From Cyanobium sp. FACHB-13342 (GTDB taxonomy: Bacteria; Cyanobacteriota; Cyanobacteriia; PCC-6307; Cyanobiaceae): DNA of 64,000 nt. How positions within the stretch are numbered: the stretch's first letter is position 1; each line of letters begins with the position of its first letter. Location of the stretch: positions 124,001 to 188,000 of the forward strand of contig NZ_JACJRT010000014.1 in assembly GCF_014697415.1 (NCBI RefSeq), read 5' to 3'. A program made the translations under genes and the position numbers. The notes beneath the pieces were generated by a model. The model did no database searches. It was not told the DNA's origin and was given only the letters and a program-made list of their open reading frames with translations. This document shows positions 1 through 64,000 of the stretch, piece by piece.

Positions 1-191
1 CTGGGCTGTGGCTGGCGGCCGGCCACCACCGCAACGGGGTGCTGCTGGCGGCGATCACGGCCGAGCTGCTGGGCCGCGAGATCAGCCCAACCGGCCCGCC
101 GGCCAACAACCTGGATCTGACCCTGCCCAGCGGCCGCCCCTGGCAGCAGGCCTTTGGCTGGGATCGCTTTGCTGGCGAAGGCCGCTCTTAG
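1..191 (+). CDS. thiO: C-terminal end of a ThiO-like glycine oxidase (FAD amine oxidoreductase), partial
   Basis: The frame opens before the window and ends at TAG 189-191, giving 62 visible residues. It contains GHHRNGVLLAAITAELL, the C-terminal FAD-contact signature (GHxRNGxLLAPxTAEL) of ThiO and related D-amino-acid oxidase family enzymes. Known role of the family: oxidising glycine to iminoglycine for the thiazole part of thiamine. The last ~30 residues are not diagnostic. The stop codon overlaps by 4 bp the stop of the convergent FecR gene on the other strand. Only the C-terminus is visible, so another DAO-family oxidoreductase is possible. Confidence 0.72.
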   Translation, partial: GLWLAAGHHRNGVLLAAITAELLGREISPTGPPANNLDLTLPSGRPWQQAFGWDRFAGEGRS

Positions 192-934
192 AAGAAGCGC
201 GGCAGGCCGAAGCTCGGCACCGAGGGAGCCGAGGGGATCCCAGGAATTCCGGGCATGCCTGGAATCGACACCCCTGGCACGTTGGCGCGGATGTAGCTGT
301 CAAGGGCGCCCATGGCCGGCAGGGGAATCGAGAAGCCTTCAAACAGGGGGCCGTTGAGAATGCCGGTGTAATCCCCGGAAGAGAGCTTCAGCAGGGTGAG
401 GATCACTCCCTGGGGCGACAGGCGCAGTTTCTGGCCTGCTTCCACCCGGGTGGGTGCGGCGCCCGTGGGTTCACCGTTCTGCAGGGTCTCCACCTCCACG
501 CTGCCCTCCAGCACGGACAACTCCGCTTCCTGGTTGTCGTTCACCTCCAGCAGGTAGTTGGTGCCGCGCACGCTCAAGCGTGAGGAGCGGGTGCAGCCGC
601 TCTGGGCCCCCGACACCAGGATTTGCCCCTTGCTGAGCAGGAAGCAACTGTCGCCCAATTGCAGCTGGGAATGGCGATTGAGGCGCCCCACCGCTCCGGA
701 GGTGAAGGCCAGTTGTCCGCGGGACTGGCCGGTGCTGATGTCCTGGGGGGCAGAGGCCTTCTGCTGGACCACCGCCTGGCGCGCATCGATGTAGAGCTCC
801 TTGCCATCCAAAATCTGCTGCACCGTGGCGCTCGTCGCAACGGCAGGGGCGGCCAGGGCGGCCGACGGCACCGTCAGCAGCAGGGCCAGCAGGGAGGACA
901 GCCGCCCAGTCAAAAGCCCAAAGGAAGCAACCAT
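188..934 (-). CDS. Exported FecR-domain protein (cassette member A)
   Basis: A 248-residue protein with a clear Sec signal peptide: basic N-terminus, hydrophobic core around residues 12-25, and cleavage after ALA near residue 28. The mature part carries a FecR-type domain (about residues 35-150) with the hallmark SVRGTNYLLEV and LEGSVEV. Two cysteines, C97 and C114, lie where the paralogue at 2801-3565 has C105 and C122, suggesting a periplasmic disulfide. The C-terminus has an FEGFSIPLP motif and ends in a Pro/Gly/Ile-rich collagen-like tail. A longer frame exists upstream but would overlap the cyclase, so ATG at 934, one base after the cyclase stop, was chosen. It is the last gene of the leftward cassette. 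In classical systems FecR is a transmembrane sigma regulator; here there is no sigma factor, and the role is unknown. Confidence 0.85.
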   Translation of the reverse strand: MVASFGLLTGRLSSLLALLLTVPSAALAAPAVATSATVQQILDGKELYIDARQAVVQQKASAPQDISTGQSRGQLAFTSGAVGRLNRHSQLQLGDSCFLLSKGQILVSGAQSGCTRSSRLSVRGTNYLLEVNDNQEAELSVLEGSVEVETLQNGEPTGAAPTRVEAGQKLRLSPQGVILTLLKLSSGDYTGILNGPLFEGFSIPLPAMGALDSYIRANVPGVSIPGMPGIPGIPSAPSVPSFGLPRFF

Positions 935-935
935 C

Positions 936-2804
936 TCAAGCGAGGGTGTAAACGTCGACGTCACCAGCACCGCGAATGGGCTGCAGACCCATGGGCCGAA
1001 AAGCCACCTGGGGCTGGGCGAGGTCCATGGTGGTTCCATCCAGCAGCACATTCACCCCCAACTTGCGCGTCAGGGCCTCGAGCCGGGCGGCCAGGTTGAC
1101 CTTCTCGCCGATCACGGTGAACTCCATCCGTCGGGGGCTGCCAATCTGGCCAACCACCACCTCGCCGGAGGCCAGGCCAATGCCATTGCCCAGTGGTTCG
1201 ATCCCCTTGGCCTGCCAGCCCTGGTTGAGCTGCTCGAGGGCTTGGCCCATCGCCCGGGCGCACTGCACGGCGGCCACCGCTTCCTCCTGAACGCCCCGGC
1301 TGACAGGAGATCCAAACACAGCCACGACGCAGTCACCGATGAATTTGTCGACGGTGCCGCCATGGGCTGTGATCACCTCCACCATGTCGGTGAGATAGGC
1401 GTTGAGCTGCTCCACCAAGGCCTGGGTCTGGCCCGCATCGGAACGCCGCTTGGTGAGGGTGGTGAAGCCCTGAAGATCACAGAACAGCACCGTGACCGGC
1501 AGCAACCGGCCCCGCAGGATGGCGTCGGCATCCTCCGGCGAGGAGAGAATTTCCGACACCACACTGGGGGCCACGTAGCGCTCGAAGGTGCGCCGCAGCC
1601 GCCGGCGCTCCTTGCCCTCCACCAGATAGGCGTCCACCCCGTACACAACTCCAACCATCACCAGGGCGGTGATCGGTGCCAACAGCGGCAACCAGCGCTG
1701 GCCCCAGCGCATCACCGCGTAACCGGCCACCAGCTGCAACAGCAGCACCACCCCCAGTGCGCCCATGCGCCACTGGAGCTTGGTGGTGTTGCGCAGAAAC
1801 ACCAGGGCCACCAACAACACCGGCGCCATCGCCACCAGGGCCCGGGCCCAGGGATCGACCGGCCAGGGAGCCAATCCATCCCCCACCAGGGAATTGGCGG
1901 TGGCGGTGGCCAGCATCTCCAGCCCGCTCATCGGGCCGAAGGGGGTGGGGCTGCCCATCCCGCCCTGGGACACCACCGGGCCCACCAGCACCACGGCACC
2001 CTGGAGAGCGGCCCGTTTGGGATGGCGGCCCCAACGGGCCGGATCGAGCACTTCCCAGGCCGGAATTCGGGTGAGGCTGGGCTCGGGCCCATAGAAGTTG
2101 AGTTCCCTGCTGCTGTCGCGCTGAAGGCTGGGGAGACGGGCCTGGGCCAGGGCCGTGGAGCTGAGGGCCGGGAAGGGCTGCAGTTGCTGGGCGGGCAACA
2201 CCACCTGACCGAAGAATTCCGGATGGCGCACCGGCTCGCCGCCCCCGGAGGGCATCACATTCGTGAGGCCCAGGGGCGCCGTGAACGCATCGGGCTGCAC
2301 CAGGCCCAGGCCCGCTCCGGCCTGCTCGTCCTGCGGTTCGGTGTACTCAGCCGCCAGGGCGACGTGACCGCGATGCCGGGCCAGGGCTGCTGAGAGGGCG
2401 GCGTCGTCTAGGGGGCCGCGGCCACTGGGCCCTTCGAACACCACATTGATCGCAATCGACGCGGCACCGGCAGCCCGCAACCGCTCGATCAGATCGGCGT
2501 AACGGGCCCGCGGCCAGGGAAGGGTGCTGATGCCCTGGGCCCAGGCCGGGGGATTGGGCTCCTCGGCGAACCAGGCCCCCTGCTGGAGGCTGGCGTCATC
2601 GATCGACACCAGCACCACCTTGGTGGGCGGTTGGCGCGCTCCACGCCAACGCACCAGCTCGTCTTCGACAATCCGCTCCCAGCCACGCCAGGGGGTCGGC
2701 GGCCAGCCCGCCAGCCAACCGGTGGCCAGCAGGATCACGCCAGACAAAAAGAGCAGCCGGGTGGGCCGGCTGACGGGGCGTCCAGCCAGACGCCCCAGCA
2801 TCAA
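936..2804 (-). CDS. CHASE2-domain class III adenylate cyclase A
   Basis: 622 residues. An N-terminal transmembrane segment (about 15-35) is followed by an extracytoplasmic CHASE2 sensor (about 40-305) with VVLVSIDDASL and the inner PFGPMSGLEMLA motif. Two or three further membrane helices follow (about 320-390), then a cytoplasmic class III cyclase domain (about 430-620). The catalytic set is complete: metal aspartates D443 (FCDLQGF) and D491 (KFIGD), purine-selecting K487 and T563, and transition-state N570 and R574 (VNLAARLE). The Lys/Thr pair is the one known from cyanobacterial adenylate cyclases, so cAMP is the expected product. The start overlaps the stop of the upstream FecR gene by 4 bp and the downstream FecR gene begins one base after the stop, so the three are very probably co-translated. 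Confidence 0.92.
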   Translation of the reverse strand: MMLGRLAGRPVSRPTRLLFLSGVILLATGWLAGWPPTPWRGWERIVEDELVRWRGARQPPTKVVLVSIDDASLQQGAWFAEEPNPPAWAQGISTLPWPRARYADLIERLRAAGAASIAINVVFEGPSGRGPLDDAALSAALARHRGHVALAAEYTEPQDEQAGAGLGLVQPDAFTAPLGLTNVMPSGGGEPVRHPEFFGQVVLPAQQLQPFPALSSTALAQARLPSLQRDSSRELNFYGPEPSLTRIPAWEVLDPARWGRHPKRAALQGAVVLVGPVVSQGGMGSPTPFGPMSGLEMLATATANSLVGDGLAPWPVDPWARALVAMAPVLLVALVFLRNTTKLQWRMGALGVVLLLQLVAGYAVMRWGQRWLPLLAPITALVMVGVVYGVDAYLVEGKERRRLRRTFERYVAPSVVSEILSSPEDADAILRGRLLPVTVLFCDLQGFTTLTKRRSDAGQTQALVEQLNAYLTDMVEVITAHGGTVDKFIGDCVVAVFGSPVSRGVQEEAVAAVQCARAMGQALEQLNQGWQAKGIEPLGNGIGLASGEVVVGQIGSPRRMEFTVIGEKVNLAARLEALTRKLGVNVLLDGTTMDLAQPQVAFRPMGLQPIRGAGDVDVYTLA

Positions 2805-3565
2805 AGGGATAGACCGAAGGGAAGACCCAGCAGGCCGCGGTTCCCGCCGGTGTTGAGCAGACCCAGGAGCTGGGTCACACCAGGCACTTCAAGCCTGAGG
2901 GTGGACACCAAGGCTTGAATCTGCGGGAGGGGAAAGAAAAATCCCTGCACCAGATCGCTGGCGAAGTAGCGGCGGTAGTCGGCGGCCACCATGCAGCGTC
3001 GGCTGAGCAGCTGGCCATCGGGACCGAAGCGCAGCACCTCCCGCTCGGCAAACTCGCGCGAGCCAGGCCTGAACTTGGTGGCCGTGTCACCGGGGCTGAA
3101 GGTCATCTGACCATCCAGCACCGCCACTTCCGTCGTGCCGTCATCGAGCGCTTCCACGATGTAGTGGGTGCCCCGCACGCTCATTTTGACGCTGCCGACA
3201 CAGGTGTTCTGCTTGCCGGAAACCAACATCTGGCCCTGGGTGAGGCGAGCGCAATCACTGCCAAGCCGGAGCTGGGAATTCTTGCTGATCCGGGCTTGGG
3301 CCCCGGTGCTGAAGGCCACGCTGCCCCGACTCTGCTTGGTGGAGATCAGTTCGGGCCTGTAGGCCAGCTGGTTGACCTTGGCCTGCTTCTGATCGATGTA
3401 GAGCTCGTTGCCATCCAGGATCTCCTGGACCCGGGCATCGGGTTTAGGACCCGCCAGTGCCGCTGCAGGTGTCACCAGCGCAGACAGCCCAGCCGCCATC
3501 ACCGCCGCGGCCATCAGGGAGGCCCTGCTACCCAGCCAGCCTCGGGAATTGGCACGCATGAACAA
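2801..3565 (-). CDS. Exported FecR-domain protein (cassette member B)
   Basis: 254 residues, clearly paralogous to the protein at 188-934. Both share a VQxILDGxELYID segment after the signal peptide, an SRGxxAF block, SQLxLG, SVRGTxYxxE and a C-terminal QGFFFPLP/VPGV motif. A signal peptide is visible (basic start, hydrophobic 18-38, cleavage after ALA near 38). Cysteines C105 and C122 match C97/C114 of the paralogue; an extra C191 is present. An 89-base gap separates it from the upstream cyclase, room for an internal promoter, while its stop overlaps the next cyclase start by 4 bp. A periplasmic location and a partnership with the CHASE2 sensor are inferred from signal peptide and gene order. 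Confidence 0.87.
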   Translation of the reverse strand: MFMRANSRGWLGSRASLMAAAVMAAGLSALVTPAAALAGPKPDARVQEILDGNELYIDQKQAKVNQLAYRPELISTKQSRGSVAFSTGAQARISKNSQLRLGSDCARLTQGQMLVSGKQNTCVGSVKMSVRGTHYIVEALDDGTTEVAVLDGQMTFSPGDTATKFRPGSREFAEREVLRFGPDGQLLSRRCMVAADYRRYFASDLVQGFFFPLPQIQALVSTLRLEVPGVTQLLGLLNTGGNRGLLGLPFGLSL

Positions 3566-3654
3566 GCCTCATCATTCAGACCCGAAATTTAGGCTGAAAG
3601 CCCCAACTTGACAGCGACAAAGCCTTCATTGGTGTGGCGCTCATGGTGTGATGC

Positions 3655-5472
3655 TCAGGCTTCCACCAGGCCATACACCTCCAAAGGAACATCCCAGCCC
3701 TTGACGTGAAAGGTGCCCAAGGCCTGCACCGCCACCTCCTCGGGCAAGAGGCGGCGCACCTCCGCACTGATCACGATGCTGTGCCCAGGGCACTGACGGG
3801 TGAGACCTTCGAGCCGGCTGGCGATGTTCACCGCCGCACCGATCACGGTGTATTCCATCCGCTGGGAGGACCCCAAATTGCCAGCCACCACATCGCCCAC
3901 GTGGATGCCGATTCCCTGCTGCAGGGGCGGCTGGCCCGCAGCCTCCAGCTCCCGGTTGAGCTGCGCCAGGCTGCGCTGCATGGCCTGGGCCGCCCGCACG
4001 GCCGCCAGGGCCTCCTGGGCCTCCCCGCGGCTGCGGGGCAAGCCAAACTCCGCCATCAGCGAATCGCCGATGAACTTGTCGAGCAGGCCCTGCTCGTCGA
4101 TCACCGCCTGGGCCAGGCCGTCGAAGTAGCGGTTGAGCAGGGCAAACAAGTCCACCGGCTCCAGCCGGGCACTCAGGGGGGTGAAGCCCACCAGATCGGT
4201 GAACAGCACCACGCAACGGGTGCGGCTGCCGCCCAGCTGGGTCCAGAGGGAGCCCGGCTCCCGCAGGATGTTCTGCAGCAGGGCGGGCGACATGCGCTTG
4301 CTCAGCAGCTGGTGCAACACCTGGCGCTCCCGGGTTTCCCACCAGCCCAAGGCCGCGCTGCGCAGGCCTCCTGCCAGCACCGGCAGCAGCAGTAGGGCCG
4401 AGAGGGGCAGCCACAGGAAGGCCAACCCCCAGAGCAGGGCCGCGAGCAGGACCGCCGCCACAATCCAGCCCAGGCTGAGGGCCACGGCTTGCCGCGCCGT
4501 GCCCACCCGCGTCAGGCTCCAGGCCAACAGCCCGGCCCAGCCCAACAACACGGCCAGCCGGGCGGGGTCGGGGAGGGAGCCGATGGTGGTGCCGGCCATC
4601 ACGCTGGCCAGGGCGGCCGCCTGCACCTCCGTACCGCTCTGGGGGCCAAAGGGCGTTTCCAGTTGGCCACCCAACTCAGCGGCCGTGGCGCCGATCACCA
4701 CCGTGCGGCCCCGCCAGAGCTCGTCGGGCTGCTCGAGCAGCTGCCAGGCCGGAACGGTGGTGAGGGTGCCCACAGGTCCGGGGTAGTTGATGCCGCGCGG
4801 CTGGATCGGCACGCCCGTCTGATCGGCTTCCCCGCCGCCAGCCGCCCAGGCCAGGGCCTGGGGCAGGGGTGGCTGGAAGCCTTGGAGATAGGCGTCGATC
4901 CAGGCCTGCCCAGGGATGGCCTCGGTGAGTCCCTGGGGACTTTGCAGCAGGTTGGTGAGCCCCACGGCCGTGCCGGGGTAGAGGGGCCGTTGCAGCTGCA
5001 CCTGCTCCAGCCCCTGCTGGTCGGAGGCCGTCGCGGCGGCGGCCAGCACCAGCTGGGGCCACCAGGGCGCCAGCCGGCGTTGAAAGGCGGCGTCATCGGC
5101 CGGCCCGAAACCGCTGGGCTGGGCCAGCACCAGGTTGAACACCACCCTGCGGGCCCCGCGCTCCAGCACCGTGGCCGCCAACTCCGCCTGCAAGGCCCGC
5201 GGCCAGGGCCAGGGGCCCATCTGCCGCCACAGCAGTGAAGCCTGGCGTTCCTCGGGGGCCAACAGGCGATCCAGGGCCAGCGACTCCGCATCGATCGCCA
5301 GCACCACTGGAGCCGCAGGATCGGGGCGCACCCCCCGCAGCCGGAACAGGGCGGCCTGCAGGGCCGCATCGAGGGCCACCAGCGCCTGGCCGGGGGGCGA
5401 GGGCCGCAGCACCGGCTGGACCAGCACCAGCCCAGCGAACAGGGCCAGACCCCACAGGGGTGGTCGCCTCAC
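3655..5472 (-). CDS. CHASE2-domain class III adenylate cyclase B
   Basis: 605 residues with the same plan as the cyclase at 936-2804. There is an N-terminal anchor (5-20), a CHASE2 domain (about 25-295, with VVLAIDAESL and PFGPQSGTEVQA), membrane helices (about 305-370) and a class III cyclase domain (about 415-605). Catalytic residues are intact: D426 (FTDLVGF), K466 and D470 (DKFIGD), T542, N549 and R553. Again the Lys/Thr pair points to ATP as substrate. The start overlaps the upstream FecR gene by 4 bp. Identity to the other cyclase is only moderate by eye, so this looks like an old duplication rather than a recent one. Confidence 0.92.
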   Translation of the reverse strand: MRRPPLWGLALFAGLVLVQPVLRPSPPGQALVALDAALQAALFRLRGVRPDPAAPVVLAIDAESLALDRLLAPEERQASLLWRQMGPWPWPRALQAELAATVLERGARRVVFNLVLAQPSGFGPADDAAFQRRLAPWWPQLVLAAAATASDQQGLEQVQLQRPLYPGTAVGLTNLLQSPQGLTEAIPGQAWIDAYLQGFQPPLPQALAWAAGGGEADQTGVPIQPRGINYPGPVGTLTTVPAWQLLEQPDELWRGRTVVIGATAAELGGQLETPFGPQSGTEVQAAALASVMAGTTIGSLPDPARLAVLLGWAGLLAWSLTRVGTARQAVALSLGWIVAAVLLAALLWGLAFLWLPLSALLLLPVLAGGLRSAALGWWETRERQVLHQLLSKRMSPALLQNILREPGSLWTQLGGSRTRCVVLFTDLVGFTPLSARLEPVDLFALLNRYFDGLAQAVIDEQGLLDKFIGDSLMAEFGLPRSRGEAQEALAAVRAAQAMQRSLAQLNRELEAAGQPPLQQGIGIHVGDVVAGNLGSSQRMEYTVIGAAVNIASRLEGLTRQCPGHSIVISAEVRRLLPEEVAVQALGTFHVKGWDVPLEVYGLVEA

Positions 5473-6176
5473 CGGCCAGGCGGCAGGGTGCTGAGACCCA
5501 GCTCCTTCTCCAACACCGGCAGGGTTTCCATCGGGGCCGAGAAGCCGTTCAGCAGGATGCTCTTCTGACGCCGTGCGGCGGCTTCCTGCGTGGTCAGGCG
5601 GGTTTTGGCCCAGGTGCCGTTCTCGTAGGCCAGCTGCTCACCGCTGCGCAGGGTCTTGCGCTGGCCGTCATGGGTGGTGCAGGCCACCTCCCCTTCCCAA
5701 CTGAAGATTTTCAGGCCGGTGTCCGTGGCCTCGATGAACACGGTGGTGCCCACAATCGACGCCGTGGCCACCCGGGTTTGGATCGTGACCGGTGACCCAC
5801 CCTTGGCCCCTGGGTTAACCCAGGCAATGATCTGGCCGCGCTGCAGGTCCAGGCGCTGGCGGCCCAGCCGCAACACCGCATCCCCGCCGAGCCGGAAGCT
5901 GCGGCCGTTGGGAAGCTGCACCTGCATCCGCCCGGGCTTCTGGGTGCGCAACACCGACTCGTAGGCCAGGGTCTGGCCCGGGCGGGCCTGACGCTCCTGG
6001 CCCTGAGGCGGCTTGATGAAAGCCGGCGTGCTGGGCACGTCCACCACCCGGGGAGCGGGGCTGGCGGCCTCCAGGGAAGCGCTGCCCAGCACCACCGAAC
6101 CGGTGAGGGCCAGAGCCATCCCAGGACGGAGCAGGAGGCGCTGGCTGATGGGATGGCGTGGGATCGGCAAGACCAT
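5469..6176 (-). CDS. Exported FecR-domain protein (cassette member C)
   Basis: 235 residues. A basic N-terminus and hydrophobic segment (about 18-38) form a signal peptide or anchor. A FecR-like domain follows, with LPNGRSFRLGGDAVLRLG, RVATASIVGTTVFIE and SWEGEVACTTHDG. It lacks the paired cysteines and the ILDGxELYID segment of the other two FecR proteins, so it is a more distant member. The C-terminus still has LNGFSAPM, comparable with FEGFSIPLP and QGFFFPLP in the other two. It is the first gene of the alternating cassette, lies 43 bp downstream of ndk on the same strand, and overlaps the following cyclase by 4 bp. Confidence 0.83.
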   Translation of the reverse strand: MVLPIPRHPISQRLLLRPGMALALTGSVVLGSASLEAASPAPRVVDVPSTPAFIKPPQGQERQARPGQTLAYESVLRTQKPGRMQVQLPNGRSFRLGGDAVLRLGRQRLDLQRGQIIAWVNPGAKGGSPVTIQTRVATASIVGTTVFIEATDTGLKIFSWEGEVACTTHDGQRKTLRSGEQLAYENGTWAKTRLTTQEAAARRQKSILLNGFSAPMETLPVLEKELGLSTLPPGR

Positions 6177-6186
6177 GGCTGACGTT

Positions 6187-6207
6187 GGGGCACTCCCGGA
6201 GCGCCCC
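6187..6207 (-). promoter_or_regulatory. Hairpin between ndk and the FecR/cyclase cassette
   Basis: Nine-base arms (6187-6195 and 6199-6207) pair with one G-U on the transcribed minus strand around a 3-base loop, in the 43-bp gap after ndk. There is no U-run after it, so it is not a standard intrinsic terminator. It may be a weak terminator, an RNA-processing site or a 3' stabiliser for ndk. Confidence 0.4.
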
Positions 6208-6219
6208 CAGCCTGGCCAC

Positions 6220-6678
6220 TCAGCCCTCGACGCGCCAGACCTGGTCGGCGGGAGTCCAGTCGCTCAGCTCGGAGGGCTGGAACCACAGGCCGATCTCGAA
6301 TTCGGCGGTTTCGGGAGCATCCGACCCGTGGATCACATTGCGGCCGATGTTCACGGCCAGGTCGCCGCGGATGGTGCCGGGCTCGGCCTCGAGGGGCTTG
6401 GTGGCGCCGATCAGCTTGCGGGCGCTGGCGATCACGCCGTCGCCCTCCCACACCATCGCCACCACCGGGCCGGAGGTGATGAACTCCACCAGGCCGGCAA
6501 AGAAAGGGCGCTCGCGGTGCACCCCGTAGTGGCTCTCGGCCAGCTCACGGCTGGGGGTGAGTTGCTTGAGGCCCACCAGCTTGAAGCCCTTGCGCTCGAA
6601 GCGGCCAAGGATCTCCCCCACCAGGCCGCGCTGAACGCCGTCGGGCTTGATGGCAATGAAGGTGCGTTCGGCGGCCAT
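6220..6678 (-). CDS. ndk: Nucleoside diphosphate kinase
   Basis: 152 residues, the normal length of the family. Ndk transfers the gamma-phosphate of ATP to nucleoside diphosphates through a phospho-histidine. The sequence shows [20 protein letters not shown] at the N-terminus and NVIHGSD with the catalytic histidine H117. The frame extends eight codons further upstream, but the ATG at 6678 gives the standard N-terminus. It is divergent from speA, with 94 bp between the two starts, and is followed on the same strand by the FecR/cyclase cassette. Confidence 0.97.
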
Positions 6679-6772
6679 GGGGAAAAGGGCAATCCGGCCC
6701 ATCGTCTGCGGCGGAGCTGCCCGTTGGCAAGCACAGTGGTGCCGTGATCACCGCCCCCACCCACCCCCTGCC

Positions 6773-8704
6773 GTGAGCGCGTCGAACAGCGACACCTGGA
6801 CTGCCGCCGACAGTGCGGCCCTCTATGGGCTGGATCGCTGGGGTGACCCCTACTTCTCCGTGAGCGATCGCGGCCACGTGATGGTGCAGCCCCGGGGCGA
6901 CCGGGGCGGCTCCCTCGACCTGCTGGAGCTGGTGCAGGAACTGCGGGGCCGGGATCTGTCCCTCCCCCTGCTGATCCGCTTCGACGACATCCTCGAAGAC
7001 CGGCTGGAGCGCCTGCACGCCGCCTTTGAACGGGCCATCGCCCAGTACGGCTACGGCGGGCGGTACCAGGGCGTGTTCCCGGTGAAATGCAACCAGCAGC
7101 GCCATGTGGTGGAGGAACTGGTGGCCTGCGGCCGGCGCTGGCATTTCGGGCTGGAGGCCGGCAGCAAGGCCGAACTGCTGATCGCCCTGTCGCTGATCGA
7201 CGACCCCGAAGCGCTGTTGATCTGCAACGGCTACAAGGACCAGCGCTACATCGAGACGGCAATCCTGGCCCGGCGCCTCGGCCGCCAGCCCGTGGTGGTG
7301 ATCGAGCAGGCCGACGAGGTGGAGCGGATCATCAGTGCCAGCCGCGAGCTGGGCGCCGCTCCCCTGATCGGGATCCGCGCCAAGCTCTCGGCCCGCAGCA
7401 CCGGCCGCTGGGGCAGCTCGGTGGGGGAGCGGGCCAAATTCGGCTTGTCGGTGCCCGACCTGCTGGCCACGGTGGACGCCCTGCGGGATGCCGACCTGCT
7501 GGGCGAGCTGCGGTTGCTGCACTTCCACGTGGGCAGCCAGATCAACGACATCGCCGTCCTCAAGGACGCCCTGCAGGAGGCCGGCCAGATCTACGGCGAG
7601 CTCACCCGTCTCGGCGCCCCCATGGGCTACCTGGACGTGGGTGGTGGGCTGGGGATCGACTACGACGGCAGCCGCACCGCCAGCGCCGCCTCCACCAACT
7701 ACTCCCTGCAGAACTACGCCAACGACGTGGTGGCCACGGTGAAGGAGTGCTGCGAACCCCACGGGATTCCCGTGCCGACGCTGGTGAGCGAGAGCGGCCG
7801 GGCGATCGCCAGCCACTTCTCGGTGCTGGTATTCGACGTGCTCGGGGCCGGCGGCCTGCCGGGAGCCGTGCCTCCGCCCCAGGCGGACGAAGCCCTGATC
7901 CTGCGAAACCTGCGGCTCACCTACGCCGCCATCACCGACCCAGGGGCCGAACTCGACGGCCTGCAGGAGGCCTGGAACGACGCCCTCAAGTTCAAGGACG
8001 ATGCGCTCGCCGCCTTCCGCCTGGGCTACATGACCCTGCCGGAACGGGGCCTGGCGGAGCAGCTCACCTGGGCCTGCTGCCAGGCCATCGCCGCCCACCT
8101 CGCCAGCCTGCCGGCGGATGCCGTGATCCCCGCAGAGCTGCGGTCTCTGCCGGCGGCCCTCGCCTCCACCTACTACGCCAACCTGTCGGTGTTCCGCTCG
8201 GCCCCCGACACCTGGGCCATCGACCAGCTGTTTCCCGTGATGCCGATCCACCGGCTCGACGAAAAGCCCAACGGGCTGGGCAGCTTCGCCGACCTCACCT
8301 GCGATTCCGACGGCAAGATCGCCCGCTTCATCGACCGGGGCCAGGTCAAGCCGCTCCTGGAGTTGCACAGCCTGCAGCCCGGCGAGCCCTACTGGATCGG
8401 CCTGTTCCTGGGGGGCGCCTACCAGGAGGTGATGGGCAACCTGCACAACCTGTTCGGCAGCACCAACGCCGTGCACCTGCGCCTCAAGGCCAGCGGCGGC
8501 TACCAGCTCGATCACGTGGTGCGGGGGGACACGAACGCCGAAGTGCTGGAGGCGATGGAGCACAACCCCGAGCTCCTGCTGGAGCGACTGCGGGTGGCCA
8601 GCGAGGAGGCGATCGGCCGCGGCCAGCTCGCCATCAGCGACGCCCGGCGGCTGATGGCTCACCTGGAGGCGAGCCTGCGCCAGACCACCTACCTACAGAG
8701 TTGA
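6773..8704 (+). CDS. speA: Biosynthetic arginine decarboxylase
   Basis: 643 residues, typical for SpeA. It decarboxylates arginine to agmatine using PLP, the first step of the arginine route to polyamines. It has the fold-type III alanine-racemase-like barrel: GVFPVKCNQQ with the PLP lysine K105, then HFHVGSQI, DVGGGLGIDYDG for phosphate binding, and SESGRAI. The C-terminal domain has the LFLGGAYQE and LHNLFGSTNAVH segments of SpeA. The start is GTG at 6773, because no in-frame ATG nearby gives a sensible N-terminus; a longer frame upstream would run into ndk. The stop is 20 bp from the convergent HD-GYP gene. Confidence 0.96.
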   Translation: MSASNSDTWTAADSAALYGLDRWGDPYFSVSDRGHVMVQPRGDRGGSLDLLELVQELRGRDLSLPLLIRFDDILEDRLERLHAAFERAIAQYGYGGRYQGVFPVKCNQQRHVVEELVACGRRWHFGLEAGSKAELLIALSLIDDPEALLICNGYKDQRYIETAILARRLGRQPVVVIEQADEVERIISASRELGAAPLIGIRAKLSARSTGRWGSSVGERAKFGLSVPDLLATVDALRDADLLGELRLLHFHVGSQINDIAVLKDALQEAGQIYGELTRLGAPMGYLDVGGGLGIDYDGSRTASAASTNYSLQNYANDVVATVKECCEPHGIPVPTLVSESGRAIASHFSVLVFDVLGAGGLPGAVPPPQADEALILRNLRLTYAAITDPGAELDGLQEAWNDALKFKDDALAAFRLGYMTLPERGLAEQLTWACCQAIAAHLASLPADAVIPAELRSLPAALASTYYANLSVFRSAPDTWAIDQLFPVMPIHRLDEKPNGLGSFADLTCDSDGKIARFIDRGQVKPLLELHSLQPGEPYWIGLFLGGAYQEVMGNLHNLFGSTNAVHLRLKASGGYQLDHVVRGDTNAEVLEAMEHNPELLLERLRVASEEAIGRGQLAISDARRLMAHLEASLRQTTYLQS

Positions 8705-8723
8705 AAACGGAGCCGGGAAGTCC

Positions 8724-10634
8724 TCAAGCGGACTGGGCGTCTGCCTTGGTCAGATATTTCTCGATGTCGACCTCGTTGATCTGCTCGGGCCGCAGGAACT
8801 GCTCGGCGTAGGTGCGGTAGAGACCGGAACGCAGGAATAGCTCAAACAGATCGGGATCGATGTGGTTCCGGTCGCGGAAGCCGGCCAAGATGTCGATGCA
8901 CACCGACAGGGGCTTGCCCTTCTTGTAGGGACGGTCCGCGGCGGTGAGAGCCTCAAAGATGTCGGCGATGGCCATGATCCGCGACGGCACCGACAGCTCC
9001 TGGGCCGTGAGGCGCCGGGGGTAGCCCTTGCCGTCGAGGGTCTCGTGGTGGCTGCCGGCATATTCCGCCACCCGCGAAAGATTGCGGGGGAAGGGCAGGT
9101 TTTCCAGCATCACGATCGTCTGCACAATGTGATCGTTGATCTTGTAGCGCTCCTCGGCGGTGAGGGTGCCGCGGGAAATGGCCAGGTTGTGGAGCTCGCC
9201 GAGGTTGTAGAGGTGCTCGGGCACGTCCATGCGGAAGCCATAGCGGGGATCGGGCACCTGCTGGGGCGGCCGGGGAATCACATGCCAGGGCTTATCAGCC
9301 AGCAACGGCTCGGACGCGGGCAGGGACTCCCCAGCAGTGCCGTCACGGCAGCGTCGGTCGCGCTCCTCCCACGAGAGGCCAAGGGTGTCGTCAAAGTGGC
9401 GCTGCCAGGTGCGCTGGGCAATCTGCTGCAGCCGCTCCACCTGCTCGGGCCCGAAGAACTCCCCACCCTCGTTGCTTTCCGCCACGAAGCGGAACTCCTC
9501 CTGCAGGGCAGCGGCCATGGCGTCGTATGCCTGCTGCAGCTCGGCCGCATTCCCGCCGGCCAACTGGCCCTCCAGCTGGGCGATCCTGGCGTCCCGCAAC
9601 AACACCTCGAAACGGGTGCGCACCTCGTGGATGCGGTTGTAGTTGGTCTCAAGCTTGGTGGCCTTGTCCACCACGTATTCAGGGGTGGTGACCTTGCCGC
9701 AGTCGTGCAGCCAGGCGCCAATGCGAAATTCGCGCCAGGCCTCATCGCCCTTCAGGCAGAAATCGGCCAACGGGCCTTCCTGCACCGCATTGGCCGCCTC
9801 GGCAAGCAGCATCGCCAGCTGCGGCACCCGCTCACAGTGCCCCCCGGTGTAGGGACTTTTGGCGTCAATCGCCCCCGCCAGCAGGGCAATGATCGCGTCG
9901 ATCAGCTGCTCCTGACTTTCCAGCAGGCGGGTGCGCTCCACCGAAACCGCCGCCTGGCTCGCCAGGGCTTCGATCAGGGACTGATCGAAGCCGTCGAAGG
10001 GACGGGTGAGGGCGTGGGCGGTTTCGGGCGTGATCAGGGTCGCCGCATCGTGCTTGCGGTTGATCAGCTGCACCACACCCACCACCTCACCACTGGTGGA
10101 ACGCATCGGCACCGTCAGCATCGACACCGCGCGGTAGTCGAGCTTCTGGTCCATGGTGCTGTCGAAGCGGTAGGGCAGCGCCGGATCCAGCTGATAGGCA
10201 TCGGGGATGTTGAGCACCTCTCCCGAGAGAGCACTCCAGCCCACCAGACGCTCAGGCGACAGCGGAAAACGGATGTCGAGCACCTGCGCTTCCATCGCAC
10301 CACCGGAGCCATCGCCGGCACTGCGGGCCTCGATGGTGGTGTTCTGAGACACGGCAAACCAAAGCTGATCCTGACCCTCGGGCTGCTTGCGAGGGTCGTG
10401 AGGCTCCACCAAAAAGATGCTGCCCGCATCGCTGTTGGTGAGCTGCCGGCACTTGGAGAGGATCAGATGCAGCAGGGTGCGCAAATCGCTGGCACTGCTG
10501 AGGGCTGTAGCGATGTTGAGCATCTCCACCAGCGCCTGATCGGAACTGGCGTGGCCAGGTTGTTCCGGGTGAGGAGGCACCGCTCCGAAGAGCTTGGTCC
10601 AGGCCGCCTTCAGGGACGCCCGTGTTGAACCCAT
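8724..10634 (-). CDS. GAF and HD-GYP domain protein, putative cyclic-di-GMP phosphodiesterase
   Basis: 636 residues. A GAF domain (about 35-235) with SDAGSIFLVE and VPMRSTSGEVVGVVQLINRK is followed by an HD-GYP unit. The HD dyad is H310-D311 (LHDCGK), and the second half has NDHIVQT, AGSHHETLDGKGYPRR (GYP at 537-539) and ADIFEALTAADRPYK. HD-GYP domains hydrolyse cyclic-di-GMP at a di- or tri-metal site, so this is a cytoplasmic sensor-effector. About 150 extra residues (roughly 340-490) lie between HD and GYP, partly coiled-coil and charged. ATG at 10634 was chosen over GTG at 10643. No membrane segment is seen. Confidence 0.9.
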   Translation of the reverse strand: MGSTRASLKAAWTKLFGAVPPHPEQPGHASSDQALVEMLNIATALSSASDLRTLLHLILSKCRQLTNSDAGSIFLVEPHDPRKQPEGQDQLWFAVSQNTTIEARSAGDGSGGAMEAQVLDIRFPLSPERLVGWSALSGEVLNIPDAYQLDPALPYRFDSTMDQKLDYRAVSMLTVPMRSTSGEVVGVVQLINRKHDAATLITPETAHALTRPFDGFDQSLIEALASQAAVSVERTRLLESQEQLIDAIIALLAGAIDAKSPYTGGHCERVPQLAMLLAEAANAVQEGPLADFCLKGDEAWREFRIGAWLHDCGKVTTPEYVVDKATKLETNYNRIHEVRTRFEVLLRDARIAQLEGQLAGGNAAELQQAYDAMAAALQEEFRFVAESNEGGEFFGPEQVERLQQIAQRTWQRHFDDTLGLSWEERDRRCRDGTAGESLPASEPLLADKPWHVIPRPPQQVPDPRYGFRMDVPEHLYNLGELHNLAISRGTLTAEERYKINDHIVQTIVMLENLPFPRNLSRVAEYAGSHHETLDGKGYPRRLTAQELSVPSRIMAIADIFEALTAADRPYKKGKPLSVCIDILAGFRDRNHIDPDLFELFLRSGLYRTYAEQFLRPEQINEVDIEKYLTKADAQSA

Positions 10635-10683
10635 GGCGAGCACCCAATCAATACCTACACCTTATGGAGACAATCCAAGGCCG

Positions 10684-11121
10684 TCAGCCCTGCAGGGGGG
10701 CGCAGGTGACGGCCACCAATGCCCAGGCCACTTTGCAGAGCAGATGCAGACCCTGATCCATGCCCATCCGGTAGCAACGGCGACACTTGCCCAGATCGAT
10801 CAGGGCATGCACCAGCCATTCCGCCAAGCCCAGCAGGGGAACGCCAGTCAGCCAGCCGACAACAAAACCATGGATGGCGGCATGGGCGCACAGCCACCAG
10901 CCCCAGCCGAGCACCACCCCCTGGCCAGGGCATTTTTCGGTCGCCATGCGATCGCTCTGCAGCCCAAAGTCGGCCACGAAATGGCCCATGACCAGCAGCA
11001 ACAGCAGGTTGAAGACCGCTAGGGGATCCACGACGCCAGTCCGGGCGAAGGCCTGTGCTCTCCACAATGCAGCCAAGAGCGGGGATTGACCACAGACACG
11101 GGGCGCACGTGTCTCCAGCAT
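10684..11121 (-). CDS. DUF3307-like membrane protein
   Basis: About 145 residues from ATG 11121; GTG at 11127 and GTG at 11031 are also possible, and the first 30 residues look poorly conserved in character. The core has GHFVADFGLQSDRMA, a GHxxxDFxxQ pattern like the DUF3307 family, then hydrophobic stretches and HALIDLGKC...DQGLHL. Three or four membrane helices are likely. The family is of unknown function and is sometimes linked to mobile or conjugative contexts, which are absent here. It is 50 bp upstream of the HD-GYP start on the same strand. Confidence 0.72.
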   Translation of the reverse strand: MLETRAPRVCGQSPLLAALWRAQAFARTGVVDPLAVFNLLLLLVMGHFVADFGLQSDRMATEKCPGQGVVLGWGWWLCAHAAIHGFVVGWLTGVPLLGLAEWLVHALIDLGKCRRCYRMGMDQGLHLLCKVAWALVAVTCAPLQG

Positions 11122-11260
11122 GGACACAGCCGGGCCTCAACGCACCTGGGGAGACGAACGGCAACGCACCGCTTTGCGCGAGCACTGCAAAGGGCTGGTC
11201 AAGAGCCATCGCGCCGAACTGGTGAAGCTCAGCGGGCGCAGAAGCGCACCTGCAGGCTGA
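11120..11260 (+). CDS. Possible small basic protein (46 aa)
   Basis: A 46-codon frame from ATG 11120 to TGA 11258-11260. The translation is charged and helix-prone (TALREHCKGLVKSHRAELVKL) and looks more protein-like than random sequence. Its start codon overlaps the proposed start of the opposite-strand DUF3307 gene in a shared CATG, and its end overlaps the last 32 bases of the SIMPL gene. Both overlaps lower the odds. If it is real, the DUF3307 gene more likely starts at GTG 11031. Confidence 0.35.
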   Translation: MDTAGPQRTWGDERQRTALREHCKGLVKSHRAELVKLSGRRSAPAG

Positions 11261-11927
11261 GCCGGTCGATCGGCCCGGCCAATTCGCCTGGGTCGAAGGG
11301 TGGAACGGCCGCATCGGCCATCGCCATCGCCCGCATGGGAACGGGCCTGGAACCTCCATCCAGCAACACCTCGAGGGGCTGGAGCTGCCCCAGGCCCATG
11401 GCAGCCGCCACATCCTGGGCCTGCTGCTGGGCATCTTGATACGCAGCGCGCAGCAGCTGCCGCCGTGCACTGCGATCGCCGGCCGCATCCGCTTCCGTGG
11501 CCACTGGAGCGAGGCGCACCCCCGGCAGGCCACCCACCTGCCGCACCAGGGCCTGCAAGCGGGCAGGCGCCAGCTGGCCGGACACCTGAAGGTTGGCCTG
11601 CACCAGCTCCGGAGCGTCGCGGCTGGCCGGACGCTTCCAGGTGGAGGGCGAGGTGACCTGCAGATCGCTCACTTGAAGGGCCTGCAGGCCAGACCGCACT
11701 GCGGCCAGGCGGCGCTGCAAGCTGGCCAGGGCTCGATCGCTGTCAGCCCCCTCCGCCTCCAGAGCCAGGGAGAAACGGAGACGCTGGGTGGTGCGCTTGA
11801 GCTCCGAACTGCCCCGGGCCTCCACCAGGGTGCCGCTGCAGGAGAGCTGCACCTGGCTCTGGGCTAAACCAGGCCCGGCCAGCAACGGCAGCACCAGGGG
11901 CACCAACCACAGACAACGCCGAGCCAT
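11229..11927 (-). CDS. Exported SIMPL-domain (DUF541) protein
   Basis: 232 residues starting at ATG 11927. A signal peptide (hydrophobic core residues 5-20, cleavage after GLAQ or nearby) leads into a DUF541/SIMPL domain: a CSGTLVEA start, two repeated alpha-beta segments, an AYQDAQQQAQDVAAAMGLG helix, and PVPMRAMAMADAAVPPFDPGEL leading to the final LQVRFCAR strand. SIMPL proteins are periplasmic or outer-envelope proteins of poorly known role. The first and last cysteines could pair after export. The larger frame upstream of 11927 has no signal-like start. Confidence 0.85.
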   Translation of the reverse strand: MARRCLWLVPLVLPLLAGPGLAQSQVQLSCSGTLVEARGSSELKRTTQRLRFSLALEAEGADSDRALASLQRRLAAVRSGLQALQVSDLQVTSPSTWKRPASRDAPELVQANLQVSGQLAPARLQALVRQVGGLPGVRLAPVATEADAAGDRSARRQLLRAAYQDAQQQAQDVAAAMGLGQLQPLEVLLDGGSRPVPMRAMAMADAAVPPFDPGELAGPIDRLSLQVRFCAR

Positions 11928-12162
11928 GGGAAACCACGCGATGACACAGTCCAGCTTGGCTGATTCAACCCTCCCCCAACACGGAAATGGTGCGCAATCC
12001 TGCCAGCGGCGTCGTGCCGGACAGCGCTGGCTGGATTGCAGGAAACCTCTCGGACCTTCTGACAGAACAAAACCAATGCCCTGCAACCGGGGGAAGGCGG
12101 CAAGGGGCTAATGACCAAAAAGGTCGGAGGCCCCAAGATGCAACTGAAAGTCTGTCGCTGCC

Positions 12163-13641
12163 ATGGCCATTGTTTGGCGGATCACAGGATCCATCGTTGT
12201 GCTGGCAAGCCTATGGACAGTGCGCCGGCTCTTCAAACGGCAGCTTCTGCCACCTCCGCCATGGCGCATTCCGACGGCAGCCGTGTTGCTGACGTGTGTC
12301 CAGGAAGGGATCCTGGCCGCAATTCCGCAAGCTGCAACATCCCCCCTTGGACTGAGCGTCAACGTACTCAGCAGCTTTGCTTGGTTGGTCCTCATCACCT
12401 GGGCCACCTTGGAGCTACCCCCATGCTGGGGGGTTGGCAGACCGGTCCCAAGGATTATCCGCGATCTGATCAATCTGACTCTTGCCGCACTTCTAACAGG
12501 CATCACCCTTCACCAGAACAAAATCAACCTGGTTGGGCTTCTTACCACCTCAGCCGTGCTCACCGCCGTGCTCGGCCTAGCTGCGCAGGAGACCCTGAAG
12601 GATCTACTAGGGGGCCTCTCCATGCAAATCAGCTCGCCTTATCACGAAGGTGACTGGATCGAGATCGAAGGGGTCGGTGGAACCGTTCATTCCATAACCC
12701 TCATGAACACGGAGCTCATCAGTATCGACGGATCCCACCTGATTATCCCGAATAGCAAAGCTGTCGAGGCACTAATCCGCAGACTTCGCCCAAGAGATCC
12801 TATCGGCAATGTCTTTAGCATTGGCCTCGACTACAACCACCCTCCAGCCAAGGCCATTGCGTTGATCTTGGAGATTCTTCAGCAACACAGCGCTGTCCTC
12901 AAAAGCCCACCCCCCAAGGTATGGGTCGATCGATTTGCCGAGAGTTCAATCGAATACAAAATCCTTGTCTTTCAAGAAGAGACGAGCGAGGCATCACGGG
13001 CTGAGCTGCGCGGCCAAATCCTGCAACATCTCTGGTATGCCCTGCAACGTGATGGCCGCAAAATCCCCTTCCCAGTCGTGGAGCTACGCCAGCACGAGCC
13101 TGCAGAAGCAGACGAACGCGAACCGCTACCGGATGCCGACGCAAGGGCGCAGCTTTTAGCCTCCAATCCTTTGTTTATTCATCTCAGCGAAAAGGAGCAA
13201 TACGCCTTGGCAGAGATGACTCGGTGTCTGTACTTCGCCCCTGGAGAAACTGTTGTAAAAGAAGGGGAAATGGGAGATTGCCTTTATCAGGTCATCAGCG
13301 GCAGCCTGGAAGTTCTTAAATTTAGTCCTGGCAGTCAAAATCAAGATCTCCGCGTTGCAATCCTTGAGCCAAACTCAGTCTTCGGCGAAATGACTCTATG
13401 CACTGATGCCCCGAGACACGCCACAGTGCGCACAATCAGCGAATCGCTATTACTCGAGGTTGAACGGCGAGACCTGGTACCACTGCTGGAGAATAACCCT
13501 GCACTCCTAGAGCAACTGGGTCAACTGGTTAGCTCACGCCAGGCCAAACTTGAAGAGCTGAATGAAGCTTCCGCGCCTGTTTTTACCAGCAGGTTAATTA
13601 ACAAAATGCGTTCCCTCTTCTCCAGTCAGTCAAAAAGATGA
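12163..13641 (+). CDS. MscS-family mechanosensitive channel with C-terminal cyclic nucleotide-binding domain
   Basis: 492 residues. Three or four membrane segments fill residues 5-145. The pore-lining helix and beta domain are clear: TAVLGLAAQETLKDLLGGL, SSPYHEGDWIEIEGVGGTV and IPNSKAVEALI. A cyclic-nucleotide-binding domain occupies about 335-450, with a phosphate-binding cassette FGEMTLCTDAPRHATVRT in which E409 and R418, the residues that hold the cyclic phosphate and ribose, are present. This points to a channel modulated by cAMP or cGMP, as in known bacterial MscS-CNBD channels. The coding sequence is AT-richer than its neighbours. A stem (13622-13628 with 13639-13645) sits at the stop but has no U-run. 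Confidence 0.9.
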   Translation: MAIVWRITGSIVVLASLWTVRRLFKRQLLPPPPWRIPTAAVLLTCVQEGILAAIPQAATSPLGLSVNVLSSFAWLVLITWATLELPPCWGVGRPVPRIIRDLINLTLAALLTGITLHQNKINLVGLLTTSAVLTAVLGLAAQETLKDLLGGLSMQISSPYHEGDWIEIEGVGGTVHSITLMNTELISIDGSHLIIPNSKAVEALIRRLRPRDPIGNVFSIGLDYNHPPAKAIALILEILQQHSAVLKSPPPKVWVDRFAESSIEYKILVFQEETSEASRAELRGQILQHLWYALQRDGRKIPFPVVELRQHEPAEADEREPLPDADARAQLLASNPLFIHLSEKEQYALAEMTRCLYFAPGETVVKEGEMGDCLYQVISGSLEVLKFSPGSQNQDLRVAILEPNSVFGEMTLCTDAPRHATVRTISESLLLEVERRDLVPLLENNPALLEQLGQLVSSRQAKLEELNEASAPVFTSRLINKMRSLFSSQSKR

Positions 13642-13656
13642 CTGGCTGACTCGGCC

Positions 13657-16311
13657 TTAGCCGCGCAAGGCATCCTTGAGTTCCTGCCGAGCGGCATCAA
13701 GCGCCCCATCGAGCGCCGCGCCATCGCGCCCGCCAGCCTGGGCCAGGTTGGGCCGGCCGCCGCCGCCGCCGCCACAGGCTTTGGCCACGCCGCCGATGAA
13801 GGCCCCGGCCTTCGGACCGGCTGCGATCACCGCCTTACCAAAGGCCGCTACCAGGATCACCTTGGCCAGGTCGGCCGGATCGGGCAGACCGCCCAGCACC
13901 ACAGCGGCGCCCTCACCGAGCTGATCGACCAGGCCCTGGGCGGCGCTCTGCAGGCCGGCACCCTCCACGCCATCCAGACGGGCCACCAGCAGCTGGAACT
14001 CCCCGAGCGTCTGGGCCTGGCCCGCCAACGCCGCCGCTTTAGCCAGGGCCAGCTCCTCTCGGGCCGCCGCCAGGGCCTTACCGGTGGCCTTGAGCTCCTC
14101 CTGCAGGGCTGACACCCGCTCCACGATCTCGCCGGGCTGGGCTTTGAAGCGCTCGCCCAGCTGCTTGACCACCGCCTCGCGCTCATGGAGATAGGCCAGC
14201 ACCGCCGGCCCAGCCACCGCCTCGATGCGGCGGATGCCAGCGGCCACGCCGCTTTCGCTCACGATCTTGAACAGGCCGATCTCGGCGGTGTTGGCCACAT
14301 GGGTGCCGCCGCAGAGCTCCATCGACACGCCGGGCACATCCACCACCCGCACCACGTCGGCGTACTTCTCCCCAAACATCGCCACGGCACCGGCGGCCTT
14401 GGCCTGCTCGATCGCCATCTCCTGGACCTCGAGGGTGTGGGCATCGGCAATCCAGCCGTTGATCAGCGCCTCGATCCGCTCCAACTCGGCCGGGGTCACG
14501 GCCCGGGGGCAATGGAAGTCAAAGCGGAGGCGATCGAAGTCCACCAGGGAACCGGCCTGGCCGATGCCCGGATCCACCACCTGCTTGAGGGCGGCCTGCA
14601 GCAGGTGGGTGGCCGTGTGATTCGCCTGGGCGCGGCGGCGGCAGGCGCGATCCACCTGGGCGTTCACGAGATCGCCGATGGCCAGGCTGCCGCGCTCCAC
14701 CCGGCCGGTGTGCACAAACACACTGCGATTGCGCGACACCGCCTCGATCGCCACGATCACCCCCTCGCCGCCGGTGCCGGTGCCGCTCAGCACGCCCCGA
14801 TCGCCCACCTGGCCGCCGCCCTCGCCATAGAAAGGCGTGGAATCCAGCACGAGCTGCACCGCATCACCGGCGCTGGCGCGCTCCGCCGGTTCGCCATTCA
14901 CCACCAGGGCCAGCACGCAGCTGGGATGCTCCAGCGCCTCGTAGCCCTTGAAGGCGGTGGCCTCGAGATCGGCCGCCATCTGCTCAATCGCCCCCTGCAG
15001 GGTGAGATCGATGCTTACCGCCGCGGCCTTGGCCCGCTGGCGCTGGGCCTCCATCGCCGCCTCAAAGCCCGCCAGATCCACCGTGAGGCCGTGCTCCTCG
15101 GCGATCTCCTCGGTAAGCTCCAGCGGGAAGCCGTAGGTGTCGTAGAGCTCAAAGGCCTGCTCGCCAGAGATCTGCTGTGGCTTGGCCGCCAGCACCTCAG
15201 CCAGTAGCTTCTCGCCCCGCTCCAGGGTTTCCAGGAAGCGGGCCTCCTCGCGGGCGAGCTCCGCCAGGATCACCTCGCGGCGCTCCACCAGCTGCGGGTA
15301 GGCGGCCTCCATCAGGCTGATCGACGCCTCGCCCATCGCCGTCAGGAACGGCTTGTCGATGCCGAGGAGCCGTCCGTGGCGCACAACGCGGCGCAGCAGA
15401 CGGCGCAGGATGTAGCCGCGGCCGAGGTTGGAGGCGGTCACGCCGTCGCCGATCAGCTGGGTGATGGCGCGGGAGTGGTCGCCGATCACCTTCAGCGACG
15501 TCTGGCCCTTGACATCGAGGGCCCGGTAGTCGACCCCCGCCAGGCCCGCCGCCGTTGTAATCAGCGGATAGATCAGGTCGGTTTCGTAGTTGTTGGGCAC
15601 CGCCTGCAGGATCTGGGCCATGCGCTCGAGGCCCATGCCGGTGTCGATGTTGCGGTTGGCCAGCGGCGTGAGGGTGCCCTCCGCGTCGCGGTTGTACTGC
15701 ATGAACACCAGGTTGTAGAACTCGATGAAGCGCGAGTCGTCTTCGAGATCGATGCCGTCGTCGCCCAGTTCGGGCTTGAAGTCGTAGTAGATCTCCGAGC
15801 AGGGGCCGCACGGGCCCGTGGGGCCCGAAGCCCAGAAGTTGTCGGCCTCATCCATGCGGATGATGCGCTTGGGGTTCACCCCCACCACCTCGCGCCAGAT
15901 CGCCTCGGCTTCGTCGTCCTCGCGGAACACGCTCACCACCAGGTTCTTCGGGCTGAGGCCGAACACCTCGGTGCTCAGCTCCCAGGCCCACCGAATCGCC
16001 TGCTCCTTGAAGTAGTCGCCGAAGGAGAAGTTGCCGAGCATCTCGAAGAAGGTGTGGTGCCGCGCCGTGCGACCCACGTTCTCGATGTCATTGGTGCGGA
16101 TGCACTTCTGGGAGCTGGTGGCCCGCGGCGCCGGTCGCTCCGCCTGGCCCAGGAACACCGGCTTGAACGGCAGCATGCCGGCAATGGTGAGCAGCACCGT
16201 GGGATCGTCCGGCACCAGCGAGGCGCTGGCCATCGGCCTGTGGCCGCGCTGCTCGTAGAAGTTGAGGAAGGCCGCGCGGATCTCGGCACCGGTGCGAGGG
16301 GTGGCAGCCAT
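13657..16311 (-). CDS. alaS: Alanyl-tRNA synthetase
   Basis: 884 residues, normal for bacterial AlaRS. It charges tRNA-Ala and edits mischarged Ser/Gly. Visible in order are the class II core with [34 protein letters not shown] and [11 protein letters not shown]; the editing domain with its zinc-type ligands NHTATHLLQ and CGGTHVANT; and the C-terminal C-Ala domain with a coiled coil and a Gly-rich [14 protein letters not shown] 16311 gives the standard N-terminus; the upstream extension in frame is not conserved in character. Confidence 0.97.
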
Positions 16312-16377
16312 GGGTGGGAGGGCGAAACGGGCCTGAGCCAGGCATGATCGCCCAGCAAAGGTCCGCGCCCGATCCCC

Positions 16378-16800
16378 TTGTCTGTGGCCGAAAGCGAGCC
16401 CCGCGCCCAACTGCGGCTGCAGTCGATCGGCTGGGCCCTGGCCGCCGGCGTGGTCGCCGGCCTGGTCAATCTGCTGTCCACCGTTCTGGGTCCGGGCCTC
16501 AGCACCGTTCTGGAGCCGGCCCTGCGCTCAGCGGGATGCGGGTTTTTCTATGGCCTGCTGGCCTTTCATCTGCAGCGGGTCGACCCCGATGACAGCCATC
16601 TGCAGGCGGGATTGGTGGGGGCCGTGTGTGGCATTCGCAGCCTCGGGGCCCCCCTGGAGTTGGTCGCGGACCTATCAACTGTGATGATGGAGCTGATCCG
16701 CGGGTGGCTGCCGCTCTGGCTGCCGCTGATCGGCAGCGCCCTGGTGCTGCATTCAGCGCAGCGCCTGGCCCCAGGTCTCCGCCCCGCCCGACGGCCTTGA
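16378..16800 (+). CDS. Small hydrophobic protein, unknown function
   Basis: 140 residues from TTG 16378, or 138 from GTG 16384; no ATG is available. Two or three hydrophobic segments are visible (about 18-40, 50-65, 110-130), with a Gly-rich middle. No family was recognised. It is divergent from alaS, with 66 bp between starts, and ends 10 bp before the SNF2 gene on the same strand, so it may be the first gene of that unit. Codon use and base composition match the surroundings. Confidence 0.6.
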
Positions 16801-16810
16801 GGCCGGGTTC

Positions 16811-19800
16811 ATGAGCCTGCTGCACGCCACCTGGCTGTTTCCCCCCGAGGGTTCGGGTGGCCGGCTGTTCCTGTGGGCCGACACCTGGCGGGTGGCGACC
16901 CCGGCCGTGCCGAAGCTCGAAGCCCCCGAACACCCCCTCGCCCTCAACGAGGACGACCTGGCCACCTGGCTGGACGACAACGGCCTGTGGACCGAGGCCC
17001 TGCGACCGGCCCGCGCCACCCTGACCCTGCCCAGCCGCAGCCAGGCGGCCAAGGGACGTCGCACCAACGCCAGCAGCTGGAGTGGCCTGCCCCTGCAGGC
17101 CGGCGAACCGATCCCCAAACAGCTGGAGTGGTGGCCCTGGCAGGTGGAGGGCTGGGCCCTCGATTCCGCCAACGCGGGCGAGTGGCTGAGCCAGCTGCCC
17201 CTGGCCGGCGAACACCCGGAGATGGCCGATGAACTGCGCTGGTGGAGCCACCTGCAGCGCTGGGCCCTGAGTCTGATCGCCCGGGGCCGCTGGTTGCCCC
17301 AGCTCGAAGCGGGCAAGGCCCGCTGGCTGCCCCTGCTCAACCGGGAAGACGACCGCCGCCGGCTGGAAGACCTGGCCACCGGTCTGCCCCAGGTGGCCAC
17401 CTGCGCCCTGGCCGCCGGCCCCATGGGCGATCCCTCCCTGGCCTGCCGCCGTCCCGGCAGTGGCCGGCTGCGGGTGGCGAGCCTGCTCGAGGCCCTGCTG
17501 GAGGGCCAGCTGCGGGCGGGCTTCAGCCCCAACCCCGAAGGCCTCGATCCCCTGCTGGCGGCCTGGCAGAAGGCGCTCGGCAAGGGCGACGGCAGCCTCA
17601 ACCTCGACGAGGAAGAGCTGGAGCGCCTCACCATTGCCACCCACCACTGGCGCGAAGGCGTGGCCGGCAAGGTGGAACCCGCCCGCACCTGCCTGGAGCT
17701 GTTCACCCCCGCTGAAGGCGAGGAGCTCTGGGATCTCCACTTCGGGCTGCAGGCCGAAGCGGACCCCAGCCTGCGGGTGCCCGCCGCCGCGGTGTGGGCC
17801 GCCGGCGATCGGGGCCTGCAGATGGGCGAGATCGCCGTTCCCCAACCCAGCGAACTGCTGCTGGAGGGGATGGGCCGGGCCCTGACGGTGTTCGATCCGA
17901 TCGAACGGGGTTTGGATTCGGCCACGCCGGAAACCATGCAGCTCACCCCGGCCGAAGCCTTCGTGCTGGTGCGCACCGGCGCCCACCAGCTGCGGGACGT
18001 GGGCGTGGGCGTGATCCTGCCCCCCAGCCTCTCCGGCGGCCTGGCCTCCCGGTTGGGCCTGTCGATCACCGCCGAACTGCCGCAGAAATCCCGCGGCTTC
18101 ACCTTGGGCGAAAGCCTCGAGTGGAGCTGGGAGTTCATGATCGGCGGGGTCACCCTCACCCTGCGCGACCTGGAGCGGTTGCAGGCCAAGCGCAGCCCGC
18201 TGGTGCAGCACAAGGGAGCCTGGATCGAGCTGAGGCCAGCCGACCTGCGCAACGCCGAGCGCTTCTGCGGCGCCGATCCGGGCCTCAGCCTCGACGACGC
18301 CCTGCGCCTCACCGCCAGCGACGGCGACACCTTCCACCGGCTGCCGGTGCACCGCTTCGACGCCGGACCGCGGCTGCAGGCGGTGCTGGAGCAGTACCAC
18401 CAGCAGAAGGCGCCCGACCCGCTGCCCGCCCCTCCGGGCTTTTCCGGCCAGCTGCGGCCCTACCAGGAGCGGGGCCTGGGCTGGCTGGCCTTCCTGCACC
18501 GCTTCGACCAGGGGGCCTGCCTGGCCGACGACATGGGCCTGGGCAAGACGATCCAGCTGCTGGCCTTCCTGCAACACCTCAAGGCCGAGGAGGAACTCAA
18601 ACGGCCCGTACTGCTGGTGGCGCCCACCTCCGTGCTCACCAACTGGAAGCGGGAGGCCCATGGCTTCACCCCCGAGCTCAGCGTGCGGGAGCACTACGGC
18701 CCGCGCCGTCCCTCCAGCCCCGAGGCCCTCAAAAAGGCGCTCAAGGGGGTGGATCTGGTGCTCACCAGCTATGGCCTGCTGCAGCGGGACAGCGAGCTGC
18801 TCGAAAGCATCGACTGGCAGGGCCTGGTGATCGACGAGGCCCAGGCGATCAAAAACCCCAGTGCCAAGCAGAGCCAGGCGGCCCGCGACCTGGCCCGCCC
18901 GGGCCGCCACAGCAAAGGCGGCAGCCGCTTCCGCATCGCCCTCACCGGCACGCCGGTGGAAAACCGCGTCAGCGAGCTGTGGGCGCTGATGGATTTCCTC
19001 AACCCCAAGGTGCTGGGCGACGAACCCTTCTTCCGCCAGCGCTACCGCCTACCGATCGAGCGCTACGGCGACATGGCCTCCCTGCGCGACCTCAAGGCCC
19101 GGGTGGGGCCGTTCATCCTGCGGCGCCTCAAAACCGACAAATCGATCATTTCCGACCTTCCCGAGAAGGTGGAACTGCACGAATGGGTGGGGCTGGCCCC
19201 CGAGCAGAAGAAGCTCTACAACCGCACCGTCGACGAGAGCCTCGACGCCATCGCCCGCGCCCCCCTGGGCCAGAAGCACGGCCAGGTGCTGGCCCTGCTC
19301 ACCAAGCTCAAGCAGATCTGCAACCACCCGGCCCTGGCCCTCAAGGAAGACGCCGAGGCGGTGGTGGCAGCCGGCAACGGCAGCTTCAGCAGCCGCAGCG
19401 CCAAGCTTCAGCGGCTGGAAGAGATCCTCGAGGAGGTGATCGAAGCGGGCGACCGGGCGTTGCTGTTCACCCAGTTCGCCGAATGGGGCCTGCTGCTCCA
19501 GGCCCACCTGCAGCGCAAGTGGCGCCAGGAGGTGCCCTTTCTCTATGGCAGCACCAGCAAAACGGAGCGGCAGGCCATGGTCGACCGCTTCCAGGACGAC
19601 CCCCGCGGCCCCCAGCTGTTTCTGTTGTCGCTCAAGGCGGGTGGGGTGGGCCTCAACCTCACCCGCGCCAGCCACGTGTTCCACATCGACCGCTGGTGGA
19701 ACCCGGCCGTGGAAAACCAGGCCACCGACCGCGCCTACCGGATCGGCCAGCAGAACCGCGTGCTGGTGCACAAGTTCATCACCAGCGGCTCGGTGGAAGA

Positions 19801-19930
19801 AAAGATCGACCGCATGATCCAGGAGAAGTCGAAGCTGGCCGAGGAGATCGTCGGCTCCGGCGAAGACTGGCTGGGCGGCCTCGACGTGGGCCAGCTCAAG
19901 GATCTGGTCACCCTCAGCGAGGAGGATTGA
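16811..19930 (+). CDS. SNF2/Rad54-family DNA helicase-like ATPase
   Basis: 1039 residues. The N-terminal 500 residues are the SNF2-associated bacterial region (SEVDLxEL-like, with repeated W-rich segments). A full SNF2 ATPase follows: DDMGLGKTIQ (Walker A, K579), VLLVAPTSVLTNW, DEAQAIKN (D675), LTGTPVENRVSELWALMDFL, LLFTQF, LSLKAGGVGLNLTRA and DRAYRIGQ. These enzymes translocate on double-stranded DNA and remodel protein-DNA complexes. In bacteria they are often paired with a SWIM zinc-finger protein, as here 155 bp downstream. ATG 16811 fits the family. Confidence 0.94.
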   Translation: MSLLHATWLFPPEGSGGRLFLWADTWRVATPAVPKLEAPEHPLALNEDDLATWLDDNGLWTEALRPARATLTLPSRSQAAKGRRTNASSWSGLPLQAGEPIPKQLEWWPWQVEGWALDSANAGEWLSQLPLAGEHPEMADELRWWSHLQRWALSLIARGRWLPQLEAGKARWLPLLNREDDRRRLEDLATGLPQVATCALAAGPMGDPSLACRRPGSGRLRVASLLEALLEGQLRAGFSPNPEGLDPLLAAWQKALGKGDGSLNLDEEELERLTIATHHWREGVAGKVEPARTCLELFTPAEGEELWDLHFGLQAEADPSLRVPAAAVWAAGDRGLQMGEIAVPQPSELLLEGMGRALTVFDPIERGLDSATPETMQLTPAEAFVLVRTGAHQLRDVGVGVILPPSLSGGLASRLGLSITAELPQKSRGFTLGESLEWSWEFMIGGVTLTLRDLERLQAKRSPLVQHKGAWIELRPADLRNAERFCGADPGLSLDDALRLTASDGDTFHRLPVHRFDAGPRLQAVLEQYHQQKAPDPLPAPPGFSGQLRPYQERGLGWLAFLHRFDQGACLADDMGLGKTIQLLAFLQHLKAEEELKRPVLLVAPTSVLTNWKREAHGFTPELSVREHYGPRRPSSPEALKKALKGVDLVLTSYGLLQRDSELLESIDWQGLVIDEAQAIKNPSAKQSQAARDLARPGRHSKGGSRFRIALTGTPVENRVSELWALMDFLNPKVLGDEPFFRQRYRLPIERYGDMASLRDLKARVGPFILRRLKTDKSIISDLPEKVELHEWVGLAPEQKKLYNRTVDESLDAIARAPLGQKHGQVLALLTKLKQICNHPALALKEDAEAVVAAGNGSFSSRSAKLQRLEEILEEVIEAGDRALLFTQFAEWGLLLQAHLQRKWRQEVPFLYGSTSKTERQAMVDRFQDDPRGPQLFLLSLKAGGVGLNLTRASHVFHIDRWWNPAVENQATDRAYRIGQQNRVLVHKFITSGSVEEKIDRMIQEKSKLAEEIVGSGEDWLGGLDVGQLKDLVTLSEED

Positions 19931-19994
19931 GGGATGGCCCCGTTCCCTGAACCCAGCGCGCAGCACCCAGCCCCATCCAGTAGCCGCTGTCCTC

Positions 19995-20019
19995 GATTCC
20001 GTACAGCCTGTACAGAATC
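19995..20019. promoter_or_regulatory. 25-bp near-perfect palindrome upstream of the SWIM gene
   Basis: Twelve-base arms (19995-20006 and 20008-20019) around a single central C, with one mismatch; the inner 13 bp GTACAGCCTGTAC is perfect. It sits 67 bp before the SWIM-protein start, in the 155-bp gap after the SNF2 gene. It is operator-like. No T-run follows, so it is not a terminator. It resembles the cyanobacterial LexA box in having two GTAC halves, but they are five bases apart rather than four. Confidence 0.5.
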
Positions 20020-20085
20020 CAGGAGGGTCCCGCTGGCACCCCCGCCCATCGCCCGCGTCAGCCATGGCCTCGGCGCCCTGATCCC

Positions 20086-20994
20086 ATGACCGTCACCCCC
20101 AGCACCTACGCGAGCGGCGCCATCACCACCCAGCTGGGCGAGCAGGGCCTGGCCCAGCAGCCCTGGTGGGTGGAGCAGTGGATGGAGCTGATCAACTCCT
20201 ACCGCTACAAAAAGCGGCTGGAACGGGCCTGGGAGTACGCCCGCTCCGGCAACGTCACCTCGATCCGCTTTGAGGGGCGGCGCGTGCATGCCCGGGTGCA
20301 GGGCACGGGCGAGGAGCCCTACAAGGTGAAGCTCTGGCTCGACGTGCTCAACGACGACGACTGGGGCTACGTGCTCGACGCCCTCACCCAGAAGGCCCGC
20401 TGGTCGGCCCAGCTGCTGGCCGGGGTGATGCCCCAGGACATCGAGCGGGCCTTCGCCGCCAGCGGCAAGCGCCTGTTTCCGTTCAAGCTGCAGGAGGTGC
20501 GCAGCGAGTGCAGCTGCCCCGACAAGGCCAACCCCTGCAAGCACGTCAGCGCGGTGTTCTACCTGATGGGCGACCGCTTCAGCGAAGACCCCTTCGTGCT
20601 GTTCCAGATGCGGGGACGCACCCGGGCCCAGCTGCTGGCCGACCTGGCCAAACGGCGGCGCCGGGCGTTGGCACGGCAGGCGAGGCAGGCTGCCGCCAAC
20701 AAGGGCTCGCAGCCAGTCGCCGAGGCCGCTCCGCACCCGGTGCATCCCGCCATCAAGGACCCGAACCGCTGGTGGCGCTACGGCGCGGCCCTCGATCCGG
20801 ATCTGGTGGTGATCACCCCGGCCCTGGAGGGCGAGTCGGGCCTCGATGCCGCCGGCCCCCTGCCCCTGGCCGAAGAGCCCCGCTTCCCCGAGGCCAACCA
20901 CCGCTTCCTCGAGCACCTCAAGGCCCAGGGCCAACAGATGGCGGCCCTGGCGATGGCCAAGGCCATGGGTCCGGCCGGCGGCGATGACAGCTGA
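20086..20994 (+). CDS. SWIM zinc-finger protein
   Basis: 302 residues. The SWIM motif is plain: CSCPDKANPCKH, a CxCx6CxH zinc site near residues 144-155, preceded by the ordinary SWIM-leading segment (RVHARVQGTGEEPYKVKLWLD). The N-terminal 140 residues and the C-terminal tail match the partner proteins found beside bacterial SNF2 ATPases. The role is thought to be DNA or protein binding that assists the helicase. The C-terminal part contains a basic linker (KRRRRALARQARQ). The stop overlaps the start of the next gene by 11 bp. Confidence 0.9.
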   Translation: MTVTPSTYASGAITTQLGEQGLAQQPWWVEQWMELINSYRYKKRLERAWEYARSGNVTSIRFEGRRVHARVQGTGEEPYKVKLWLDVLNDDDWGYVLDALTQKARWSAQLLAGVMPQDIERAFAASGKRLFPFKLQEVRSECSCPDKANPCKHVSAVFYLMGDRFSEDPFVLFQMRGRTRAQLLADLAKRRRRALARQARQAAANKGSQPVAEAAPHPVHPAIKDPNRWWRYGAALDPDLVVITPALEGESGLDAAGPLPLAEEPRFPEANHRFLEHLKAQGQQMAALAMAKAMGPAGGDDS

Positions 20995-21472
20995 ATGGCT
21001 GACGCCGGCGGCCCAGGCCACGGCAGCGTGCCTGCTCACCAGCCATGGGCGGGCCTTCGGCAGGCCCCTGATCGCCGGCCTGGCTGCCGACGCCCCACCC
21101 CAGCTGCTGGCCCAGGAGCTCTTCGCCAGCGACGCCGTGGTGCTGGCCCACGACGGCGCCGACCCGAGCAGCGATCCCGGCCCCCGGCTGATCTACGCCA
21201 ACCGGGCCGCCCTGAGGCTGTGGCAACGGCCCTGGGCGGCCATGGTGGGCATGCCCTCCAAACTCACGGCCGAACCCGCCGAGCGGGCCAGCCGCCGCCA
21301 GGCCCTGATCACGGCCCAGGCCCAGGACGGAATCGAGGGCTACCGGGGCATCCGCATCGACAGCCGCGGCCGCCGCTTCCAGATCGAGGGGGCCCGGCTC
21401 TGGACCCTGCGCGACAAAGCAGGCCAGCCCTGCGGCCAGGCCGCCCGCTTCAGCCGCTGGTGGCTGTTGTGA
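20984..21472 (+). CDS. MEKHLA-domain protein
   Basis: 162 residues from ATG 20984, which overlaps the end of the SWIM gene by 11 bp, so the two are probably co-translated. The PAS-like MEKHLA fold is indicated by VVLAHDGADP, LIYANRAALRLWQRPW, SKLTAEPAERASRR and GYRGIRIDSRGRRFQIEGARLW. In plants MEKHLA is found in HD-ZIP III transcription factors; in bacteria it occurs alone and its ligand is unknown. No DNA-binding domain is present. Confidence 0.82.
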   Translation: MTAEWLTPAAQATAACLLTSHGRAFGRPLIAGLAADAPPQLLAQELFASDAVVLAHDGADPSSDPGPRLIYANRAALRLWQRPWAAMVGMPSKLTAEPAERASRRQALITAQAQDGIEGYRGIRIDSRGRRFQIEGARLWTLRDKAGQPCGQAARFSRWWLL

Positions 21473-21485
21473 TCACCGGCCCGCC

Positions 21486-21950
21486 GTGATCGCCACCATC
21501 CCAGCGCCGCCGCCCCAGCTGCCCGCCGAGCTGCGTCCGGTCGTCACCACCCTCCAGCAGCGGGGGTTTCAGGTGCGGCTGGCCCCGCCACCGGTGCGCG
21601 GCGCCTACGGCCTGTTCCAGGCCAAAACCCGCACCCTCTGGATCGCGCCGGTGGCCTTCGACCTGGGCATCGGCCGCCAGGTGTTCCTGCATGAGGCGAT
21701 CCACGCGGCCCAGAGCTGCCCCACCGGCGTGCTGCGCCCCCTCGGCTGGACCGTCCAGCTCAACCCGGCGGTGGAGCAGGAGATCGGCGGCATCCTCACC
21801 ACCCGCTACCACCACGGCAAGCGGGAGCTGGAGCGGGAGGCCTTCAGCGTGCAGGGCCATCCCGACGCCATCCCCCGGGTGATCGCGGCCCTGAAGCAGC
21901 GCTGCCGGTTGGCCGCACCAAGCAGTGGTGCCAACCGAACGAAGCCGTGA
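21486..21950 (+). CDS. Small protein with an HExxH metallopeptidase-like motif
   Basis: 154 residues from GTG 21486; no ATG lies in frame before the conserved part. A short helix carries FLHEAIHAAQSC, an HExxH zinc motif, and a downstream EQEIGGILTTRYHHGKRELEREAF could supply a third ligand. It is too short for a standard zinc protease and no named family was recognised; cyanobacterial homologues of this kind are usually annotated hypothetical. It starts 13 bp after the MEKHLA gene, continuing the same unit. Confidence 0.75.
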   Translation: MIATIPAPPPQLPAELRPVVTTLQQRGFQVRLAPPPVRGAYGLFQAKTRTLWIAPVAFDLGIGRQVFLHEAIHAAQSCPTGVLRPLGWTVQLNPAVEQEIGGILTTRYHHGKRELEREAFSVQGHPDAIPRVIAALKQRCRLAAPSSGANRTKP

Positions 21951-22032
21951 GGGCCGTACCCGAACGGGCGGTCTGCACCCTCTTGGAGCCCAGCCGGCCG
22001 CAACACAGTGGCTGTGTTCCGGAGACCCTCCG

Positions 22033-22482
22033 ATGCCCACCCTGCGCCACTCCCCCTTCGATCTGCTCCGCAGCGATCTGATCCGTAGCGATCTGCTCGA
22101 ATCCGATCTGTTCCAGAAGCTCGAACATCAACTGCGTTCAGCCAAACCCCAGAGCGGCGAGCGGGTCCCCGCCGCCGACGTGCACGACGGCCCCGAGGCC
22201 TACACCATCACCTTGGAACTGCCGGGGGTCGACAAGGCCTCGATCGACGTCAAGGCCACCGACCGCACCCTGGTGATCAGCGCGGAACGCCAGCCCAGCC
22301 CAACCGCCCCCCAGGCTGCCTTGATCAGCGAGATCCGCTACGGCACCTGGAGCCGCAGCTTCCGCTTCCCCGGTGGCATCCAGCGCGAAGGCCTCGAAGC
22401 CCACTACCGCGACGGCGTGCTCACCGTCACCGCCCCCAAAGCCCAAACCACCACCACCGTGCAGGTGCAGGTGGAGGACTGA
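22033..22482 (+). CDS. Small heat shock protein, Hsp20/alpha-crystallin family
   Basis: 149 residues from ATG 22033. Small heat shock proteins hold unfolding proteins in an ATP-independent way. The alpha-crystallin domain (about 48-145) is clear: VPAADVHDGPEAYTITLELP, SIDVKATDRTLVISAER, RSFRFPGGI, and the closing AHYRDGVLTVTAPKA. The N-terminal arm is built from four copies of a five-residue unit (see the repeat at 22060-22119). An intrinsic terminator follows 39 bp after the stop, so the gene ends a transcription unit. No CIRCE-type inverted repeat was seen upstream. Confidence 0.93.
   Translation: MPTLRHSPFDLLRSDLIRSDLLESDLFQKLEHQLRSAKPQSGERVPAADVHDGPEAYTITLELPGVDKASIDVKATDRTLVISAERQPSPTAPQAALISEIRYGTWSRSFRFPGGIQREGLEAHYRDGVLTVTAPKAQTTTTVQVQVED
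22060..22119 (+). repeat. Four tandem 15-bp units in the Hsp20 N-terminus
   Basis: Units start at 22060, 22075, 22090 and 22105, each beginning GATCTG and encoding a D-L-L/I-x-S-like pentapeptide. The third and fourth units have drifted. Repeat number would set the length of the disordered oligomerisation arm. Confidence 0.7.
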
Positions 22483-22521
22483 TCAGGACCGGACCCAGCG
22501 GACACGAGAGACGAGAACCCC

Positions 22522-22550
22522 AGGCCTGGCCCCGTGCCGGGCCTTTTTTT
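22522..22550 (+). terminator. Rho-independent terminator after hsp20
   Basis: A nine-base stem (one G-U) with a CCCGT loop, rich in G and C, is followed by seven T. It lies 39 bp after the Hsp20 stop and 40 bp before the next start. Confidence 0.85.
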
Positions 22551-22589
22551 GGGCGAAGGTTCCTCCTATCATCAGCGGGTCTGAGACTT

Positions 22590-25376
22590 GTGGGCCCAAT
22601 CAATTGGTTCAACCGCTGGCCTGAACAGCAGGCTCGAGTCGTGCGTTGGACCCTACTGCTCGCCTGGCTGGGCCTGATCGCCCTGTTGCTGAAGCCAGAA
22701 CTGGGCCCCGCCTACGGCTCCACCGTCTGCCGAGAGTCGACCATCTGCCGTCCCGGCATCGGCAACGACCTCTTCTGGAATATCGGCCTGCCGCTGGTGA
22801 TCCTGGTGGTGTACCTCAGCCATGAACTCTGGCGGCGCATCTGCCCGCTGTCATTTGTCTCCCAGCTGTTCAGGGCCCTGGGCTGGCAGCGCACGGTGCT
22901 GAACCGCGCCGGCAAACCCCAGGTGGCGGCCATCTCGGAGTCGTCCTGGCTGGCGCGCCACCACATCCAGCTGCAGTGGGGTCTGCTGATCGCCGGCCTG
23001 AGCCTGCGGCTACTGATCGCCAACAGCAACGGGCTGATCCTGGCCCTGCTGTTTGCGGCAGCCCTGCTGGCCGCCCTGATCAGCGGCTGGGCCTACGGCG
23101 GCAAGACCTTCTGCCAATACCTCTGTCCGTTCGCTCCGGCCCAGAAGATCCTCAGCGGACCGCGCAGCCTGCTCAGCTCCCAGGCCCACCTCGGCGGCGG
23201 CAGCAAGACGACCCAGTCGATGTGCCGCACGGTGGGAGCCCAGGGCCAGGAGATCAGCACCTGCGTGGCCTGCGCCAAACCCTGCTTCGACATCGACGCC
23301 GAGCGCACCTACTGGCAGAGCCTGAGCGGCCAGCGGGGCATGGCCTGGGCCTGGTACTCCTATCCAGGCCTAATCCTGGCGTTCTTTCTGCTGATCCAGA
23401 GCTACGCCCCGGCCGGGGCCAGCGACCATGGAATCGATTACCTGACGAGCAATCTGTTCACCTACGACGGCCGCCTGGCGGCCATGGCCTGGCAATCCCT
23501 GCTGCCGGCGGGCTGGCCCCAACTGCCGCGGATCCTGGCCATCCCAGCCCTGCTCAGCGCTGGGGGCGTGGCATCGGAACGGCTGTTCCACCAGATCGAG
23601 CGGCTGCAACGGCACCGGCTCAGGGCCGCCAGCCCCGAACTGGCGAAGGAGCGGGCGATCCACCGCACCCGACTGCTGGCCACCTTCACAGCGATCAACA
23701 CCTACTTCTTCTTCAAGGGCAACCTGCTCGACAGCGGCGGAACGCTGTTGTCGCTCGAGCTGCAACTGCTGGTCGTGGCGATCAGCTCCGTTTGGCTCTA
23801 TCGCAGCTGGGATCGCGACCGCGGCCTCTACGAACGGGAAAACACCAGCACCAGCCTGCGCAAACGCCTGGCCAAGCTCGGGGCGGAACTGCACCCGCTG
23901 CTGGCCGGGCGCCAACTGGAGGATCTCAACCCGGGTGAGGTGTTCGTGCTGGCCAATGCCCTGCCGGTGCAGGAAACCTCCCAACGCCAGAGCATCTATC
24001 TCGATGTGCTTCGGGATCTGATCAGCCAGGGGCGCCTGGATCGCACCGCTTCCCTCAAGACCCTGAGCGACCTGCGCACCAGCCTGAGGCTCACTGATGC
24101 CGATCACCAGAGCGCCCTGGAGATCCTTACCAGCGAAGACGCCCGGCTCACCAGCCTGAGCCCCGAGGCTCTGGCCGGCCTAAGCCTCTGCCGCAACGCT
24201 GCCGCCCAGGAGATCGAAGATCTGCTGCTGCTGAGCGGATCCACGGTGCTGCACCTAGATGGCCTGGATGCCTACGGCCGCGGGCGGCTCGAGCGCATCC
24301 AGATCGAGAGTGGTCTCGATGACGACAGCTGGGCCCAGCTGCTGAACGACTTCGGCCCCGGATCCCAATTCGGCGAACGGCAGCTCAGCCAGCGATTGCA
24401 GCTCGTGAACCAGGCCATGGCCCGCAGGGAGAGCCTGGCCGAATTGAACCGGCGGTTGCCCCTGGCCGCGCCGCTGGTGCTCAGCCTCGACCGCCAGATC
24501 GCCCGTTTCCTGCCCGACCTGGTAGCCCTGATCCGCAGCGGTCTTACCGCCCCAGGGGAGCAACGGCCCGATGAAGCCTGCCTGGCCCTGCTGCGCAGCC
24601 TCTCCCCCAACGTGATGGCCTGCCTCGCCAGTGAGGATGGCACCACCACGGCGATCACCACCTGGCTCGATGGGATCGAAACGAAATTACCCAGCATCTC
24701 CCCCCTGCCGGAAGCGGCGGCGGTGCTTGAGGGGCTCTGGCTGGATACCGACCCCTACGTGGCGCTCTGGGCCCTGATGGTGCTGCGCCAGGTTGACAGC
24801 AGGCAGGCCGAACGAATGCTGCAAACGCCCCGCACCGGGCTGCCGTCCAGCAGGGCGCTGAAGGGCTTTCTGGAGGGTGAACAGCTGGCGAGCATCGAGA
24901 TCCTTGCCGCGATCGCAGACCAGCCCCTGATCCAGCGCCTCGAACCCGGCGCCCTAGTGGACCTAGATCGCCTCTGCAACCTGCGGCAGTGGCGCCAAGG
25001 AGATCCGATCGAGCGCCCTGCCGGTGGGGTACTAATTCTTCTCGCTGGCAGCTGCGAGCAACGCCAGAGCCTGGTGCCGGGGTCAGCGCCAAAAACAATC
25101 GCCGAACATGGCAGCGGCACCATTTTGGGGCTGGCCGATTATTTCGGTGAGCACAAGAGCGGCGTGCAGGCCAAGCTTGTGGCCACTGCCCAGGGCTGCA
25201 GCGCCCTGGTGTTCAGCCGCACCGGTTTCCGTGAACTCCTCGATGTGTCGCCGATCTTCGAGCAGGCGCTCATCCGCGAATTGGCCTCGCAGTGTGAAAC
25301 CCTGCAGCGCTCTCTCCAGGCCAAACGGCAGCAACAGCAGCATCAGCGCATGCGGCGCATGAGCACAGAAAACTGA
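22590..25376 (+). CDS. Membrane Fe-S protein (NapH/NosR-like) with C-terminal CNMP-like domain
   Basis: 928 residues from GTG 22590. The N-terminal half has about six membrane helices. Its cysteine motifs resemble NapH/NosR/RdxA-type 4Fe-4S membrane proteins: RRICPLSF, CQYLCPFAPAQKIL, and a C-x2-C-x3-C set in STCVACAKPCFDID. Residues about 410-790 are a helical, Leu-rich region without recognised motifs. Residues about 795-905 look like a cyclic-nucleotide-binding fold (ILLAGSCEQRQ, ILGLADYFGEH, FSRTGFRELLDVSPIFEQALIREL), but the phosphate-binding Glu/Arg pair is not preserved. A Gln-rich coil ends the protein. It probably moves electrons in the membrane; partner and donor are unknown. Confidence 0.8.
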   Translation: MGPINWFNRWPEQQARVVRWTLLLAWLGLIALLLKPELGPAYGSTVCRESTICRPGIGNDLFWNIGLPLVILVVYLSHELWRRICPLSFVSQLFRALGWQRTVLNRAGKPQVAAISESSWLARHHIQLQWGLLIAGLSLRLLIANSNGLILALLFAAALLAALISGWAYGGKTFCQYLCPFAPAQKILSGPRSLLSSQAHLGGGSKTTQSMCRTVGAQGQEISTCVACAKPCFDIDAERTYWQSLSGQRGMAWAWYSYPGLILAFFLLIQSYAPAGASDHGIDYLTSNLFTYDGRLAAMAWQSLLPAGWPQLPRILAIPALLSAGGVASERLFHQIERLQRHRLRAASPELAKERAIHRTRLLATFTAINTYFFFKGNLLDSGGTLLSLELQLLVVAISSVWLYRSWDRDRGLYERENTSTSLRKRLAKLGAELHPLLAGRQLEDLNPGEVFVLANALPVQETSQRQSIYLDVLRDLISQGRLDRTASLKTLSDLRTSLRLTDADHQSALEILTSEDARLTSLSPEALAGLSLCRNAAAQEIEDLLLLSGSTVLHLDGLDAYGRGRLERIQIESGLDDDSWAQLLNDFGPGSQFGERQLSQRLQLVNQAMARRESLAELNRRLPLAAPLVLSLDRQIARFLPDLVALIRSGLTAPGEQRPDEACLALLRSLSPNVMACLASEDGTTTAITTWLDGIETKLPSISPLPEAAAVLEGLWLDTDPYVALWALMVLRQVDSRQAERMLQTPRTGLPSSRALKGFLEGEQLASIEILAAIADQPLIQRLEPGALVDLDRLCNLRQWRQGDPIERPAGGVLILLAGSCEQRQSLVPGSAPKTIAEHGSGTILGLADYFGEHKSGVQAKLVATAQGCSALVFSRTGFRELLDVSPIFEQALIRELASQCETLQRSLQAKRQQQQHQRMRRMSTEN

Positions 25377-25426
25377 CCAAGGTTTTAACGGCCCTCCCTA
25401 GAGTTGCCGCCAACGCCAGACGTCCC

Positions 25427-27199
25427 ATGACAGCGAGCGCAACGGCCAGCGGCACCCCAGCCTCCGCGCCACCCCGGCTCACCCTGCAGTGCGAGGCGAT
25501 CGGGCCCGACACCACCACGATCCGCTCGCTCGACTGGGACCGCAGCCGCTTCGACATCGAATTCGGCCTGCGCAACGGCACCACGTACAACAGCTTCTTG
25601 GTGCGGGGCGAACGCACCGCCCTGATCGACACCAGCCACCTCAAATTTGAAAGCACCTGGCTGCCGCTGCTGCAGGAGCAGATCGATCCCCAAGCGATCG
25701 ACTACTTGATCGTCAGCCACACCGAACCGGACCACTCCGGCCTGATCGGCCATCTGCTCGACCTCAACCCCGAGATCGAGATCGTGGGCTCCAAGGTGGC
25801 GATCCAGTTCCTGGAAAATCAGGTGCACCGCCCCTTCAACAGCCGGGCGGTGAAGAGCGGTGAAGAGCTCGACCTAGGCACCAACCCCACCAGTGGCGTG
25901 CAGCACCGCTTCGAGTTTCTCAGCGCACCCAACCTGCACTGGCCGGACACGATCTTCTCCTTCGACCACGGCACCGGCATCCTTTACACCTGCGACGCCT
26001 TCGGCCTGCACTACTGCTCCGAGGAGCTGTTCGACGCCGATCCGGGTGCCATCGCCCCCGATTTCCGCTTCTACTACGACTGCCTGATGGGGCCGAACGC
26101 CCGCAGCGTGCTGCAGGCGTTGAAGCGCATGGATGCCCTGCCGCCCATCACCACCGTAGCCGTGGGCCATGGTCCGCTGCTCCGCCATCACCTGGGGCTC
26201 TGGCTCGGCGACTATCGCGACTGGAGCAGCGACCGCAGCGGTGGCGAGGCCTACGCCGCCGTTTGCTATGTGAGCCAATACGGCTTCTGCGACCGGCTCA
26301 GCCAGGCCATCGCCCGCGGCATCGGCAAGGCCGGCGCGCAGGTGCAGCTGGTGGATCTGCGGGCCACCGACGCCCAGGAGCTCTCCGCCCTGATCGGCGA
26401 GGCCAGCGCCGTGGTGGTGCCCACCTGGCCGGCCAGCCCCGATGCGGAGCTGCAGGCTTCGATCGGCACCCTGCTGGCGGCCCTCAAGCCCAAGCAGTGG
26501 GTGGGCAGCTACGACGCCTTCGGCGGCGACGACGAGCCAATCGACACCGTGGCCGGCCAGCTGCGCAGCCTCGGCCAGAAGAGCGCCTTTGAACCGTTGC
26601 GGATTCGCCAGGTGCCCCTCGGCCCCGATTACCAGCGCTGCGAGGAGGCCGGCACCGACCTGGGCCAGCTGCTCACCAAGGCGAAGACGATCGCCGCCAT
26701 GAAGGCCCTCGACGGCGACCTCGACAAGGCCCTGGGCCGCCTGTCCGGCGGGCTCTATGTGGTGACAGCCCGCCAGGACACGCCCGAGGGCAGCCGCAGC
26801 TCGGCCATGGTGGCCAGCTGGGTGAGCCAGGCCAGTTTCGATCCCCCCGGCCTCACCGTGGCCGTGGCGAAGGACCGGGCCATCGAAGCCCTGATGCAGG
26901 TGGGGGATCGCTTCGTGCTCAACATCCTGCGGGAGGACAACCACCAGGACCTGCTGCGCCACTTCCTCAAGCGCTTCCCCCCCGGCGCCGACCGCTTTGC
27001 CGGGGTGGCCACCCTGGAGGGCGCCGCCGCCGGCGGCCCGGTGCTGGGGGATGCCCTGGCCTTTCTCGGCTGCCGCGTGGTGCAGCGACTGGAGGGGCCC
27101 GACCACTGGATCATCTACGCCGAAGTGGAGCAGGGCAACGTGGCCGACACCGAGGCCAGCACCGCCGTGCACCACCGCAAAGTGGGGAACCACTACTGA
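25427..27199 (+). CDS. flv3: Flavodiiron protein, Flv3-like (canonical iron ligands)
   Basis: 590 residues with the three domains of cyanobacterial flavodiiron proteins. They are a metallo-beta-lactamase domain (about 35-265), a flavodoxin domain (about 275-415) and a C-terminal flavin-reductase domain (about 430-590). The diiron ligands H98, E100, D102 and H103 are present in SHTEPDHSG, and later D and H ligands are visible in YTCDAFGLHYC and VGHGPLL. Flv1/Flv3 heterodimers reduce O2 to water on the acceptor side of photosystem I. Its stop shares a base with the next gene's start. Confidence 0.93.
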   Translation: MTASATASGTPASAPPRLTLQCEAIGPDTTTIRSLDWDRSRFDIEFGLRNGTTYNSFLVRGERTALIDTSHLKFESTWLPLLQEQIDPQAIDYLIVSHTEPDHSGLIGHLLDLNPEIEIVGSKVAIQFLENQVHRPFNSRAVKSGEELDLGTNPTSGVQHRFEFLSAPNLHWPDTIFSFDHGTGILYTCDAFGLHYCSEELFDADPGAIAPDFRFYYDCLMGPNARSVLQALKRMDALPPITTVAVGHGPLLRHHLGLWLGDYRDWSSDRSGGEAYAAVCYVSQYGFCDRLSQAIARGIGKAGAQVQLVDLRATDAQELSALIGEASAVVVPTWPASPDAELQASIGTLLAALKPKQWVGSYDAFGGDDEPIDTVAGQLRSLGQKSAFEPLRIRQVPLGPDYQRCEEAGTDLGQLLTKAKTIAAMKALDGDLDKALGRLSGGLYVVTARQDTPEGSRSSAMVASWVSQASFDPPGLTVAVAKDRAIEALMQVGDRFVLNILREDNHQDLLRHFLKRFPPGADRFAGVATLEGAAAGGPVLGDALAFLGCRVVQRLEGPDHWIIYAEVEQGNVADTEASTAVHHRKVGNHY

Positions 27200-29001
27200 T
27201 GACCAGCCCCAGCGACCAGGCCAGCGCGCGGCGCGTGATTCAGCTGCCCCTGGACCCGGGCCTGATCTGCCTCAAGGGCCTCAGCCCCACCCGGCTGCGC
27301 TTTGAGGTGGAGTACGGCCTGGAGCGGGGCACCACGGCCAACAGCTTCCTCTTCCCGGCCATCCCGCTGCTCATCCATCCCCCCGGCACCTCCTTTGCCG
27401 AACCCTTCCTGGCCCAGCTGGCCAGCTTGGTGCCCGCCGATGCAGCCCTGAAGGTGGTGGTGGGTGATGTGAACCCCAACCGGGTGGGTCTGCTGCGCCA
27501 GCTGGCGAGCCACTGGCCCCACACCCTGCTGGTGTGCTCCAACGCCGGCGCCAAGGTGCTGGAGGAGCTGTGGGACCAGCAGAAACCGGGCCAACCGGGC
27601 GACCCGCCCCCGGCAGCGGCGCCTCCCCTGCCGCCGATCGATGTGGTGAAACAGGAGGTCAGCCGCCGCCTCAGCGATGGCCACGTCATGCGGCTAATCC
27701 CCACACCCACCCCACGCTGGCCCGCCGGCCTGATGGCCTTCGAGGAGAGCACCGGCCTGCTGATGAGCGGCAAATTCTTCGCCGCCCACCTGTGCAGCGA
27801 GAGCTTTGCCGAAACCAACCGCAGCAGCACCGAAGAAGACCGCCGCTACTTCTACGACTGCCTCATGGCGCCCATGGCCCGGCAGGTGGAGTCGGTGGTG
27901 GAGCGGCTAGAAGAGCTCGACATCCGCACCATCGCCCCCGGCCATGGACCGGCGATCAGCGAGAGCTGGCGCAGCCTGCTCAACGACTACCACCGCTGGG
28001 GGGCGAGCCAGGAGCGGGCGCGGCTCTCGGTGGCCCTACTGTTTGCCAGCGCCTATGGCAACACCGCCGCCATCGCCGACGCCCTGGCCCAGGGGGTGGG
28101 CCGCACCGGCGTGCGGGTCGAGAGCATCAACTGTGAATTCACGCCGCCCGAGCAGCTGCTGGCGGCGATCCGCAGTTGCGACGCGATCCTGATCGGCTCC
28201 CCCACCCTCGGCGGCCATGCCCCCACGCCGATCGTCTCGGCCCTGGGCACGGTGCTGGCCGAAGGCGACCGCAGCAAGCCGGTGGGGGTGTTCGGCAGCT
28301 TTGGCTGGAGCGGCGAAGCCCTCGACCTGCTGGAAAGCAAGCTGCGCGACGGCGGCTTCCGCTTTGGCTTCGAGCCGATCAAGGTGAAATTCAGCCCCGA
28401 TGCGGCCACCCTCAAGGCCATCGAGGAAACCGGCACCGGCCTGGGGCGCCAGCTGCTGGCGGAGCAGCGCAAGGCCCAACGGCGCAGCGCCAGCGGCGGC
28501 CTCAGCGAGAGCCGCAGCAACCCCGCCGTCCAGGCCCTGGGCCGGGTGGTGGGCTCCCTCTGCGTGCTCACCACCTGCAAAGGGGAAGGGGCCAGCCGCC
28601 TGAGCGGCGCCATGGTGGCCAGCTGGGTGAGCCAGGCCAGCTTCTCCCCGCCGGGGTTCACCGTGGCCGTGGCCAAGGACCGGGCCGTGGAAGCCCTGCT
28701 GCACACCGGCGACCGCTTCGCCCTCAATGTGCTGGCGGCGGGACGGGAGACCGGACCGATGAAGCAATTCCTGCAGCCCTTTACGCCGGGGGCTGACCGC
28801 TTCGCTGGCCTGGAGCTGGACTCCACCCCAGGCGGCCAACCGATCCTGCCGGAGGGCCTCGCCTGGCTGGAGGCCACGGTGCAGCAGCGGATGGAATGCG
28901 GCGACCACTGGTTGGTCTATGCCCAGGTGAGCCATGGCGGGGTGCTGGATGGCAACGGCACCACGGCCGTGCACCAGCGGCGCAGCGGCGCCAACTACTG
29001 A
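27199..29001 (+). CDS. flv1: Flavodiiron protein, Flv1-like (substituted iron ligands)
   Basis: 600 residues, the same three-domain layout as the preceding gene: beta-lactamase-like (about 25-270), flavodoxin (SVALLFASAYGNTAAIADAL, about 280-420) and flavin reductase (about 445-600). The first iron-binding motif is replaced by D90-x-N92-x-N94-R95, and a lysine stands where the bridging Asp region would be (MSGKFFAAH). This is the known pattern for Flv1, which works as the partner of Flv3. The start overlaps the Flv3 stop by one base, so both subunits are made from one message. Confidence 0.93.
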   Translation: MTSPSDQASARRVIQLPLDPGLICLKGLSPTRLRFEVEYGLERGTTANSFLFPAIPLLIHPPGTSFAEPFLAQLASLVPADAALKVVVGDVNPNRVGLLRQLASHWPHTLLVCSNAGAKVLEELWDQQKPGQPGDPPPAAAPPLPPIDVVKQEVSRRLSDGHVMRLIPTPTPRWPAGLMAFEESTGLLMSGKFFAAHLCSESFAETNRSSTEEDRRYFYDCLMAPMARQVESVVERLEELDIRTIAPGHGPAISESWRSLLNDYHRWGASQERARLSVALLFASAYGNTAAIADALAQGVGRTGVRVESINCEFTPPEQLLAAIRSCDAILIGSPTLGGHAPTPIVSALGTVLAEGDRSKPVGVFGSFGWSGEALDLLESKLRDGGFRFGFEPIKVKFSPDAATLKAIEETGTGLGRQLLAEQRKAQRRSASGGLSESRSNPAVQALGRVVGSLCVLTTCKGEGASRLSGAMVASWVSQASFSPPGFTVAVAKDRAVEALLHTGDRFALNVLAAGRETGPMKQFLQPFTPGADRFAGLELDSTPGGQPILPEGLAWLEATVQQRMECGDHWLVYAQVSHGGVLDGNGTTAVHQRRSGANY

Positions 29002-29070
29002 GGGCCGCCGACTGAGGTCCCCCAGGCGAGACAGGGCCCTCGGCCTGGCGCCCGGGCCCCACCTTGACCC

Positions 29071-29103
29071 GCTTATCCATAGTCGATCCGACTATGGATA
29101 AGC
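29071..29103. promoter_or_regulatory. Perfect 15-bp-arm palindrome upstream of rubrerythrin
   Basis: Arms 29071-29085 and 29089-29103 are exact inverse complements around ATC. A TTGACC (29064-29069) lies just upstream and could be a -35 element, so a bound dimer would cover the -10 region. It lies 36 bp before ATG 29139. There is no T-run, and the region is not GC-rich, so a terminator is unlikely. The best guess is an operator for a redox, iron or peroxide regulator; no match to a named box was recognised. Confidence 0.7.
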
Positions 29104-29138
29104 TAGGCTCTGTCCAAAGGGAATGCTTCCCAGCCCCA

Positions 29139-29873
29139 ATGGACACCAGCCAACCCATGGACCTCTCCAAGCCCCATACCCAGGCCAACCTCGAGGCCGC
29201 CTTCGGCGGCGAAAGCATGGCCAACCGCAAATACCTGTTTTTTGCCGAGGTGGCGAAGCAGGTGGGCAACACGGAGCTGGCCAAACTGTTTCGCGACACG
29301 GCCGCCCAGGAAACGGAACACGCCTTTGCCCACTTCCGCCTGCTCCATCCCGAGCTGGTGATTGACGATCCGGCCACCCTCTCCGAGGCCCAGAAGCAGG
29401 CCCTGCTGGGCCGCTGCCTCGAGCTGGCGATCGAGGGGGAAACCTACGAGTACACAACGATGTACCCGGAATTCGCCGCCCAGGCCCGCGCCGACCGCGA
29501 CGCCGGCGCCGAAGCTGAATTCCAGGAGCAAATCGACGAATCAAAGGACCATGCCGGCATCTTCCGCACCGCCGCGAAGAACTTCGGCCTGCTGACCCCG
29601 ATCGAGCAGCACCACGCCGAGCGCTACGGCATCGCCCTGGAGGCCCTACACGGCAAGGGCGTGGCCGGCGAGGCGGCCCAGCCGGTGGCCGGCAAGTGGA
29701 TCTGCAAGCTGTGCTCGATGATCTACGACCCCGCGGCGGGCGACCCGGAGTCCGGCATCGCCCCGGGCACCCCCTTTGAAGCCATCCCCGACGACTGGCG
29801 CTGCCCCATCTGCGGCGCCCGCAAGGCCAGCTTCGTGCCCTACCGCGAGCCTGAACTCTTGGCCGCCGCATAG
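29139..29873 (+). CDS. Rubrerythrin
   Basis: 244 residues from ATG 29139; ATG 29157 is equally reasonable by family length, while ATG 29094 lies inside the upstream palindrome. A ferritin-like diiron domain (about 15-165) has [15 protein letters not shown] (E25), [12 protein letters not shown] (E58, H61), [15 protein letters not shown] and [10 protein letters not shown] (E134, H138). A C-terminal rubredoxin domain holds [10 protein letters not shown] and CPICGARK (C189, C192, C222, C225). Rubrerythrins reduce hydrogen peroxide to water, with electrons passing through the rubredoxin site. Its place after flv3-flv1 supports a role in oxygen and peroxide handling. Confidence 0.94.
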
Positions 29874-29881
29874 ATCATTGA

Positions 29882-29990
29882 GGTCTCAGTTTCTGTATCC
29901 CAGCACACCCTCGCAACAGTTTTCCATGCCTCCCTAGCACCCCGGAAAAACCAGTTGCGGCAGGGGTTTTCAAGGGTCGTAACTGAGACC
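29882..29990. repeat. Intergenic region bounded by a 10-bp inverted repeat
   Basis: GGTCTCAGTT at 29882-29891 is exactly inverted at 29981-29990, enclosing about 90 bp with no open frame. A further 7-bp inverted pair lies at 30001-30007 and 30022-30028. This is the longest stretch (about 200 bp) in which no gene was placed. It could hold a small structured RNA or a 3'/5' regulatory region; nothing typed was recognised. Confidence 0.4.
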
Positions 29991-30070
29991 AAATTGATCT
30001 TTTTCGGGGTGTAACGGCAAACCGAAAACGAATCGGTAGAGACGCCCAAAGCCGCGGGCAACTCGCTCCA

Positions 30071-30316
30071 ATGGTCGGAGCTTCTCCGCCATCGATGTCG
30101 AGCCACGCCGCCCCCACCGCCCCCTCAGGGCTCCACCACCGGGGGGTCCGGGCAGCGGTTCGGTACCGGGGGTTCGTGCTGATTCCCCAGGCGGATCTCA
30201 CCTGGCTGGTCCGACCGGAGCGCAGCCCCATGCCGATGCTGCCGTTCCGCACACCGGCCAGCTCCCTGGCGGATGTGAAAGCGTTGGTGGACTGGCGCCT
30301 GGGCGACGCGACCTGA
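30071..30316 (+). CDS. Small conserved-looking protein (81 aa), unknown function
   Basis: 81 residues from ATG 30071, with ATG 30095 as an alternative start. The C-terminal 50 residues look well constrained: YRGFVLIPQADLTWLVRPE and LPFRTPASSLADVKALVDWR. Similar short proteins are familiar from marine Synechococcus genomes as conserved hypotheticals, though this is from memory. No motif, signal peptide or membrane helix is seen. It is convergent with the next gene, with 14 bp between stops. Confidence 0.68.
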   Translation: MVGASPPSMSSHAAPTAPSGLHHRGVRAAVRYRGFVLIPQADLTWLVRPERSPMPMLPFRTPASSLADVKALVDWRLGDAT

Positions 30317-30330
30317 GCGCCTGACCCGGG

Positions 30331-30528
30331 TCAGGCCGCCTGGGGAGGCGGCGTCGGGTCGTTGTGGGCCTGGAAGGGCAGCACCAGGGTGGCCCAATGG
30401 TCAGGGCGCTGGGGCCGGGCCCGCCGGGCCCGGCGCACGCCGAAAGGCACCCGCAGGACGTTCGTACCTTCCACCCGCAGGATTTGGCCCCCGGTGCCGT
30501 TGTTGGAGCCGTTGTTGTTGCCGTTCAT
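30331..30528 (-). CDS. Small Asn/Gly- then Arg-rich protein (65 aa)
   Basis: 65 residues from ATG 30528. A low-complexity start (MNGNNNGSNNGTGG) is followed by ILRVEGTNVLRVPFGVRRARRARPQ and HWATLVLPFQA. The basic middle suggests nucleic-acid or protein binding, but no family is recognised. A longer frame upstream (to 30693) has poor codon character. It ends near the convergent 81-aa gene and is followed upstream by a 174-bp gap before gcvP's stop. Confidence 0.55.
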   Translation of the reverse strand: MNGNNNGSNNGTGGQILRVEGTNVLRVPFGVRRARRARPQRPDHWATLVLPFQAHNDPTPPPQAA

Positions 30529-30636
30529 GGTCCCGAGAAATGAATGGCGAAGGCGCCAAAGGCACCGAAGTGGAGGAATTTGGCCTGGATGCGTTGGATT
30601 GTGCAGGCAAACCCACACGCTGACCACAAAGAAATG

Positions 30637-30659
30637 CTGTGATTTCGCGATCGTCACAG
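30637..30659. promoter_or_regulatory. Inverted repeat CTGTGA-N11-TCACAG
   Basis: Six-base arms (30637-30642, 30654-30659) with an 11-base centre lie 109 bp before the start of the 65-aa gene and 43 bp beyond the gcvP stop. The half-sites match those of CRP-type regulators, but the spacing is 11 instead of 6. A small GGGGTG/CACCCC hairpin (30673-30689) lies between it and gcvP. Confidence 0.25.
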
Positions 30660-30702
30660 TGTGCGCCATGGCGGGGTGAAAAACACCCCCCAACGGCCAT
30701 AC

Positions 30703-33611
<2,909 letters not shown>

Positions 33612-33612
<1 letters not shown>

Positions 33613-34001
33613 CAGGCGCCCTGCACCTTGGCGCCGTACACGGCCGCGTCCATCAGCCCCTCGAGCTGGCTCGGGTCAGCGGGCTGGAGCAGGAGCAACC
33701 AGCCCTCGCCGTAGGGGTCGTTCTGCAACTCCTCCGGGCTGGAGAGCACCGCCTCATTGCGGGCCAGCACCACGCCGGTGACCGGCGCCAGCAGATCCTC
33801 CACCGCCTTCACCGACTCCACGCTGCCGAAACTGGCCCCCTGGGTGAGGGTGGCGCCCACCTCCGGAAGCTCGACGAACACGATGTCGCCCAGTTGGTCG
33901 ATGGCGAAGGCACTCAGACCCAACCGCAGCCGTTCCCCCTCGGGCCGCACGTATTCATGGCTGTCGGCATAGCGGCAATCGCCAGGAAAGGAGAGCGCCA
34001 T
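33612..34001 (-). CDS. gcvH: Glycine cleavage system H protein
   Basis: 129 residues from ATG 34001; normal family length. GcvH carries the aminomethyl group on a lipoyl-lysine between P, T and L proteins. [32 protein letters not shown] and the lipoyl site [11 protein letters not shown] (K65) are present, with [10 protein letters not shown] at the C-terminus. It is coupled to gcvP by a one-base overlap and lies 19 bp downstream of the PLP lyase-like gene on the same strand. No glycine riboswitch was recognised in front of it. Confidence 0.96.
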
Positions 34002-34020
34002 CGCGGGTCGGAAAGTCGCG

Positions 34021-35295
34021 TCAGTCTGTCCGATCCAGGCCGGCGGTGGCCAACGCCACAAGAGCCCGTTCCAGGGCGATCTGGGCGTGGGCCCGGTGGG
34101 TGCCGCCCTGGGCAAACAACACGTAGGGCTCCCGCAAGGGCGCGTCGGCGGAGAACTCACTGGTGCTGCCATCGATGAAGGTGCCGCCAGCCATCACCAG
34201 ATCGCTGGCATAGCCAGGCATGGGCGCCGGCACCGGGTCGAGGTACGACCCCACCGGCGACGCCGCCTGGAAGGCCCGACACACGAGCTTGAGGCGTTCC
34301 GGATCGCCGAGCCGCACGGCCTGAATCACGTCGCTGCGGGCCGCCCCGGGCCGGGGGTGCACGGCATAGCCGAGATCGCTGAACACCTGGGCCACCAGCT
34401 CACTGCAGATCAGGGCCTCCGCCACCATCTGGGGGGCCAGGAACAGCCCCTGAAACAGCAGGCGATTGAGGTCAAAGCTGGTGCCCCCCTCAGCGCCGAT
34501 GCCAGGAGCGGTGAGCCGGCAGCAGGCCTGCTCCACCAACTCGGATCGGCCGGCCACGTAGCCGCCGGTGGGGGCAATGGTGCCGCCCAGGTTCTTGATC
34601 AGGGATCCGGCGATCAGGTCGGCGCCCACGGCCGTGGGCTCCCGCTCCTCCACCAGCTCGCCATAGCAGTTGTCGACGAACACCAAGCACTCGGGCTGCA
34701 GGGCCTTTACCCGGGCGCAGAGCAGCCCGATCTCCTCCACCGAGAGGGAGGGCCGCCAGCTGTAGCCGCAGCTGCGCTGGATCAACACCATGCGGGTGGG
34801 CAAAGACAAGGCCGCCGCCAGGCCCTCGTGGTCCACAGCGCCATCCGGCGCCAGGGGCAGTTCGTCGTAGACGATGCCGAACTCCGCCAGGGATCCCTGG
34901 CCGCTGCCGCGGATGCCGATCACCTCCTCGAGGGTGTCGTAGGGGCGGCCGGTGAGGGCCAGCAGACGATCACCCGGACGCAACACCCCAAACAGGGCGG
35001 CCGCAATCGCGTGGGTGCCACTGACGAACTGCAGCCGCACCGCGGCCGCTTCGGCTTGCAACACCCGGGCAAACACCCGATCCAGCACCTCCCGGCCCTG
35101 GTCGCCATGGCCATAGCCACTCACCGAGGCGAAATGCTGCACCCCCACATGCTCCGCCGCCATCGCCTCGAGCACCCGCCGCAGCCGGGGCTGCACCGCG
35201 CTGGTGTGCTGGGCGGCAGTAGCCGCAGTGGCGGCCACCGCCGCCGCAACCCGGGCCGCCGCATCCCGTTGCACCACCCCAGCGGGTTCCGACAT
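34021..35295 (-). CDS. Aluminium-resistance / cystathionine beta-lyase-like PLP protein (COG4100 type)
   Basis: 424 residues. It is a fold-type I PLP enzyme: QFVSGTHAIAAALFGVLRPGD for cofactor phosphate contact, CLVFVDNCYGELVEE with the pyridine-ring Asp, and AGSLIKNLGGTIAPTGGYVAG with the probable PLP lysine. These are hallmarks of the methionine gamma-lyase-like family once called aluminium resistance proteins. The true substrate is not established. It is first in a likely three-gene unit with gcvH and gcvP and divergent from the desaturase at 35484. Confidence 0.88.
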   Translation of the reverse strand: MSEPAGVVQRDAAARVAAAVAATAATAAQHTSAVQPRLRRVLEAMAAEHVGVQHFASVSGYGHGDQGREVLDRVFARVLQAEAAAVRLQFVSGTHAIAAALFGVLRPGDRLLALTGRPYDTLEEVIGIRGSGQGSLAEFGIVYDELPLAPDGAVDHEGLAAALSLPTRMVLIQRSCGYSWRPSLSVEEIGLLCARVKALQPECLVFVDNCYGELVEEREPTAVGADLIAGSLIKNLGGTIAPTGGYVAGRSELVEQACCRLTAPGIGAEGGTSFDLNRLLFQGLFLAPQMVAEALICSELVAQVFSDLGYAVHPRPGAARSDVIQAVRLGDPERLKLVCRAFQAASPVGSYLDPVPAPMPGYASDLVMAGGTFIDGSTSEFSADAPLREPYVLFAQGGTHRAHAQIALERALVALATAGLDRTD

Positions 35296-35483
35296 CGCAG
35301 TGCTCCAGGGGCAGGGCCCATGTTGCCGGGCGATGCACGTCTAGATTCGCGGCGCTGTCCCCAAGCGCCATTGCCAAGGCGTCACCGGGCACGCACCACC
35401 CGGAGATTTCGTTGGTTCTGAGTACCGATCCGGCCCGCCACAACCGTTCCAGCAACGGCACAACGCCCGGCCTTGACCCCCAG

Positions 35484-36407
35484 ATGCTGAGGCTCGACAG
35501 CCCCGGCAGCGACACGCCCAACAGCCAGGAGGATCGCCGCATCCGGGCCTCGCTCACGGAGCCACGCAACCCCCTGCCCGCCCGGCAACGCAAATTCAAA
35601 TCCGGCACCACCGGCTTCATGCTGGCGATGCATGTGGGCGCGGTGTTCGCCCTGCTGCCCCGGTTCTGGAGTTGGCAGGCCGTGGTGGTGCTGGCGGTGC
35701 TCTATTGGGTCACCGTGCTGGGCGTGACCCTGGGCCTGCACCGCTTGGTGACCCACCGCAGTTTCACCGCTCCCCGCTGGGTGGAGCGCCTCCTGGTGCT
35801 GATGGGGGCCCTGGCCTGCCAGAGCGGCCCGATTGAGTGGGTGGGCCTGCACCGCCACCACCACAAGTATTCCGACCAGCCGAACGACCACCACGATGCG
35901 GCCCGGGGCCTGTGGTGGGCCCACAGCGCCTGGATGCTGCATGAGATTCCGGCCCTGCAACACGTGCAGCGGCTCACCGGCGACCTGCAGCGCGATCCCT
36001 TTTACCGCTGGCTCGACCGCTGGTTCCTGCTGCTGCAACTGCCCCTCGGTGCCGCCCTCTACTGGTACGGAGAGCTGGCGGGCGTCCACGGCGGCGGCCT
36101 GGGCCTGGTGCTCTGGGCCATCCCCCTGCGGCTGGTGATCGTGTATCACGTCACCTGGCTGGTGAATTCGGCCACCCACTTCTGCGGCTACCGCAACTTC
36201 GACAGCCCCGACCTCTCCCGCAATTGCTGGTGGGTGGCGATCCTGAGCTTCGGCGAGGGCTGGCACAACAACCACCACGCCTTCCCCCACTCGGCCCGCC
36301 ACGGCCTGCGCTGGTTCGAGTTCGACATCACCTGGCAACACATCAAGCTGCTGCGCAGCCTGGGCTGGGCCCGGCGGGTGCGGGAGGCCAGCTACCGGCC
36401 CAGCTGA
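35484..36407 (+). CDS. Acyl-lipid/acyl-CoA desaturase, DesC-like (copy 1)
   Basis: 307 residues from ATG 35484; the frame is open upstream to TTG 35412, so the exact start is uncertain. The three histidine boxes of membrane diiron desaturases are complete: HRLVTHR, HRHHHK and HNNHHAF. Hydrophobic pairs around 50-100 and 185-225 make the usual four membrane helices. Delta-9 desaturation of membrane fatty acids, with ferredoxin as donor, is the expected reaction. Its C-terminus overlaps the convergent gene at 36392 by 16 bp. A second desaturase lies 850 bp downstream. Confidence 0.92.
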   Translation: MLRLDSPGSDTPNSQEDRRIRASLTEPRNPLPARQRKFKSGTTGFMLAMHVGAVFALLPRFWSWQAVVVLAVLYWVTVLGVTLGLHRLVTHRSFTAPRWVERLLVLMGALACQSGPIEWVGLHRHHHKYSDQPNDHHDAARGLWWAHSAWMLHEIPALQHVQRLTGDLQRDPFYRWLDRWFLLLQLPLGAALYWYGELAGVHGGGLGLVLWAIPLRLVIVYHVTWLVNSATHFCGYRNFDSPDLSRNCWWVAILSFGEGWHNNHHAFPHSARHGLRWFEFDITWQHIKLLRSLGWARRVREASYRPS

Positions 36408-37201
36408 GGCCTGGCCACCTGGCCCTGGAGCTGCTGGCGAATTGCCGCGGCCAGATCCAGTTCAGCCCCCTGGCCATCGTCCCTGAACCCCAGGGCAATG
36501 GCCTGCTGGCGAAGCAACTCCAAAAACTGATCCGGCCCCAGGTCCCCGTCACCGGTGGCCCCCAGCCGCGCCAGGGTGCGACGCAGATCCGGAAGTTCGC
36601 TATCGAGCTCAGCGGCGGAAAAATCCCGCTGGCCGGCCATCACTTCGGCAAATCGCTCCCGCCGCTGGCGCTTCTCCGCCGGGTAGGCCGCCATCAGCTG
36701 GTCCCGGCACAGCCGCCAGGGTCGCCCCGCAGTGAGCAGCTGGGCCAGGGCCGCACTCAACGGTGCCGCCTCAGCATCGGCGATCCGCAGGTCAAAGGCC
36801 ATGGGCGGCTGCCGCAACCCCACAAACACCTCAAGCAGCTCGCCGGGTCCCAGCACCGGGGCGCCCTCATCCTGAACCGGCAGGGCAGAGGTTTCCAGGG
36901 CGGCCACCAGCTCAGGGCTATCCGCCAACCGCTGACGCAGACCATCGCCGAGGGCCCCACCCCGCACCTCGGCGGCCAGCAGCTGGTTGATGCGCCCCAG
37001 GGCCAGAAACACCTCCGGGCCAGGGGAGGCCAGCTTGCCGTTGCGCAGCATCGACAGCTGGGAGTTGTGGACCCGGCCCAAATCCAGGGCCTCCGCCAGG
37101 GCGGGCAGCACCCGGTGGGACCACCCATTGCGCTCGTGCCACACCTTGATCAGATGGGCAAAAGCAACCCTGCCGGATAGGAGATCTTCCCGATACCCCA
37201 C
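36392..37201 (-). CDS. Hypothetical protein with an N-terminal helix-turn-helix-like region
   Basis: 269 residues from GTG 37201; the frame is open further upstream, but that part overlaps the divergent desaturase and no ATG fits. Residues about 20-75 (ALAEALDLGRVHNSQLSML followed by RNGKLASPGPEVFLALGRIN) look like an XRE-type helix-turn-helix. The remaining 190 residues are helical and acidic, with no recognised fold. It sits between two desaturase genes and is divergent from the second, with 55 bp between starts. A local regulatory role is inferred from this position only. Confidence 0.68.
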   Translation of the reverse strand: MGYREDLLSGRVAFAHLIKVWHERNGWSHRVLPALAEALDLGRVHNSQLSMLRNGKLASPGPEVFLALGRINQLLAAEVRGGALGDGLRQRLADSPELVAALETSALPVQDEGAPVLGPGELLEVFVGLRQPPMAFDLRIADAEAAPLSAALAQLLTAGRPWRLCRDQLMAAYPAEKRQRRERFAEVMAGQRDFSAAELDSELPDLRRTLARLGATGDGDLGPDQFLELLRQQAIALGFRDDGQGAELDLAAAIRQQLQGQVARPQLGR

Positions 37202-37216
37202 GCGATATGGATCCGT

Positions 37217-37236
37217 ATTGCTACTATTGTAGCGAT
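37217..37236. promoter_or_regulatory. Inverted repeat in the divergent promoter between HTH-like gene and desaturase 2
   Basis: Eight-base arms (37217-37224 and 37229-37236, one mismatch) around TATT lie in the only AT-rich patch of the 55-bp divergent region. On the minus strand TACAAT (37231-37226) makes a good -10 box for the HTH-like gene. A regulator bound here could control both directions. Confidence 0.5.
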
Positions 37237-37256
37237 CAATTCGGAGTCGGTCCGTT

Positions 37257-38216
37257 ATGGCCGCACCATCAGCCGTCGCACCAGCCACCTGCCGCCTGGC
37301 CACCCGCGAGCCCGCCCACATCAACCGGGGGGTCAGCGGCCAGCAACGGGCCCAGGCCCTGCACCAGCCTCGCCGCGGTGAAACCCCCAGCAGCCAGGGG
37401 CCGAAAAGCACCCGCTGGGGCACCATCGGCTTCATGGCGGTCATCCACGTGCTGGCGGTGGTGGCCCTGCTGCCCCAGTTCTGGAGCGTGCCGGCCGTGG
37501 CCAGCTTTCTGGTGCTCTATTGGGTCACCGCCTGCCTGGGCGTGACCATCGGCTATCACCGGCTGCTGAGCCACCGCGCCTTCCGCGTGCCCCAGTGGCT
37601 GGAGCGCTTCTTCGCCACCTGCGGCGCCCTCAGCTGCCAACACGGCCCCCTCGACTGGGTGGGCCTGCACCGCCACCACCACAAGTTCTCCGACACCGAG
37701 GTGGACCACCACAGCAGCCTCAGGGGCTTCTGGTGGAGCCACATGGGCTGGATGTTTGAGGCCATCCCCGCCATGGGTGCCGTGCCCCGACTCACCGGCG
37801 ACCTGGCCAAGGATCCCTACTACCGCTGGCTCAACACCAACTTTCTGCTCCTGCAAGTGCCCCTGGCTGCCCTGCTGTTCTGGATCGGCACCGCCACCGG
37901 TGCCGGCGGCTGGGCCCTGGTGCTGTGGGGCATCCCCCTGCGCCTGGTGGTGGTCTACCACTGCACCTGGCTGGTGAACTCCGCCACCCACCTCTGGGGT
38001 GAGGTGAGCCACGACAGCGGCGACGGCTCCCGCAACAACCCCTGGGTGGCGGCGCTGACCTTCGGCGAGGGCTGGCACAACAACCACCACGCCTTCCCCC
38101 ACTCGGCCCGCCACGGCTTCGGTCGCCAGATCGACCTCACCTGGCAGCACATCCGGCTGATGCGCAGCCTGGGCCTGGCCCGGCAGGTGCGCTTGCCGCA
38201 AGGGCCTGTGGCGTAA
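37257..38216 (+). CDS. Acyl-lipid/acyl-CoA desaturase, DesC-like (copy 2)
   Basis: 319 residues from ATG 37257. All three histidine boxes are present (HRLLSHR, HRHHHK, HNNHHAF), with the same helix pattern as the copy at 35484. Long stretches are almost identical between the two, for example the [18 protein letters not shown] region, while the N-terminal 50 residues differ completely. This indicates a tandem duplication with divergence of the cytoplasmic start. rplI begins 40 bp after the stop. The two copies could differ in sn-position or temperature response, but that cannot be read from sequence. Confidence 0.93.
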
Positions 38217-38256
38217 GGTGTCAGATCGGCTGTGCTCCCTTTCTCCGTTCAATCCC

Positions 38257-38715
38257 ATGGCGAAGCGCGTTCAAATCGTCCTTAACGAAGACGTTCTCAG
38301 CCTGGGCAAGGACGGGGATCTGGTGGAGGTGGCCCCTGGCTACGCCCGCAACTTCCTCGTGCCCACCGGCAAGGCCGTTCCCGTCACCGCCGCCGTGCTG
38401 CGCCAGGTGGAAGCCCGCCGCGCCAAGGAGGCCGAGCGCCAAGCTGCCCTGAAAGCCGAGGCGGTGGCCTTCCGCACCGCCCTCGACACCATCGGCCGTT
38501 TCACCGTGAAGAAGCAGACCGGTGGTGACGACGTGCTGTTCGGCACCGTGACCAACGGCGATGTGGCCGAAGCGATCGAAGCGGCCACCAAAAAAGAAGT
38601 GGATCGCCGCGACATCAGCGTGCCCGAGATCCACCGCACCGGCTCCTACAAGGTGCAGGTCAAGCTCCATCCCGAAGTCACCGCCGAGCTCAACCTGGAA
38701 GTGGTCAGCTTCTGA
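38257..38715 (+). CDS. rplI: 50S ribosomal protein L9
   Basis: 152 residues from ATG 38257. L9 binds 23S rRNA and helps keep the reading frame. [13 protein letters not shown] and [19 protein letters not shown] form the N-terminal RNA-binding domain; a long charged connecting helix (about 45-75) leads to the C-terminal domain ending in [14 protein letters not shown]. It is 40 bp after the desaturase and 79 bp before dnaB. Confidence 0.97.
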
Positions 38716-38794
38716 GCGCTGAGTCACCCACACACCTGGGCGATTCCCCCAATCCAGGGCAAACTGATCCCCCCGGCCTGACCCCTCCCTGCCC

Positions 38795-40228
38795 ATGGTG
38801 AACGCGGCAGTGGCCGGAGCAGCTGACGAACCCCTCGACAGCCGGGGGGGCCGTTCTGGCCCCGGTCAAAACCAACGGCGGCGCCTGCGTGAGGAGGCCA
38901 ACTTCGAGGCCCTTCCCGACTCCGTGCCCCCCCAGAACCTGGAGGCCGAGGAGGCCGTGCTGGGGGGCATCCTGCTGGACCCCGACGCCATCGGCCGCGT
39001 CGCCGACGTGCTGCAGCCGGAGGCCTTCTATCTCAGCGCCCACCGCGAGATCTATCGCACGGCGGTGATGCTGCACAGCCAGGGCAAACCCACCGACCTG
39101 ACGGCCATGTGCGCCTGGCTGGCGGACACCGGCTCCCTGGAGAAGGTGGGGGGCCAAGGCCGGCTGGTGGAACTGGTGGAGCGGATCACCTCCACCGCCT
39201 CGATCGACCAGGTGGCCCGCCTGGTGATGGACAAGTTCCTGCGCCGACAGCTGATCCGCTCCGGCAACGAGGTGATCCAGCTGGGCTTCGACCAGAGCAA
39301 GCCGATGGAGCAGGTGCTCGACGAAGCCGAGCAGAAGATCTTCGCCATCAGCCAGGAGAAACCGAGCACCGGCCTCACCCCCACGGCCGAAATTCTCACC
39401 AGCACCTTCAACGAGATCGAAAGCCGCTCGCTGGGCACCGCAGTGGCCGGCATCCCCTGCAACTTCTACGACCTCGATGCCATCACCCAGGGGCTGCAGC
39501 GCAGCGACCTGATCATCGTGGCCGGCCGGCCGGCGATGGGCAAAACCTCGATCGTGCTCAACATCGCCAAGAACGTGGCCCAGCTCCACGCCCTGCCGGT
39601 GTGTGTGTTCTCCCTGGAGATGAGCAAGGAGCAGCTCACCTATCGCCTGCTGTCGATGGAGGTGGGCATCGAGAGCGGCCGGCTGCGCACCGGCCGGCTG
39701 CAGCAGGAGGAATGGCCCCTCCTAGGGCAGGGCATCAACACCCTGGGCCAGCTACCCCTGTTCCTCGACGACAAACCCAACTCCGGCGTGCTGGAGATGC
39801 GCTCACTCTGCCGCCGGCTGATGGCCGAAACCGGCAAGGAGCTGGGCCTGATCGTGATCGACTACCTGCAGTTGATGGAGGGCTCCACCCCCGACAACCG
39901 GGTGCAGGAGCTCAGCCGCATCACCCGGGGCCTCAAGGGCATGGCCCGCGAGCTGAACGTGCCGGTGATGGCCCTCTCCCAGCTCAGCCGCGGCGTCGAA
40001 TCGCGCACCAACAAGCGCCCGATGCTGAGCGACCTGCGGGAATCGGGCTCGATCGAGCAGGACGCCGACCTGGTGCTGATGATCTACCGCGACGAGTACT
40101 ACAACCCGGAAACCCCTGACCGCGGCATCACCGAGGTGATCGTGACCAAGCACCGCAACGGGCCGGTGGGCACGGTGAAACTGCTGTTCGAGCCCCAATT
40201 CACCCGGTTCCGCAACCTGGCGGCATAA
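38795..40228 (+). CDS. dnaB: Replicative DNA helicase DnaB
   Basis: 477 residues, with no intein. The N-terminal domain starts at PPQNLEAEEAVLGGILLDPD (about 45-150). The RecA-like ATPase follows a linker, with Walker A AGRPAMGKTS (243-252), FSLEMSKEQL, and Walker B LIVIDYLQLM. SRGVESRTNKRPMLSDLRESG and a final KHRNGPVGTVKL are typical of DnaB. The hexamer unwinds DNA at the replication fork. ATG 38795 is the first codon of the frame; the first 35 residues are a poorly conserved basic extension. Confidence 0.97.
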   Translation: MVNAAVAGAADEPLDSRGGRSGPGQNQRRRLREEANFEALPDSVPPQNLEAEEAVLGGILLDPDAIGRVADVLQPEAFYLSAHREIYRTAVMLHSQGKPTDLTAMCAWLADTGSLEKVGGQGRLVELVERITSTASIDQVARLVMDKFLRRQLIRSGNEVIQLGFDQSKPMEQVLDEAEQKIFAISQEKPSTGLTPTAEILTSTFNEIESRSLGTAVAGIPCNFYDLDAITQGLQRSDLIIVAGRPAMGKTSIVLNIAKNVAQLHALPVCVFSLEMSKEQLTYRLLSMEVGIESGRLRTGRLQQEEWPLLGQGINTLGQLPLFLDDKPNSGVLEMRSLCRRLMAETGKELGLIVIDYLQLMEGSTPDNRVQELSRITRGLKGMARELNVPVMALSQLSRGVESRTNKRPMLSDLRESGSIEQDADLVLMIYRDEYYNPETPDRGITEVIVTKHRNGPVGTVKLLFEPQFTRFRNLAA

Positions 40229-40253
40229 AGAATCTGGCAGCACTGGCAAACCG

Positions 40254-41762
40254 ATGGCAGACAATCAACGAGTAGAGGATGAAAAGATCAATAAATTTCT
40301 ATTGAAACTGTGGGCTGGCATCACTGTTTACCTGATGGGAAATGCAATCGCCCAGACTTTGGTTTTAAAAACAGCAAGCTTTGATGACGCAGAGCAACTT
40401 TTACTGACGCAGAATTGGTCACTTGGCTATGGTGACCAGCCGCCACTATATACTTACCTAGCAAAGCTGATATTCATCATTACAGGCCCTTCACTCTTGG
40501 GCCTCTTTATTTTAAAAGCCATCATTATTAGCCTCCTGGCTAGCGCCTTTTTGCTGATCGGCAAAGAACTTCGATTCCGAAAAGACCAGCACATTGCGTC
40601 ACTCTGTGGCCTCACCCTAATCCCCCAATTCACCTGGTCCTCACAAACAAGCTTAACGCACTCTGTTCTTGCAACAACAATAGCCTCATATACACTTTGG
40701 CTATTAATTAAACTGAGCAAAAACCCCAGCAGACTTGACTATTGGGCATGGCTTGGAGTGTTCGTTGCAGGCGGAATGCTTAGCAAATACAATTTCGCAC
40801 TCTTCCTTGCTGGCTTGACCACTGGGAGCCTTCTAGTCCCAAGAATCAGAAGCCTATTCACGCAGCGAGGCATGCTGGTCGCCTTGGGCAGCAGTCTGAT
40901 TTTGTTGATGCCACACATGGCTTGGATTGCATCTCATAGCGATCTCGCCTTGAGTGGAATCAGAGATGCGAAAACAACCAATCTTCCAGCTGTAGCTTGG
41001 CCATTTATAGGCTTTGGCGTTGCCTTTGCTTTTCTCAGTCCATTTTGGATTGCAGCTCTTGCCCTGATCTGGCCGGAAAGGCTGAAATTGCTAATCGCGG
41101 AACCATCCAAGGAGCCAGCCAAAGCCTTGATTCAACGGTTACCGCTTGTGATGGTGGGCTCTATTCTTGTCATCATCACAGTTGTCACAAGAGATGTGAT
41201 TCCAAGGAGTCATTGGTTTCAATGTCTGTTGTTTTTTACTCCTATCAGTGCAGCAAGTCTGCTGCCATCAATCCCGAAAACTAGAGCCAAATGGCTCACA
41301 GCAACCGCACTCGCAGGAGCAGCAGCTACGACAGCGATCATGGTTGGCGGCATAGCCTTGGCGGGCATTACTGGAAAAAGCCGTGTTCGCAATCAACCCA
41401 CATCAGAGCTCATCTCAAGCCTAAGGAAAAGCTACCAAGCCCCAGATTTAATTGTCACCGACAGTATTTTTCTGGCCGGAAATGCTCGCCTTGCGTTTCC
41501 TGAAACAACCGTCCTAGATCTTCCCAAGGAGGAAGGGCAAGCACAAGAGAATATCGCAAATCACAAAACCCTCAAAGGGAAAAACCAACGAATTCTAATT
41601 GTTGCCGCAACTGAAGAAGATCTCAGAGAAATAGAGAACCGAGTAATTCGCCTTGATCCAAGCCTCCATCAATTATCTCATGATTCCAAAACAAGTCAAT
41701 ATTACTGGGCGCCCAGCAAAGAATTGACTTTATTTTTTGCCTGGCTAAGCAATTCCTCTTAG
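40254..41762 (+). CDS. ArnT/PMT-like glycosyltransferase (GT39-type membrane protein)
   Basis: 502 residues. About ten membrane helices are visible, and the first loop carries SFDDAEQLLLTQNW and SLGYGDQPPLYTYLA, the acidic-plus-Pro pattern of lipid-linked-sugar transferases (PMT_2/ArnT clan). A soluble domain of about 120 residues closes the protein. Such enzymes move a sugar from a polyprenyl-phosphate donor onto lipid or protein at the outer face of the membrane. Base composition is markedly AT-richer than dnaB and mnmG on either side, and codon use differs (many ATA, TTA, AAA), which suggests recent acquisition. Confidence 0.82.
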   Translation: MADNQRVEDEKINKFLLKLWAGITVYLMGNAIAQTLVLKTASFDDAEQLLLTQNWSLGYGDQPPLYTYLAKLIFIITGPSLLGLFILKAIIISLLASAFLLIGKELRFRKDQHIASLCGLTLIPQFTWSSQTSLTHSVLATTIASYTLWLLIKLSKNPSRLDYWAWLGVFVAGGMLSKYNFALFLAGLTTGSLLVPRIRSLFTQRGMLVALGSSLILLMPHMAWIASHSDLALSGIRDAKTTNLPAVAWPFIGFGVAFAFLSPFWIAALALIWPERLKLLIAEPSKEPAKALIQRLPLVMVGSILVIITVVTRDVIPRSHWFQCLLFFTPISAASLLPSIPKTRAKWLTATALAGAAATTAIMVGGIALAGITGKSRVRNQPTSELISSLRKSYQAPDLIVTDSIFLAGNARLAFPETTVLDLPKEEGQAQENIANHKTLKGKNQRILIVAATEEDLREIENRVIRLDPSLHQLSHDSKTSQYYWAPSKELTLFFAWLSNSS

Positions 41763-41804
41763 CATCCTGGCCAACTCAATACCTCTATGCGCTAGCCATA
41801 TCCC

Positions 41805-42590
41805 ATGAGCAATTATATCTCAAATCCGGTTTTAACCATTACGACCGTACAAACCGGACACCGCTACCCGGATCCCTGGGTGAGCCGGCTGGCCGCCATG
41901 GTCGGACGCCACCTAGCCGAACCCCATCGCTTCATCGTGTTCACCGACCGGCCCGAACCCGGGCGGTTCGGGCCGCCGGCCAGTGATCACCAGCAGCTGG
42001 AGGTGCGGGATCTGCAGGGCGGTGGCCTGCAGGGGTATTTCGGCAAGCTGCGCCTGTTCGACCAAGCCCTGACCGGCCGCGATCCCTTTCTGTTTCTGGA
42101 CACCACCTTGGTGATCCGCGCCAGCCTGGACCCCCTGGTGCAGCGAGGCCGCTCCAGCATCGCCAGTGTGATCGGCGTCCGCGACTGGAACTACCCGATC
42201 CTCAATTCCTCTGTGCTCTGGTGCCGGCCCGATGCCTACACCCAGGCCGTATGGACCAGCTGGCAAGACGGTCGCTATGGGGACCAGAGCTTTCCGGGAG
42301 ACCAGAACTTCATTTTTGAGGTCTTTCGCCAACAAGCTCCCGCTGCCCTCGCCTACTGGCCCAAGGGATGGGTGAGCTCCTACAAAGCCCTGCGCAAACT
42401 CGCGGCCCGCGATCCACTCGCCGCCCAGCAGCAGCTTGAGGCCAGCTGCATCCTCAAATTCCACGGCCGCCCGAAGCCCGAGGAAGTGCTCCATCCCTGG
42501 CGCCACCCCCGCCGCACGGTGCTGCGGCACCCGCTCCAGCCCAGGCTCTGGGGCTATCTGGCCGAGGAAATCCGCACGCACTGGCACTGA
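41805..42590 (+). CDS. Putative glycosyltransferase-like protein
   Basis: 261 residues from ATG 41805. The N-terminal start ITTVQTGHRYPDPWVSRL, then HRFIVFTDRP and GYFGKLRLFDQALTGRDPFLFLDTTLVI, resemble GT-A nucleotide-sugar transferases of small polysaccharide loci, and GDQNFI occurs late as in GT8-like enzymes. The expected DxD is only LDTT, so metal binding is doubtful. The first dozen codons are AT-rich and the rest is GC-rich, as if the gene sat at the edge of an insertion. No membrane helix. Confidence 0.65.
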   Translation: MSNYISNPVLTITTVQTGHRYPDPWVSRLAAMVGRHLAEPHRFIVFTDRPEPGRFGPPASDHQQLEVRDLQGGGLQGYFGKLRLFDQALTGRDPFLFLDTTLVIRASLDPLVQRGRSSIASVIGVRDWNYPILNSSVLWCRPDAYTQAVWTSWQDGRYGDQSFPGDQNFIFEVFRQQAPAALAYWPKGWVSSYKALRKLAARDPLAAQQQLEASCILKFHGRPKPEEVLHPWRHPRRTVLRHPLQPRLWGYLAEEIRTHWH

Positions 42591-42633
42591 AGCGCTGGCC
42601 CCTGCGAACAGCCGCCCGCCTTAAATACCCACC

Positions 42634-44592
42634 ATGGCGGCTTCTCGCACCTGCACCGAATCCTGGAATGAACACTTCGACGTGATCGTGGTGGGCGGCG
42701 GCCATGCCGGCTGTGAGGCGGCCATCACGGCAGCTCGCCTGGGCTGTTCCACCGCCCTGTTTTCGCTCAACCTCGACCGCATCGCCTGGCAGCCCTGCAA
42801 CCCGGCCGTGGGCGGTCCGGCCAAGAGCCAGCTGGTGCATGAAGTGGACGCCCTGGGCGGCGTGATCGGCCGCCTCGCCGATGCCACCGCCCTGCAGAAG
42901 CGGGTGCTCAACGCCAGCCGCGGCCCGGCGGTGTGGGCCCTGCGCGCCCAAACCGACAAGCGTCAGTACGCCCGCCAGATGCTGCAGCTGCTGCAGCACA
43001 CGCCCAACCTGGCCCTCCGCGAGGCGATGGTCACAGGACTGGAGGTGGAAGGGGGAGCGGACGGAGCGGGCCGGATCACCGGCGTACGCACCTATTTCGG
43101 CAGCGTCTACGCCGCGCCGGCCGTGATCCTCACCACCGGCACCTTCCTGGGGGGCCAGATCTGGGTGGGCAACCAATCCATGCCCGCCGGCCGCGCCGGC
43201 GAGCAGCCCGCCGAGGGGCTCACCGAGGCCCTCGAGGCCCTGGGCTTCCAGATGGGACGCCTCAAAACCGGTACCCCGGCCCGCGTCGACCGGCGCAGCA
43301 TCGCCCTCGACCAGCTGGAGGAGCAACCCAGTGACGCCCAGGAGCGCTTTTTCTCCTTTGATCCGGCCAGCTGGGTGAGCGGTGAGCCGATGAGCTGCCA
43401 CATCACCCGCACCACGGCAGCCACCCACCAGCTGATCCGCGACAACCTGCACCTCACGCCGATCTACGGCGGCTTCATCGACAGCAAGGGCCCGCGCTAC
43501 TGCCCGTCGATCGAAGACAAGATCGTGCGCTTTGCCGACAAGGACAGCCACCAGATCTTCCTGGAGCCGGAAGGCCGGGACACGCCGGAGATCTACGTGC
43601 AGGGTTTCTCCACCGGCCTGCCGGAGCGGCTCCAGCTGGAGCTGCTGCGCACCCTGCCGGGCCTGGAGCAATGCGTGATGCTGCGCCCCGCCTACGCGGT
43701 CGACTACGACTACCTGCCCGCCACCCAGCTCAAGCCCTCCCTGGAAACCAAACGGGTGGCCGGGCTGTTCTCCGCTGGCCAACTCAACGGCACCACCGGC
43801 TACGAGGAGGCCGCCGCCCAGGGGCTGGTGGCAGGGCTCAACGCCGCCCGCCAGGTGCGGGGACAGGATCCCGTGCACTTCCCCCGGGAGGGCAGCTACA
43901 TCGGCACGATGGTCGATGACCTGATCACCAAGGATCTCCGCGAGCCCTACCGGGTGCTCACCAGCCGCAGCGAGTACCGGCTGGTGCTGCGCGGCGACAA
44001 CGCCGACCGGCGCCTCACCCCCCTGGGCCGGGCCCTGGGCCTGATCGACGACCGGCGCTGGGAGATCTACACCCGCAAACAGGACGCCATTGAGGCCGAA
44101 AAACACCGGCTCGAAACCGTGCGTCTCAAGGGCAGCGACCCGGCGGCAGCAGCGGTAGAAACCGCCACCGGCGCCCCCATCCGGGGCTCGATCACCTTGG
44201 CCGACCTGCTGCGCCGCTCGGGCTTCCACAGCAGCGATCTGGTGCGCCACGGCTTGGCCGCTGCCGAGCTACCGGCCGATGTGCGGGAGGGCGCCGAAAT
44301 CGACATCAAATACAGCGGCTACCTGGCCCGCCAACAGCAGCAGATCGACCGGGTGAGGAAACAGGAGCACCAGCCGATACCCGCCGATGTCAACTACGCC
44401 GCCATCGGCACCCTGTCGAAGGAAGCCCGCGAAAAGCTCGCCGCCGTGCAACCCCTCAGCCTGGGCCAGGCCACCCGCATCCCCGGGGTGAGTCCGGCCG
44501 ACATCACCGCCTTGATGCTCTGGCTGGAGATCCGGCGGCGCCAAAACTCGTCAACCCTGGAAACGGTCAGTACTGTGGACCCCACGACATGA
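42634..44592 (+). CDS. mnmG: tRNA uridine 5-carboxymethylaminomethyl modification enzyme MnmG
   Basis: 652 residues, standard for MnmG (GidA). With MnmE it modifies the wobble U34 of several tRNAs using FAD and methylenetetrahydrofolate. [16 protein letters not shown] (FAD-binding), [58 protein letters not shown] and the C-terminal helical MnmE-binding domain are all present. ATG 42634 is correct for the family. It lies 44 bp after the glycosyltransferase-like gene. Confidence 0.97.
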
Positions 44593-44605
44593 GGGAGCAG
44601 GGCAG

Positions 44606-45577
44606 GTGAGTCCGTTACGCGGCATCCCCACCTCCCGGGCCTACTGGGAGTTGAAGGCTGAGCAGGTGCTCAATCGGGTCTTTGAACCCGAAAAGCCGAT
44701 TGAGGTGGAGGTCTGCGATACCCCCCCCTCTCCCGCATTGGCCAACCCCAGCCCCTCCGAAGCACTCGAGAGCATCCCGGTTGAGCTCCAGGACCTCCCC
44801 CCTGCCCCGGAGCCGGCGATCGAGCGGCCCCAGCCGATGGCCCCGCCGCGACACCGAAACAATCGCAGCAACCGCAGCAGACCCACGGGCCGGATCGGCT
44901 CCCCCACACCTGGGGGACTGGGCCCAGTCCAGCACTGGGTCGACCAGCTGGGGCGCCGACCGGGTCTGCTCCTGGCCGCCGCTGGCGGGTCGGTGCTGGT
45001 GGTCTCCGGCGCTGCCCTCGTGGTTCTCGGGGTGTGGAATCAATCCCAACAGGCGATCCGACAGGAACGCAACATGCTCCTGATCGAGCGGCTGCGCACC
45101 ATGGGTCCGGGCACGGCCGCGACCACGCCGGATGCCGACCAAACCGCAGCCGCGCCCGCCGAAGCGGGCAAGGACGGCGAGCTGCCGCCACCGCCACCTG
45201 GCGAACCCTGGATGGAGGAACTGGCGTCCCTTCCCGCCAGCAGTGCCCCCTCGGCCGATGTGCTGAGGGTTCCGGTCAACAGTCGCATCACCAGCCCCGC
45301 CCCCGCCGCCAGTGGCAGTGGCAGTGGCAACAGTTCAGGTGGAAACGCCAGCGGGGCTGGCGGTGGAGGTGGCGGGGCACCCCAGTTGGTGGGCGTGGTG
45401 CAGGTGCCGGGCCAGAGCGGTTCGGCCATCTTTCAGATCGGAGGCAGTTCCACCAGTGCGGCCGTGGGCGAAAGCATCGGCAGCAGCGGCTGGCGCCTGC
45501 AATCCGCCAGCGGCGACAGTGCTGTGATCGTGAAGGGTGGCGAACAGCGCCGGGTGAGCATCAGCAGTGGTTTCTGA
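44606..45577 (+). CDS. Single-pass membrane protein with GspC/PilP-like C-terminus
   Basis: 323 residues from GTG 44606. A Pro-rich cytoplasmic part (about 1-130) is followed by one membrane helix (about 132-155), a Pro/Gly/Ser-rich linker (about 180-250), and a small C-terminal beta domain. That domain (PQLVGVVQVPGQSGSAIFQI, then GESIGSSGWRLQSASGDSAVIV) resembles the homology region of GspC and PilP, which link inner membrane and secretin in type II secretion and type IV pili. The function is inferred. It starts 14 bp after mnmG and is followed 3 bp later by a glycosyltransferase. Confidence 0.72.
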   Translation: MSPLRGIPTSRAYWELKAEQVLNRVFEPEKPIEVEVCDTPPSPALANPSPSEALESIPVELQDLPPAPEPAIERPQPMAPPRHRNNRSNRSRPTGRIGSPTPGGLGPVQHWVDQLGRRPGLLLAAAGGSVLVVSGAALVVLGVWNQSQQAIRQERNMLLIERLRTMGPGTAATTPDADQTAAAPAEAGKDGELPPPPPGEPWMEELASLPASSAPSADVLRVPVNSRITSPAPAASGSGSGNSSGGNASGAGGGGGGAPQLVGVVQVPGQSGSAIFQIGGSSTSAAVGESIGSSGWRLQSASGDSAVIVKGGEQRRVSISSGF

Positions 45578-45579
45578 GC

Positions 45580-46455
45580 GTGGCTCCTCAGCCATTGAGC
45601 CGCAGCACCGTGGTGACCGTCTGCTTCAACAGCTCAGCAGTGCTGAAGAATTTGCTGGCATCCATTCCCCCAGGAACCACCACAATCCTGGTGGACAACG
45701 GCTCTGGGGATAGTGCCGCAACCCGAGAGCTCGCTGACAGCTATCAGGCTCACCTGATCACCAATACGAACAATTCAGGATTTGGCTCGGCCTGCAATCA
45801 AGGGGCCGCTCTCAGCCGCAGCGAATTCCTCTTCTTTGTCAATCCAGACAGCACTCTCAACGCCACAACCATTGCCCAACTGGAATCTGCAGCCGACGCC
45901 CACCCTGAAGCCTCCGCATTCAATCCACGCATCGTCAATCAACGCGGTGCACCCGCTTTCAAACGCCGTAGCTGCCTGCTAAAGCCGGAGCAGATCCTGC
46001 AACGCAAACCCCCAGCCCATGCCAGCGAAGTGCCTGTTCTGTCCGGGGCAGCCTTGTTTGTCAGAGCTGGAGCGTTTGATCAGGTTGGCGGCTTTGATGG
46101 CAATATTTTTCTTTACCATGAAGATGATGACATCAGCGTGCGCCTACGCCAACAAGTAGGGCCGATCTGGTTCATTCCGACGGCTGAAGTGATGCACCTC
46201 AGCGGCCACTCCAGTGGCCGCTCCGCCAAGGTGTCAGCCCTAAAGGCTTGGCATATGGGTCGATCGCTGGTTTACACCACGACCAAGCACCACATCCATG
46301 GGGCCTACCGCAAAGCACTCTGGTCGGCGATCCGACAACTGCTGTCCCCCAGCACCCTGCTCAGCAAGCGCAAGTTTTACAAGAATCGTGCCTTCCTCCA
46401 AGGCGTTCTGAGTGCCCGCCAAGACCACGGAGCTGGCTACAAACCCGCGCCCTAA
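45580..46455 (+). CDS. Family 2 glycosyltransferase
   Basis: 291 residues from GTG 45580, the first start after the upstream stop at 45577. A GT-A fold is clear: TVVTVCFNSSAVLKNLLASI, ILVDNGSGD, SGFGSACNQGA, and FFVNPDSTL for the nucleotide-sugar site. GGFDGNIFLYHEDDDISVRL matches the rhamnosyltransferase-type acceptor motif. It likely adds a sugar to an exported polysaccharide or LPS. Codon use is slightly AT-richer than that of mnmG. It overlaps the convergent glycosyltransferase by 4 bp. Confidence 0.88.
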   Translation: MAPQPLSRSTVVTVCFNSSAVLKNLLASIPPGTTTILVDNGSGDSAATRELADSYQAHLITNTNNSGFGSACNQGAALSRSEFLFFVNPDSTLNATTIAQLESAADAHPEASAFNPRIVNQRGAPAFKRRSCLLKPEQILQRKPPAHASEVPVLSGAALFVRAGAFDQVGGFDGNIFLYHEDDDISVRLRQQVGPIWFIPTAEVMHLSGHSSGRSAKVSALKAWHMGRSLVYTTTKHHIHGAYRKALWSAIRQLLSPSTLLSKRKFYKNRAFLQGVLSARQDHGAGYKPAP

Positions 46456-47546
46456 GCCATCAACCGCCGATACAGCTGATTGATCCGATCAGCCTCTCCC
46501 TGGAGGGAATGGCAGGCCACCGCTCTCTCACGGCCGCGCCGCCCCTGCTGCCACAACAGGGGCGGATTCTGCAGCAAACCTCGCAAGGCAGTCGCAAGCG
46601 AAGCCACCGATCCGGTTTCAAAAGAACTTCCGACCTCGGAATCGACCACCTGGGGCCACACTCCCGCGCCAGACACCAACACAGCCCGCCCGCAGGCCAT
46701 CGCCTCGAGGGGGGTGAGACCAAACCCCTCCGTTCGAGAAGCCGCCACGCAGAGCAACACACGGCGATAACAGGCTAAAACCGTTTCGCGATCAAGATCC
46801 CCTAAAAATACAATCCGATCGGTTAAATCAGCAGCGTCAATCTTATCCTGGAGCTCCCGCTGAAACCCAGCATCTTTCGACTGACACAAACCCGTCATTA
46901 CGGCCGCAAACGCGGGAAAATCTGGCAGCACCTGGATCAAGGCTTCCACAAGAAGATCCGTTCCCTTACTGGGCCTGATACGGCCAAACGCCCCAATCCA
47001 ATAGAGGTTCTGCAACGACGGGGGAACGGACAGCCCCGGCAGATTCAAGGGCTCATGAAGTCTCTCCAATGCATCGTCGGGAGGCGGCGAATACACATCA
47101 ATATCAACGCCATGCTGGATGATCTCTGTGAAAGAACTTAGGAACTGAGCCGACCTTGCCGATGTCGCAATCACCGCATCACAGTGACGCAACAAGGCGG
47201 CCAACCAGGCTCCCGGCGGCTTGGGAGCTGCCGATGTAAACACAATCTTCCAGGGCTGACGGAACAGCTTTTTCAACAGCAACCCGGCGACGATCTCCAC
47301 ATCCCGACGGGCATGCCAGACCCGATAGCGACCCCCCGATGGCCGTGACCAACCCCGCCACAACAGATCCCACCAACGCAGCCTTGAAGCCAGGCCCAGC
47401 CGCCCCCAATCCAGCAGCCCAATCGGCAGTGACTGGCGCTGGAGCGGCACGAGGGCCCTCACCGTGGCGGACACCCCGGTGTAGCGGCGATGGAAGTTGG
47501 TCACGACCACATCCGGCAAGCCGACCGGCAACACGGACGATCCCAA
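46452..47546 (-). CDS. Family 4-type glycosyltransferase (GT-B)
   Basis: 364 residues from TTG 47546, which has a GAGG in the right place; GTG 47534 is an alternative. Two Rossmann-like domains are seen, with IGAFGRIRPSKGTDLLVEAL, IVFLGDLDRE, and the nucleotide-sugar motif TEGFGLTPLEAMACG. GT4 enzymes work in cell-wall or capsule synthesis. It is convergent with the GT2 gene (4-bp overlap) and divergent from the chorismate lyase gene, with 58 bp between starts. Confidence 0.9.
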   Translation of the reverse strand: MGSSVLPVGLPDVVVTNFHRRYTGVSATVRALVPLQRQSLPIGLLDWGRLGLASRLRWWDLLWRGWSRPSGGRYRVWHARRDVEIVAGLLLKKLFRQPWKIVFTSAAPKPPGAWLAALLRHCDAVIATSARSAQFLSSFTEIIQHGVDIDVYSPPPDDALERLHEPLNLPGLSVPPSLQNLYWIGAFGRIRPSKGTDLLVEALIQVLPDFPAFAAVMTGLCQSKDAGFQRELQDKIDAADLTDRIVFLGDLDRETVLACYRRVLLCVAASRTEGFGLTPLEAMACGRAVLVSGAGVWPQVVDSEVGSSFETGSVASLATALRGLLQNPPLLWQQGRRGRERAVACHSLQGEADRINQLYRRLMA

Positions 47547-47604
47547 TCCCGACCCTCAAGCCATTTTTCCTAGCCTAAGCAGATGTGGCTTGAAGTCCTC
47601 GTGC

Positions 47605-48252
47605 ATGCCGGCTGACCAGTTGCTGTCCTCCCCCGAGGTGATCTGGCAGGCGACAACCGAGGCTGTGCTCAGCGGCCAGGCCGGTGCGGTGCTCTCCGGC
47701 GCCTGGCGGCTCATGCTGCTGGGGGACGGCAGCCCGACCCGTCACTTTCAGCTGCTCACGGGCTACCCCGTGGAGATCGAGTTGATCGCCATGGCGGCCG
47801 ATGACGCCGCCTGTGCCAGCCGCGGCGGCCCGCCCCCCCCGGAAATCAGCGAACTCGACGGCCCCCTGCTACGCCGCCAGGTGTGGCTGCGCTGCGGCGC
47901 GCAGACCCTCGCCTGGGCCGAAAGCTGGTGGAATCAGCAGCAGGCTGATGCCTATCTGCAGCAGCGGGAGCAACCGATCTGGCGGAGTCTCACCAGCAAC
48001 CGGGCCGAACTCTTCCGAGAAGTGGATGGGCTGGCCCGGGTGGATGCCCCCTGGCTGGAGGAGCGCTTCGAGGAACCGGGCCCCTTCTGGAGCCGCCATT
48101 ACCGCTTCTTCCGCGGCGGTAAGGAGCTGACCGTGATCCGGGAGGTGTTTTCGCCGGCCCTAGAGCGCTGGTTGGGGCCCGCCAGTCCCGGGCCAGACGA
48201 GACCCCGTCGCAAACCACACCAGAACGCCATAACAGTTTGCAAACTCCGTAA
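47605..48252 (+). CDS. Chorismate lyase (UbiC/DUF98 type) for plastoquinone synthesis
   Basis: 215 residues from ATG 47605. Chorismate lyase makes 4-hydroxybenzoate, the head-group precursor of plastoquinone in cyanobacteria. The middle segment VEIELIAMA, then LRRQVWLRCGAQTLAWAESWW and PFWSRHYRFFRGGKELTVIREVFSPAL, match the cyanobacterial DUF98-type family. No signal or membrane helix. The gene is separate from any other quinone gene in this window. Confidence 0.83.
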   Translation: MPADQLLSSPEVIWQATTEAVLSGQAGAVLSGAWRLMLLGDGSPTRHFQLLTGYPVEIELIAMAADDAACASRGGPPPPEISELDGPLLRRQVWLRCGAQTLAWAESWWNQQQADAYLQQREQPIWRSLTSNRAELFREVDGLARVDAPWLEERFEEPGPFWSRHYRFFRGGKELTVIREVFSPALERWLGPASPGPDETPSQTTPERHNSLQTP

Positions 48253-48336
48253 CGGGTTGCAGCAAAGGGGGCTTGACGGATTGACGCAGGTCATGCTTTG
48301 GCCAGCATGGGGGCAACCGCGCCGGGAACCCTGGCC

Positions 48337-48840
48337 ATGACCACCCCCAAGCCACGCTCCGACGCAGCGGAGACCCACTGGCTGAGCCTCACCGACCTGG
48401 GCCGCATCTATGGAATTTCGGCGGTGCACTGCGGCCGCCTGCTCAGTGATGCCGGCCTACGCCAGGGGAACGGCGCCCCCAGCACCCAGGCCCTGACGCA
48501 GGGACTGGCCTATCAGCACCATCCCCACTCCCCCAACCCCAGTGCGGTTTGGAATGGCCAGGGCTGTGCCCTGCTGCTGGAGGGGCAGGGGTTGCGGCCC
48601 ATGGCCGAAAACCACCTGATCAGCCAGTGGGCTGACCTCCTGGCGGCCCTGGTGCAAGGGTCCCCCTCGATCAGCACCTCGGCCGAGGAGATGGCCGGCG
48701 ATCTGCCAGAAGCGCTGGTGAACCCGGTCAACCAAGAGCTCAAGCAGCGGGGCTGCAGCTTTCAGGTGCGGCGACAAGCTCAACCCAAGCGCAGGGCCTC
48801 CGCCTGCAGGCGGGCCCGCTCCAGCAGCTCCCGCAGCTGA
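48337..48840 (+). CDS. Hypothetical protein with a possible helix-turn-helix
   Basis: 167 residues from ATG 48337; frames from ATG 48307 or TTG 48298 add only low-quality residues. HWLSLTDLGRIYGISAVHCGRLL near residues 15-37 looks like a winged or MerR-like helix-turn-helix start. The middle is uncharacterised. The last 20 codons overlap the convergent DUF1269 gene by 61 bp and encode an Arg/Ser-rich tail, so the true C-terminus may have been altered. No family recognised. Confidence 0.65.
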   Translation: MTTPKPRSDAAETHWLSLTDLGRIYGISAVHCGRLLSDAGLRQGNGAPSTQALTQGLAYQHHPHSPNPSAVWNGQGCALLLEGQGLRPMAENHLISQWADLLAALVQGSPSISTSAEEMAGDLPEALVNPVNQELKQRGCSFQVRRQAQPKRRASACRRARSSSSRS

Positions 48841-49301
48841 TCCTCATCCGTGTGGCTGAGATTGGTGCGCAGCAGCTTGGCGTGGGGGGCATGGGCGCGC
48901 AGGCGCTCGATCACCCGATCCGGCGTCGCTTCCCGCACCAACAGGCACAGGGCCGCGCTGCCGCGGGGCAGGGTCTCGCCCAGCTCGCGCATGAAGCCAT
49001 CGTTGATGCCGATGTCGGAGAGGGAGCCCGAGGCGGCACCCACGCCGGCGCCCACGGCAGCCCCAAGCAGGGGGTTGAGAAACAGCAAGCCCACCAGGGT
49101 GCCCCAGAAACCGCCACCGAGGGCACCGGCCGCCGTGAGGTTGATCGCCTGACGCAGGTGCACCTGGCCCTCGGCGTCGTGCTCCACCACCACCGCGTCC
49201 TCGAGGGCGATCAACTGCTCACGCTGGATGTCCACCAGCTCACGCCGCACCTGCTCGGCCTCCTCCGCCTTGGGGAACCCCACCACCACAAGGCTGCCCA
49301 T
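48780..49301 (-). CDS. DUF1269-type membrane-associated protein
   Basis: 173 residues from ATG 49301, with TTG 49316 as a longer alternative. The opening SLVVVGFPKAEEAEQVRREL and a glycine-rich hydrophobic hairpin in the middle (TAAGALGGGFWGTLVGLLF, then NPLLGAAVGAGVGAASGSL) are typical of DUF1269 proteins. The C-terminal domain has SAALCLLVREATPDRVIERL. DUF1269 proteins are often stress-related, but their function is unknown. Confidence 0.85.
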   Translation of the reverse strand: MGSLVVVGFPKAEEAEQVRRELVDIQREQLIALEDAVVVEHDAEGQVHLRQAINLTAAGALGGGFWGTLVGLLFLNPLLGAAVGAGVGAASGSLSDIGINDGFMRELGETLPRGSAALCLLVREATPDRVIERLRAHAPHAKLLRTNLSHTDEDQLRELLERARLQAEALRLG

Positions 49302-49353
49302 CCCATCCGACTGCAACTGGCCTCAGGCTAGGGAGGTTTTCCGCTTCGGGCCC

Positions 49354-49884
49354 TCAGCCGTCGGCGCGGCGCCGGGTGGAACGGGGCAACGCCCGACCGG
49401 GGGAGGCGGGAGGCGTCGGGGGCGTGGACGGGGCCGACTGGGTTGGCTGGGGACCAGGCCCGACGACCCCCCGTTGCCAACGGGGCACCACAAAAACGTC
49501 ATCACTGGGCCACTCGGCCCCATCCGGGGGCTGGGGGGCTGGGCTGCGGCGGGAGATGGCCTCCAGGGGCCGGCGGCGCGGCCGGATCTCAGCCCTGGGC
49601 TGGGGGCGAAACTCGTCGGAGCGGGGCTGGGGCTTGGCCTCCTGCCAGGGCTCGCGCCAGTCGTCGTCCTCTTCCAGGATCCAATCGAGCTTGTCTTCCA
49701 CCCAGCGGCCCAGGCCATCGAGCCGCGGCAGGCCTGGGCGCCCCGCAGAACGGGACCCGGGCCGGGCACCGGACACACCGTCCACCAGCTGGCGGCCGGC
49801 ACTCACCAGCCGATCGAGGCGCTGCTCAAGCGGATCGGAGCCGCGGCGCGGGGCAGGGCGACGATCGGACCAGGGTTCAGCCAT
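49354..49884 (-). CDS. Hypothetical Pro/Arg-rich protein
   Basis: 176 residues from ATG 49884. A central block, LDGLGRWVEDKLDWILEEDDDW, looks conserved and could be an amphipathic helix; the flanks are Pro/Arg-rich and probably disordered. Similar small proteins occur as cyanobacterial conserved hypotheticals, but no function is known. It starts 9 bp after the stop of the 35-aa frame at 49894. Confidence 0.62.
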   Translation of the reverse strand: MAEPWSDRRPAPRRGSDPLEQRLDRLVSAGRQLVDGVSGARPGSRSAGRPGLPRLDGLGRWVEDKLDWILEEDDDWREPWQEAKPQPRSDEFRPQPRAEIRPRRRPLEAISRRSPAPQPPDGAEWPSDDVFVVPRWQRGVVGPGPQPTQSAPSTPPTPPASPGRALPRSTRRRADG

Positions 49885-49893
49885 GGGCCCAGG

Positions 49894-50001
49894 TTAGGGA
49901 TCCAGCCAACGCCGCCGACCCGCCAGCCAGCGCTCCCGGCCCAACCCCACCAGGGCGATGGTGAGCCCCCCGAATTCCAGGGTCCAGAGGAAAACGCCCA
50001 T
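49894..50001 (-). CDS. Possible 35-aa single-pass membrane peptide
   Basis: 35 residues from ATG 50001: MGVFLWTLEFGGLTIALVG, then a basic tail. The hydrophobic span with a positive C-terminus fits a small membrane peptide. It lies in the same direction as, and 9 bp before, the 176-aa gene, and 23 bp after the SprT-like stop. No ribosome-binding site was obvious, so this is a moderate call. Confidence 0.45.
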   Translation of the reverse strand: MGVFLWTLEFGGLTIALVGLGRERWLAGRRRWLDP

Positions 50002-50024
50002 GCCGCTGCCGCACTGGTGCGACC

Positions 50025-50570
50025 CTAGGCCGCCTGCTCGAACCGCAACAGGCAGCTGGCATGCCAGCGACCACCGTGGAGCCGGTCGCAACAGAAACGG
50101 CAGGCCAGACCCTGCACCCGGCGGCGGTAGGGAACGCGAACCTGGCAGTTGGGGCAGCAGGCCAACCAGCGGGGTGGCACGGTGCTGGCGGGTAGCGGAT
50201 AGCGGTGGCGAATGCTCACCTGAAATTCACGCTGGCCCCCGTTAATGGCGGCCATGCGGGCCCGGAACTGGGGCCCGTGCACCTCCTGGGCGCCCACCAC
50301 CCGATCCACCCAGGCATGGATCATTTCGTGGCACAGGGTGCTGAGGGTGGCCTCCCGGGGCAGGGGCTCCAGCAGGGGCCGGGACAGCACGATCTCGCAC
50401 AGGCGCCGGCCATCGGGATGGCGGCCGAAGCGATACATCCCGGCCGTGCGGCGCATGCGGCCATCACTCCAGCGCAGCTCCACCAGGCGCTGGCCACCAG
50501 GCGCCAGGCTGCCGTCAAACCACTCCCGGTCGAGCCGGTGGAAGAGCGGCAACAGGGGCTCCAGGGGCAT
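50025..50570 (-). CDS. SprT-like zinc metallopeptidase-type protein
   Basis: 181 residues from ATG 50570; the frame runs to 50675 but overlap with the divergent gene makes the shorter start better. The SprT signature is visible: HRLDREWFDGSL, ELRWSDGRM, IVLSRPLL, LCHEMIHAWV with an HExxH-type HEMIH, HGPQFRARMAAINGG. A C-terminal zinc ribbon has CCPNC and CRFCCDRLHGG. In eukaryotes the relative SPRTN cuts DNA-protein crosslinks; bacterial SprT-like function is unproven. It neighbours ligA across a small gene. Confidence 0.88.
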   Translation of the reverse strand: MPLEPLLPLFHRLDREWFDGSLAPGGQRLVELRWSDGRMRRTAGMYRFGRHPDGRRLCEIVLSRPLLEPLPREATLSTLCHEMIHAWVDRVVGAQEVHGPQFRARMAAINGGQREFQVSIRHRYPLPASTVPPRWLACCPNCQVRVPYRRRVQGLACRFCCDRLHGGRWHASCLLRFEQAA

Positions 50571-50680
50571 GCCACCAAGGGCATCGATGGTGCGCGCATT
50601 GTGGCGGGCTGACGCCAGCGGGCCCGCCTTGCCCCGGTGGTCGGTCAGACTCGGGCATTCCATTTGCACCTGCACCCGAG

Positions 50681-53464
<2,784 letters not shown>

Positions 53465-53534
53465 GAATGCAGAAGCAGCGCTGGAGTCATCCTGGCCCCG
53501 GCCGGATGCGGGCGCCATTCCTAGGCTGGCTGCC

Positions 53535-53684
53535 ATGGCCACTCCCCTTGTGCACCGCTGGATCAAAACAGAGTGCGGCCGGGCCAAATACGCCGAACTG
53601 GCGGCGCGGCCAGGGCCGCTGGCCAAGCTGCGGCTGGCTTGGTTTGTGCTGATTGCGGCCCTGCGGGACTCGCGGCTGCCATGA
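53535..53684 (+). CDS. Possible small basic protein (49 aa)
   Basis: 49 residues from ATG 53535; ATG 53463 would add a low-quality extension overlapping the divergent start. VHRWIKTECGRAKYAELAA and LAKLRLAWFVLIAALRDS suggest a short amphipathic protein with one hydrophobic segment. Its stop sits against the terminator of the opposite-strand gene. No family is recognised. Confidence 0.45.
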   Translation: MATPLVHRWIKTECGRAKYAELAARPGPLAKLRLAWFVLIAALRDSRLP

Positions 53685-53709
53685 AAAAGGGGCCCCGATC
53701 GGGGCCCCT
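53684..53709 (-). terminator. Rho-independent terminator of the PhoX-like gene
   Basis: On the minus strand a nine-base stem of G and C (53689-53696 with 53701-53708, closed by an A-T pair) around GATC is followed by five T (53688-53684). It lies 24 bp after the stop of the 1048-aa gene. The plus strand has no T-run, so it acts leftward only. Confidence 0.85.
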
Positions 53710-53732
53710 GCAGCAACAACCCTGAATCTGGT

Positions 53733-56700
53733 TCAGATCAAATCAGGGTTCTGAATCAGGGTGAGCTGACCGCCCTGGACGAGGTAACCACTGCTGCCGA
53801 TGTTGCCATTGGTGAGGTTGTGAGCCTCCACATCAGCCAGGAACAGACTGCCGGCCGCCTCGCCGTAAATGGCCGACACATCGATGATGCCGGAGGATTC
53901 CCAGTTGCCGTAGTCAGCTGGATTGGGATCCGTCTGGCCGTAGACAGTGGGCACCGCGGTGCGATCGATCTGGGCCCAACGGGTGGGATCGTCGATGGAG
54001 TCACCGGTGATCGGGTCGATTGCCAGCTGCCAGATCGAAGCCTCTTGGGTGCCGAAGTTGCCGGCGCTGATATTGGTGCCGCCGCCGTTGGCCCGGTCCT
54101 CCTGGAGGTAGACATAACCATCGGCACTGATGGTCATGTTGTCGGGGTTGCGGATGCCCGTGGTGGGGTCAGCCAGCAGATCGCCGTCGTAGACAACCTT
54201 GAGCACCGATTCACCAGAGGCGGCAACCAAGCCGTCACTGCCGAAGGCGTCACTGAAATCCAGGGTGTAGACGTTGCCATACAGATCACCCTTGTTGAAA
54301 TCAGCCGTACCGGTGGATACGAACACCGCCTGCTGGCTGTTAAGCGGGTTCACCTCGCCATCCTCGATCCGGCTGAGCTGCAGCGCACCAGCATTCACGG
54401 CCAGCTGGCGCAACGCGGGGGCGCCCAGGCTGGCGTAGTTGGGATCGAGGCTCGCCAGATCCACCCAGCTGCCATTGATGGCAACATTGATGCCGTTGGC
54501 CTGGGTGAAGGCGAACAGATCGGAGGAGTCCGGGCCAATGCTCACGCCGTTCTCGAGCAACGCCGTGGTCACAAAGGTGTAAAGCGTGCCCTGGCTGGCA
54601 GCCAGGCCATTGCGCTCCAGGAAGCTGGCATCGGCAGCCGCACTCTTGGTGCCCACCCACATGTAGAGAGGCGCCTTGGCGTCATCAAACAGCAGCACGG
54701 CCACCGTGTCTGTGCTGCCAGTGTTGATGATCGTGGCCGACTCCCAGGTGCCCTTGCCGAAGCCCACCACCTCGTGGATGGCGCGCCCATTCACATCGAG
54801 GGCGAAGAAGGAGCCACCGTCACCGCTGAACTCCTCCTCTCCCACCAGGTAGATGCGATCAGCAAAACCCGTGTCTGCTCCAAAGCTGTTGGCTTCCACC
54901 AGGTTGGCGGCGCAGAAGCGCTTGAAGCCGGCACCCAGATCGGCAGCCTGATCGATCGCCGTGGCTGAGCCATCAAGATAGATGCTGTCGTAGGCCAGGC
55001 CACCGGCAATGACGGCACTCTGGTAGCCGTTGCTGGCGTCATCGTCGACGTCCTTATCGATCACCAGGCTGCTGACGCGGGCACCGGTCAAGCCACCCTC
55101 AACCCCAGGCAACAGGTAGCCATAGCCGCGATCAGCGCCCAGCTCGCTGTTGACCAACAAGGTGTAGCTGCCGTCGCCATTCTCGTAAGCACCCTGGCCG
55201 TCAAAGATGCCGGTGGGGGCGTAGACGCTATCGCCAGGATTGAGGCCATTGGTGAATTCACCGTTGGTGATCAAGCTGGTGACCTTCAGCTCAGGACCAC
55301 CGGCCACATCCATGAGCATGGTGCTAGCGAAGGTGCCGGCACCGGCCACCGGAGGCGCGGCGATCAGGGCCTCGAGGTCGAACACGTTGAGGGTGTTGGA
55401 GATCTCGTTGGAGACAAGCAACTGGGCCCTACCCGTGGGGCTCTGCCTGGCCTCGACCACCTTCAGGCCCTCGGGGGAGACGCTGCCGGCGATCACCGTG
55501 CTGGTGACGAACTGACCGGAGCTGGGATCGCTCACATCGAACACGGCCAGCATCGAGCTGGTACCACGCTCCAGCGAGACGATGGCGTAGCTGCGGCCAT
55601 CCACCTTGGCGACGACCACACCCTCGGGCTCCACGCCCTTGTCATCGCTGCGACCGTCGTCATACACACCGGCAGCGAAGGCAATCGTCTGCAGGGTGTT
55701 GCCGCTGTCCCAAAGCAGGGCACCGGTATCGGCATCGAAGATGGTGATGCTGCGGCTGCCGAAGGTGGTGGTGAGATCGGTGCCGACATTGGCGTCATCC
55801 GTCAGACGCTTGACCCGGTTGGCATTACCGGAACCGCGGGCCTCATCCGTGTAGGTGCCGTACTCACGGCCATCACCCTCGTTGGCGGTGATGAAGTAGT
55901 CCTTGCCGTTGACGCTGTAGGCGGCGATGCCATCAGGCATGCGCAGACCTTCATAGGCCTGGCCCAGCAGGGGCTTGAAGCCGCCATCCTTATCGGTCAG
56001 ATCCACCAGCTGGGTGCTGTAGTCAACCGTTCCCAGGGAGAAGATCGTCTCGATCGTTTTGGTGGCCAGGTTGACCTTGGCTACGGCGTTGTTCTCTTGC
56101 AGGGTCACGTAGGCGTAGTTGCCCAGGATCGAGACGTATTCCGGCTCGATGTCGTTGGCCTGGGTGGTGCCAGCGGGACCGGAGAGGCGCAACCCCTCCG
56201 GCAGGGTGATCCCGGCAAAGCCAAGATCGGTGTAGCTGAAGCGCTCCTGGCCGGCACGGCCGGTGATGTCGATGATGCCGATGCTGCCGGGCCGATCCAG
56301 GGTGTAACCGGCCGCAGGCTGACCTTCATTGGCAATCACCAGCTTGGTGCCGGTTTCATTGAAGGCGATCCCATCGGGCAGATAGCCCACCGCAACATCG
56401 GCAATCTGGGTGAGCGTGCCGTCAACGCCGACGCGATAAAAGCGCACCAGGCCCAGGCCGCCGTTGGTGTCGTAATCGGCCGGCGACAGGGCCACAGCCA
56501 GAAGGTTGCCGTAGCTGGCTACGGATGTGGAGAGGTAGTCGCCGCCATAGCTCACTCGCTCCAGCAAGACCGGGGCCGATGCGGTGGTGGCGTCAGTTAC
56601 CTGCAGAGTGCTGCCGCCACCGCTGGAGAACACAAACAACGTGCCGCCGATGGTGACGGCGGCAGAGATTTCAGTCTGGAACTGCTCGCCCGAGGTGCCG

Positions 56701-56879
56701 GTGGGCGTCAGGTTGAGGCTGCCCAGCAGGGGAGCTTCGGGAGCATCAGCAGGCTGACCTAGGAAGGCGTAGCTGTTGGCCACAGCAGGCGCTGCTACTT
56801 GAACGGCACTCTCCGATTTACGAGCGGTTGCCGGGACTTCGAAATTGACGCTGGATTTGGCCTTGGGGGCGGGAGCCAT
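53733..56879 (-). CDS. Choice-of-anchor I / PhoX (DUF839)-like large protein
   Basis: 1048 residues from ATG 56879. Residues about 45-510 form a beta-propeller of the choice-of-anchor I type, with VAVALSPADYDTNG-like blades, DIEPEYVSILG and YFITANEGDGREYG. Residues about 520-1040 resemble the PhoX/DUF839 family (phosphatase-like): LLVNSELGADRGYGYLLPG, EEEFSGDGGSFFALD, NPDNMTISADGYVYLQED, WESSGIIDVSA. There is no signal peptide and only one cysteine, and the protein is rich in Asp, Gly, Ser and Thr. This is typical of proteins exported by a type I system, though no RTX nonapeptides were seen. A phosphatase or esterase role is possible. It is a monocistronic unit with its own terminator. Confidence 0.8.
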   Translation of the reverse strand: MAPAPKAKSSVNFEVPATARKSESAVQVAAPAVANSYAFLGQPADAPEAPLLGSLNLTPTGTSGEQFQTEISAAVTIGGTLFVFSSGGGSTLQVTDATTASAPVLLERVSYGGDYLSTSVASYGNLLAVALSPADYDTNGGLGLVRFYRVGVDGTLTQIADVAVGYLPDGIAFNETGTKLVIANEGQPAAGYTLDRPGSIGIIDITGRAGQERFSYTDLGFAGITLPEGLRLSGPAGTTQANDIEPEYVSILGNYAYVTLQENNAVAKVNLATKTIETIFSLGTVDYSTQLVDLTDKDGGFKPLLGQAYEGLRMPDGIAAYSVNGKDYFITANEGDGREYGTYTDEARGSGNANRVKRLTDDANVGTDLTTTFGSRSITIFDADTGALLWDSGNTLQTIAFAAGVYDDGRSDDKGVEPEGVVVAKVDGRSYAIVSLERGTSSMLAVFDVSDPSSGQFVTSTVIAGSVSPEGLKVVEARQSPTGRAQLLVSNEISNTLNVFDLEALIAAPPVAGAGTFASTMLMDVAGGPELKVTSLITNGEFTNGLNPGDSVYAPTGIFDGQGAYENGDGSYTLLVNSELGADRGYGYLLPGVEGGLTGARVSSLVIDKDVDDDASNGYQSAVIAGGLAYDSIYLDGSATAIDQAADLGAGFKRFCAANLVEANSFGADTGFADRIYLVGEEEFSGDGGSFFALDVNGRAIHEVVGFGKGTWESATIINTGSTDTVAVLLFDDAKAPLYMWVGTKSAAADASFLERNGLAASQGTLYTFVTTALLENGVSIGPDSSDLFAFTQANGINVAINGSWVDLASLDPNYASLGAPALRQLAVNAGALQLSRIEDGEVNPLNSQQAVFVSTGTADFNKGDLYGNVYTLDFSDAFGSDGLVAASGESVLKVVYDGDLLADPTTGIRNPDNMTISADGYVYLQEDRANGGGTNISAGNFGTQEASIWQLAIDPITGDSIDDPTRWAQIDRTAVPTVYGQTDPNPADYGNWESSGIIDVSAIYGEAAGSLFLADVEAHNLTNGNIGSSGYLVQGGQLTLIQNPDLI

Positions 56880-57030
56880 GGGTCAGACAAATTCGGTCTG
56901 ACATCACCGTGGCCTGAGCACCAGCCCTCGCTGTTTATGGCCTGGTTAGGAATTTAAGCAACATCGGTAGCGATGTGGTGCAGGCGACAATTGCACCGCA
57001 AGCAGATCACAAACCACCCTCTAATTACAA

Positions 57031-57651
57031 TCAATCCTTAACCTGAAGCGCCCGCTGCGCCGCCCGTCCCACCAACCACACCGAACCGAGGGTGGCCAGC
57101 AGACCCACAATCCGTAGGGCCCAGGTACCCGCATCGGCCTGGCCGGAGAGCACCTGCCCGAAGCGGGCCACATCGCCCGCCAGAGCCCCCAATCCACAGA
57201 ACAGAATCGTGCCCGGCAGGATCGCGACCAAACCAATCGAGTAGTCGCGCCAACTCACCTCACTAAGGCCGTAGGCGAAGTTGAGCAGGGAGAAGGGAAA
57301 CGCCGGCGAAAGACGGGTGAGCAGCACCAACTTGAGCCCTTCCCGGCTCACCGCCTGCTCCACGGCCTGCAACTTGGGCAAGGCGCTCAAGCGCCGGCGC
57401 GCCCACTCCCGGAGCCAGGTGCGCCCCAGCAGAAACGCCGCCTCCGCCCCCAGGCAGGCGCCCACAAACACCACCAGGCTGCCCCACCAGGGGCCATACA
57501 GCGCCCCGGCCAGCATCGAAGCCCACACCCCCGGCAACAACAGGGTGACCCAGAGGGCGTAGAGCGGCACAAAGGCCACGGCACCGAGGGGGGACTGCAG
57601 GACGGGCAGCCAGCGCTGCCAATCCAGGCTGAGGCTGCTGGGATCGATCAC
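57031..57651 (-). CDS. TVP38/TMEM64 (DedA-superfamily) membrane protein
   Basis: 206 residues, ATG at 57651. Five or six membrane helices are visible. The VTT-domain signature is present: GVWASMLAGALYGPWWGSLV, GAEAAFLLGRTWLREW, and LTRLSPAFPFSLLNFAYGLS. These proteins act in lipid scrambling or membrane homeostasis. The start overlaps the stop of the MliC-like gene by 4 bp, so the pair is co-translated. Transport partners are unknown. Confidence 0.9.
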   Translation of the reverse strand: MIDPSSLSLDWQRWLPVLQSPLGAVAFVPLYALWVTLLLPGVWASMLAGALYGPWWGSLVVFVGACLGAEAAFLLGRTWLREWARRRLSALPKLQAVEQAVSREGLKLVLLTRLSPAFPFSLLNFAYGLSEVSWRDYSIGLVAILPGTILFCGLGALAGDVARFGQVLSGQADAGTWALRIVGLLATLGSVWLVGRAAQRALQVKD

Positions 57652-57980
57652 GGCCTGGGCCCACAGCGCATCGGCGGAGCTGATCCTTGCCGCCAGCTGG
57701 CCCGATCCCCCTTGACCCAGAACTCCTGATCGCCAGCGCCATAGCGGCCGCCATCGGCGGACAGCAGCTGGGGCAGACGCGTGGCCATTTCACCGACCAG
57801 CAGCACCAGCTCAGCAGGGGGCTGGTTAAAGAACAGGGCGGTGACATCCACCGCATCGAATCGGCCCAAGCAGCGGTAGTCGGCCCGGATCGCCTGGTGA
57901 GATTCAGGGGCCGCAATTGCCTGCAGGGGCAGGGCCACCAGCAGGAGCAGCCAGCGCAGTGACCTCATGGGATAAGACAT
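57648..57980 (-). CDS. MliC-like exported lysozyme-inhibitor-family protein
   Basis: 110 residues from ATG 57980; ATG 57968 is a possible shorter start. A signal peptide (hydrophobic 8-22) precedes a single MliC-type domain: ADYRCLGRFDAVDVTALFFN, ATRLPQLLSADGGRYGAG, FWVKGDRASWRQG, and a closing MRC. The two cysteines match those that pair in MliC/PliC. Family members inhibit C-type lysozyme, or simply sit in the envelope. No lipobox is seen, so it is periplasmic or secreted rather than a lipoprotein. It is coupled to the TVP38 gene. Confidence 0.72.
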   Translation of the reverse strand: MSYPMRSLRWLLLLVALPLQAIAAPESHQAIRADYRCLGRFDAVDVTALFFNQPPAELVLLVGEMATRLPQLLSADGGRYGAGDQEFWVKGDRASWRQGSAPPMRCGPRP

Positions 57981-58005
57981 GAATCAGAAGGTGAATTGAG
58001 GGCGA

Positions 58006-58308
58006 TCAGAGCGCCTGCAGGGCATCACTGCCGCAGTGGGCACAAAAGCGGTGCTCACCCACGCGGGTACGGCCGCATTTGGCACACACCTGCACCTGGG
58101 GGGCCACGTTGCGGCCATCTTCGATGCCATCGCGCAGGTCGATCTCCCGCACCTTCGCGAGCAGCTCCGGCTCGCCCACCGCACCACGGGCCACCAGGAG
58201 ATCACAGAGGGCCTCGAGCCGCATCGTGACCTGCTGCAGACGGCCGTCAACAGACTCCAGCCGAGCTTCGAGTTCCTCGGGGCTTGGGGGCGGAGTCGAT
58301 CGATCCAT
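58006..58308 (-). CDS. Small zinc-ribbon protein with N-terminal coiled coil
   Basis: 100 residues from ATG 58308. A helical, coiled-coil-prone N-terminus (about 10-45, with LEARLESVDGRLQQVTMRLE) leads to a C-terminal zinc ribbon: CAKCGRTRVGEHRFCAHCG, two CxxC pairs. It may be a nucleic-acid or protein-binding accessory protein. No family name is claimed. It is divergent from no gene; valS ends 33 bp upstream on the same strand. Confidence 0.75.
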   Translation of the reverse strand: MDRSTPPPSPEELEARLESVDGRLQQVTMRLEALCDLLVARGAVGEPELLAKVREIDLRDGIEDGRNVAPQVQVCAKCGRTRVGEHRFCAHCGSDALQAL

Positions 58309-58341
58309 GGGCTGACGTTAGGGCGGGCCGGCAGCCCAGGC

Positions 58342-61158
58342 TCAGCCCCCCAGATCGGCCAACCGCCGGCGGGCCAGCTCCGCCTGGGCCTGAGCTTCAG
58401 CCAGGTTGGCCTGGCATTCCGCCACCACCTCCGGCGGGGCCTTGCCCGCAAAATTGGGGTTGGCGAGACGGGCCGCCAACCCAGCAATCTCCTTCTCCGC
58501 CTTGGCCAGGTCCTTGTCGAGGCGGCCCTTGAGGGCGTCGAGATCCACCAGGCCCTCGATCGGCAGCAACACCTGCAGTTCGCCGCACACCCCCGCCAGG
58601 GCCCGCTGGCCGCGGGCGGCCTCGGCGGCGGCGGGATCCAGCACCACCACGCTCTCGGCCCGGGTGAGAGCGGTGATGTCGGCGGTGGCCTCCTGCAGCA
58701 ACTGGGCCAGCTCGCCGCGGCCAGTGACGAACTGCACCGGCGCTGGCTGGGCCGGTTTGAGCCCGGCCACGGCCCGCAGGTTGCGCACCACCCGGATCGC
58801 CTCGATCAGCTCGGCGAATTGGGCCTCCAGGCCGTCGTTGAGGGCGGCCCCATCAAGGGCCGGCCAGGGCTGCAGGGCCAGGAAGGTGCCCTCGGGCTCA
58901 CCCGTGAGCCCGTGCCAGAGCTCTTCGCTCAGGTGGGGCATCAGCGGGTGCAGCAGTACCAGCAACTCCTGCAGCACCTTGGCCAGCACCTGACGGGCGG
59001 TGCGCTGATCGGCGAGGGCCTCGGGGCTGGGGTTGTCACCGGGGTTGAGGCGCCGCTTGAGCAGCTCAATGGTCCAATCGCACACCTCGTTCCAGGCGAA
59101 CTCGTAGAGCCCCTTGGCCGCTTCACCGAGGCCGTAGCTCTCGTAGCGCTCAGCCGTTTCGCGGTTGACGCGGGCCAGCCGGGACAGGATCCAGCGATCG
59201 GCCAGCTGCAGGGCCGCCGGATCGGGCTCACCCAAGCTGGCGGGGGTCTGCCCGCCCAGGTTCATCAGGGCGAAACGGGTGGCGTTCCAGAGCTTGTTGG
59301 CGAAGTTGCGCGAGGCCTCCACCGTGGCGGAGGTGTCGGATTTGCGGTCGTAGTCGAGGCGAATGTCCTGACCCGCGCCTGCCACCTCGCGCACCAGCGC
59401 GAAGCGCAGGGCATCGGCGCCATAGCGCTCAATCAGCAGCAGCGGGTCGATGCCGTTGCCCGCCGATTTGCTCATCTTGCGGTTCTGTTCATCCCGCACC
59501 AGGCCGTGGATGTAGACGTCTCTGAATGGAATCCACGGGATTCCAGAGCCTTCCCGCGCACTCATGAGAGCGCCGGCCATCATCGTCATCCGGGCCACCC
59601 AGAAAAAGATGATGTCGAAGCCCGTCACCAGCACGCTGGTGGGATACCAACGGGCCAGATCGGCGGCATCGGCATCGGGCCAGCCCAGGGTGGAGAAGGG
59701 CCAGAGGCCGCTGGAGAACCAGGTGTCGAGGGCGTCGGGGTCCTGCTCGAGCACCAACGGGTGGGCGTGGGTGCCAGTGCCGTAGATGGATTCGGCCTTC
59801 GCCATGGCTTCTGATTCATCGCGAGCCACCACATAGGGCGTGGTGTCGGTGATGGCGCCGCCGGTCTCACTCACCACAAACCAGGCGGGGATGCGGTGGC
59901 CCCACCACAGCTGGCGGGAGATGCACCAGTCGCGGATGTCGGTGAGCCAGTCGCGGTAGACCTTGCTCCAGCGCTCTGGCACGAAGCGGGGATCGAAGTT
60001 CTCCAGGGCCTCGCGGCAACGGGCGGCCAGGGGCTCCGTCTTCACAAACCACTGGGTGGAGAGCAGCGGCTCCACCGGCACCTTGCCGCGATCGGAGAAG
60101 GGCACGCTGTGGCGGTAGGGCTCCACCTTCACCAGGAAGCCTTCGGCCTCCATGGCGGCCACCACGGCCTGGCGCGCCTCGAAGCGATCCAGGCCGTGGA
60201 AGGGGCCGGCGGCCTCGTTCATCGAGCCGTCCTTGGCCATCACCGTGATCAGCGGCAGGTTGTGGCGCTGGCCAATGGCGAAGTCGTTGGGGTCGTGGGC
60301 GGGGGTCACCTTCACGCAGCCGGTGCCGAACTCCGCATCCACGTGGTCGTCCGCCACGATCGGGATCGTGCGGCCCACCAGCGGCAGGGTGAGGGTCTGC
60401 CCCACCAGCTCGGCATAGCGAGAGTCTTTCGGGTTCACCGCCACAGCCGTGTCGCCCAGCAGGGTTTCGGGGCGGGTGGTGGCCACTTCGAGGAAGCCGG
60501 CACCGCTGCTGAGCGGATAGCGGAAGTGCCAGAGGTGGCCATCCACCTCCTTCATCTCCACCTCCAGATCGCTCACCGCCGAGCCGGAAGCGGGGCACCA
60601 GTTCACCAGGTATTCACCCCGGTAGATCAGCCCCTGCTCATGCAGGCGGTTGAAGGCCTCGATCACCGCCGCGCTGCAGCCGGCATCGAGCGTGAAACGC
60701 TCGCGCCGCCAATCCACCGAATAACCGAGCCGGCGAAGCTGGCCCACGATCGTGCCGCCGCTCTGAGCCTTCCACTCCCAGGCCTTCTCCAGGAAAGCCT
60801 CCCGGCCGAGGTCTTCCTTGCGCTGGCCCTCGGCCTTGAGCTGCTTCTCGAGGATCGTCTGCACGGCGATCGAAGCGTGATCGGTGCCGGGGAGGCAGAG
60901 CACGTTTTTGCCGCGGAGGCGCTGGAAGCGCACGATCGTGTCGATCAGGGCCGTGTTGAAGGCATGGCCCATGTGCAGGCTGCCGGTCACGTTCGGCGGC
61001 GGGATCACCACGCTGAACGGCTCGCCGGGAGCGCTGGGATCGGGGTGAAAGGCGCCGCTGGTTTCCCAGGCGTGCTGCCAGCGGCTTTCCGTGCCCGCCG
61101 GGTCGTAGGTCTTGGGCAGGGCTTCGGCGGACACGGCGGCAGCAGGCAGGGGGGCCAT
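58342..61158 (-). CDS. valS: Valyl-tRNA synthetase
   Basis: 938 residues from ATG 61158, normal for cyanobacterial ValRS. It charges tRNA-Val and edits Thr. Seen: the class I HIGH box as HMGHAF in [17 protein letters not shown], the CP1 editing domain, [30 protein letters not shown] for KMSKS, and the C-terminal anticodon and coiled-coil domain ([20 protein letters not shown]). The longer frame to 61224 is divergent with the next gene and was not used. Confidence 0.97.
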
Positions 61159-61207
61159 GCTCGCAAAGTGCCGCCGCAGCGGGATGATGGGCCAGCTCGT
61201 GCCATCC

Positions 61208-62476
61208 ATGGCCCCGCCCCCCACCGCTCAGAAATCCCACCGCCGCTGGCACCCCCTGCTCAGCTTGCTGGCCGGCTTGGCCCTGCTCGCCCCCCTCGGG
61301 GGGTGCAGCCGGGGCCGGGAGTGGCCCGGCATGGTTTACGTGGCGATCGGAGCCAACCGAGACCAAACCATCACCTCGGAGCTGAAGCAGGAATTTGAGG
61401 ACCGCCTGGGAGCGGTGGAGAAGGGGTTCCGCCAGATCCACCCCGACACCTGGTTTCAGTTCGCCCTCTACCCCGAGGACCAGTTGGTGGAGGTCATGCG
61501 CCAGCGCAGCCGAAGTGGGCTCGCCCCGGATCTGCTGCTGGTGAATGGCGACTCGGCCCTGCGCCTCCTGAAGGCCGGCCTGGTGGATCCCTTCCCCATC
61601 CGCAACGACCAGCGGGCCAACTTCAACGCCGAGGAGCTGAGGCGGTTGCGCAGCCCGGATGGGCAGCTGGCAGGCTTGCCGTTGCTGGTGCAGACCCAGT
61701 TGGGCTGCTTCAACCGGGAGCGCCTGCCCAACCCCCCAGCCACCCTCAAGGAGCTGCTGAGCGCCAGTGCCAACGGTCACCCCATTGGCCTGTCGATCGA
61801 CCTCTATTACCTGCTCTGGAGCGTGGGCAGCACCGGAGCCCTTCCCGCCCTCGACCGGGCCGTGCTGGGGCAACCGCCCAACCCGGCCGAACGCCAGGCC
61901 CTGACGGGCTGGCTGAGCTGGATGCAGAACGCCAGCAGCCAGCAGCGGGTCAGCTTCTTCCCTGACCAACCCACCGCCGAAGCGGAATTCAAGGCCGGCC
62001 GCCTCGACTGGATCCCCTGTCGCAGCACCGTGCTGCCCCAGCTGCGCCGGGCCATGGGCAGCGCCCTCGGGGTTGCCCCTCTGCCGGATGGGGAGGGTCA
62101 CCGGGCCAGCCCGATCAACCGGCTGCGGGTGCTGGCCCTCGGCCGCAGCTCCAGCGCAGAGGGGCGGCGCCGCGCCCTGGCCTTCAGCTCTTACACCGTC
62201 AATCCGCTCACCCAGCGCAGCATCACCCTGGGATCCCAGACGGTGCTGCCGGCCAACCGCTTCGTCACCGTGCCCGTGCAGAGCTCCCAGGTGCTGGCCG
62301 CCATGGTGGCCGCCTCCAACCAGGGCCTTCAGAGCAACAGCCTGGTGACCCTGGTGCACTCCAATGACCCCCGCATTCCCCGCTTGCAGACCCTGCTGAC
62401 GGAGTTGGTGTTCGGGGAGCGCAGCCCCGAGGGCGCCACCACCGAGCTGGTCCAGATCCTGCAGACCCGCCCATGA
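61208..62476 (+). CDS. Extracellular solute-binding lipoprotein (ABC-type)
   Basis: 422 residues from ATG 61208. A lipoprotein signal peptide (hydrophobic, ending LAPLGGC, lipobox cysteine near residue 32) is followed by a two-lobed binding protein of the carbohydrate/polyol type: [60 protein letters not shown]. The ligand is unknown. No permease or ATPase follows. Instead an MscS channel gene starts within its stop (4-bp overlap). Divergent from valS with 49 bp between starts. Confidence 0.85.
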
Positions 62477-63729
62477 AAGAGCTGCTGCTGGAAATCTTCG
62501 GCTGGCTGGGCTACCTGGAACGGCCCCTGGTGCTGGTGCAGCTGGGCCTGGTGATCGCCGTGGTGCTGCTCACCCGACAAGCCCAGCACCGACACTGGCT
62601 ACCAGCACTGCCGCTGCTCGCCTATCCGCCCCTAGGCCTGTTGGTCCTGGGCCTGGGCTGCCTGGCCCTGGCTGGCCTGGGCTTGCCCCAGCGGCTGGCA
62701 AGCCTGCTGGGGCTGCTATGGCTGGGCTGGTATGGCATCAGCCTGCTGCACCAGCCCCTGGCCCGCTGGCTGCCAGCGCAGCAGCTGCATGAACTGGAAG
62801 CGCGGCTGCTGCGGCCCGCCTACCTGGTGGCCGCTGCCCTGCTGCTGATCGGGGAGGTCGACAACGTCAACGACCTCGCCGTGATCCGACTGGGAGAGCT
62901 GCTGGGAGTGTCGATGAGCTTCGGCAAGTTGTCTAACGCCCTGGTGGTGGTCTACCTGGTGCTGGTGGGCTGCGGACCCCCGGCGGCCGGCGTGGCCTGG
63001 CTGATCCAGCGCAGCCTGGGGCTGAGCGACGGCAGCCGCAAGGCCATGGAACTGATGCTTCGCTACCTGGTGGTGGGGCTCGGTCTGGTGGGCGTCGCCA
63101 TGCACCTGGGCATCAACAGCACCGCCCTGATCGCCGTGGCTGGCGGCCTCTCGGTGGGCTTGGGCTTTGGCATCAAGGAGGTGTTCTCCAACTTTGTGAG
63201 CGGCCTCTGGCTGCTGTTTGAGGGGTCCGTGCGGCCCGGCGAAGTGCTGATGCTGGATGGCGATCCCTGTGAGGTGCGCCGGCTCGGCCTGCGGGCCACC
63301 CTGCTCTGGCGCAGCCGCGACAACGCCGAACTGCTGATCCCCAATCAGATGTTCTTCACCGCACCAGCCACCTCCTACACCGCCAGCGACCGCATGCGCC
63401 GCAGCCAGGTGAGCGTGGGAGCGGCCTACCACCACGATCCCGCCGCCGTGATCGCCCTGCTGGAGGCCACCGCGCTGGAGGTGCCAGGGGTGCTGCACAC
63501 TCCAGCCCCCAAAGCCCTGTTGCTCGACTACGGCGATTCCGCCATCCACTACGCCCTGCGCTTCTGGATTGCCAATCCGCTGGACAACGTCGGGATCTGC
63601 AGCGACGTGAACCAGGCGATCTGGCAGGCCTTCCGGCGAGAGGGCATCGAGATTCCATTCCCGCAACAGGTGCAGTACGAGATGGCGTGGCCCCCCGAAA
63701 ACCACCAGAGCATCCAACCCCATCGGTGA
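62473..63729 (+). CDS. MscS-family mechanosensitive ion channel
   Basis: 418 residues from ATG 62473. Six or seven membrane helices precede the MscS core: the pore helix and beta domain are marked by AVAGGLSVGLGFGIKEVFSN, FVSGLWLLFEGSVRPGEVL and LLIPNQMFF, and the cytoplasmic vestibule closes with FRREGIEIPFPQQVQYEM. No cyclic-nucleotide-binding domain is present, unlike the channel at 12163. The start overlaps the solute-binding gene by 4 bp, so both are probably made together. Confidence 0.93.
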   Translation: MKELLLEIFGWLGYLERPLVLVQLGLVIAVVLLTRQAQHRHWLPALPLLAYPPLGLLVLGLGCLALAGLGLPQRLASLLGLLWLGWYGISLLHQPLARWLPAQQLHELEARLLRPAYLVAAALLLIGEVDNVNDLAVIRLGELLGVSMSFGKLSNALVVVYLVLVGCGPPAAGVAWLIQRSLGLSDGSRKAMELMLRYLVVGLGLVGVAMHLGINSTALIAVAGGLSVGLGFGIKEVFSNFVSGLWLLFEGSVRPGEVLMLDGDPCEVRRLGLRATLLWRSRDNAELLIPNQMFFTAPATSYTASDRMRRSQVSVGAAYHHDPAAVIALLEATALEVPGVLHTPAPKALLLDYGDSAIHYALRFWIANPLDNVGICSDVNQAIWQAFRREGIEIPFPQQVQYEMAWPPENHQSIQPHR

Positions 63730-63771
63730 AAGATCTCCAGCCCCAGTGCCAGCTTCAGCCGAGGACCGAAG

Positions 63772-64000
63772 TCAAACCTGATGGGCTTTCAACCGAGAGA
63801 CGGTTTTTTCAAGCAACTCGATCGAAACATCTTCGGCTGAGTCCACATCGGAATGGCCGAAAGGATTGTCGATATCGTCGATCAAACGCAACAGCAAGAT
63901 CACAATGAAAGAAATTACCGCCAAAAAGAAAACTGACTCAGCAAGATTCTCAGCGCGCGCCATCACCAGACCGGCAAACAGCAACACCGCAGCAATATCC
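63772..64000 (-). CDS. C-terminal part of a membrane protein, possibly DUF4239/bestrophin-like
   Basis: The frame runs off the end of the window; a GTG at 63987 is only an internal codon if the gene continues. The visible part has two hydrophobic segments (DIAAVLLFAGLVMARA and VFFLAVISFIVILLLRLI) and the ending LIDDIDNPFG, which resembles the DLDNPF ending of DUF4239 proteins, followed by an acidic tail. It is convergent with the MscS gene, with 42 bp between stops and no clear terminator. Confidence 0.5.
   Translation of the reverse strand, partial: DIAAVLLFAGLVMARAENLAESVFFLAVISFIVILLLRLIDDIDNPFGHSDVDSAEDVSIELLEKTVSRLKAHQV

Follow-up and report, generated by a model that had tools for sequence, protein, structure and literature searches.

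The window analysed here, a stretch of 64,000 nucleotides from Cyanobium sp. FACHB-13342, carries on its forward strand a rubrerythrin-rubredoxin gene (29139 to 29873, with its start ATG at 29139 or 29157; PF02915 and PF00301), which is preceded by two flavodiiron-type genes, one of them at 27199 to 29001 on the same strand with Flavin_Reduct, Flavodoxin and ODP domains. Further upstream, before these two genes, 22590 to 25376 encodes a membrane-like protein of 928 residues, whose matches to 4Fe-4S and cyclic-nucleotide-binding domains are below the cut-off. Before the rubrerythrin gene lies a perfect inverted repeat at 29071 to 29103, to which no strand is assigned. As claimed in the original prediction, its arms of 15 bp each, GCTTATCCATAGTCG (29071-29085) and CGACTATGGATAAGC (29089-29103), are complementary at 15 of 15 positions around the 3-bp loop ATC. 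Among perfect inverted repeats with loops of up to 10, none elsewhere in the window has arms as long, and first-order Markov simulation of the window, run 40 times, gave maximum arms of 9 to 13, so that none of the 40 reached 15. A search of the whole 2.37-Mb genome (99.4% complete) for the half-site, which had been proposed as a check, found exact occurrences confined to 29071-29103, while at up to three mismatches there were 12 matches, including the palindrome's own two, compared with 18 for a reversed control pattern. Since half-site matches are not commoner than the control, the palindrome is not a dispersed repeat. Although a long perfect inverted repeat is what a copy of a mobile or dispersed element could show, this origin is extremely improbable here, as the palindrome is unique in the genome and has aligned, position-conserved counterparts in relatives. 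A transcript of the repeat would form a highly stable fold (-25.7 kcal/mol, z -6.95), as would be expected of an RNA hairpin or of a terminator ending the flavodiiron operon; nevertheless, no terminator-like site was found in 28900-29300, no Rfam match was found in the window and the arms are imperfect in most relatives (of the best 80 of 333), which makes an RNA element highly improbable.

For the comparison with other rubrerythrin (rbr) promoters, the best 80 of 333 relatives found were used, 78 of them with a usable upstream (L064 and L100, whose match lies at a contig edge, were left out of the promoter counts), giving 79 upstreams together with the window. In many of these, a 23-bp operator, TAACTCATA-N5-TCCGACTTA, stands shortly before a TANNNT -10 element, and a 29-bp matrix and an alignment with L039-L043 place its counterpart in the window at 29073 to 29095 on the forward strand, with the dyad centre at about 29084. 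The operator is mostly imperfect in the relatives, and among the 79 rbr upstreams (best 80 of 333) the perfect repeat is peculiar to the window genome; thus, the conservation expected in related rubrerythrin promoters was observed for the operator but not for the perfect repeat. In the close relative L039 (97% protein identity), for instance, CAACTCATAGTCGATCCGACTACGGACAAGCTAGGCT is found where the window has TTATCCATAGTCGATCCGACTATGGATAAGCTAGGCT. The 129 distinct 29-mers from which the 29-bp matrix was built did not include the window; they were gathered by pattern on both strands, and chance matches were not removed from them. The best match of the matrix in the window is 29070-29098 (14.3 bits, the next one having 9.5), the only window position above 14. 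Of the 78 rbr upstreams of relatives (best 80 of 333), 62 score at least 14 bits, many of them having contributed to the matrix, 56 score at least 20 and 16 remain lower than 14, so the 14.3 bits of the window site are at the low end of the rbr set.

Alignment and matrix together indicate that the perfect palindrome belongs to this conserved operator as a divergent form, with its dyad centre shifted by 3 bp. Its perfect symmetry seems to be a permitted variant of an operator that drifts, in which a left TTATCC meets a right GGATAA, and not a separate element. Relative to L041 and L043 the left arm has a cluster of three changes, and relative to L118 the right arm has one; all of these would raise the symmetry, as a template switch might do. 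Yet L073 and L075 have the left half TTATCCATA as well and no right arm to match it, so that ordinary drift would suffice, a template switch being a possible origin. In the alignment, the window shares the downstream GGATAAGC with L040 and L118, in keeping with the reverse-strand outer heptamer described below. Two records with close relatives of the rubrerythrin gene (L064 and L072) bear the titles Gammaproteobacteria and Bifidobacterium breve and are probably mislabelled assemblies.

The probable -10 element of the rubrerythrin gene is TAGGCT at 29104 to 29109 on the forward strand, as indicated by the spacing of TANNNT in rbr loci and by the alignment, in which the -10 elements of rbr promoters read TAGGCT, TACGCT or TAAACT. 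When 60 rbr loci were scanned on the forward strand only, TANNNT started at +26 relative to the operator in 28, at +27 in 16 and at +28 in seven; the spacing of the window, +31, was shared by 4 of the 60, and 13 loci have a TANNNT at +21 as well, within the end of the operator. A TTGACC next to the palindrome had been taken as fitting steric repression. This hexamer is present at 29064-29069, but it does not serve as a basis for that mechanism: the site abuts the -10 element, and TTGACC cannot be the -35 of the rubrerythrin gene because the likely -10 TAGGCT is 34 bp further on. Besides, TTGACC was not seen in the six aligned relatives, and a search of 28900-29300 gave no sigma-70 pair.

The palindrome had initially been described as matching no box that could be named, a statement that had to be revised, since by sequence it matches the cyanobacterial FurC/PerR box. 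The 19-bp stretch CATAGTCGATCCGACTATG (29078 to 29096, without assigned strand, dyad centre 29087) shares its layout and the inner AGTC/GACT half-sites with FurC boxes described in Anabaena sp. PCC 7120, for example CGAACTCATAACGACTACG (ntrC) and CATAGTCATTTCAACTATG (zupT; PMC10406281), and its inner 7-1-7 part, TAGTCGA-T-CCGACTA, occupies 29080-29094. A FurC matrix was derived from the 47 boxes in Table 1 of the Anabaena study, which are predictions; FurC is reported there to have bound 22 of 28 promoters tested (PMC10406281). With this matrix, the two strands of the palindrome rank second and third of about 128,000 window positions, and when the same 150-bp upstream was shuffled 2000 times, 4 shuffles attained the 7.58 bits of the site, as did 2 of 426 pieces of 150 bp taken from the window; shuffles of other rbr upstreams go up to 9.85 bits, above the 7.58 of the window. 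Among the 79 rbr upstreams (best 80 of 333), 65 exceeded the 95th percentile of shuffles, taken with one shuffle each, and the medians were 11.45 for the upstreams vs -6.64 for the shuffles. The top match of the FurC matrix in the window, at 41771, lies in 41769-41797 (8.1 bits, and 6.9 with the picocyanobacterial matrix), in a 42-bp gap before an ORF at 41805, and it is possible that it represents either a further site or chance. The second-best match of the picocyanobacterial matrix, at 40927, is inside the ORF 40254-41762 and is probably due to chance; this ORF, hydrophobic and transferase-like, gives by eye the impression of being rich in A+T, in contrast to its G+C-rich genome.

Two extra outer heptamers accompany the inner box, TATCCAT at 29074 to 29080 on the forward strand, 6 bp from the inner heptamer and in the same place as a conserved AACTCAT, and ATGGATA (reverse complement TATCCAT) at 29094 to 29100 on the reverse strand, and the heptamers of the window operator thus succeed one another every 6 bp. 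The picocyanobacterial box differs from that of Anabaena in having one G+C-richer half, TCCGACTTA, and an extra conserved heptamer 6 bp upstream. The PerR box of Bacillus subtilis is TTATAAT-N-ATTATAA; the picocyanobacterial box has the same 7-1-7 layout and shares T1, T4, A6 and T7 in TAGTCAT, while the other letters of its half-site are different. The overlapping Fur boxes of Baichoo and Helmann, from 2002, are reportedly offset by 6 bp. The heptamers repeated at 6-bp steps to either side of the window dyad resemble that arrangement, with the difference that the heptamer is (A/T)A(C/G)TCAT-like and not TGATAAT. The work on overlapping Fur boxes is cited in PMC3293774.

The original prediction of an operator before a peroxide-handling gene is supported by the relatives, in which the putative operator is conserved at rbr and recurs at other antioxidant genes. 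At up to two mismatches, the operator pattern gave 89 matches, distributed over 79 of the 201 family genomes, vs 15 for the reversed control (totals counted by hand from the table); a few matches inside genes or in A+T-rich genomes look like chance. Sites recur before leuA and before the gene of a thioredoxin reductase of about 460 residues, an ntrC-like NADPH-thioredoxin reductase, and in some species they are located between a peroxiredoxin gene (prx) and a divergent gene or before a sulfiredoxin gene (srx) divergent from psbQ. These names were read from the translations, with no database, the ntrC-like gene being recognised by length and sequence. The window genome has a leuA site of 36.8 bits at G000:C16:10420-10442 (L137/L299) and an ntrC-like site of 26.9 bits at G000:C7 (L313), and searches for particular types of prx and srx found neither gene in it. 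Sites at srx are present in G061, G045 and G100, and none was found before the srx-like matches of G133, G178, G049 and G200. The orientation of the operator relative to the gene varies between targets and is reversed at prx and srx, as fits an element acting as DNA and not the RNA hairpin considered above.

The position of the operator relative to the -10 element also depends on the target, being directly 3' of TANNNT at leuA and ntrC and 5' of it at rbr. In 35 leuA loci (33 genomes), TANNNT starts 11, 10 and 9 bp before the operator in 18, 16 and 1, respectively, and in all 19 ntrC loci counted (16 genomes; L317 and L178 left out) it starts 6 bp before. FurC boxes of Anabaena likewise occur either 5' or 3' of the -10, and prxA, srxA, ntrC and rbrA are among the FurC targets given in that study (PMC10406281). 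The targets of the two systems therefore overlap, as the operator of the family genomes is present at genes of the known PerR-type target kinds ntrC, prx, srx and rbr, in contrast to leuA, which is a putative picocyanobacterial target.

In the search for a regulator, the Fur-family proteins of 22 genomes were found to form three groups, namely Fur, Zur and a third, PerR-type one, which in the window genome is encoded at G000:C17:105211-105558. According to the alignment, the PerR-type group seems to be without most of the structural-zinc cysteines, unlike PerR of B. subtilis. It has two histidines spaced 53 (counted by hand), like the sensing histidines H45/H98 of FurC, as described in a review (PMC13421787). 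The PerR-type protein reaches 56 bits with the NCBIfam PerR equivalog NF047406, far below the cut-off of 200, and is therefore named PerR-type and not regarded as a curated PerR member. The PerR-type paralogue was found in 15 of the 22 genomes, including 13 of the 13 operator-bearing ones that were put in, and also G005 and G009, where the leuA and ntrC sites are present and where no rubrerythrin match was found, merely the rubredoxin part. Seven genomes of 1.7-2.0 Mb lack it; they had been picked as near-complete, small and without operator pattern match, and appear to be small-genome Prochlorococcus. Fur-family genes were looked at in 9 of the 122 genomes without such a match. Two named Prochlorococcus (loci L090 and L091) have both regulator and operator.

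With the 29-bp matrix, a leuA site was present in 7 of 7 genomes with the PerR-type gene (28-41 bits) vs 0 of 7 without it (at most 7.4), and an ntrC-like site in 7 of 7 (22-35 bits) vs 0 of 7 (at most -2.6), while the leuA and ntrC genes themselves are retained in all seven genomes without the regulator gene. The sites outside the training of the matrix (leuA and ntrC of G005 and G009, ntrC of G000 and G049) scored 22-32 bits. When the Anabaena FurC matrix was used alone, the promoters of leuA and ntrC could not be told apart by whether their genome has the PerR-type gene, perhaps because the PerR-less genomes are A+T-rich. At rbr, site and regulator are not strictly tied, since 12 of 12 genomes chosen for an rbr without recognisable site (loci L114, L116, L095, L102, L109, L088, L070, L076, L106, L063, L065 and L069) have the PerR-type gene (65-90% identity). 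Conversely, G224 (L099) has an rbr site but no close PerR match (best 27% identity, E 2.3e-5), in a record of merely 1.5 Mb that may be incomplete. In L110 (G222), the rbr site TAATCCGTATCCGTTACGGGTATGGATTA is diverged and the PerR-type protein is merely 58% identical, a possible co-divergence of regulator and box. The close relative G007 (L010, L025; L291, L292) has two rubrerythrin copies and two PerR-type genes, in an assembly rated 3% contaminated. No clear site was found in the upstreams of 16 PerR-type genes, where the best operator score was 10.9 bits, unlike in Anabaena, where the furC promoter is one of six training sites (PMC10406281).

An operator of another regulator, namely Rrf2, SufR, RexT, ChlR, Fur or Zur, was also considered, all of these being redox- or metal-linked and Fur and Zur paralogues being present in every one of the 22 genomes tested. 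However, no match was seen by eye to the boxes of SufR (CAAC-N6-GTTG), ChlR (TTMCC-N3/4-GGWAA), RexT (ATTCG-N15-CGAAT) or Zur (NTNANAATGATNATCATTNTNAN), and the Fur and Zur paralogues persist in the seven genomes without operator at leuA and ntrC; such an operator is thus very unlikely. An Rrf2-type protein, one of the earlier candidates, was discarded as the common regulator, since none over the cut-off was found in the operator-bearing genomes G178, G200 and G049; G200 has one match of 20 bits below the cut-off. The OxyR-type motif is ATAG-N7-CTAT, and its spacing of N7 differs from the N9 of the window palindrome. The best PDB match of the Zur group is 7NE9 (E 5.7e-48), the Zur (SynZur) of Synechococcus WH8102 (PMC9337993). 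Although SynZur belongs to the Fur family and a Zur paralogue is found in the same genomes, its box is another one, and the paralogue, which forms a group of its own, is also kept by genomes in which the operator is missing.

PerR, on the other hand, had been among the candidates from the start, and the FurC matrix match, the PerR-type paralogue and the co-occurrence at leuA and ntrC point to it. What the sequences show comprises the box and its conservation, the set of genes that share it, the gene of the regulator and the way in which these occur or are missing together in the genomes compared; on this basis, the palindrome is very likely the operator of a PerR-type (FurC-like) regulator of the Fur family. 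For a PerR-type operator we infer binding, a metal, peroxide sensing and repression. A dimer of the PerR-type protein would recognise the 7-1-7 core, and the flanking heptamers 6 bp away could add overlapping dimers. The metal-loaded protein, sitting beside the -10 and over the -35 region, would block RNA polymerase at the rubrerythrin promoter; hydrogen peroxide would inactivate it, and on oxidation it would leave the DNA, so that rubrerythrin, the ntrC-like gene and leuA may be derepressed together.

Repression at rubrerythrin, rather than activation, is likely. The opposite reading is a variant that differs in sign only, in which the same PerR/FurC operator activates rubrerythrin from upstream of the -10 and represses leuA and ntrC. 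The rbr boxes are indeed 5' of the -10, with neither a sigma-70 pair in the window promoter nor a good -35, and at leuA and ntrC the box would cover the start site. Operators over the -35 to -10 region usually result in repression. The window box lies over this region and not further upstream, and a peroxidase gene that is repressed until peroxide is present fits the rest of the gene set, which makes activation unlikely. The Anabaena authors lean to activation for boxes upstream of the -10, those of rbrA among them, and report that ntrC bound FurC in gel shifts and was the sole tested gene unchanged in a FurC overexpresser (PMC10406281).

As a kind of element, the PerR/FurC-type operator is already known. 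As far as we searched, what is new is the form that the box takes in picocyanobacteria, together with leuA as a putative target: in those parts of the open-licence literature that were accessible, we found no picocyanobacterial PerR regulon, box form or extended heptamer array, and no link between PerR and leuA. It seems reasonably likely that PerR also controls leuA in picocyanobacteria and that streamlined, PerR-less lineages lost the leuA and ntrC operators and kept the genes. The peroxide response of a large and ecologically important group would thereby gain a defined box, a set of genes and a candidate for the regulator, and the loss of this response in small-genome lineages would become testable. 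If leuA, the entry to leucine synthesis, is truly under PerR, the supply of branched-chain amino acids would be tied to peroxide stress.
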